Positions 1 through 41,892 of a stretch of 41,892 nt of DNA are shown piece by piece. Where the stretch lies: NCBI GenBank assembly GCA_015039365.1, contig WION01000459.1, positions 1-41,892 of the forward strand, read 5' to 3'. The stretch comes from Amanita rubescens. Lineage: Eukaryota; Basidiomycota; Agaricomycetes; Agaricales; Amanitaceae. The notes beneath the pieces were generated by a model. That model saw only the letters and a list, made by a program, of their open reading frames with translations, ran no database searches and had not been told where the DNA came from. The translations under genes and the position numbers were made by a program. Position 1 is the stretch's first letter. Every line of letters starts with the position of its first letter.

Positions 1-291
1 CCGGCTCTAGCAGCAAAATCAAAATCTATCTTGCGCCCAGCATCTGTACCTCGGACCCCAACAGGCAAGCGGACTATTTCCGCTATTGGGTCGGAGAAAC
101 GCGCCAAGAACAAAGAAAATCTATTTCAGGACCCGCCAAAGACGTGAGTCGCTTGTTCCTTGCTTTGGACTCGAGCGTAAGGGTGCTGATATACTGATTC
201 TAGTCCTGGTGGTCCGCTTAGAGTCGATCGCCCTCGGCCTCGGTATCGGACTCCCACTCCTGGCCGCAAACGACGCCCAGCAAAGGAGTGA
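1..291 (+). CDS. 3' end of an unidentified, probably nuclear, protein gene
   Basis: The last two exons of a gene that starts before the window. Exon 1..143 reads from base 1 in frame 1; a 60-nt intron at 144..203 has a GTGAGT donor and CTAG acceptor; the final exon 204..291 ends in TGA. The encoded tail of about 76 residues is rich in Lys, Arg, Pro, Ser and Thr, with PRTPTGKR, a KEN triplet inside RAKNKENLF, and TPGRKRRP close to the end. Basic clusters suggest nuclear localisation. KEN followed by acidic or Pro residues is the known APC/C degron, so a cell-cycle-controlled protein is possible, but this is inference. The family was not recognised. The splice junction keeps the frame open on both sides. 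Confidence 0.55.
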
Positions 292-965
292 CAAGCATGA
301 AACTCAGGCATCTCTTTATCGTTTTGTGATTGTAATTGTTATATAACCCGTGTTACAATATTATCATCTATATTGCGTATTTCAAATGATAGCGACGTGT
401 GGGTGGTCATAGCCCTCATAACACAAACAAAAGCCAAGACACAAATGAAACTCCTGACCTTCGCGAATATCCGTTCTTGACACAGGAAATAAATTTTATG
501 TACAATGAGCGGCTCCACGCCGAAAAACTTGTCTTCTCCACTGCCAAACCAGAAAAAAATCATCTTTTGCGATGGTAATGGTTCGAGCCGGGAAAAGAAG
601 ACTTTTTGAGGACGTACATATGTGGTGCTTGTGAACGGTAAAGCTGGCACCGAGAATAGGACATGCACCACGTATGGTTTCACACGAGATGACGCTGCTA
701 CGTGGATGCCATAACCGCCTGATACGACGGTCCATACGAGTTTCTCCGCGCCTGTGTGATGTCAAACCGGATGTTTGAACGGGCAGGATTGTGACAACTC
801 GACATGGACGTCAGGGTCTTCCCGTAGGAGGTTGATTTACTCGAGTCTTATGCTGAGCCGCCTCGCGAGATGCATGCGATGGACGTCGTGTCCCGATATC
901 TTATCACTAGGTCGTGGTTTGAGTCCAAGGATCCAAATTCCCGCGCTTCCTCCATCACACCCAAA
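292..965. other. Intergenic, no supported gene
   Basis: Short frames occur on both strands, including a 114-codon one on the minus strand at 339-683, but none has a recognisable domain, a plausible splice structure or protein-like composition. It probably holds the 3' flank of the first gene and the promoter and 5' UTR of the Utp16-like gene. Confidence 0.5.
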
Positions 966-1876
966 ATGCCGAGGAAAAGACTCAGACCTACTAGCGACCC
1001 TTCCTCAGACTCTGACAACGCTCCCGAAGCATTCACTCTAGCCGAGTCCAAAAAATCAGCCAAGCGCAAGAGCGGAGAAATCGAAAAGGCTCACGCGGCA
1101 ATAAACAGGCAGAGTAAACTCAAGAATCAGGAAAGGGACCGGGTGTTGAAGGAACAGGCGAAAAGACGGAAAGAAAGAGTAAATGAGGATGGGCGTGTTG
1201 GCAGTTTGGAGGCGCGTATGGAACGTGCAATGAAGGAAGCGCAAGACGAAGAAAGTGTGGTTGTGGACTCGGAAGGGGAACATCATGACGGCGAACTCGC
1301 TTCAGATATGGACCTTGACGTTCAAGCAGAGGATGAAGACATGGAATTTGGTGAAGATGGAACAGACGACGACGAAGAGGAAGAGGACCTGGAGAAAAAA
1401 TCCACGAAACATCTTCCGGATCACCTCTTTGAAGCTGCGTTTGCTTCTCAAAATGCTCAAGTAGAAGATGCGTCCAAATCAACGACCAAAAGCTCGAGCC
1501 TTAAGCCTAAACCATCGAAAAAGAAAAAACGGAAAACACAATCCAAAGACATCGTCCTCGGGTGCGTTTCTTTTCATAACCGCTGGCCGTGTTGACCTTA
1601 TGTTGTTCTTGAAGATCACGGACAATCAGAACGCTCCCGTCGACGTCACAAATTTCAAGAGAAGGCTCGTATGCGCCCATGCGAAAAACCCAAAAATACA
1701 TCGATAGATCGCTCGCTCTCAAAGGCGGGAATTCGAGGGTGAGAGGATGGCAACGCAAAGCTGGTATGCACTCGTCTTACTCTTGCTCTTTCTAATCTCA
1801 TCATCGTTGACTGCGACTAGCAAACATTGGCGTAATGAGGCATAGCGGGCCCGCAGCAAAATTCTCCAGATCTTAA
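966..1876 (+). CDS. UTP16: U3 snoRNA-associated protein Utp16/Bud21-like
   Basis: Three exons: 966..1561, 1615..1763 and 1821..1876, with 53- and 57-nt introns (GTGCGT..AAG, GTATGC..TAG). The frame is kept across both junctions and ends in TAA. ATG 966 sits in an AAAATGCC context; an in-frame ATG at 870 exists but lies in sequence without protein character. The protein (~266 aa) has an N-terminal Ser/Asp patch, a Lys/Arg/Glu coiled-coil-like stretch, a long Asp/Glu run, then KHLPDHLFEAAFASQ, a basic KKKKRK block, and a C-terminal KYIDRSLALKGGN and GVMRHSGPAAKFSRS. That order matches the U3_snoRNA_assoc (Utp16/Bud21) family, components of the small-subunit processome acting in nucleolar pre-18S rRNA processing. 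Naming rests on motif memory, so moderate. Confidence 0.6.
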
Positions 1877-2315
1877 TTTACCCCACATCTATAATCAACG
1901 TTTGCAACGGCATTTCATAATGAACTATCTAATGTGACAAACTTCCGATTCGTGTTTAGTAGCTTTCCGATTCCCATAAAGGAGCGAGGAACTAAACCCG
2001 CCTCTTAGACGTACTGGGGACATTGTTATGCACCTTCTTCCGACGCTCTGAAAGCATTGTTCAAATTGAACCCAATAAGTTTCCGTATTGGAAAGCACAG
2101 TTCGCGCTTCGGCGTTGCTGGACAACGTTTCGCAGGCTCGGTAGATAGCAGGAGTCAGAGAGTATCTCATGTTGACTCGTTTGAGCGACGGTACAGGAAG
2201 ACTCGCGTTCCCCGGGCGACACTTCCGATCGAACGCCAGTGAGAGTTGGTGATATTGACATTGACGTTGGTGTTGGTGTTGACGTTAGTTGCAGACGTCG
2301 ATATAGTCAATGTTG
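1877..2315. other. Intergenic, nothing recognised
   Basis: Non-coding in appearance. It contains a short low-complexity run of GTTGGTGTTGACGTT-like triplets around 2250-2290. No gene, RNA or element could be supported. Confidence 0.4.
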
Positions 2316-2660
2316 CCAGGTGCCGGCTGAATACATCAGTAAATTAGTACCTTGCTCGTGTTTCGGTTCTAGCCAGACGTACAATTGTCAAAACGCCCGG
2401 GCCAACGCACGTAGGGTACACTCAAATGGGTACGACACAACTTGAATCCACCGCTACTAGAGCAAGCCAAATTGACTAGTATAGTTCTGATGTGGAGCAT
2501 GAGAAATGCGCGATAGTGACTGGGGGGGGTCGTCGTAGCAATGACTCCCTGTTGTCGACAATCAAGACTCGGTCGAGCTGCCATATGGGGATGTTGGTGT
2601 CCAAATAGGTGCGCGCCTAGTCAGCACCGCACCTTATCATTTAGCTCTTACCTTTCAATT
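2316..2660. repeat. Direct repeat, left copy (flanks the HNH gene)
   Basis: Diverged copy of 5040..5355 in the same orientation. Shared blocks include CCGGCTGAA, GGGCCAACGCA, CTAGAGCAAGCCAAATTGAC and GTGCGCGCCTAGT. This copy has an extra ~40 bp near 2355-2395. On the plus strand both copies preserve a frame reading HEKCA(I/M)VTG, which resembles the C-x2-TG start of fungal HNH domains, so both may derive from an old HNH gene or its flank. That last step is inference. Confidence 0.6.
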
Positions 2661-3455
2661 TGATGGATATTGACGACGACACAGGCATGGATGTTGATGG
2701 GCATGGAAAGGTGATAACGATGGTGGGGATGAGGAAAATCCCGACGCAATGATCGGAACCGAGGAAGGTATGAATCCCGTATTCCTCTTATTATTTCTAT
2801 AATTGATAGCAGAAATCTAATGAGATATGATTGGTATTTCCTCTCGATAATGAGTTGAAAAAACAGCCTTACCTTGTACGAGAATAGACAATATAAGTGT
2901 CAAAAGTGAATGGCAAATGATAAGAATTTTCGACTGTGAACGAAAGATAATGAAAGCCCTGACATCACATAATAAAACCGTTTGGTATTAAGAGAAAATT
3001 GCCGATTAAGTACAAAAAGTAGGGGTTGAGATGGGTCAAAATCCGGAGGGATTTTCCGTCCTTGATTCAACCTCTCGTTTCACGAATTTCCGCACCTCAT
3101 GGGTGCAGGAGTACCGACGTATATCGAGTTATTTAATACTCTCATTTATGTGTTTTTCACCAAATTTGTAAGCTAAATTTCACGCAAAATACGCTGGCAT
3201 TTTATGCCTTCTATGTATGATTACGCAAGGTATGAATTTCCCCCTTCGCACGATGCTCAGTGCAGGGAAATTGTTTGGTGCATACATTATGACTGAGAGC
3301 GTTGCGCGAAGTGACTTATATATCGGTTTGCTTATGACAGTGTTCCATTGGTGGAGTGCAGACTCGTCACCCGACGTGTCCCGCGACGAAGAAGCAACGA
3401 CGCGCGCACCGTTGGGACGGGGTAGTCGCTCTATGTAATTGTGCTGAGCCACTAA
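2661..3455. other. AT-rich intergenic, nothing recognised
   Basis: Frames at 3180-3452 and 3217-3438 on opposite strands lack motifs or splice support. This is presumably the 3' flank of the HNH gene on the minus strand. Confidence 0.4.
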
Positions 3456-4768
3456 TTAAGTTACAAATTGAAGCCATTTTTGAATGCTCTCCCTGGTTTG
3501 CTCCTCCTCCATCATACGTGCCCGATGCATGTCCTTCCTTGCATTATGCTTCCACAATCCCACGACCACGTCTAAAATATCAACTGCCTTACTGTCTCCT
3601 GCCTTCTCCAGCGTCTCAGTCTGCGAATGACGATCTGCTTGCTTGGCTCGAACCGTCTTATTCCGACGAACCATCGCCCGTTTCCCTGTACCCCTAACTG
3701 AATGACCGTCGTCACTGTCGTCACCATCATCGTCATAGTCCCCATCGTGGTAGTAAAACTCCTTGGTTTTTTCCACAGTAAATTGCACAAATTCCTTCAC
3801 TCCCCATGTCTTGAGGGCAGCACAACCATAGGCGACATCGAAGAGAAAACGCGGCGGCCAGTGATTATTTGATTGCACCGCAACCGAGTTGTGAGGTACT
3901 ATGAACTGGACCAGAGGATCACTGCAACTGAAGTTGTGAAAGGTGAGGCGACTGTTCGCGACTGATGGATGCACAGCGAATTGAAGATGGTCGACAATCG
4001 AGGGGTGTTGCATGACGAGGGGTACATCGTTGACGTTCATCGCGAAGTTGGGTGTCTAGCAAATCAACTCAATCACATTGAAGATAACTGCGTCGAGTAG
4101 CTGACCTGTAAAAAGGCGACCTGGGAGGTTCCGAATGGGGGGTACAACTGTCGATTAAGCAGGATCCCATTCCGCGTATCGTTGATACCTTCTAAGGGTG
4201 GATCGACGACTTCTTTCCTGTAGGCGATGAGGTTCTTTATGTACTTCGTCTGGAATGAGCGACGTGAACGGTACAAAGGGCCGGAACGCACCTGGTCTCC
4301 ATTTGCATGCGGAATTATATGACACGCCTCAAATAGTGTTGCGCCAGTCATCACGCAACACCTATCACGATTGACCACATCCTGCTTGAAGTTCGCCCGG
4401 CGACTAGTGACTTCCGATGCGTAGGAGGTTCTGTCGTCCATCACCTTCGGATCAACCAAACGAAAGTCGTTGTCTATCAGTAAAGATGAATGACAGGTCC
4501 CGATTTGCTTGAAATGACTCGCCTTGCGATATGTAGTAATAATTACCAGCCGATATAGCCACGTAGTCAGGACGATAATCCGCGACCTGTTCGCCATCGC
4601 GTTCACGGAGATGTAACCTTCCTTGCCGTATATGGCGTACCCCAGAAAACGTAACCAGGTGAGAGGATGCAATGAGAATCGCTGACACTCGTGAACGGGG
4701 ATGGAGAGCGCATGCTGATACTCATCACTGAAACGGATCCAGAGCTGAACGTTAACGCTTGTGGCCAT
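3456..4768 (-). CDS. HNH endonuclease domain protein (HNH_2 type), with a suspected frameshifted island
   Basis: Minus-strand gene: exon 4768..4106, a 50-nt intron 4105..4056 (GTCAGC..CTAG), exon 4055..3456. The start MATSVNVQLWIRF is followed by IPVHECQRFSLHPL and LRFLGYAIYG, typical of the Agaricomycete HNH family. The HNH core is NFKQDVVNRDRCCVMTG, EACHIIPHANGD (His-rich) and INDTRNGILLNRQLYPPFG. After the intron come TPNFAMNVNDVP and FLFDVAYGCAALKTWG, also family features, then an acidic YYHDGDYDDDGDD tract and a charged tail. Family members are predicted nucleases of unknown role, often multicopy. Between about 4500 and 4615 the family-like sequence (NYYYISQGESF) lies in a different frame from both sides, so the gene may carry two compensating indels or be decaying. 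The intron rejoins the frame exactly. Confidence 0.75.
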
Positions 4769-5039
4769 TGCGAACACCTAGCGATCCCACATTTTGAGCC
4801 TTTTATGGCTGGGCTAACATGAAGATGGCTCACTATTAAGGAGGCTGAAAGCTGCAAATTGTCGACACCGGCATGGAGGTCGAGCCTAGTAACCTGCTGA
4901 TGTACCCATACTAATTTGGGAAATGCTAGTCCGCCATATACCAAATATAGTAACTCCTCTGGCGTTCTCATCGTCGGTGTCAACATTGAACGTCGCGAAG
5001 GCAGATGAAAATGGAACACAGAGCGCCGAGCGCGCCTCA
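4769..5039. other. Upstream region of the HNH gene
   Basis: Probable promoter and 5' UTR of the minus-strand HNH gene. No coding or RNA feature is supported. Confidence 0.35.
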
Positions 5040-5355
5040 ATGTTGAGCGCCGGCTGAAGAAGTAAAATTAGTATCTTGCTTGACAACGCCTGGGCCAACG
5101 CAAGTAGGATACGCTCGAATTGGTATGACACAATCCACCGCTAGAGCAAGCCAAATTGACTAGTATAGTTGGGATCGGGGAGATGGGGCATCATGAGAAA
5201 TGCGCGATGGTGACTGGGAGGGTCTTCAAGGAAGAACCAGAATGGCCTGGTATCCGGGTCGAGAGTGAGGCTACCAAATGGGGAAGTTGGTGTGCGCGCC
5301 TAGTTAGCACCGCACCTTGGCCAAACCCACCATTTAGCTGATACCTTTAGGCTAC
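5040..5355. repeat. Direct repeat, right copy (flanks the HNH gene)
   Basis: Partner of 2316..2660. Here the plus-strand frame reads GHHEKCAMVTGRVFKEEPEW before breaking up. The copies bracket the HNH gene at both ends, so the gene plus one repeat could be the product of an unequal duplication or the relic of an insertion. No terminal inverted repeats were seen. Confidence 0.6.
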
Positions 5356-5702
5356 TTGCACCGCGCTCTCACCTCTTGGACGCAGTCTAATATACTGTAT
5401 AGTCGCGCACGACTGGCGACCGGTGTCACTGCGCCGTGCGGCACCAGCATTTGAGCCGATCAAACTCCGACCCAGCCGAGGTTCAACATATCGTCTACTA
5501 CCTTTCATACTGGCAGGTTTAGCCCCGGGAGCATTCAATTATGGCGTGCTAACTTACATTCTAGATACACAATCCTTTGCCTCCTGTCACCAAGCCACAC
5601 CTCCTCACCTTCTCGAAGCAAATACTTCCTTGAGGGGCCCCAGGATCATTCTATCACCACCCATCAAATACTTCCATTGCCATTCTAGCACATATTAATT
5701 TG

Positions 5703-8700
5703 ATGGCAGATAAAGCTAGCAAAGTTTCATCAAGTATGCCAACTTGAATTCTTGACATTCCCAATGTAATACTACTATACTAATTTAACTCACACAAATC
5801 AGATACAGAAGAAGCATATGTCAAAGGGCTCCGAGAGCGATATGAATGCCAACATTTTCGTATCCTTGTCATAGGCAGGGCTAATGCTGGCAAAACAACC
5901 ATCCTTGAGAAGGTTTGTGGTGTGGCAAAGGGAACAAAACCCATCATATATGGCAAGGATGGTAAGAGAAATTGGATTTTTGCAAATCCTTTGACTATTG
6001 AGTTTCTCTTAGGCAAAAAGCTAAAACAGTCTTTATCTCATCTAATGCCATCAATGGAGGTCAGTCAAATATTGATGCATGAATGAACATTCATCAGCAA
6101 TGATAACAGAGAGGCCTACATGACATTGAGCATCAAATTACATACAAAGGCAGTAATTTCATTTTTCATGACTCTCAGGGTTTTGAATCTGGTGCAATTG
6201 AAGAATTGAAGATTGCTTGGGAGTTCATCGAAAAAAGGTCTGCAGAAACTGAGCTAAAAGATCAGCTGCATGCAATCTGGTATACCACCTTAGCTCTTGT
6301 AATATGTACCTGGCTGACTAACCTTCTTATAGGTACTGTATACCCATGGATAGTCCTCGACCCATTCTAGCCACAGAACTTGAGTTCTTTAACAAAGGGA
6401 CTGGCAAAGGTACATTCTGATGATTAGCAAATTTGGTTTGGTGCAGGAAATTGCCTCTCAGCTTTGATTGACACTTCTTGCCCACTAACCAAGCCTTCCA
6501 CATCCCAAAAAATCTATGGTCAGGCCTATAGTGTGCTGATTAGTAAATGCTTTTTTTATACAGTTCCATTGGTGGTCGTATTCACCAAGTTTGATGGTCA
6601 AGTAATCAGTGAATATACTGGCTTGCCTGATACAACAGCAACTGAGGATAAGTGGGAATATGCCAGGAAAAATGCTGAAAGTGTTTTCTGCAGTGTTTAT
6701 CTTCCAAAAATCTTGGATACCAAATATGCACCTAAAGCATATGTGCGACTGGAAGGTGAGAATAGTGAACATTTCTGCCTCCAGACTGGAAATAATGGTG
6801 TTCAATAGACATGGATCTATTTGAGAAGAATTGCCCTGAATTGACTCAGCAAACTGCTGATGCAATTGATGATATCATCTTACATGAGTTGTTCATCTCA
6901 ACACAGATGAATAACCTTGATCTCTGTGCTAAAGCTGCACTTCAGTAAGGGCCCATTTAAAATCTTGTTTTAAGTATTGACCTTGCCTAGACACATCTTG
7001 GTTTCTAAATTTGACTGGAATGATGCCATCATTGCAGTCTTTGTTAAATTTCCACATTTTTGGGTAAGCATATGGATTGTGCCAATAGTTGCATATGATG
7101 GATTTGGAACAGATTGACAGAAGTGTAGGTTTTTTTGCATTATTGTATATGAAATAATAAATAACAAATTGTGCAACAGGATGTAAATGGCACTTCAATT
7201 CCTTTGTGTGCAAGCCTGGTTGACAATGCTAGAAATCTGTTGATGAAATACATGTGAGTTGTCATCATCATATATGTATCTGTTGCAAGATTGCAAGAAA
7301 GTATCTGATATGTATGATTGACAGTTGGTGAGTAGAATTCAATCAATATACCTTTAAGGTCTTGTCCCATGATAAATAGTTTGTGAGTGATAATCCATGT
7401 TAATGCTCAGCAATCTTGTCTTATGATCAACAGGGAGTGAGTGGCATCACTCCATTTTCCTCAGATAATCCCATGCTGAACCATATACATAACCAACAGA
7501 AAGTGAGTAAATCTATATTTTCAAGCTGCCTTGCCACATTCCATTGACATCTTATCCAAATAACAGGGAGTGAGTGGTGCCACATATTTCTTATATTGCC
7601 TCATATCCTACTTGAATACAGAAGGTAATGAGTATCCTAATATTTCTGAGGTATCTTAGGCCTGATTAAAGTGACAGAGGGTTAGTGACACTATATTTTT
7701 ATCTGGCAAATAATTTCATCAGATGTCACCTCGTGAACAACAGAAAGTGAGTGATTATACCCTTCATCCTGTCATTCTAATGAAACTGATAAAACCTTCA
7801 TGCATAAAAAGGCAGTAAGTATCAACATGCACATATCCAAAGTAATGACTAATCAGATTTCTATCAACAGGATGTGAGTGATACTTCTCGTGAAAGCTGG
7901 CCTAATCATATCCAGCACAGAAAGTGAGCGACAATGATTTTCTCTTCAAACACAACTTACTATGGTCATCAGGAAGTGAGTGGTGTCACTGGTGTGGATC
8001 ACCCCCTCTGATGGGTAAACCCATGACATTTTTATGATCAACAGCTAGTCAGTCACCTGCACATTTTCTGACAGCAGTTTCATGATACATGTTTCAACTA
8101 CCAATAGAGAGTAAGAAAATTGTACATTTTCATGAAAGAATGTCTTATTCAAACATGTCTTTCCATGACCAACAGAAAGTTAGTAACACTGCACATTTTC
8201 ATGAAGGGCAGCTTCATCACATCTTTTATGTGACCAACAGCAAGTAAGTGAAATTAGACATTTCTGCACAGTTGTTAAATTGTTGCAATCCTTCTATGAC
8301 CAACAGAAAGTGAGTGGCATTGCATGTTTTTATGGAATGCATCTTTAACACATCTTTCATTTGACCAACAGGATGTGTGTGGTATTGGAAATTACTCTGA
8401 TGACCTTCTCAGCACATATCTTTCTATCACCAACAGGGAGTGAGTGACATTGCACTTCCTTTGTAAGGTACACTCACATATTTTTTTCCTTTCACCAACA
8501 GTTTGTGGGTAACATTGCATGTTTTTCTGAAAGACACTCTTGTCATATCTTTTGTCATAACAAATAGGGTGTAAGTGATGTTGCAAATTGATCTAAACAG
8601 TGGTCTTAGGACAGATTTTCCCATGACCAACAGGAAGTGAGTGATTTCCTTCTCAGAATGCAATCTCATCACTACTGATCCTATAACCAACTTAGGTTGT

Positions 8701-10627
8701 GAGTGAAACTTGTGCACTTTTGTGAATGATGGTCTTGTAACAATTTTTTCCATGATTAAAAGCTTGTGAGTGATATCCAATGTTTTAATGAAGATCATGT
8801 CACATCTTTTCTTCATCAAAGCGAGTGAGCTATTTTGCACATTTATCAGTCTTATCACATTGTCAATACTTGTAGTTGGTAAGTATCATTTCATATTTTC
8901 ATGAGGGATGGTTTCATCACTTCTTTCACAGGCTGTGAGTGACTTTGGCCATTTTTTGATGCTGGCAGCAACAACACATCCTTTGCATGATCACCAGTGG
9001 GTGAGTAATGTTCTATGTCATTCTGAAAGGTCATCTCATTCATCTCATTTCCTGCAATAAACAGCAAGTGAGTGAGATTGCACATTGTTTGAGAACTTTG
9101 TCTTATAACATCTTCCTTTTGCCAACAGCTTGTGAGTAATGTTGCAGTTTATGCTCAACAATAATCCCATAACATCTTTATCCAACCAATAGGGAGTGAG
9201 TGGTATGGCATTTTTGGTGATAGGCAGTCTCAACATATTATTTTATGACCAACAGTTTGTAAGTAACATTACATTTTGGGGAAAGGCAGTTTATTGAATA
9301 TTTCCTTATGGCCCACAGCAAGTGAGTGTTATTTCATATTCTTTACAAGGGGCATTCTCATCAATTCCCTTCCTATCAATAACAGGGAGTAAGTGACATG
9401 AACAATTTTCTTGAAAGTCTCATATGATGGTTTTTAATAACAGCATGTCAGTAACAATGAATATCAGTTTTAATAAGGCAACCTAATCACCTTTTCTGGA
9501 TCTAACAGGGAGTTAGTGACATTGCACAATTTCTCAAAGGCTCTCACCACCTCTTTTTCTCTGATGAACAGCTTGTGAGTTATATTGCAAACTTTCTCAA
9601 AGGCTATCTCATCACCTCTCTTTTTTTCTGATGAACAGCTTGTGAGTGATATTGCAAACTTTCTCACAGTGCTACAGTATCTCATGCTGCCAACAGAAAG
9701 TGAGCAATATTGAAAACATTTCCAAAAATCAGCTTAGTGACATTTTTTCCTATTACTCACAGGGTGTGAGTGACATGACACATTTTTTGGCAGTATCATC
9801 ACATATTTATATTTTTTATGATCAACAGCTAGTGAGTGACACTGGATATTCTTCTGCAAGGCAGACTGATCACATGGTATGGTTTCTTATACCCAATAGG
9901 AAGTGAGTGTCATTATAATTTTTTTGATGATCTTGATTTACATACACATTTAATAGCCAGTAAGCACATAAGCTTATCCTTCCTTGGTCTAATGTAACAT
10001 CACCCATAGATCGTATGATATCACTACATCTCACCTAATCCTTCTTCCCCATATGAGTGTCTTGCTCTGCAGGTAAGTCTAGTAACTTGGGAGCTATCAA
10101 TTGTGATATCAATCTTCTTGCTAGATTGTAGGTCCAATAGTCCTGGCACTGGAGGTTCTTCAACTTCTTATAATCAGCATGAAATTTTCTGTTGGTTTGG
10201 AGATCAACAAACAAATCGAGACACCAGATTTGCAAAAACTGTATGGTCACCATTTTACCTTACATGAAGAAACTGACACAACTACGACCAGCCTACAACC
10301 TGCCAAGCCTTAGTTGGTAAATTATTCCATTCATTCATACTGTTTATGCTAACACTTTCAAGCAATCATTGTTGTCACCCAACTATCATTTTGGATTCAA
10401 AAGCCATTTATGCCAGCAATTAAAGAAGTATTGGACCAATGCAAGGATAAAGGCTATTTTGAAAAACTGAAAACCATCATTACTTCTGAAACTATGCATC
10501 TTGGTCATTCAGAATTGGTTGCATTCCTGCAGAAGCAAGTTATCCAATTGGTGGTATGTACTTCATTTACTATTCAGGGACTACTTATGCACATATTGTA
10601 TGGCAGGATGAAATACACATAACTTGA
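5703..10627 (+). CDS. Fungal P-loop GTPase with a 44-unit 3-nt microexon array in its C-terminal half
   Basis: Exons 5703..5733, 5803..5961, 6013..6059, 6110..6279, 6333..6409, 6564..6755, 6809..6944 and 6991..7063 give 295 codons. P-loop GRANAGKT is at residues 35-42, DxxG is HDSQGFESG, and the base-recognition motif is FTKFD. Then follow LEDMDLFEKNCPELTQQTAD, DDIILHELFISTQMNNLDLC and FVKFPHFW, all known features of the expanded Agaricomycete GTPase family. The small exons 7113..7124, 7180..7182 and 7233..7253 lead into 44 single-codon exons (7325-10012). The 3' exons 10363..10553 and 10607..10627 encode IIVVTQLSFWIQKPFMPAIK, a helical tail and DEIHIT-stop. The link 10013-10362 is ambiguous: either exon 10125..10245 (IVGPIVLALEVLQLL) or exons 10178..10240 plus 10292..10316; both keep frame. 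A cryptic in-frame exon may also lie in the 6410-6563 intron. The gene is AT-rich. Confidence 0.7.
7325..10012 (+). repeat. Array of 44 single-codon (3-nt) microexons in ~65-bp intron-like units
   Basis: Each unit is an acceptor (mostly CCAACAG), a variable triplet, then a donor (mostly GTGAGTG). Triplet starts: TTG 7325, TTT 7380, GGA 7434, AAA 7500, GGA 7567, AAG 7622, AGG 7678, AAA 7744, GCA 7812, GAT 7871, AAA 7921, GAA 7973, CTA 8045, AGA 8108, AAA 8176, CAA 8241, AAA 8307, GAT 8372, GGA 8437, TTT 8502, GGT 8568, GAA 8634, GTT 8696, CTT 8763, CGA 8822, TTG 8876, GCT 8932, TGG 8998, CAA 9065, CTT 9129, GGA 9193, TTT 9256, CAA 9319, GGA 9386, CAT 9444, GGA 9509, CTT 9572, CTT 9639, AAA 9697, GGT 9763, CTA 9829, GAA 9900, CCA 9957, ATC 10010. 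Spacing is 50-72 nt. Intron interiors are related (ATTGCACATTTTC, CTCATCACATCTTT) but diverged. No triplet is a stop. The predicted residues are basic in the first half and Gly/Leu-rich in the second. Confidence 0.8.
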
Positions 10628-11517
10628 TCCCCTGTTAACAACCACATTGCCTCTTCCATTTGAAATGATATTACTATGTATTTGTGCTGTTATATTTTCC
10701 CTATGATATGCCCTTCCAGTTTGTTTACAAGTATCTCAAATGTCTCCCTCCTTCCTGAATTTCTTTCATGTACACATACCTGGTCATGATTGTTTCTCAT
10801 GTCAATGCTGAGAAAAACAACATTGAAATAATGCTTTACTTAGTAAGCCTTTCAGAAGACTTGGTGGAAGGACAGAGTGCCATAATGTTTCCATAGTAAG
10901 GGAACTACCATCAACTGAACCAAGACAGCTAGTATGGATACATATATGACAAAACATCAAATAAGCACCACCCAACTCACGGCATAAAACAGGATTTTTT
11001 CTCTGTATTGTCGACTGCACGCCCATGATGGTACTAGGATATTTGGTCACTCACCGTATACCATATGGGTGGGAGAGTATGCTGTACCAAACAGGCTAGG
11101 TCCACTACAACATCAGAGACCTCTGGCATGTCAGGGTACGGCTGCCGACGAGATGAACTTGTACACGTTTCGATGCTCCAACGTCGCGCGTGAATGCGGC
11201 GGACCTAAGTTATGCGCGATTATTTCCCGCCTCTAGTTTTGAGAGACAAATGAATCGTGCACGCTGCGGCGCCCTGCGAGCGGCTGGATAAGTTGGGCCA
11301 TCGGCCGAAATCGGTTGAACTTTGTAAACGAACTGTACGAACCTGAAAACGCCCTAGCGGCGGTCAATTCTTCGCCTTTGAAAACGCGTCGTCGAAAATT
11401 GCCCTTCATCGTCACGGTTAACGATTGCGTGGGTGAGTCGCTGGCACCGACGTTGTTGAGTATTGTTTGGTCATGCATCGGCGGTTCTTCCACCGTTTGA
11501 TTCTCGTCAAGCCTTAC
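10628..11517. other. Intergenic, composition changes from AT-rich to balanced
   Basis: AT-rich up to about 11.05 kb, then balanced. A minus-strand frame of 82 codons at 10802-11050 (CRELGGAYLMFCHIC) is the only open stretch and was not recognised. An in-frame ATG at 11473 could extend the Trm2 gene by 15 residues with an Arg-rich, presequence-like MHRRFFHRLILVKPY. Confidence 0.4.
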
Positions 11518-13367
11518 ATGGAGGCTCCAACTGGCTACGTTCGCCCTCTTCCAGACTCTGAAAAGGACCTCCCTCCTCCCAAAAAACAACGCCTACAATC
11601 CAAGCCAGAAAAAAGGAAAATCTCCAAGAAGGCTCGCGAGTTCCCTAACAAATACTCCCCCGAAGGCGTGCTATGGGACAACATCGTCTCTGTTCTCGGC
11701 AAGGATCACGTAGATGAGGCGATAAAGTGCGAAAAAGACTTTGATTCGCCATACGAGAACGAGGAGGTTTTCCAAGTGGAGATTGTTAGTCTTTCCAGTA
11801 CGGGTGAAGCTATCGGTCTAGGATTCGGGAAAAGACGACATCCGTGGGCCATCGTAACCCGTTTTTGCTTCCCAGGAGAGACTGTCGTCGTTAAAGTGTA
11901 TTGGAACCGGAGGTTGCATTCCTTTGCAAAGGTTCTGGACGTTCTTAAGCCCGATCTCCGGCTTAGAGACGATAGTCGAGTTAAATGCCAGTATTTTGGT
12001 ACATGCGGAGGATGCCAATACCAGGTCAGTTTCGTTGCGTATATCCGGTCTAAGGTTAATCGCACGTCTTGCAGATGTTGTCATACGATCAACAGCTCAA
12101 GTTGAAGCGGGATGTCATTGTTAAAGCCTATAGAGATCTTTCCGGTGAGAATCTCTTTCAGTATCTGTGCGCATCGCGGTGACGTGTTTGCTTTACTTTT
12201 CCCAGAGTTGCCCGAATCTTCCATCCCCATCATCCAAGATACGATGCCTTCACCGCTCGAATACGGGTACAGAACCAAAATGACACCGCACTTTGACGCC
12301 CCTCCAAAGGAACATAGAGGGAAGGAAGCTGAAGTTAAAGATGGTGTGGTGCAAAAGCCGGAATGGCTAAAAATTGGGTTCAACGTGGCCGGGACGAAAA
12401 AGCCCTTGGATATTGAGGCGAGTGCAAATAATTCTGGTTCTGAACGTATATTCATGTTATCTGCAACAAGGAATGTCCAATCTCAACACCGACGCTTAAC
12501 GCTGCCATTCCCTCTATCCGAGAAAGTATTTTCAAGTGCGTATCCCATCGAACCGATGTGTATACATCGACTTATGATTATTCGATTAGAACTATACAAA
12601 GATATCGCAACGGCCTTTCGCTCACAATGCGCGACTCGCTACAATCAATACCACCCCCCGAAACAAAAGATCCCGTAGACGCATTATCAACCTCTCTAGA
12701 AAACCACGTCTGCATATCAGATCCAAAAGCCACCGTACGTGAAAGAGTCGGAGAATGGTTATTCGAATACAACGCAAGTTCTTTCTTCCAAACCAACAAC
12801 TCTGTTTTGAAACCTTTAACCGACTACGTCCGTGACGCCATCTTTCCTCCCGACACCCCGGGCACCTCCATTTCAAGATCCTCTCCACAGCCAACGCACC
12901 TAGTAGATGCCTACTGCGGTGCAGGTCTCTTCTCCATCACCCTCTCACCCTATTTCGACCAAATCGCCGGAATCGAACTATCCAGAGAATCCATCAAAGC
13001 CGCCCAACACAACGCAAGTTTGAACAACATCCCCCCTTCTAAAATCACATTCCGAGAAGGAGACGCAGCCAACATATTCGCGAGTGTCAAAGCCGATTTC
13101 AACCCTTCTAAAACGGTGCTGATCATCGACCCTCCGAGGAAGGGGTGCGATGAGTGGTTTCTCCAGCAGGTACTGGATTTCAGGTGTGGGACGATTGTGT
13201 ATGTGAGTTGTAATGTGCATACGCAAGCGAGGGATGTGGGTATTTTGATTAATAAGACGAAGGATGATGGTGAAGGGAGGATGTATGTTCTTGAGAGTTT
13301 GAAAGGATGGGATTTGTTCCCGCAGACGGCGCATGTGGAGAGTGTTGCGGTGCTCAGGCTGGTTTGA
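11518..13367 (+). CDS. TRM2: tRNA (uracil-5-)-methyltransferase, Trm2/RumA-like
   Basis: Five exons: 11518..12024, 12075..12144, 12206..12417, 12471..12535 and 12590..13367, with all phases matching. It makes m5U54 in the T-loop of tRNA using S-adenosylmethionine. N-terminal half: TRAM-like region, then the Cys cluster CQYFGTCGGCQYQ, which in RumA-type enzymes holds an Fe-S cluster. C-terminal half: FFQTNNSVL, SAM-binding VDAYCGAGLFS, IDPPRKGCDEW, the nucleophile region IVYVSCNVHTQARD and the catalytic-Glu motif HVESVAVL at the end. Intron 12418..12470 uses a GCGAGT donor (GC-AG class), needed to join LDIE to ECPISTP. ATG 11518 was chosen (EAPTGYVRPLPDSEKD); ATG 11473 is in frame and could add a mitochondrial presequence. 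The gene appears intact. Confidence 0.9.
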
Positions 13368-13440
13368 AGTTGTCGATGTGTTTATGATATTTACTAATTA
13401 TTTAATTTAATTACGAAATACTTCTTTCCCACGCACGTTC

Positions 13441-14053
13441 ATGTTCACCAGCACGCAACAAACCCCTTCAACAGGAGGATTTCTCTCCTCTGATCCATAT
13501 CTTACTCAAACAGGTCCTAACTTGGACCCAAACTCTCCTGAAGTCTTTCGTCAAAACTTACAACTAGTTCAACAACACATGATTCAAGTCCAATCTTTGG
13601 CACGGAGCGCTCTAGCCGGGATGTACGTTGTTACTTTCATCTACAGCCTAAAAAAATGCCTCTCAGCTAACAACACGAGAGAGACAAAATGCTTATCATC
13701 CTGGAACGAACCCATCTCAAACTTTTGCCGATTTAGCCAATGTTAAACAAGCTATCCACCTTTTACTAGAAGTGATGCGTCAATCTGGTGTTGGAGCTCT
13801 ACCCTTGTTGGCGTTAGTACCCTCGTTGCAAGGGACGGATGTGGCAATGTCTGCAGTGGGCGAGTCGTTTGGTCTTGATGCCGCGAGTACCACGAGTGGT
13901 AGTACGGGTGGAGGAATGGCGTCGATTAAGGTTCCGAGCGAGGAGAAGTTGATGGAAGATACGATGAATGGGATTAAAGTCTTGTTTGAGAGGCAGAAGA
14001 GGAGTCAAGAGAGTACGGCGGTGGTGGCGAATTTGTTGGGTGGGACGAGGTGA
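13441..14053 (+). CDS. Small conserved protein of unknown function
   Basis: Two exons, 13441..13622 and 13684..14053, give 183 residues. The 61-nt intron has a GTACGT donor, an AGCTAAC branch-like site and an unusual GAG acceptor; this choice joins SALAG to IQNAYHPGTNP in frame. The sequence starts with a Ser/Thr/Gln-rich stretch, then amphipathic helices (VFRQNLQLVQQHMIQVQSLA and DLANVKQAIHLLLEVMRQSG), an Ala/Ser/Gly-rich linker, and a final helix FERQKRSQESTAVVANLL. No catalytic motif or membrane segment is seen. The helical, Gln-rich layout would fit a subunit of a nuclear complex such as Mediator, but nothing proves it. It starts 73 bp after the Trm2 stop on the same strand, which is unusually close. 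Confidence 0.7.
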
Positions 14054-14401
14054 ATTGAGGTGTAGTGCGTATTTGATTTGCATATCGCGACGTTCTGACG
14101 TGTAATACAATAGATCTATGCGGTTGACAAACTCGTACCAGTCTAATGCGATATTAAAAATTCGGTTCCTCAGAGCCATGAGAGCCGCCTCGGGACGATT
14201 TCGGTCGTAAATACTCCCCGAAGGCGTGCTGTAATTTGAACCACCCGCTCTATCCTGTGTTCAAGACAAAACTACTGTACCGCTGTATATGTACCAAACC
14301 GTAGTAACTGGAGTACGCGCTGTTCAACAACTTCTCCGTCAAGGGCTACCGCGGACGCTTGAGACGAACGTTCTGACCGCCATACACCAGTAATAAGCGA
14401 G
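14054..14401 (+). promoter_or_regulatory. Upstream region shared between copies of the ~130-aa family
   Basis: The sequence TTTGAACCACCCGCTCTAT at about 14236 recurs at about 29656, in both cases upstream of a member of the repeated ~130-aa family. The 5' flank, not just the coding part, was therefore duplicated and may contain the promoter. Confidence 0.4.
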
Positions 14402-14739
14402 ATGTCGGAAACGAAATGTCAGCCTCTGTAAGTCTAACATTCCCGCTTACGTCCACTTCATCTTACAGCCCCGGGATCGAGGTGCCACCAGTGCCAGACA
14501 ACTTGAAGAACCGAAAGGCCGAATTCGGGTACCTCATCCACGTCGATTTCCAGCGTAACTACTACAACATCGGAATAGAGGACGGCAACAGATATACGAA
14601 GGAAGCTATCGTGCGGAGAGCTTGTCAAGTGACAAAATGTTATACGGCAATCCTGCCCATCAGAACAACGAGGTGGCAGGATCGTACAAGACAGGAAACA
14701 ATTAGAAATACAATAACACGTTTCTTTTTTGTTGCCTAG
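14402..14739 (+). CDS. Member A of an unrecognised ~130-aa family, probably C-terminally altered
   Basis: Exon 14402..14430 (MSETKCQPL) joins through a GTAAGT..TACAG intron to a second exon starting at about 14471, and reads PGIEVPPVPDNLKNRKAEFG followed by YLIHVDFQRNYYN. The NRKAEFGYLI block aligns with MKGREVAFGYLI in member B. After KEAIVRRACQVTK the similarity fades and the frame closes at 14739 without the family's RGPTY and DDNPKWHI blocks, so this copy looks truncated or strongly diverged. It lies head-to-tail with member B 90 bp downstream. Function unknown. Confidence 0.45.
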
Positions 14740-14828
14740 TTGGCCTTTTAGAACGAAGTGTATCCGTGATGCATTGATGCGTGACACTGAGTGACAGTTC
14801 GACGTTCTGCCTTCACCGTCCACCTCAA

Positions 14829-15300
14829 ATGTCGGCGACGGATACACGGTGAGCCTCTGCGCGCAGTGCAGAGATGGAGCTTTCACGCTTACTTCTCCAC
14901 CAGGATCTTTGAATTGCCAGACTTGGAGGATGAAATGAAGGGCCGAGAAGTCGCATTCGGCTACCTCATTGACGACAAATTCGTACACAAGTTCTTCCTG
15001 AATCGGGTACGCAGTGAAAGACTGCAAGATGTTACGGTATCGGAAGGTCCCTTCAAGCGATATGTGAAAGCGTCTCTCGCACGGGATGCTGCATTGGAGG
15101 CGGGATGTCCAATATCAACTCTGAATGTCAGAGTACCAAGAGGGAGTGGGGGAAAAGAAGAGGCGGTTATTGCCGCTTTTTTCATGCGTGGTCCTACATA
15201 TGTTGACAGGTATCCCCCCACTGTCGATGACCTGGACAGGTTCAAGGAGTGTCTATTCTTAGATGTGGATGATAATCCTAAATGGCATATATTGAGATGA
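14829..15300 (+). CDS. Member B of the ~130-aa family, intact reference copy
   Basis: A 20-nt first exon (14829..14848, MSATDTR) joins across a 55-nt GTGAGC..CCAG intron to exon 14904..15300. The ~138-aa product reads FELPDLEDEMKGREVAFGY, DDKFVHKFFLNRVRSERL, PFKRYVKASLARDAALEAGC, RGPTYVDRYPPTVDDL and DVDDNPKWHILR. It is mixed alpha/beta-like with no signal peptide, membrane segment or known catalytic motif. At least five related copies occur in this window (14402, 29800, 32411, 35450, 36598), so it belongs to an expanding lineage-specific family. The conserved short first exon and phase-2 intron across copies support the model. Function unknown. Confidence 0.65.
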
Positions 15301-15423
15301 GGCCCGCATACTTATCTCTTCGTCGCATGTGTGTTGCTTACGAGTACATTCAGTGTGTTATTTACAGATACCCTGGTACTTTTAGGTAACATTACACTGC
15401 ATATGCACATAGGCAATACGAGT

Positions 15424-15832
15424 TGAGGAAGCGTCTATATTCATGCATAATCTCCCTCGTAATTTTGGTAATGGCTCTCTCCGTACGATAGAATTTGGCG
15501 AATTTGAGTCGAGACGCAATAGAGTCCCCTCTAATCGCGTAAGTGGCTTTGTTGATAACCCTTCGCCATTCACTAATTTAGCTCGCAGAGGGTGGCCGAG
15601 GTCAACGTAGACGTTGTTCAAAGTGGTGATCATGACGAGGCTACACCGATACAAACTCTCCCAAGAGTCATCCGAGGTAGCATGCTCTATGCATACAATA
15701 AGTTTCGCAGAGTTACGATGGTCATGGTAAGAAAACTCACGATCGGACCGTAGAGGATTTGATTGTACGATCCCTCGTCCTCTTTCTGGAATTCAACCTA
15801 GGAATATAACCTGTCAAAATCGAATACGGAAG
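15424..15832. mobile_element. ~0.4 kb dispersed element, copy 1 (internal segment in orientation 1)
   Basis: Matches 26762..27203 at both ends in the same orientation: left end from GTTGAGGAAGCG through GGTAATGGCTCTCTCCGTAC, right end from ATGCTCTATGCAT through TTCAACCTAGGAATATAA to AAAATCGAA. The segment 15487..15681 between these arms is reverse-complemented relative to the other copy. No terminal inverted repeat or target duplication was found, so its class is unknown. Short frames inside are not convincing genes. Confidence 0.65.
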
Positions 15833-17057
15833 GACCTGCTCGGTTTTTGCGTTTTCTCCTCGCATTTCAATGCTCAGGCATCAAAATCCAAACAAAGACC
15901 ACGGATACTACCCCTCACCAAAACTAGAAGTGAATCTGCAGCTCCCGGCTGACGCCGTTGAGGAGCTCGAAGTGTTTTGTGGCTTGGCTTTCCTTTTGCC
16001 GGCTCCTGACGCCATCGCGTCGATATTATTATGTTGGGGTTTGGTTTTCGTGTTCAAATGTTTCTTTGGCTTGAATATTACTCTGCACTTGTGGAAGTGC
16101 AAAAAAAGTGTAACAGTTTTACTTGAATGGAAGCAGAGGATGGTTCCAACCTGATCACACTCCTTGCGCCATGCACTGAATCAACCTCTATTTGAAGACC
16201 ATACGGGTACATATAATACACATGGTAAAGACCGGGACTACATGACTAGCATGTACTAGTATATGTAAACAACGTTACAACACCCCTTTTTTAATCCCCA
16301 CAAGGAACACAGTCGACAAGTCGTATGGTAGTGATGATAAACGCCTGCGTAATTTTAACCCTTCCCGAGGGCTGGAAGTGACTGAGGTATCAAACCCCTA
16401 TGTAGGAAGGCTCAGAACCGAGTCTGAACTGCCAGAGGGAACGTGTGGTTCCAGTCTAGCTGGAGCTAGAAACCGCCAGGGAAGTCGAAAATAAAATAGG
16501 TATAATTTAGTCCATACGCTTGAGCTGTGTTCGGGAACTAAAATAAGATGACGATAGACTGAAACAACAGTAGGTGATTCAGCTTTGTCTATGAATCAAA
16601 TTATATCAGATAATCGAGACAGCAGCGAATGCAAAAGGGTGAACACACTTGTATTCGCGACAGTTTCTCAGTTACATCAACATTGCTAGCACTGGTAACT
16701 TCAGTGCGCACTATAGTAGTGATGTAAGGCCGCGCAGCGAAGCAATTCAATCCAAGCACTGACCGATATGCACGTTCTCGGCGTTGTAAAAGGTCCCACT
16801 TGTGAAATCCAGATTGCGAGAACGTTGGAACATTTCTGTCAAAGTACACAAATCAGACCGAAGAAATTTCAGTATAAAGACAACAATACGCACGAGAACC
16901 ACCTCGATTGTGATCTTGCTGATCTTGTTGCATATGACTGGGAGGGGGTTTAGCAGGTGGACGATCGTGATGACAATTTACGTCTGTAGTCACAAGTCGT
17001 TCTTCCGCCGTAATCTTGGGAATGCTGTAATTTAGTCAGTTGACTTGAAGGTAGGAT
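15833..17057. other. Intergenic, nothing firmly recognised
   Basis: Only short frames occur, for example 16601-16849 minus and 16768-16953 plus. Around 16330-16385 there are GTGATGA and CTGA sequences spaced like C and D boxes, but with no terminal stem. No gene is called. Confidence 0.35.
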
Positions 17058-17199
17058 ATGAGCAACCCACAGCAAAATACCCATGTGCTTCAACTAGCCG
17101 TTGCTCAAAGCGGTTCAGGCTACCGTCCCTTCCAAGTCGGAGAAAGGAAAGTATTGCCCTTGATTGGCTTACCTGCACCGCCTCTTGAATATCGGTGAG
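17058..17199 (+). CDS. Possible small orphan frame or first exon
   Basis: An ATG-initiated frame of 46 codons reads MSNPQQNTHVLQLAVAQSGS and ends VLPLIGLPAPPLEYR just before TGA; a GTGAGA donor overlaps the stop, so it might be a first exon. No downstream exon was found. Evidence is composition only. Confidence 0.2.
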
Positions 17200-17239
17200 A
17201 AGCCTATTTCACAGATAATCAAATGCTGTGCACGTTGAC

Positions 17240-17797
17240 TTATATTACGACGTACACCTTGAAGTTGTCGATTCTTCGACGCAAGAGAGGTGCAGTGTTT
17301 GATGGATCAGGTTGAAGAGCACCATTCAAGACTTTCACAGCATCAATGCAGCGATGCAAGAAGGCCCGTTGCGCAAGTGACATTTTCGGGTCCTGCATGG
17401 ATATCTCGATCAGCAGAATGATGTGGTCGACATCGTATAAAGAACATTCTACCTCCACTTTATCAAGTATATCAATCGCTGACTGAAGGACCGGGTTCAA
17501 AATAGGTGAACCAGTCCAGGTCGATGCCAGGTTCAGGAGGATACCCCGGGCCTGAGCATTGACGCGTGAGGAGCTGTGATCAGATTCAGGATTATCTTGA
17601 GAGTTTGAGAACATGAGATGAGAAGTGAAGGGTGAAAAGGGATGCCAGAGGGTTGATACATGTATAGTCTCGGCCATGTGCCTCGCCGCATGGTGAACAC
17701 ATTGTACGCACGGCCTCCAATCCGCCATTATGTAATCCACCTCCTGGACCTTCTCCTGCCATCCGAACTTGGAGGGCTGGTGTTCATTTCTCAGAGA
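17240..17797 (-). CDS. Hypothetical protein, probable C-terminal part
   Basis: The minus-strand frame is open from just after GTGACAG (acceptor-like, about 17798) to a stop at 17240. It encodes EHQPSKFGWQEKVQEVDYIM, then ADWRPCVQCVHHAARHMAE, a Ser/Asn-rich stretch, and helices such as LQSAIDILDKVEVECSLYDV and AFLHRCIDAVKVLNGALQ. The helical, Cys/His-containing layout recalls the poorly conserved middle regions of fungal-specific transcription factors, but no motif proves this. No upstream exons could be joined, so this may be the tail of a gene, an isolated fragment or a spurious frame. Confidence 0.3.
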   Translation of the reverse strand, partial: SLRNEHQPSKFGWQEKVQEVDYIMADWRPCVQCVHHAARHMAETIHVSTLWHPFSPFTSHLMFSNSQDNPESDHSSSRVNAQARGILLNLASTWTGSPILNPVLQSAIDILDKVEVECSLYDVDHIILLIEISMQDPKMSLAQRAFLHRCIDAVKVLNGALQPDPSNTAPLLRRRIDNFKVYVVI

Positions 17798-17989
17798 GCG
17801 CTGTCACGATAGAATGCCGCATGGATGCATGTTGTTATTCTAATTTTATCCTCGGTCTCAAAATAGTACACGATTCTCACGACAAATTGTGTCTGGAGAG
17901 ATCAGTTCTACCTTCTGAATCCTGACAATTCCTTAACAACGAAAAAGCGATTTGCAACCAGGATACAGCACTGACACCGGTGATGCGTC

Positions 17990-18175
17990 GTCCGACGGAC
18001 GGCGTTGCCACACCGTTACCCGCCCCGTTACCAATTGCGGCATACCCGTAGTGGCGGGTGCGGGTTGGTCGCATGCGGGTACGGGTCACGTCTGGGTACC
18101 AGAACTCAGACCCGGACCCGTACCCTCAATACCCTTACCCATGTACCCCTCAGGTTTCCCATACCCGTGCCGAAC
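17990..18175. repeat. Degenerate ACCCGT/ACGGGT-rich block
   Basis: Many ACCCG and CGGGT words occur in both orientations (CGGGTACGGGT near 18075, GACCCGGACCCGTACCC near 18112). Such hexamer clusters are common as subterminal repeats of fungal hAT-type elements. No paired end or target duplication was found here, so element membership is only suggested. Confidence 0.4.
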
Positions 18176-18331
18176 ACTAAGCCAGATACATGTATATCAG
18201 GCTAAATTACGGTGGAATTAGCAGGCACACACTGGAGCATGAGCCTAAGTCTGATATATCAAGGTGTGTAATACATATCTCTTATTAGCGCTGTAGATAT
18301 ATAACCATTTGTCTCTCCAGTGCTTTATACA

Positions 18332-18545
18332 TCATTTGGACGGTTCTGCCTCACTATCACTATCACCGGCAGGATCACACCTTTGCAAGTGACGATCAAG
18401 TTGTTTCCGATTTGTGAATTGCGCTCCACAGTTGTAGCAAGAGTAAACAGTGGTCTTATCGGAAGGTTCAGGGCACATCATGCCTGATGGTAGCGGCATG
18501 TCAACACCAGTGTGGAGAAGATGTCGAGAGACCAGAAGAATTTCT
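18332..18545 (-). pseudogene. C2H2/C2HC zinc-finger gene fragment
   Basis: On the minus strand, after a CACAG acceptor near 18545, the frame reads SRHLLHTGVDMPLPSG, the end of one finger plus linker. A finger CYNCGAQFTNRKQLDRHLQ ending RCD and an acidic tail GDSDSEAEPSK-stop follow. The spacing C-x2-C-x12-H-x3-C fits a nucleic-acid-binding zinc finger. The first finger's Cys pair is not present in the adjoining sequence, so either an upstream exon was missed or this is a 3' fragment. Sequence just upstream belongs to an inverted repeat (see 18655 and 19262), suggesting an element-associated or duplicated gene end. Confidence 0.45.
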
Positions 18546-18654
18546 GTGTAACATGTTAGAGTAAGTGCAGTTGAACCGTGGAGAAGACGAGAGTTTCAAA
18601 GAAATAAACGCACATGGGGGAATCTGATAAACAGACAATGAACCGTTCGATGTA

Positions 18655-18850
18655 GACCTGCAAGTTATATAAGGACCCCTGACAATACCTATATAGGTCA
18701 GATCCAAAACCGGACAAAATGACCTCAAAATAGCCTCAAAAAGTTGCCATGGTGGATCCCCATATTCGGACAGATTTTGGGCAGGCCACGTTTCGGACAC
18801 ATCGCTGAGTTTCGGGCAATTACGGAGGCGACAACAGCTCTACAAACGAG
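18655..18850 (-). repeat. Inverted repeat arm 1 (partner 19262..19440)
   Basis: Read on the minus strand, this arm contains AAATCTGTCCG, CATTTTGTCCGG and TTGGATCTGACCTATATAGG followed by TATTGTCAGGG. The plus strand at 19262..19440 contains AAATCTGTCCGG and GGGATCAGACATATATGGGC followed by ATTGTCAGGG. The arms are diverged and face outward around the 18862..19185 frame. Confidence 0.5.
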
Positions 18851-18861
18851 TCAATATTCAC

Positions 18862-19185
18862 TTGCCCCCGATCCGATTCCTTTGTTTGTTCGACACAACA
18901 ATAGCGAAGAATGCTAGTGGTTTGACAGTAGTCTCCAGAGAAACAGTTGAACGTTTCAAGCTTCTTCAAGGCAGCGGCTGGAGTGCATTGAACCAGGTCG
19001 CCAAGAAATTCCTCAACCGAGGTAAGAAGGCTGGTCTTTCTGGCAAGGACGGTGGCCAGAGGGGCCGTGGTCGGAAGGCTGCGAGGGGTGGTAGGAATGT
19101 CGCAAAAAGGTTACCGACTCGGAGGCGGGCGAAGATGATGACGAAGGTACAGAGGTTGAAGATTAAGACTTCACACTGGCATTGA
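18862..19185 (+). pseudogene. Basic ORF remnant between inverted repeat arms
   Basis: The plus-strand frame has TVVSRETVERFKLLQGSGWS, LNQVAKKFLNRGKKAGLSGK and a strongly basic RGRGRKAARGGRNVAKR stretch. A second frame at the end reads SEAGEDDDEGTEVED-stop, an acidic tail that looks more like a natural terminus. The switch between frames suggests a frameshift or a missed intron (GTTACC after GCAAAAAG). Composition is that of a nuclear or DNA-binding protein tail. No family was recognised. Confidence 0.25.
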
Positions 19186-19261
19186 CTACCAAAATACGTA
19201 AATATCTCTCTTAGACATAGCACAAGTACACCAAAGTCATTCTAGTACATTTTACGGGGCT

Positions 19262-19440
19262 TTGGGCACTTCCAGAGGCTGGATCTGGGTTTTCGGACAA
19301 TTTGGCCTGGGGAAAAAACGGACAAAAACGACGAAAATCTGTCCGGACAAAATGGTCCAAAATCGGCCATTTTGGGATCAGACATATATGGGCATTGTCA
19401 GGGTGTTATATACGTTTCAAGGGGTGATACACATGTTCTG
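19262..19440 (+). repeat. Inverted repeat arm 2 (partner 18655..18850)
   Basis: See the first arm. It is rich in TCCGGACAAAATGG-like words and ends shortly before the hAT-type element at 19538. Confidence 0.5.
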
Positions 19441-19537
19441 TGAAGGGGCGAAACAGGGGGTTGTCGGACAGTTAGGGCACTCTCACACGGCCCATTATGG
19501 CAGTTCAGTGCATTTGCTCCACTATAGGAACCCCACT

Positions 19538-20727
19538 TAGGGATCAGCAGGGGTATGGCAAACCCTGGGGGTTTTCCAAGGGTTTTGTGGAGGGTAGGGG
19601 TAGGGGTTGAGGCTTGCCAACCCCTAAAAACCCCCCTCTATAGCTGTTGACCCTTCATACCCCTGGGAGTATATGATATATATCAAGTGTTATATCAATA
19701 AAAATATACATAAAATTTATACATTAGTACTCAACTGCCATGGTGATGGCAAGGGGGGATGCAAGTGTAGGGTCACCTACATAGATGGTGTAGAAACCTG
19801 AAATGCAGGTGCCAGTGGACTCAGGGAGATGGAAGGCAGTGGATGACTCTGCCATAATTAATTGTTGAGTACAGTTGTCTGCATTCCAGGTGTAGGGTCA
19901 CCTACATAGATAATGTAGAAAGCTGAAATGCAGGTGCCACTGGACTCAGGGAGATGGAAGGCAGTGGATACGGTTGCCATAATTAATTGTTGAGTACAGT
20001 TGTCTGCATTCAAGAGTTGCAAAGTGCTTGCATTCAGTTGTGAGGGATTGGGCAATTGGGGGTTGTGAGAGGTAACCATGCTTATTGATATGTGCATCTC
20101 AGTGCTGCCTTTAGACAGTCTAGTGCCATATCATCAGTGTTGTTGAATGAATTACATAGTGTAACACAGTGTTGCAAATCATAACCATCTGTTGCCTTCC
20201 AATTGGAAGAAGGTGGTGCAGCACATAAAGGGAATGATATGAATGGACTTGGAGAAAGGGTTGGCAGGTTGTGATGACTCTGCTAAACAATGTCTGATGC
20301 TCTGAGGTTGACAGGCAGTGGAAATAGGTTAGAGCTCAAAGGATGGCAAATAGATTATAGTCCTGTGTCTGAATTGTTGGTAAGGATTACTAGTTAGCAA
20401 TTAATATGTTATAGATTGTAGCACAGACAATAGATAGCCATTGAGCCTTGGGATTGTACCCTGGGGTATTTTTGTACCCTTGTACTCATGCTGGTTAGCA
20501 ATTAATATGTTATACATAGATTGTAGCAAAGATAAAGTAGCTATTCAATGAACCCTTGGGGTCAAACCCTGGGGTATTTTTGTACCCTTGTACCCTTGGG
20601 CAACCCCTTGTGTACCCCAGGGTAATCAAGGGGTAAAACCCTCACCCCTGTTCAAGGGTGAGGGTTTTGGAGGGTAAGGGTAAGGGTTGAGCCTTGAAAA
20701 CCCTGGGGTTACCCCTGCTGATCCCTA
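19538..20727. mobile_element. Non-autonomous hAT-like element with perfect ends and 8-bp target duplication
   Basis: The left end TAGGGATCAGCAGGGGTA is the exact reverse complement of the right end, followed inside by imperfect G/C-rich inverted sequence (AGGGTAGGGGTAGGGG opposite TACCCTTACCCT). An 8-bp direct repeat ACCCCACT flanks it at 19530-19537 and 20728-20735. TAGGG-type ends plus 8-bp duplications are hallmarks of hAT transposons. At 1190 bp it has no transposase frame, so it must be mobilised by another element. The interior has two tandem duplications: ~125 bp (19766-19890 and 19891-20015) and ~101 bp (20394-20494 and 20495-20595). Clean ends and duplication suggest fairly recent insertion. 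Confidence 0.9.
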
Positions 20728-20735
20728 ACCCCACT

Positions 20736-21270
20736 TGTCCTAGTTGGATCCTCGGATAGGTGAATTGACTGATTTAGCCGAAAATAAAATGCGGAGACGA
20801 GTCAACCGCACAGCATAAACGACCATGGGCTCCTCACATTGATCGTTTTATGCCATTGTCCTCGCTCGCACGTACTAATACTAATAGTAGCTATATATAT
20901 GACTTACCGTATCGGACATACGTGCGGTTGTATAGAAAAGGATGATGTGCACCAAGAAATACAGATCATCAGTGAATGAAACATGAGTACTTGAGTGTTG
21001 TGCCGCATGCTTGCCCTGAAAAGCCCAACATCCTAATATCTAAATTCACAATTTATTCTACAATTCTACGGTGCAACACGTTACACAGCTAGTCACTACC
21101 GTATTTTACTCCAATTTGATCGACCAAATGTCCGGCTAGGTACTTCATTGCCTGCGGTTTTGTTTGGGGTGGTTTCTGCACTCAGCAGTATTGAAGATCT
21201 CGATTGGCACTGTGGTTGTGGGTTTTGAGTTACGTGTCACCACGGCGTGACTGACTTCGACTCCCTCACG
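20736..21270. other. Intergenic, promoter side of the APH-like gene
   Basis: No coding frame, RNA or repeat was recognised. It presumably includes the promoter of the kinase-like gene. Confidence 0.4.
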
Positions 21271-22610
21271 ATGCCCCCAAAGTGGCTCGCAGATATCAAC
21301 CTGAAAGAACTACACAGTCGTGTGGAGAAATGTACATCCCGCTCCCTAGGACCTCCAACGCTGATGACGCAGGGTGCATATGCCAAAATCTTCGTTCTCT
21401 CCAGTCAGGAAGGGTCGGGAGATATCATTGTGCGAGCGATCAAGAGAAGACAAGGCAAGGAGAGAAAAAGCGAGCCTCGAAAGATAGCGAGTCAGATCGC
21501 CGTAATGAAGTATATCCAAGGTTTGTGTTTTTCCCCTTTCGCTGAACAGTTGGTTTTGAATTCATCTCACCCTTTTTTCAAGAGAATTCAGAGGTTCCTG
21601 TACCCCGTGTATTCGGATGGGATCCCGATCCTTATAGCGACGTCGGCACTGGCTGGATCGCCATGTCTCGCATGGACGGTTCTGTCCTGGCGAGCGTCTG
21701 GGCCACGTTGGACTCAGATAGCCGCCGCAATGTCGCTCGAACACTTGGTCGAGCCGTGACGAAGCTCTGTTCTCTATCGTTTCCATCCATCGGTGGTTGT
21801 TACTACGACACCTCCACCTCCGTCCCATCCCCTTATTCCGTCGGACCTTTGAACATGTCCAGGGCCGCATTAAACGGTCGAATGTTGATGAATCTGGACG
21901 AAGGGCCGTGGAACACGTCCTTGAACTTCATCCTAGCTCTCATCGAACAGGAAATCAGCTTCCTCCGTGACCATCAATACGCTGCTGCGGCATCATACAA
22001 CCGCGATGCAGGCCAATGGAAAGTTTCTCGCACCAGTTCCAAATATCGCGAGCAGCTGGCGTCGCTCGGGCAATTCGCGCGCCTTGTCGTATCGACCCAT
22101 GACCATCGAGAGAGTCTGTCCACCTTTGTCGTTTGCCATGGCGACTTGAACATGGACAACGTCCTCGTGCGCGATGACGGAGAGGTCGTCGGTCTACTCG
22201 ATTTCGAGTTCTCTGGGTCATATCCACTGTGGTTCGCGGTCGGGGCTCCGGATTGGATGAGCGATGAATGGCTCGATGACGAGGACGGGAAAGAACACGA
22301 ACTGGAAGGGATGGAGCCTGCGTCGCCATTTGAGCTTGAGGAACTTCGGTCGATCTATCGCGAAGAAGTGGCGGCAGGCGGCGAGCATTTCCGCCGCGCT
22401 TTTGCTGAGGGTCGCGAGCTGCGTTTGTTGTTGCGGGCAGCATCGGCTCAGTGGACCGAGCTGCCCAAGGTCGTGCGTTGGATGGCCAATTTCCGCGACG
22501 GGTGGGACGTGGCGAGGAGGGGACCGTTCGCCGTCCATATTCCTGAGGATGCAGAAGATCCTGCTTCATCGGAAGAAGATATTCCTGGGACTGTGTACAC
22601 TGGGTATTAA
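21271..22610 (+). CDS. Aminoglycoside phosphotransferase (APH)-family kinase-like protein
   Basis: Two exons, 21271..21520 and 21583..22610, with a 62-nt GTTTGT..CAAG intron and matching phase, give about 425 residues. ATG 21271 begins MPPKWLADINLKELHSRVEK. The N-lobe has GAYAKIFVLSSQE and an IVRAIKRR Lys candidate. The C-lobe has the Brenner-type loop VVCHGDLNMDNVLVRDDG (HGDxxxxN) and GLLDFEFSG, in which the metal-binding Asp sits. This is the usual APH/choline-kinase fold arrangement; basidiomycetes carry many such genes, with small-molecule or unknown substrates and no implied antibiotic resistance. The acidic C-terminus (IPEDAEDPASSEED) is variable in the family. The gene appears intact. 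Confidence 0.88.
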
Positions 22611-22820
22611 ATCTTGAAAAATGCCGTTCCTCGAGCAATGTGAGCCCATTTGATACACCAGTGCTAATCCTGAGGGTGCCGAAGCGTACTACATCAACAA
22701 AAGGTCTCGGGCATTGAAATCGATTACAACCGGCCCGTTGAATTATAACTGATTGGAATACAAGTATGAACACACACCCCGCGTGATTTTAAGAGAATAC
22801 AATCAGCTTAACCGATTTTG

Positions 22821-23927
22821 ATGTCAGATACAGATGTTGTTCTTTCTCTAAAAGACGTTTACAATGACTTTGACATGATCCGAAAGCAACTCAATATTAA
22901 ATCCTGGAAAGCCAAATTCGTCAAACGAAAATACGCATTTGGAGAAAAGAAAGTACCTCGAGGCGAATCGCAGTGGCTCAAAGTTGTCTGGGTTCATTGG
23001 TCAGTTCCTCGAAGTTCTATTTCGCGGCCAACCCAAAGTTGATGATAGTGACCAGAGCCCCAGATACCGACGTCTGCGTGCAGCCCGTCAATTGAGCAGA
23101 TAGTTTGGTACAAACAAGACCACCTTCAAGTCATTCGTTCTGAAACGGAAGATTATTGGCCCATGTTGGCTTCAGGTTAAACATCCAAAGATCGAGAATC
23201 AAGGGGTAATACGTCATCTTACTAAATACACAGCAACTAACATGTATCCTAGATATCATGGTGCAAAGTAGATGTTGTCATTTCTAATCCCAAAAATATC
23301 AATCCGTTTTCCGAGACTGATCCTGACGCGCCAAAAGACTTGCCGCCATTGACTGTTCTGAACTTGAGCGTTCGGACGATCGTCAATCACAAAGAGAATC
23401 GACGGGAAATCGGCATCACTTCTCGAATTTGGCATAATAGTGAGTGCTTGCGATCCTCATGTCCACCCCAGCCACTTAATCGGACGCTAGTGAACATCCA
23501 TGACCCTACACCACCTGATAAGCTCCCTTGCACGGTGCAGACCTTTGTACGGCCGCTACTTCAGTTTCCACCCAACTTTGAAGCCCGAGCGAAGGCGGAT
23601 GGAAAGGGCACGATATCTCCTGCGAAGAACGAGCGTATGCTGCTAAACACGTTGCTAAGTGCGGTCACCCCTTCCTCTACGATACATAATCTCAACAAGT
23701 CTAAAATATCTATCTTCAAAGTGGATCCCGACGTTATCATCGGGCACGAATTTCTCAATCTTTCCCTCGATGTCTTGTTACATCGCATGCGAGAACTGAA
23801 AACCGACCATTGGTCCCGCCTAGGTCGGTTCAGACGTTCCAAATGGCCATCTATTGGGACGTAAGGCACAAACATAAGGTCTCTCAACGGTCTGTTGCTT
23901 TGTGATTTGGCAAGCGATAGCGCAAAG
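22821..23927 (+). pseudogene. DNA polymerase alpha catalytic subunit (POL1) internal fragment, pseudogene
   Basis: Recognisable POL1 blocks in order: DVYNDFDMIRKQLNIKSWKA and VKRKYAFGEKKVPRGESQWL; FGTNKTTFKSFVLKRKIIGP with CWLQVKHPKIENQG; after an intron ISWCKVDVVISNPKNI, then LPPLTVLNLSVRTIVNHKEN; after another intron DPTPPDKLPCTVQTFVRPL, KADGKGTISPAKNERMLLN, DPDVIIGHEFLNLSLDVLLH and SRLGRFRRSKWPSIG; finally GTNIRSLNGLLLCDLASD. This is the exonuclease-like middle of the replicative polymerase. In-frame stops precede FGTN (TAG, about 23101) and GTNI (TAA, about 23862), the frame is lost after SQWLKVV, and polymerase motifs are absent. Retained introns show a DNA-level duplication, not a retrocopy. 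Confidence 0.85.
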
Positions 23928-24746
23928 GTAAGATTCTTTATAGATAAGACCGGGATCTACCCTACGCTATGGCCTCGGGATATCAAACATCATGCATACA
24001 GATACTGAAACCAGCAGCGGCGGGATCCGGGAACTCGGAGGTGGCGCAGCGGCCTGCGTTGAACTGTCGACAAATATAGATGGGAGAATGAACTTGAGTT
24101 GAACGCGTTTCGGCACCGGCACTCCGACTCGCCGAGCTGAGCGCATTCTACCTTAGCGACCACCATCCGCCACTGGCAAGTCCGTCGTACACGCAAGACG
24201 CGCTCAGGCTGTCGCCTGCTCGAACGTCAGCTTTATTACGCCTGCTCTAATACTAGGTCAAACGAGACATTTTCACCCCCGCGTCGTCGAACTTTTGCAC
24301 CGACTGTGGAATAATTCTGCCTCTTAGTCTGGAGCTCCTTCGTTCTGATAGGGCCATGAGTGGAACCGATAATGCTTCATCTTATATTTGCTCTCGTGAT
24401 TGCCCCCAGTTATATATGCTATCTACACGAAATGCGGTTCACAGAGTCGAGTCCCTCGTGGGAATCGTTTCAATGTCACCTAGTGACTGGCTATGATCCA
24501 GTGAGCGCCAATCAACGCTCTCTAACCCCCAAATGCATGGCCATTCGCACTTCAACCCTAAATAACAGAAAACGAAATCTCCTCCGAGGCAATGAACCTT
24601 ACATATCTATTATTGCAATCAGCTTCCCTGGAACGTGCTTCATTGTCCGCACACACCTTTTACACGCCTCTGCAAGGCAATCAAAACTCCCCCTCACTCG
24701 TTGACTTTGAGCCGTCGAGTACACTCCAGTGACTTACTAGGATAAG
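23928..24746. other. Intergenic, nothing recognised
   Basis: A plus-strand frame at 24360-24704 lacks motifs. It is probably duplicated flank plus the promoter of the DUF6534-like gene. Confidence 0.35.
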
Positions 24747-26318
24747 ATGCCAGCGATGCTGCGTCTCGGCGATTCTCTTTCATCCGACTCGGCCAATGCG
24801 CCGAATCTGGCACCTACGATGGGAGCGACGTATCTCGGAGCTATGGGAGCGGCAATGTACGTATTTTCGACGCATCTGCTATGTCCCATTGCAGGTGCCG
24901 TCGTCCCTTGAATACTGGTTCTGACTTTTTTATGCAGACTTTACGGGTGTACCAATGTTCAGACGTATCTATATCTCAACAATTATCCGGACGATCCACT
25001 GTTCCAGAAACGCGCTGTGAGTGAACCTGCCGATGGCTCGAGCAAGTAAGGCATGCTCATTCGTTTCGTCGCGCGTCAAGGTCGCAGTTCTTTGGTGAGT
25101 TGTCCAGCCCGTCTTAACACGCGCTTTGTCATTGATTCGAATTTCGTAGGTTATTAGATACGTTGCATATGGCTTTGACGATCACTGAAGTATGGCACTA
25201 TCTAATCGATTCGGTCGGGAACTATGCAACTCTCCTCGATATAACTTGGTGCGTTTCGGTTCGTACCCCTTGACTTGTTGTCGTGATACGTTCTTTCAGG
25301 TCTTACAAGGTGAACCTATTAGCCGTCCTAACATCTTCGTCTCATGCGTTGCCAGTTGCAAATTCTAGTCAGCGTACGTACGCCTTATCACCTGATCCAG
25401 TGGCGAAGTGTGTTAATTGGTATTGACAGATCCTTCTCATCGCTGCTATACAATTGTACGTCTTTTCGACTGCCCTTTTGGTTTCTCGATATTTGACGGG
25501 TTAACGTACTGCTAGCGCGTACGCGGTGCGATTATGGAAACGTGGGTGTCCTTCCCCTGGTCTACTATTTGTTGGTTTGTGGCTAAATTTTGTTGGTTTG
25601 CAGTCGGCTCGAGCTACACCAGAATTTGGGCGTGGAGCTTGGTGCGTGATACCGAGAGTGACTTGCCAATCTTTCCGACGGAATTTACGATAGACCCTCA
25701 TTCTTATAATTGGATATTGTGCGTGTCGTTTTTCCGTCTTTCTTCCGGCCATTCTGATCCTGTTATCCGTTAGCCGCTGTTATTAGTGCGTTCAACGACT
25801 ACATAGATTTGTATATGCTTTACCGTTTCCTTTCAATTAGCCTTCCTCGTCAAGATGTGAGTAGAGCATTTGGAGCGCCTTCCGTGACGTGACTCCTCCA
25901 CAGGTATAGCGTTTCCACGTTTTCGCAACTCGGTCAGCTCCGTGTATGTTACTTGTCTTCATCCCCTGCTACGGATGCCTCTGATCTCGTCGCTTGCAAT
26001 AGTGGGAGATTCTAGTTTCTTTCGCAATGTCAACTCTCAACGATTTTGTTCTTTCCGCCGGAATTTGCCATTTACTTTCTCTTTGGCAGACAACGTTTGC
26101 GCAGTAAGTTCATAACTTGTACATACCCTTCGGCAGTCCGCTAAGGTTCGATGACTTCAATGCAGGACGAAATCGAGGATATGGGTCATCATGTGTTATG
26201 CTGTCATCTCTGGAATGATAACAAGGTACGTAAAGGCATATCACACGTACATCATATCCTGACGCCAGTTTGTAGCATTTGTTCATTAACGTCTTTGATT
26301 ACAGTAAGTATACGATAA
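24747..26318 (+). CDS. DUF6534-like multi-pass membrane protein, 3' part uncertain
   Basis: Exons that keep frame: 24747..24856, 24938..25016, a 14-nt microexon 25081..25094, 25150..25248, 25300..25309, then several 18-40 nt exons up to about 25.66 kb. The start MPAMLRLGDSLSSDSANAPN leads to LAPTMGATYLGAMGAAM, LYGCTNVQTYLYLNNYPDDP, VAVLWLLDTLHMALTITEVW and HYLIDSVGNYATLLDITWSY, then hydrophobic LQILVS and ILLIAAIQL helices. This is the fungal DUF6534 pattern of about seven helices. Further on, TLNDFVLSAGICHLLSLW and ICSLTSLITVSIR-stop (26318) resemble later helices, but no clean joining of 25.66-26.0 kb was found and the usual C-terminus is missing. The 3' end may be decayed. A convergent paralogue lies at 27396-28919. 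Confidence 0.55.
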
Positions 26319-26761
26319 CTAGCTTTGCTCTAATTGAAATTGAGGTGGCGAAAGTGCGCCGTCATGCCGTACAATCTTATATTCCAGAGCATCGGGTTAT
26401 TGCTCCCAAAACGCGAGGTTTCTCCTCTTTATTTCAAGGCATGTTACTAATACCATTTTTTAGTCTATTTCAATAGTTATCTGGCAATGTTAGTGTTCGA
26501 TGGCATTCCATACCGAGTTTCTCTTTGATTTCTTTTTAGGTTGAACGCCAGAAGGGGAGGAAGAAATTATGCCACAACTGTCCCTTTGGCGGTAACACGT
26601 ACAATACAACAAAGAGAGGTTCAAGTGATGACATGCCTTAAAACGTATATCAGCTAGGATCTTTGTCTGTGAACAAACGCTTTTTGATGCCCTGACAGCT
26701 GCGCTAATAAGTGGAGGTTCGTAGGGCAAAGGAAGTGAAGAGTTGTCGAAAATAGATAGTT
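26319..26761. other. Region between convergent genes
   Basis: AT-rich, with no supported gene. It may contain decayed 3' exons of the DUF6534-like gene. Confidence 0.35.
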
Positions 26762-27203
26762 GAGGAAGCGTGGGAAGCGTCTATATTCATGCATAATCTC
26801 CCTCGTAATTTTGGTAATGGCTCTCTCCGTACGCTACCTCGGATGACTCTTGGAAGGGTTTGTATCGGTGTAGCCTTCCTCGTCATGACCATCACCTTGA
26901 ACAACGTCTGTGTTGACCTCGGCCACCCTCTGCGAGCTAAATCAGTGAATGGCGAAGGGTTATCAACAAATTCACTTACTCGATTAGAGGAGACTCTATT
27001 GCGGGGATCGGGGATCGTTAAGTGTCTCGACTCAAATTCGCCGAATTCTATCATGCTCTATGCATCGGTACAATGAGTTTCGTAGAGTTACGATGGACAT
27101 GGTAAGAAAACTCACGACCGGACCGTTAGAGGATTTGATACGATCCATCGTGCTCTTTCTGGAATTCAACCTAGGAATATAATCCGTCAAAATCGAACAC
27201 GTG
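26762..27203. mobile_element. ~0.4 kb dispersed element, copy 2 (internal segment in orientation 2)
   Basis: Same outer arms as 15424..15832 in the same orientation, but the inner segment 26833..27052 is the reverse complement of 15487..15681: it begins CTACCTCGGATGACTC and ends CTCAAATTCGCCGAATTCTAT. This copy has a 9-bp tandem duplication near the left end (GAAGCGTGG) and ~22 extra bp around GGGGATCGGGGATCG. It lies between the two convergent DUF6534-like genes. Confidence 0.65.
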
Positions 27204-27395
27204 CAACGTAATCACCACTAACATCGCGAGATAACTGTTGACATAAAGTGATTGACAAAAAACATTAACTTCTCTCTGAATGCGAGAAAGATCACGTTTT
27301 GGAACAGAAAATTCAAAAGGCCTGAAATACCAGATTATTTGGCATCACAGCCAACTTAAGAATGTCATGTTCACTTCGGTCAAACAAAGTTAGCT

Positions 27396-28919
27396 TCACG
27401 GACTTACAGTAACCACAAAGATAAGCGAGCAAATACTAGAAATCATTACATCGATAGAAAAGATCTCTGATGCGCAATCACAAACCTCGTCAACGCTCCG
27501 GAGATGACGGCATACGTCATTATTGTCCAGACTATAGACTTTGTCCTACAAGTTAGAGAAGGTCAAGAGGTTACGTTGAGTTATGTATGGACTGCAAACT
27601 TACTCTTTGAAAGGTGTCCGCCCAAGAGACAAGAAAACACAAAGAGTGATGGCGAGGATAAAATCTTCCAAACTGCAAAACGAAAAACCAAGGATCGTTA
27701 ACCACTATGGACAGCACCGACATCAGATATCCACGGTACATTTGCGGGAACAGGGAACATACGCGGATCCGGGTCAGTTGCAAAAATGTGGTGGTGCGAT
27801 ATCTGTTAAGGGAATTCAAATCCCCGCAAAGCCACCGTCTATGCTACTCACAATTCGACGAAAAAGACTAATTCAAGAATTTGAATGAGAATATAGAAAT
27901 AAGGTCATCATTGAACCTACAGAATCCCCCGGCTGAACAGATCAAAGATCAGCGTGGCTGCAAGCATGTAGAAATTGTATATACATACCATATCCGGTCA
28001 ACAGGACGAGGACCTACAGGCTCATTGGGGAAAGTAATTGAGACTCTTTGGACATACGTACCAGAATCCATGACCAAATTCGTTGGTAACGGTTCATGCT
28101 GACTTGAGACGATAAGCTCTATCTGCAGGACCAGCTCATACAAAGCAGTCAGACACTTACGTATCCATATTCGCCGTGTGTACAAACTTCGAAGCGTCAA
28201 ATTTCAAGCAAGTGAAAGACATGCGAAAGACATGCCTTTGTACAACAAGAATGATGACAGCCTGAGCGTACCAATAGGATTTAACGTTGGGCTTAAAACC
28301 ACATTAAGAAACCCACGCTGATCAGAATTTGCAACTAATATCAGGCGTCAGGAAACTACATCATGCTTAACGCATCAGATAGCTCACCGAAAATGACCTA
28401 AGAATGCATTATGATTGAGTTTCGACGAGGGCCTGTTAAAACATAGCGCACCAATGCAACTCGAGGAGGGCAGGATAATCTCCAAAGGAATCGATAAGAT
28501 AGTGCCATAATTCGATAATGGTGCAGATCGCGTGCAACGAGTCCAAAAGCCTATCGCCATTCTTGCCTTAGTATTCGGAAAAATGCCGGGTGCTGTGGAA
28601 TACATACCAAAGGAGGGCGACCTTGACGTCCGAAGAGCGGAAATTCTAAGTGCCAATCCCAATCCAGCCATGCACGCTCACTCACTGCACATTTCTGGAA
28701 CGTCTGATCATGAGGGAAGTTCCTGTAGTACAATAAGGTCTGCACGTTTGTAGATCCATAGAGTCTATGAAACGACTCGGAGTTAGCAAATGATTTCGGT
28801 AAGTGAACGGTGATAAAAACGTACATTCCAGTTAACATTGCACCCACACATAACCCACCCATGGTTGGCGCTATGTTCGTTACCTGTTCCACTACGAAAG
28901 AATTCTCTATCGCCGGCAT
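27396..28919 (-). CDS. DUF6534-like membrane protein paralogue, probably decaying at 3' end
   Basis: Minus-strand paralogue of the 24747 gene with the same exon pattern. It starts MPAIENSFVVEQVTNIAPTM, then GGLCVGAMLTGM, intron, LYGSTNVQTLLYYRNFPHDQ, a 14-nt microexon (VALLW), LLDSLHAICTIIELWHYLID with SFGDYPALLELHW, a 10-nt exon, LQILIS, AVIILVVQ, SLYTRRIWI and RYQRIWSWIL. Later blocks are FILAITLCVFLSLGRTPFK and KSIVWTIMTYAVISGALT, then SICSLIFVVTVSP-stop at 27396. One junction (VVQ to SLYTRR) seems to need a GC donor. A further exon-like AVMPNNLVFQAF runs into stops, so the C-terminus is lost. Its role in fungi is unknown; it is predicted to be integral to the membrane. Confidence 0.5.
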
Positions 28920-29799
28920 GTTGGAACGGCCAAAGTCGAAATGTAGGAATGGCACAAAGGCAGCGTGCTTGAAGAAAACCGAGCGCTATAATACCGGCCT
29001 ATAATTGAAAGCAGTGCAATCATCGGTTCCTTGTCCATGCCGAGCTCATATAATAGCCTTCCTATCAATCTAACCATTTGTGACTCGCCTAAACGATTTA
29101 CTTCGGCGGAAACCTCAACTGTCACAATGGCCCACTGTAGCCTTCCAGTCTAACAAGACCCACTTGCCGCTGACGACCTCTCGAGGGATTGGTAAGAAAT
29201 GCCCAAGTCTTCAGCTGGTATCTCGGCGGCCGATGGCACCAACGCGTGCTACTGTTCTCACCGTCATCTAACTCTGAGGTTAAGTTTACCAGTTCCAAAA
29301 TAGAACTTGAACGTTACTCCGATACGAGACTGATCGATCGTGGATGGACTCATCAGATAACTTATCCCATCTCAAGCGTTCACATATCCGTGATCGCAGT
29401 GGACTGCAGGTCAAGAAGAACGGTCTACTGAGTGTGCAAGACGGCAAGTCACGGAGCGGTCACGCCGTTGTTTGTTTGGTCAGCGTAGAAGCACCCGAGT
29501 CGGCTGCCTTTCCCGATCTTGCATATGGCCAATCACGCACGTCGCCGAGAAGAACACAAATTACTACGGTTTTTTCTCCCAAGCTATAACGGTTAGGGGT
29601 ACTTGTCTGCCAAATCTCAGCACGGTGACGTTATCCATGTGGGACTCGGAAGTTTGAACCACCCGCTCTATAAGTATAACCCTGTGCAGTCTTCTCACAC
29701 TCACGTTGCCCCTCAGACCCAATACACCTTCTGAGAGTTCCATCACCGTATAATTAAAGCCTGACACAGTTTACCGTTCACCAAGGAACTACAAGAGAC
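28920..29799. other. Intergenic, mostly unassigned
   Basis: Frames on both strands up to about 80 codons lack motifs. The last ~150 bp (TTTGAACCACCCGCTCTAT at about 29656 onward) matches the 5' flank of member A of the ~130-aa family. Confidence 0.4.
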
Positions 29800-30165
29800 A
29801 TGTCAGCCACATATTCCCCGTAAGTTCAACTCCAGTCAGGAGGTGCATTCACGCTCACGTCCGCCCAGCTCATCTTCCACTAAGGTTCACGTGGCCGAGG
29901 TGCCAGTCGAGATGAAGGACCGAAAATCTGTATTCGGGTTACATCGATAGGAACTGGTACTCGAAGAAACAAGATTTCAGCGAATTTGACCAGTATTTCG
30001 ACGCGCGGGGTGCCGGAAGGACCCATCTGGAGAGATAGTCTTTGCTTATTTTGCCTCTTACAAGCCCCCGTATATTTTAACCACCACCCAGATCAACTTC
30101 AAAAGTTCAAGGATTATCTGTTATTGGATAACGATCCAACGTGGCATTCGTTGTTGATACAAGGT
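29800..30165 (+). pseudogene. Member C of the ~130-aa family, frameshifted pseudogene
   Basis: Exon 1 (MSATYSP) has a GTAAGT donor and joins to SSSTKVHVAEVPVEMKDRKS and VFG, matching members B and D. A one-base loss then switches frame to YIDRNWYSKKQDF; later FAYFASYKPP and FNHHPDQLQKFKDYLLLDND with PTWHSLL appear in shifted frames. The middle VKASLARDAA block is missing. Two or more frameshifts plus a deletion make a functional product unlikely. Confidence 0.65.
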
Positions 30166-30602
30166 ACGTGCAGATTTTTTCACGTCTCTCCATTGCATAT
30201 CGCTCCAGTGTAATGTTACCCAAGCATTTTTTGTACAATAAATGATTCAGCCGCTTCTCGTGATGAGGGCAAGATTTTTGGAAGCTTTGTGCCTGTGTGA
30301 TTGACCTGTAGCTGATCCGTTCTTGCCTACAGCGCATTTCGCTAGCACCGCTCCATCCCGCCATTCGGCAATACGACTCGGCCCCGTCGAAATACACCCA
30401 CAGTACTGTAATAGTCGTATGCGTCATCACATATAGCAACCCCATTAGGTTCTCAACGCGGTATTATCGCGCGTGCTTGGAGTGTACTTGGCCGTCAAGA
30501 TTAACGTGATCAATGTCATTAATAGAAGTGGGGCCCCGACTCCAAACTGATGCTCGAAATAAAATACATCCGAGACCTCGATTCAACGCACAACCAGACA
30601 CT

Positions 30603-32122
30603 ATGCCAGTTGTCCAACCAGGCTCCAGAATTCTCGTTACAGGCGGAAACAGCTACATCGGTGTTGGCGCCATTCGTGCCCTACTCGACCAGGGGTTCGC
30701 TGTTCGCGCTACCGTTAGGTCGAAGGAGAAGAATCTATGGCTTGAAGACCTCTTCAAAGAGTATAAGGATAAGTTTGAACTGGTTGTTGTTGAAGATATC
30801 CAAAAGGTGTGTGGGTTTTGACGAGGTCCGAGTGGATTGCTGACCGTGGTGGCGGTCTACAGGAAGGAGCATTTGACGAGGTTATAAAAGGCGTAGATGC
30901 GATTGAGCATACGTCCTCGCCGGTTACGTTTAATCTTGAGGATCCAGACGGTGCGGTCGTTTTTTTTCTTTATAGAGGCGTTGGTAAAAGTTAATGCCAT
31001 CAGAGATTATCGGGCCTGCCGTGAAAGGTACACTCGGGATATTGAAGAGCGCTCTCAAAGTGTGCGTGCATTTTCCAGGTCTATCATGTCTTTGTGTCGA
31101 CCCGACCCCATTGACCCTGTTGCAGCCCTGCAATAAAGCGCGTCGTTGTTGTTGGTTCGATTGCTGGGGTTGCTTCGCACCCTCGTTCAAGTGGAGAACC
31201 TAAAAGGTTCACTGAAAATGATTGGAACGACGAGTCCGTGAGGCAAGTGGAGCGGCTCGGGAAAGGGGCGATGGGTGCAGACAAGTATTCCGCGTCAAAG
31301 ACGCTCTCGGAGAAGGGTAACTGGGTTGCAAGTTGCTTTCGTGGAAAGCGACTGACACAAGCGCGTAGCTGCGTGGGCTTTTTACAGGGAACACCAGAAG
31401 GACGTCAATTGGGACATGGTGGCCATCCTCCCTGCATATGTGCGCATATCCTCTCCAGATTTGAAACATCCCATGAACTAATTATATCGTTATAGGTCTT
31501 TGGGGTAAGTTAGGCCTCAATTGCACCCCGGGCGGCTAATGCACCATCCGTTCACAGCTAACTTCTAATCCTGTTTCAAAACCAAAAGATTTAAACCTGT
31601 CCATGAGGCACTTTTACGAGATGGTGATAGGACCCGAGAATGATAGGACAGAAGAGGCAAACCAGCTCGCTTCTCTAGGTTATGGAGGTGTTGATATCAA
31701 AGACGTTTCTGAAGCGATGGTGAAAGCGTTGATTGTCCCTGAAGTGGCTGGGGAGCGGTTTATCGTTTGTGCTCGTGAGTAAAATGCGAACCTGCGCAGT
31801 AGAATGTCAAATCTGACGTGCGTTCCCAGTTAATTTTCGTTGGCAAGATTATCGTGAGTGGGAAAACAATCTCGAAATCCGGAGCTGATTTGTACTTGAG
31901 GCAGGTGATGCGGCTAATCAAATCGCATCATCTGCGATTCCCTCTCGTGCATCTGGTACAACTAACCCTCTGCCTGTTGGTGAGCCAGGGTCGGGGAAGA
32001 AAGAGCCATATTACGTTGGGTTTGATGGATCCAAGGCGGCAACGGTTCTAGGGTTACATTATCGGGGGATGGAAGAGACGATGAGAGACATTCTAGTCCA
32101 GTGCGAGCGGAGGGGATGGTGA
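30603..32122 (+). CDS. NAD(P)-dependent extended SDR, dihydroflavonol-4-reductase/aldehyde-reductase-like
   Basis: Nine exons join in phase: 30603..30806, 30863..30950, 31004..31059, 31139..31316, 31369..31439, the 9-nt 31496..31504 (VFG), 31558..31774, 31830..31853 and 31905..32122. The Rossmann motif is VTGGNSYIGVGAIRALL; a cofactor-selecting TVRSKEK Arg suggests NADP use. EHTSSPVTFN, then PAVKGTLGILKSALK and RVVVVGSIAGVAS follow. The catalytic Tyr-x3-Lys is in DKYSASKTLSEKAAWAFY. Substrate-domain blocks are NWDMVAILPAYVFG, DIKDVSEAMVKALIVPEVAG and ERFIVCALNFRWQDYRDAAN. The family reduces aldehydes or ketones such as methylglyoxal or aromatic carbonyls; the substrate here is unknown. Codons stay open to TGA at 32120-32122, so the gene looks intact. 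Confidence 0.85.
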
Positions 32123-32410
32123 ACGCTGCAACTGCTAAAATACTGAGGTCGTCCCTGACTCACGCCGCCTGTTTCATAGTGCAAAAACTAATGCAATCTG
32201 GAGGAATCACCATTGATTGTAGTTTATATTGAATGGCGAGGAAGCCGTGAGGGGTAATGCTACAATACTAATACGTAAAACGACAAATTGAACGGCACCA
32301 GTGAATAGTGTCTGAGTGTATTGGAACTTGACGTGATCGAACTTGAGGTCTGAGCAATTGCTCGTAAGCAACACGCATGCGACGAAGAGATAAAATATGC
32401 GCACCTCATT
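32123..32410. other. Shared 3' flank of the ~130-aa family
   Basis: Contains CAAATTGAACGGCA and TCGTAAGCAACACGCATGCG words that recur at 34980-35110, 35330-35440 and 36430-36600, each downstream (minus strand) of a family copy. The duplicated unit therefore includes this flank. Confidence 0.45.
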
Positions 32411-32892
32411 TCAACATATATGCCATGTAGGATCATCATCAGCATCTAGGAACAGCTGCGCCTTAAACTTGGCCATCCGACGGGCAGTGGGGCGGTGCGT
32501 GTCAGAATATGTGGGACCACGCCTGTAAAAAGCGGCAATAATCGCCTCTTCTTCCATCCCGCTCTCTCTTGGTAGGCTGACATTCAGAATTGCTACTGGA
32601 CATCCGGCCTCCTGAGCAGCATGCCGTGCTATAAACGCTTTCACATGTCGCCTGAAGGGGCCTGCTGATGTTTTGACATCATATAGTCCTTTACTGCGTG
32701 CCCGATTCAGGAAGAACTTTTGCATGAACTTGTCGTCGATGAGGTAACCGAGTACAACTTCTCGGCTCTTCATTTCGTCTTCCAAGGGTGGCGATGGAAA
32801 GAACTTGGTGGAAGATGAGCTGGGGAGAATCAGCGTAAATGACGTTTCTCTGCACTGTGCGCAGACGCTCACTGTGTATCCGGCGCCGACAT
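32411..32892 (-). CDS. Member D of the ~130-aa family, intact
   Basis: The minus-strand exon 32892..32873 (20 nt, MSAPDTH) and intron 32872..32820 (GTGAGC..CCCAG) lead to exon 32819..32411. It reads SSSTKFFPSPPLEDEMKSRE, VVLGYLIDDKFMQKFFLNRA, PFRRHVKAFIARHAAQEAGC, EEEAIIAAFYRRGPTYSD and DADDDPTWHIC-stop. It shares the 20-nt first exon and phase-2 intron with member B and is full length. Compared with B, substitutions are spread along the protein and the frame is intact, which suggests it is or recently was functional. No known domain was recognised. Confidence 0.65.
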
Positions 32893-33232
32893 TTCACGTA
32901 TTGCTAAGTGGACGATGAAAGCAGAACATGTTCTGGCTTTTTATAGTTGAACTGTCACTCGCGAGTCACGCGTCACGCGCCAGGCGTGCGACATCGAAAC
33001 AAAAGGGAAGCTTATGAGTCATTTGTCAGAAGAATCGCCTCCCGTCTTGCACGATACTAGCTAAGACCCATTCTTTTGACATTGTCCGCGTCCTTATTCG
33101 TATTTATCTCTAGATTTAGACTATTGTCCACCACGAGATGCTGATGCGTTGCCGTTTCCGCAGCTCCGAGTCTTTTGTTTTGTGAATCGGTACCTCCATT
33201 TAGAAAATTCAGGGAAAGAGAACAATGGAAGG
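32893..33232. other. Divergent promoter region
   Basis: Lies between the minus-strand member D and the plus-strand PD-(D/E)XK-like gene. It contains CGAGTCACGCGTCACGC, a short tandem. No gene called. Confidence 0.35.
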
Positions 33233-34573
33233 ATGACGACCTCCTCCAGCGTACTTAAACGCGCTGGTTATCCATCCTCTCTGTCCTCGCACCCTCTCTT
33301 TCTGCCATTTTCAAGTCATTCCAACGTTGGTGTCTTTCATCCGAGCCATCGGCTTTCCTATCATGTACGCTCCTGAATCTCTCACTGTCCCACACCCGGA
33401 ACTGACCAGTTCGAGTATACAGTCTTCACATTTTATCTTCCCCACGAACAAATCATGAAACAAAGGTCTCATGAGGAGCCTGTACCTGAAAGCGATGTGA
33501 ATCACTTTGCGATTGTATGAACAGTGCCAGTACTTTCAATTGCCGGAAAACATTAACTATTCCAGGACGAGATTACACTCTTGTATGACGGTCCTTTTTA
33601 TCTCAACAAGAAACTTTTCGACTTCTTTGGGATCTTATTTCGCCGGGCACTGAAATACACATCAAACCCTCGCAACCTAGAAGCACTTTGGAAACCCGTG
33701 TACTTTGTGTGGTTGGATCGAATGGCGTCCAAATATGCGAACCTTGTCTGCTTTCAAGAACAACCAGTCTGGTCGACCCCAAAACCACTGGACCCTGATC
33801 GGAGCATAACGGGAGGCAAGGGTCAATTTATCACGCTGTTCCCTGACCTTGGGATCGCTAGAATAGGCGAAGACACAGATGTATGGCTACTGCTTTGCGA
33901 GTTGAAGCGCTCCCCGAGACGAGCATACATGAAACAGAGTTTGGAGCTTGGATCAAATGGCTGGCAGGATCTGCTCGAAAAAATGCGGACAGCCAGCAGT
34001 CAAGTTCAGCGACAGGCGTTCATTGCCCTTCATAAAGAAGATGATGCGACAGAAATCTTCCTACTTGCCGCCTGTGGACCATTTTGGACATACGTATTTG
34101 CCTCGCGCGAGCAGATTGAGGCATTCACACCTCAAACAACCGGTGATCAGGAAGAAGAAGAGCTCAGTGACGAGTCCTCGGGACAACTTGATGAACTCGA
34201 AGGCCGGGTCCTTGAACAAGCTGAAATACTTGACCTTGAAAAGTCTCGCGAGGTGGACGGGGATGAAGACCTTGTTCAGGAAGACGTGCTGTCTATCTCT
34301 TCTGGATTTGAAATGACGCGGGAGCATCTGTTTGGTACTAGCGATGATAATAACGATCTCGGAGGACTTGAGGGAAATGATTCGACAGAATTATTGGAGC
34401 CGCATATACCAGAGGAAATTGCTGGGGCAAGTCTCAAAGCCGGTCTGCCATGGGCAGACGTCATGGTTACAGGCTCAACGGCGTCGAATAAGGGGATCAA
34501 CGACGTCCGTGGTGGAATCAATCAGCTGATGAAGAAATGGGCAGACACTCAGAAGAAGAATCGCCCCACTTGA
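33233..34573 (+). CDS. Conserved fungal protein with a PD-(D/E)XK nuclease-like signature
   Basis: The main exon 33566..34573 is preceded by exon 33410..33514 (FEYTVFTFYLPHEQIMKQRS and EEPVPESDVNHFAI) and, less surely, 33233..33364. Introns are GTACGC..CCAG and GTATGA..CCAG. The core reads DEITLLYDGPFYLNKKLFDF, VWLDRMASKYANLVCFQEQP, KGQFITLFPDLGIARI and TDVWLLLCELKRSPRRAY. PD in FPDLGIA followed ~16 residues later by CELK fits the PD-(D/E)XK nuclease core (Asp, Glu-x-Lys), and an upstream Glu could complete it. A Glu/Asp-rich tail (EEEELSDESS) and GGINQLMKKWADTQKK end the protein. About 425 aa. The nuclease role is inference; ~20-residue motifs like this are degenerate. Confidence 0.55.
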
Positions 34574-34587
34574 ATGCAACAATATTG

Positions 34588-35290
34588 TAAGTGATCGTTA
34601 TACCTTGATATTAATCCTGGGACCGATTTGACTGTTCAGATGTAGTCGATATGTTTAAGCCGAGTCAAGCTATGCCAGCCTCGAACCGCGAGATCGTGAC
34701 CGTCACCATCTCATTTGTACGACACGTAACGTGGTCTCCTCTTGTACAACTTGGCGTGCTATATACGTTGTATTTTGTGAATTGTGAGATGCTAGCTTTT
34801 GGGGAAAGGCGTGGAATTTACAAACAACCTCGCCGCACCTCTCAGCTTAATGTTCGCTTGTTTCGAATTTGGCGGGGGTGCAAACTATGGTTCCGATCGG
34901 GGAAATGGAGCAGCTGAATTATCAACGCGATCATCGGCAATTCTAACTTGAGCCAGTAACCTGAACACCATAAGTGTCGTGAAAATAACAAATTGAACGG
35001 CATCAGTACTGGAGAGTGTATCAGAGCTAGGCATGTGCACGGATTCAGAGCTGTACGTAAATGAACTATTTCACTACGAATCAGTGAGATTTGGGCAATA
35101 AAAGACTGAATGTCGAGCTGGGTGGAAATAAGCGCAGATACCCCTTTTCTGCACGCACGGAGGCTCGCTGTATATCCGTCGCCGACATTTCACCTATCGC
35201 TAGGTGGGAGAATATGCTTCGCCACCGTGGCACTCACTGTCACGCTGAGCGCTGTACTTCACTTTCCGTTACTACTCCGGAAGGATAGCA
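34588..35290. repeat. Segmental duplication, left unit
   Basis: Matches about 36140..36600. Shared blocks include GTTATACCTT(G/A)ATATTAAT, AAGC(C/A)AGTCAAGCTATGCCA-like sequence, GTGACCGTC and CCATCTC, and CAAATTGAACGGCATCAG. It ends in a stand-alone first-exon remnant of the ~130-aa family at 35169-35188. Confidence 0.5.
35169..35188 (-). pseudogene. Orphan first exon of the ~130-aa family
   Basis: The 20-nt minus-strand sequence reads MSATDIQ and matches the first exons of members B, D and E, followed by GCGAGC in place of the usual GTGAGC donor. No second exon follows in phase, so it is a relic of a truncated copy. Confidence 0.55.
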
Positions 35291-35449
35291 TGGCATGGGA
35301 ATCCGAGTCATATAATACGTAAAAAAAATAATCGAACGGCACGTATCTTACTATCAGAGCTGTACTACGAACCAGTGAGAGTTAGGCAATGATACACTGA
35401 ATGTGTCGTAAGCAACACGCATGCGACGCAAGTGGTAAATATGTGAACC

Positions 35450-35894
35450 TCATTTCAATATGCCATTTGTGGTCATCATCAGCATCTAAGCAGTGGGCGG
35501 GTACGTGTCAGCATATGTGGGACCACGCCTGTAAAAAACGGCAATACTAATGGCCTCTTCTTTCGCTCCGCTCTCTCTTGGTATGCTGACATGATATTGG
35601 ACATCCGGCTTCTTGAGCAGCATGCCGTGCGAGAAACGCTTTCACATATTGCCTGAAGGGGCTTGCTGATGTCGTGACATCATACAGTCCTTTACTGCGT
35701 GCCTGATTCAGGAAAAATTTGTGCACGAACTCGTCGTTGATGAGGTAACCGAGTACAACTTCTCGGCTCCTCATTATGTCTTCCAAGGGTGGCAATGAAA
35801 AGTTCTTGATGGAAGATGAGCTGGGGGGGGGATGAGCATGAATGCCCGTCTTTGAATTGCGCGCGGAGGCTCACTGTGCCTCCGTCGCCGACAT
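35450..35894 (-). pseudogene. Member E of the ~130-aa family, C-terminal frameshift and deletion
   Basis: The first exon 35894..35875 (MSATEAH) and second exon from a CCCAG acceptor read SSSIKNFSLPPLEDIMRSRE, VVLGYLINDEFVHKFFLNQA and PFRQYVKAFLARHAAQEAGC. After CPIS a small deletion shifts frame; the expected IPRESGAKEEA and FYRRGPTYADTYPPT lie in another frame. A further deletion joins PPT to LDADDDHKWHI, removing about 15 codons. The 5' half is close to member D. Confidence 0.65.
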
Positions 35895-36139
35895 TAGGGG
35901 AATGCAAAGTTGACGAATCGACGGTTTCGGAAGCGGACCTCGCGAGGAGTGTGGATGCTTGTCCTGAGTGGCGTCGCCGGCCAGTACAGAGAATGACAAT
36001 GTAGTGGGGTTCGCGCGCGTTGCGGAATTGTAAAACTCCGGCCCGATCATTTCGGAACGGTGATTCGAAAGTTGGCGTGGTTCCCACGCTTATAGCGAGC
36101 GTTGCGGCAGCGCGCGACTGTAGCAATTCGTCAACTCTG

Positions 36140-36597
36140 TATTCCCCTAATGTAAGTGACCGTTATACCTTAATATTAATTCCGCACCGATTTACTTCTT
36201 CAGATGTGCCTATATGTATAAGCCAAGTCAAGCTATGCCACTTCCTCTCGGAACAGGCCGTGACCGTCGCCATCTCGTTTGTGCGATGTATGGCGTAGTT
36301 TTTTCTTGTACAATGTGTGTTATAGATGTTGTCATTTTTCAAACTATCATGATCGGGGGAAATCGAGCAATGGAAGTCAATCATCGGAAATTCCAACTTG
36401 AGCTGGTAACTTGAACACCACGGTAAGTGTCGTGAAAACAACAAATTGAACGGCATCAGCAGTACTGGAAGCACCAGTGTATCAGGACTGTACGTAATTG
36501 AACTACTTCACAAGTACCAACCAATGAGATTTGGGCAATAATACACCTATACGCTCGTAAGCAACACACATGTGACGAAGAGATAAGTATGCGCACC
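36140..36597. repeat. Segmental duplication, right unit
   Basis: Partner of 34588..35290 in the same orientation. It directly precedes, on the plus-strand coordinate, the 3' end of member F. Unit spacing is about 1.55 kb. Confidence 0.5.
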
Positions 36598-37009
36598 TCA
36601 TTTCATTATACGCCATTTCGGATTATCATCCGCAGCTAAGAACAGACGCGCCTTGAACTTGGTCAGTTCACCGGTAGTGGGGAGGTACTTGTCAACATAT
36701 GTGCGACCACGCATGTAAAAAGAGACAAAAACCGCCGCTTCTTTCTCGCCGTTGTCTCTTGGTAGGCTGACATGCAGAATTGCTATTGAAGATCCCGCCA
36801 CCCAAGCGGCCTGCCGCGCGATAGTCGCTTTCACATGTCGCTTAAAGGGGGCCTTCAATGCTTTGTCATCATCCAGTCCTTTACTGCGTGCCTGATTCAG
36901 GTAGAACCTCTGCACGAAATTGTCGTCGATGAGGTAACCGAGTGCAACTTCTCGGCCCTTCATTTCGTCTTCCAAAGGCGGCGGTTTAAAGATCTCGGTG
37001 GAAGACAAG
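36598..37009 (-). CDS. Member F of the ~130-aa family, lacking the usual first exon
   Basis: The minus-strand exon from a CTAG acceptor (37010-37013) to the stop at 36598 reads STEIFKPPPLEDEMKGREVA, LGYLIDDNFVQRFYLNQARS, PFKRHVKATIARQAAWVAGS, VSFYMRGRTYVDKYLPTTG and AADDNPKWRIMK. The second exon is full length and open, but the expected MSAxxT first exon and GTGAGC donor are absent. Immediately upstream lies a truncated STR2-like pseudogene, so a breakpoint has replaced the 5' end. Expression would need a new start. Confidence 0.5.
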
Positions 37010-37039
37010 CTAGTGTGGGGGGGATGAGCGTGAATGCCC

Positions 37040-37790
37040 TTAGTCTGCGCTACATAGATCCATTCGCACCTCCCAAGATGGAAACCCTCCTCCGAGTGTT
37101 CGGACTAGTACCGAAACCGAAACCGAACACGTTCGCGCCTTTGCTGGATGAATAATGCCGATGGTGCCTCTTACTGCCCCCACCATCCGCGTTTTGGAAA
37201 CAATCCACTTCCATCTTTTCGTTGGTGGCTGCAGCAGCCGCCGCCGCACCACCACCACCACTGTCGTCTAAAATCCCGATCTTGATCGAAAGAAACCTCT
37301 CTGCGAACCGAATTGACACTCCTAACCCTGTATGCTGCCAAAACTCTTTAGTGACGGCAAACGGGTCGGGGTGGAACAACACGATATATAACGAACCCAG
37401 GTCTTGGTTGATTCCCGAGTCCGTTCCCGAGTTTGTTTTTGAAACGTGGAGGCCGTAAGGACGGTGTGAGTATGACCACTCCTCAACGCACCTCGCTAAA
37501 CACTTTTTTTCCAAGGGTCGTTCGATATAAGACCGAAATTCGTCCGCGATTTTATGGGAAGGTAATAAGAGTCATTTTTCGTTATTAAGTAAACGAGTAC
37601 TTTTGTTCGCATATACTCGCGAGCTGTGGCCAGAACGAACGGCGTCAGAAAAAAGAAATCGGAAGGGGAAAGAGCTGAGTCGATCTCACCTTTTGTACGA
37701 CGAGGGGAATGAAAAATCTCGGGTATCCATTTTATCGATGACGCGTTTGTCGCCTTCTTCATATCCTACGCAAAGAAACTCCAGTGCTTG
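37040..37790 (-). pseudogene. Cystathionine gamma-synthase (STR2)-like N-terminal fragment, pseudogene
   Basis: Minus-strand blocks resemble the N-terminal part of fungal cystathionine gamma-synthase, a PLP enzyme of transsulfuration: VGYEEGDKRVIDKM, GYPRFFIPLVVQK, after an intron LASICEQKYSFT, then LLLPSHKIADEFRSYI and LYIVLFHPDPFAVTKEFWQ with HTGLGVSIRFAERFLSI, a Gly/Ala-rich linker and KRHHRHYSSSKG. The frame shifts between DKM and GYPRF and again after KYS; TGA stands where LLLPS is normally preceded by Cys; the PLP domain is missing. The break at about 37.04 kb abuts member F. Family naming rests on motif memory (FWQHTGxGxSxRxAE). Confidence 0.6.
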
Positions 37791-39959
37791 GAAAGGTTCA
37801 TACATAATGAACCATTATTGCTACCTCCCTCGGTCTCTTCAATCTCCAGTATCGCATCATCATTCTCATCAACCCATTGCCCCGTGCTTTTTTTTGGATC
37901 CTCGCTTAGGCCCCGCGGCGCCCATAGCACGTTGTAGGGCATAGCCAGCTGTAGTGTAATCTTGCGCTTGTGTCTTCATCATCCGCTAAAAGTACCCATA
38001 ACTGGCGCATATGGAGTTGGAATTGGTGTTTATGGGGTATGGTCTTGTAGTCGGATAGGCATATGCGCTGGCAGTGCACTGTTCATCGTCCCCTCGCTCT
38101 CGCTATACACGATCCTTCATCGGCTGATAAACGTTTAAAAGGTGTGGATCGATGTGGCCTGAACGTAGCGCTCAAAACGTCTATATGACGAAGCGAACAA
38201 TGGGATTTATGGCGACATTGGGTGCGTTGGGGCATGGATGGAGGAGGTACCTGATTTTGTGGGCGGTGAGATTGTTCTTCAAGATGCCGTTTATGAAGAA
38301 AAGGTTAGGGTGGGAGCTTAGGGCGTGCTTGAGTCCTGCCCTTTTCATCGACCCCCGTCGCCACGGTCTTACACCACCGCCACCTCATCTTCCTATCCCG
38401 CACCGCCGATTCCAATAGCAATCCGTTTGGTGGTATCAGGAATGAAGAAGGTATGAGGAAGGACAACGATGATATCTCGGTGGTAGTCAGCAACGGACTA
38501 GTTTGTTTTGTACCGGACAGATTGTACCTTTGACGCGGATAGCGGAAACGTCATGCATCATTTTGAGCGTTTTGAATAGAGGCTCATCTGGCGCAGGTGC
38601 CACCCATGCCCGTCATCGCATTATCCCTGCGGATTCTGTACTCCAGCATCTTGTTCGCAGGATGGCCGCTAGAGTGTTTCTAGCAATGTTCGTGTTTGCT
38701 GAGCCACGCATGGAATATCGTGGCTCGAGTCGGATAAAACAACGGCAGCCATGGAAGTTGGTTCGAAGCCGAATCTTCGCGTTAAAGCGTCACTGTCATG
38801 TATGTTGATTATCAAGGCAGAAGGATGGAGGATCCGGAGAGGGATTAGTAACACCTACACTGAAGCCAGCTCACCGCAGACGAGAATGCCTGTCTGTCGT
38901 TCAGACGTAAATTCTCCGGATTCGTTCAATATTTTGTGTTCCAAGCTTCATATCCTCGAAACTATAACAGTTTAGTCAGTTCATCTCTTTATAAAGAGAG
39001 AGGAAGCTGGACAGGGAAATTATTACCCGATTTGGCAGCACTGCCTCTACGCGTAACTACGTTTTGCGCAGACCTCGCCAACCTCCTCGTCTCTCGTTTG
39101 AAGCGGAAACTGCACCGCTGGCAACTCGCGAGTCGCCATACATCGAATTCCGATTCTCGAAATGCCGCACAGAGTAAGTACGTACATGCTCCAAAAACAG
39201 AATCGGAGGAATTGGTTGACATTTTACTTGTCAAGCCAATGCTCAGAATACGAGGCGGAGCAGACGATTAAGTTTTCGAATATCAGGTCTATAAAGTACG
39301 TCTACGTTTTCTCACTTGTTTGTTGTACTTACGCTGACGGCGTGCAGTGAAACGCAAAAAAGTGTATTGGTTGTATCCCGGACGCAAGGAGATGATCAAA
39401 TGGCGGGGAGAGGTTCTCCCACGTATATACCTGGTGGATCATGGATGTGACTGCTGGCCATGGCGCGGGGCGCCGTGAAATGCGGGACTGAAGATGGGGC
39501 GCGGGGGGCAATGACTCCTTGAATTTGGGGTACTCTAATTTGGTGATATACAGTTTTGCGACTCCTACTTGTCGTACGTGACCGTAAGCGACTCACTAGA
39601 GGTCAAGTAGCTCGCTCCAGTGCAAAGTACTTTCTGATCCAAGCGGACCTGACTGCCTTACGCCACTCTTTCCGCCGCTGCCTTACATGATTCCGGCTGC
39701 TTCTACCATAGCAACTCTTCAGGACTTGTACTTGGGACAAGGCAAACGAGACGACGATAGTCATGGTGGGCCACCAAAGTGTGATCAAAATCAAAGTGAT
39801 CCAGAGCCAATCTTGGTACTGAACTCTCCGCCGTCCTACGGAAAGGAAACGTAGATGTGGAGAGTGAACGGACCATGCCGTGGGTTTAAGCGTGAAGCGT
39901 GACGTGTGACGAGCGTTACGATCGCTCTTTCTCTTTGACAACCACACTCCCACAGAACC
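37791..39959. other. Unassigned region with possible decayed coding pieces
   Basis: Plus-strand pieces look protein-like but are broken. Around 38075-38175 there is VHRPLALAIHDPSSADKRLK, and at 38175-38331 LYDEANNGIYGDIGCVGAWM continues into VPDFVGGEIVLQDAVYEEKV and a stop. Neither could be joined into a gene or identified. Frames at 38503-38808 and, on the minus strand, 39603-39995 lack motifs. The last ~100 bp is the promoter side of the NLR-like gene. Confidence 0.35.
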
Positions 39960-41892
39960 ATGAGTAACCAAAACCACATTATAGCGGACAACCAACCCAC
40001 CTTTCCAATTGTGGCCAGCTCAGGTGGCAATTTGCTCACTGGAGCTCAGAATGTTATTGTCACAGGTAGCCAGTTGTTTGGGATCCATGGGAACTACTAT
40101 GTATGTAACTTTGGGTTAATGTGATGATATCAATTATCATGATTTTAGCAAATAATCTCTGGCCATCACCCAGCTGTATCTCCTGATATGCTACCACCCT
40201 TGCCTCCTCTGAAGCATTCCAGCACTATGTTTACAGGTCGTGGTAAATACTTAGAGAGACTAAAGGATTATTTTGGCTTGAGTACTACAGGACAAAGGAA
40301 GTCATTTCTTTTGCATGGTATGGGAGGTATTGGCAAGACCCAGATTTGCCTTAAATTCATTGAAAAACATGAAACTTTGTGAGTGCTACTAGACAGTTTA
40401 CATAGCTACATAATTGAGTATCCTACACAGGTTTTCTGACATATTTTGGATTGATGCTTCTTCAGAGAGTACCATTGACCTCAGACTCAAGCAAATTGCT
40501 CAGGCAAATAGTGCCACTGCTGAAGCTGCCTCTTCAGCTGGATCTGCTCTCAAGTGGATTTCTAAGAGGTTGAATTGGTTGATGATATATGATAATGCAG
40601 ATGGTGGATACCAAATAGTAGAAAAGTTCCTTCCTCCTGGAGATGAAGGAAATATCTTGATAACAAGCAGGAATTTGGAATTGATGAGAATCACAGAGAA
40701 TTTAATGGAGGTTCTTGAAATGGGAGAAGAGGAGGCACTATCTCTGCTGTCAAAATCAGCCAGGCTGGATTACAGATCAGAGAATATGCAAACAAAGGGA
40801 AAACAACTTATTTCCAAGCTGGGAGGCATTCCACTTGCAATTGACCAAGCTGGGGCATATATGCTAGCTTGTAAATCCCCCCTTGATGATTACCTGGAAT
40901 TATATGCCAAGAATCATGATGAATTAATGTCTAATCCTTTATTCAAAGGAGCATCTGATTATGGATCATGCACCTATGGAACTTGGGAAATCTCAATGAA
41001 AGAAATTGAAGCAAGAGCTGCAAAAAAAACAAATCCTGAAGCTATAGCAGCTGAGAGTGCACTTGCTCTACATCAGATAATTGCATTTTTGCATCATGAG
41101 AATATACCAGAAGAGTTGTTCAGAAATGCTGCAGAGAACTACAAGAAGAGGAACATTGATGAAGAAAAGGAATCTGGTCTCCCACTTTCAATAACAATGT
41201 TAAACCCTAAGGTGTTGTTCTTGGATGAGAATGGGGAATGGAATAAAATGCAATTTCAATTAGGAATTCAAGTGCTGCTGTCATTTTCTCTGATTAAGAG
41301 CACTGGGAAAGTTTATTCAGTCCACCCTTTAGTGCATGCTTGGAGCAGGAATAGAGTGCCAAACATGGACATTGTACACCAGCTTCTTATGGCAAAGGCA
41401 TTTCTAGCCTGTTCTGTGGAGTTGGACTATGAGATTGACAATTATGAATATTGTCAGTTACTTGCACCACACATGAGGACAATGAATAATCAGGCAGCAC
41501 AGCTAAATCTTGACAATTTCTACTATGATGAATGTGATCGATTTTCACTTGTATTCCATCGTGTTGGGAACTGGAATGAAATGGAAAAGCTAAGGATGTG
41601 GATGTTGGAAAGGCAGAAAGCAAGTCTTGCACCAAAGCATCCCCTTGTTCTGAATAGCATGGCTCATCTAGCATCCATATACTGGAATCAGGGGAGGTGG
41701 GATGAGGCAGAGAAGCTGAATGTAGAAGTCATGGAGGCAAGCAAAGAAAAGCTTGGTTTACATCACCCAGACACTCTTAGCAGCTTGGCTAATTTAGCAT
41801 CCACATACAGGAACCAGGGGAGGTGGGATGAGGCAGAGAAGCTGGAGGTAGAAGTCATGGAGGCAAGGAAAGAAAAGCTTGGATCACATCAC
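39960..41892 (+). CDS. NLR-like STAND protein, NB-ARC plus TPR repeats, 3' end outside window
   Basis: Exons 39960..40100, 40149..40378 and 40431 to the end, with matching phases (introns GTATGT..TTAG and GTGAGT..ACAG). The N-terminus MSNQNHIIADNQPTFPIVAS is followed by a Gly/Asn-rich GGNLLTGAQNVIVTGSQLFG motif. The NTPase has Walker A LLHGMGGIGKTQ, Walker B LNWLMIYDNAD, sensor-like GNILITSRN, a GLPL-like LGGIPLAIDQAGAYM and VHPLVHAWSR near the winged-helix end. From 41638, 42-residue TPR units start (HPLVLNSMAHLASIYWNQGR, then HPDTLSSLANLASTYRNQGR) with kinesin-light-chain-type WDEAEKLxVEVMEA. In fungi such proteins act in non-self or stress sensing. The gene is AT-rich, like the GTPase at 5.7 kb. 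Confidence 0.88.
41638..41892 (+). repeat. Near-identical 126-bp TPR-coding tandem units
   Basis: Two units, 41638-41763 and 41764 to about 41889, share long exact stretches such as GGGGAGGTGGGATGAGGCAG. High DNA identity implies recent duplication or gene conversion. The array probably continues past the window. Confidence 0.85.

Follow-up and report, generated by a model that had tools for sequence, protein, structure and literature searches.

Arrays of putative single-codon exons in an expanded GTPase gene family of Amanita rubescens

Can a fungal gene be read through dozens of consecutive exons of three nucleotides each? The question arose from a stretch of Amanita rubescens DNA, contig WION01000459.1 (41,892 nt over its full length, hereafter the window), in which an initial annotation had picked out 44 successive sites of the form AG-NNN-GT, 50-72 nt apart. 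A direct check found all 44 on the forward strand at 7325-10012, with that start-to-start spacing, and within 7254-10072 they constitute the longest AG-NNN-GT run (steps of 45-75 nt). The longest chains averaged 1.8 sites in 200 dinucleotide shuffles (maximum 4) and reached 3 in the remainder of the window and on its minus strand (steps of 45-75 nt), so this part of the description was borne out. The donor form GT(G/A)AGT, claimed for every site, is exact in 30 of the 44 and deviant in 14. Examples of the deviant donors are GTAATG at 7625, GTCAGT at 8048 and GTATGA at 10013. Read as coding, the array comprises 44 exons and 43 introns and would specify the peptide LFGKGKRKADKELRKQKDGFGEVLRLAWQLGFQGHGLLKGLEPI. 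As had been claimed, no stop codon occurs among the triplets, but intron-internal triplets of the arrays are stops at a rate of 3.5%, which makes 44 stop-free triplets (P ~0.2) weak evidence alone. An Rfam scan of the window returned no matches.

The sites lie within a GTPase gene model on the same strand, which runs from an ATG at 5703 to a stop at 10627 and stays open through 59 exons (45 of them 3 nt long) encoding 450 aa. Its GTPase part (5703..7063) consists of eight ordinary exons, spliced open and in phase (5703-5733, 5803-5961, 6013-6059, 6110-6279, 6333-6409, 6564-6755, 6809-6944 and 6991-7063), carries the P-loop GRANAGKT, ends in KFPHFW, and is up to 79% identical to the homologues listed. 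Three short exons, IDRS (7113-7124), D (7180-7182, 3 nt) and KSVDEIH (7233-7253), lead into the array in phase, as first annotated; several paralogue models have VDRE and MANEQLSE exons in their place. The 13 codons of the apparently older 5' part of the array (7325..8047), LFGKGKRKADKEL, are collinear with the conserved codons of paralogues, WFEQGKKETDREI. The array is followed by a 165-nt intron (10013..10177) containing an inner CAG/GTAAGT (motif at 10069-10078), a site resembling an exon of zero length, and this intron may possibly be spliced in two steps. Four C-terminal exons (10178-10240, 10292-10316, 10363-10553 and 10607-10627; HEIFCWFGDQQTN...TCQALVAIIVVTQLSFWIQKPF...DEIHIT, stop), hand-placed with the family C-terminus as a guide, continue the frame, and the claim of in-phase coding sequence on both sides of the array therefore holds in the spliced model. 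This C-terminal part (10178..10627) can be aligned with the transcript-like ORFs P0014, P0019 and P0022. The automatic model of the window takes a different path between 10013 and 10362, and those of loci L009, L013, L018, L023, L025 and L028 contain odd exons immediately before the array; automatic models are rough and served as leads only, a clean in-phase path having been placed for the window alone.

The array in this gene is real, yet its scope is wider than the single gene to which it had been ascribed: it characterises a large gene family across the genome. A single odd gene, the first explanation tried, was discarded once the repeat unit proved to be genome-wide. Exact CAACAG-NNN-GTGAGTGA sites number 2,177 in the genome (the reversed pattern, 2), and their triplets include a single stop (TGA). 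Allowing gaps of 0-12 nt between the motif halves yields 2,249 sites, 2,177 with 3 nt and 37 with 6, 9 or 12 nt; across these pattern counts and the fetched loci, exon length is near-constant at 3 whereas intron length varies. For one exon of the window gene the genome yields 150 scored matches and 219 candidates, possible second haplotypes included, and chains of 84 units occur in L013 and of 85 in L009. Codon-blind chains contained no stop in 961 codons once four duplicate loci and L030 had been dropped, where base composition at each codon position would predict 45 and intron triplets 34; with all loci kept there was one stop in 1,218 codons, in L030, a locus fetched for that stop. One of the 691 distinct units across loci has a stop. 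The opposite strand of 23 sequences held no chain of at least 8 units, and NAG triplets were mildly depleted in the arrays (12 observed, 20 expected). Pairing of the splice site with U1 was rejected as a cause of A/T-ending codons because ordinary exons of the window gene mostly end in G (6 of 8, against 5% of array codons).

We then compared the array with transcript-like ORFs of relatives from JGI, which are inferred to be cDNA because they read through as many as seven of the gene's intron positions. In such ORFs the peptide of the 5' array part is found joined: WFEKGKKESDREIEY, compared with W-F-E-Q-G-K-K-E-T-D-R-E-I-K-Y in L009, where each residue has its own exon. For P0001, P0046 and P0008, none of 2,000 shuffles reached the score of the joined segment against L009. 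Thirteen ORFs extend to FPHxW, six with the W-F array segment and seven without it; four of the latter (P0005, P0059, P0096 and P0112) stop 16-26 residues further on, possibly with introns retained. Matches of P0014, P0019 and P0022 to the L009 codon string were weak (29-34 of 2,000 shuffles score as high), and these three did not match the window codon string (139 to 1,801 of 2,000); P0069 matched the window (18 of 2,000) and not L009 (309 of 2,000). A protein search with the array plus C-terminus as query returned no matches, P0046 being among those missed, and one with residues 285-461 of P0014 returned P0014 and P0019 only. The annotated A. rubescens models examined overlooked the single-codon exons: they stop before or near the array start or, in the case of P0084, lack the array.

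In the AlphaFold model of P0014, pLDDT falls below 50 at residues 295-355, which span the array-homologous segment, and is mostly at least 90 in the flanking domains; the array-encoded segment is thus predicted to be a disordered link from the G domain to a helical domain. Sub-threshold Pfam matches to GTPases (MMR_HSR1, Arf, G-alpha) were present in four of five relatives scanned (none in P0001), and PF01926 is carried by some of the homologues listed. The top PDB matches were Irga6 and GM4951, albeit with low TM-scores for structures of immunity-related GTPases (IRG) (0.30-0.42) at 11-15% identity.

Codons and introns of the arrays differ in how they vary. Of 38 array codons compared between the window and its copy on contig C79 (L010), whose introns have diverged by 2%, 37 are unchanged and the other differs by a synonymous substitution; a 63-residue GTPase stretch is identical. 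In the pairs L009-L020, L009-L021 and L020-L023, one in 14-15 of the 5' codons differs, with introns 6-10% diverged and carrying indels. Further downstream, introns often match one another across 62 nt, and the codons between them vary. One 62-nt intron has 352 perfect copies in the genome; the first 100 of these, as listed, are confined to four contigs. Three of these contigs contain GTPase-array loci that were fetched, and the fourth (C12) has a single copy, in an array at the contig end that has a weak family C-terminus downstream. Among 836 pairs of L009 units with identical introns the codon is shared in 17%, against a baseline of 14%. Nucleotide diversity per site was 0.34-0.66 in codons and 0.005-0.11 in introns (14 stretches from 13 of 15 loci, each with at least 12 units of exactly 65 nt; L014 duplicates L009, and the window and L029 have too few such units). 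Judged from sequence, the conserved 5' codons appear to be old, with diverged introns, and the 3' part to be young in many loci, with near-identical introns inside the array and differing codons.

Between duplicates, the ratio of codon to intron divergence was 0.94 (95% CI 0.29-1.81; 122 codons, five paired stretches pooled), and therefore array residues look little constrained beyond the avoidance of stops and the fixed length. Codon hypermutation was rejected: in duplicates, change in codons does not outpace change in introns, so no fast codon mutator is needed. Neighbouring units share a codon in 95 cases versus 76.7 expected by permutation (18 stretches; P<0.05 in 3 of 18), only slightly above the permutations, and growth via simple duplication of neighbours was set aside. 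A 3-nt target-site duplication as the source of the triplets was dismissed by reasoning, since it would give equal flanking triplets.

Our preferred reading, to which we assign a probability of about 0.87, is that the array represents 44 spliced single-codon exons in an intact-looking GTPase gene, each supplying a single residue of a linker that is variable and predicted to be disordered. At the level of sequence, it draws on the sites, their phase, the open hand-placed model, the spread of the family through the genome, the scarcity of stops, the rarity of exon lengths other than 3, the conservation of 5'-part residues between paralogues, and the joined 5' peptides in relatives; the initial annotation's central claim of consecutive single-codon exons is to this extent supported. 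The array could instead be a non-coding minisatellite, skipped as part of a single 2.9-kb intron, with AG-NNN-GT as the joint of a 65-nt repeat. Period-65 tandem repeats do make up the units in many paralogues, P0084 joins FPHYW directly to the C-terminal exons, and skipping would preserve the frame because the exons are all 3 nt. However, a minisatellite leaves one stop in 2,177 triplets and a near-fixed length of 3 unexplained without translation, as it does triplets that vary within otherwise identical repeats and conserved-part peptides joined in transcript-like ORFs; moreover, within the window's own array Tandem Repeats Finder called only 9515-9666, whereas the splice-site frame persists throughout. 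We consider this explanation very improbable. Decay of the window gene into a pseudogene seems just as remote: exons of 0, 1, 2 or 4 nt in the arrays of L017 and L019 show that frames can be lost, but the window gene keeps an open frame of 450 codons through 59 exons to a terminal stop, and the C79 copy has kept its array codons and GTPase stretch.

Two further proposals concern how the arrays arose and what they do. Codons of an old coding linker might have been separated when a short intron was copied, introner-like and perhaps via RNA, into successive boundaries. This is a proposal about origin and is compatible with the reading of spliced single-codon exons. Unrelated codons flanked by identical introns, and codon identity nearly independent of intron identity, speak for it, as does the pace of codon change, from which within-array codon diversity is probably older than intron identity. 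Against it stand a codon usage (GC3 0.07) that departs from the 0.36 of the window gene's ordinary exons; boundaries that are all strictly in phase 0, a regularity that scattered introner insertion does not share; the concentration of the listed intron copies on contigs with arrays; and whole-unit gain or loss, the near-identical loci L009 and L013 differing by one CGA unit. On balance we regard intron spread as less likely than not. Similarly doubtful, as the main role, is alternative splicing in which single codons are skipped or included combinatorially to give many isoforms per gene: each of the 44 exons is symmetric and any combination of them therefore stays in frame, and such splicing is described for codon-sized microexons of Tuber in later papers, but P0014 and P0019, 89% identical overall and strongly different in the array segment, point to separate loci or alleles and not to skipping.

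If the 44 exons are spliced as predicted, the short introns would be removed one after another and every exon would contribute one residue to a linker that connects the G domain with a helical domain at the C-terminus. Each unit pairs ~62 nt of intron with exactly 3 coding bases, so a recombination event at any point in the introns could not shift the frame and would add, remove or swap whole residues; proteins could gain, lose or exchange single residues with the reading frame intact, and the array would act as a codon-by-codon diversity cassette. Such variation, perhaps together with in-frame exon skipping, might diversify a surface for nonself recognition or a similar interaction, a role suggested more weakly by analogy with the codon-sized microexons of Tuber NACHT-ANK genes. 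A fuller scheme, which we think unlikely, would have intron copies spread by an intron-specific, probably RNA-mediated process into every codon boundary of the recognition linker and homogenise themselves with codons untouched, while recombination edits a hypervariable protein residue by residue, as a germline analogue of an immune repertoire. Splicing as predicted would also mean that the spliceosome of this fungus copes with consecutive 3-nt exons by the dozen in one gene and by the thousand in the genome, a situation not anticipated by exon-definition models. The arrays offer a rare view of intron multiplication and of whole-residue protein editing free of frame shifts.

Schistosome micro-exon genes and aphid bicycle genes likewise have many small symmetric exons and variable proteins; those exons are typically longer than one codon, whereas the Amanita exons are one codon each. 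A closer parallel, contrary to the initial annotation, had already been reported: NACHT-ANK (nank) genes of Tuber melanosporum contain codon-sized 3-bp microexons (Iotti et al. 2012, as described in PMC4986451, PMC3689799, PMC9815663 and PMC10197012). As portrayed in these accounts, both are expanded families of ectomycorrhizal fungi with tens of 3-nt exons, which are said to add diversity to a recognition segment, but the Tuber genes are ascomycete NLRs and those found here a basidiomycete family of G-domain proteins, expanded likewise and with dozens of 3-bp exons per gene (45 in the window). Relative to that description, the new elements are the other phylum, the other gene family, the very large scale and the homogenised introns; taken together, the two cases suggest that expanded gene families in two fungal phyla have arrived at the same device. 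A literature search that covered few subscription papers found no such arrays reported in Amanita or other basidiomycetes. Tiny exons spliced in vivo are described for Arabidopsis APC11, an isolated exon of 1-3 nt (PMC4674806), and for Drosophila homothorax, whose internal exons read CAG-exon-GTGAGT or GTAAGT, the splice frame of the array (PMC7392893), but these are lone exons, whereas A. rubescens has arrays. Fungal introner-like elements, as outlined in PMC4457414, are also multi-copy near-identical spliceosomal introns; they lie in unrelated genes, and the listed Amanita copies lie head to tail, in phase 0, within a single gene family. Podospora HNWD and other fungal NLR arrays are reported in PMC4986451 to consist of near-identical repeats homogenised by exchange, with chosen codons differing, length polymorphism and a function in nonself recognition (inferred for A. 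rubescens). Their repeats are coding (WD, ANK, TPR), whereas in the Amanita unit of 62 nt of intron in 65 one codon is the entire product of the repeat; like them, the Amanita arrays consist of repeats that are near-identical save at variable codons.

Between 7325 and 10012 of the window, 44 AG-NNN-GT sites follow one another at spacings of 50–72 nt, as the initial annotation had described, and this chain is far beyond chance: the longest was no longer than 4 in 200 dinucleotide shuffles of the sequence, and 3 in the remainder of the window and on its minus strand. The donor GT(G/A)AGT, which had been attributed to all 44 sites, was present at 30, while 14 carried variants. The gene was modelled from an ATG at 5703 to a stop at 10627 as 59 exons (3 nt in 45) encoding 450 residues, in the order of eight ordinary exons, IDRS, D, KSVDEIH, the 44 single codons and four C-terminal exons. 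This model is open throughout, bearing out the proposed phase with upstream and downstream exons; the four C-terminal exons were placed by hand, guided by family homology, and an automatic gene model follows a different path between 10013 and 10362. A CAG/GTAAGT site at 10069–10078, within a 165-nt intron, looks like a zero-length exon. The 44 triplets do lack stops, as had been noted, but for the window alone this is weak evidence.

The assembly holding the window (75.7 Mb, 786 contigs) contained 2,177 exact matches to CAACAG-NNN-GTGAGTGA and two to the reversed pattern, counts that, like all genome-wide site counts here, take in duplicate loci and possible second haplotypes. TRR accounted for 14 of the 2,177 triplets (13 TGG and one TGA, with neither TAA nor TAG). 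NAG, which would create a second acceptor, also occurred 14 times, and was just mildly rare in the fetched loci (12 versus 20 expected). When the pattern halves were allowed to lie 0–12 nt apart, 2,249 sites were found, 2,177 with 3 nt, 25 with 6, eight with 9, four with 12, two with 0 and 33 with 1, 2, 4, 5 or 11; some of the long-spaced sites may be ordinary exons. A codon-blind chain search of 22 fetched loci and the window yielded 1,218 triplets with one stop (691 distinct units over all loci, including that stop) and found no array chains on the opposite strands. The stop sits in locus L030, which had been fetched because of it; after L030 and four duplicate loci (L011–L014) were dropped, there were no stops in 961 codons, where the base composition at each codon position predicts 45 and intron triplets predict 34. 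Exons of 2 and 4 nt occur among the 3-nt ones in L017 (contig C13), and of 0, 1, 2 and 4 nt in L019 (contig C749). Both arrays look degraded, as where frame control fails, and L019 resembles a decaying array, a natural control for the fixed exon length elsewhere.

A search of the genome with one GTPase exon gave 150 scored matches and 219 candidates, possible haplotype copies included. Of the 150 scored matches, 92 paired with a C-terminal match, among 150 of these listed (same strand, within 12 kb), across gaps of 2.35–10 kb and 58 were unpaired; none of the 92 was a compact copy. Ten A. rubescens proteins (F5887DRAFT) were compared with the fetched loci, and two alone were more than half covered at ≥98% identity (L021 covered 86% of P0039, and L020 63% of P0031); the other eight may be encoded in stretches of the contigs outside the fetched loci. 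Copies of array part 7325–8600 on contigs C546, C349 and C79 (two at 100%, one at 95%) may be haplotypes or segmental duplicates. At L031, contig C12 terminates within an array; arrays may therefore break the assembly, and the genome may hold more units than counted here.

Among the 120 homologues listed of 1,374 in a protein search, 22 were JGI-only ORFs on contigs of ≤2.6 kb. These are likely cDNA, because they read straight across as many as seven intron positions in the GTPase part; best identity to the fetched loci was about 79% for the 12 compared, so they derive from relatives or unfetched genes. An FP[HN]xW motif was reached by 13 of the 22, followed in six (P0001, P0008, P0014, P0019, P0022, P0046) by a W-F array segment; four others stop 16–26 residues past the motif and three more lack the segment. 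P0001 contains FPHLWVDRAVTNEQLSETKWFEKGKKESDREIEYDGG, and in L009 a separate exon encodes every residue of W-F-E-Q-G-K-K-E-T-D-R-E-I-K-Y. Alignment scores of the L009 codon string with P0001, P0046 and P0008 were reached by 0 of 2,000 shuffles, and those of the window string by 0, 3 and 15; for P0014, P0019 and P0022 the numbers were 29–34 with the L009 string and 139 to 1,801 with the window string. The latter three ORFs run on into the C-terminal domain, and P0014 and P0019 are 89% identical overall with strong divergence in the array segment. Splicing of single-codon exons, as predicted from sequence, is the interpretation that accounts for the stops, exon length, phase and joined peptides. 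The post-FPH segments of P0107 and P0109, related JGI GTPase ORFs from a more distant fungus, are rich in repeated E, H, Y, L and R and quite unlike each other; perhaps they represent the same device outside Amanita.

In an AlphaFold model of P0014 (37 sequences, mean pLDDT 81), the G domain is ordered and the C-terminus is helical and confidently predicted, while confidence is low at 295–355, a segment that spans the array-homologous stretch. The best PDB folds were immunity-related GTPases; because the TM-score was low, we claim no membership in that group. Pfam GTPase matches were sub-threshold, and occurred in four of five relatives.

Codons of the 5′ part are conserved among paralogues, with WFEQGKKETDREIKY or close variants in 16 fetched loci (some chains shorter; L013 and L014 being duplicates of L009), LFEKGKKQTDK in L025 and L026, and LFGKGKRKADKEL in the window. 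One codon of 14–15 differs for L009–L020, L009–L021 and L020–L023, where introns are 6–10% apart, with indels; the differences are 2/10 for L009–L027 and 6/13 for L009–L025. The 3′ part reverses this pattern: codons vary and introns are alike. L009 has 69 units of exactly 65 nt, with per-site diversity of 0.65 in codons versus 0.033 in introns, and its unit pairs with identical 62-nt introns (n = 836) share a codon in 17% of cases, near the 14% found over all pairs. One 62-nt intron occurs in 352 perfect copies; introns are about 10% apart in the older arrays L020, L024, L025 and L026. Array codons are A/T-ending (GC3 of 0.07 versus 0.36 in 295 ordinary-exon codons of the window gene).

Identical introns between different codons could reflect homogenisation or spread of introns, or hypermutation of codons. 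For 122 codons paired between duplicate loci, of which L025–L026 contributed 13 in the conserved 5′ part, the codon/intron change ratio was 0.94 (CI 0.29–1.81; 9/366 changed bases in codons, 156/5,964 in introns). Codons thus change no faster or slower than introns, so that the diversity of codons probably predates the identity of introns; this makes homogenisation or spread of introns the favoured account and hypermutation the less favoured one. A unit of near-identical intron plus one codon would allow exchange, gain or loss without frame shift. A single CGA unit separates the near-identical L009 and L013, and L015 and L022 have their last 30 array codons in common and not the preceding ones.

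In the expanded NACHT-ANK family of Tuber melanosporum, tens of codon-sized 3-bp microexons are reported by later papers, which credit them to Iotti et al. 2012 (PMC4986451, PMC3689799, PMC9815663, PMC10197012). On that description, the two cases are alike in an expanded family with many 3-nt exons, whereas the Amanita arrays differ in belonging to Basidiomycota and a GTPase family, with more than 2,000 units and tandem near-identical introns. Since the Tuber case is already known, they are a variant rather than a wholly new kind; the listings from our literature searches included no report of single-codon exon arrays in Amanita. Analogy with fungal recognition genes suggests the biological role, and this is the weakest step of the interpretation.

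Elsewhere in the window, three related small ORFs (14791–15300, 32411–32872 and 36598–37008; LEDEMK.REV..GYLIDD), lying on both strands, constitute a putative small repeated gene family. A 126-nt tandem repeat at 41656–41892 resembles TPR-type coding repeats of high internal identity.
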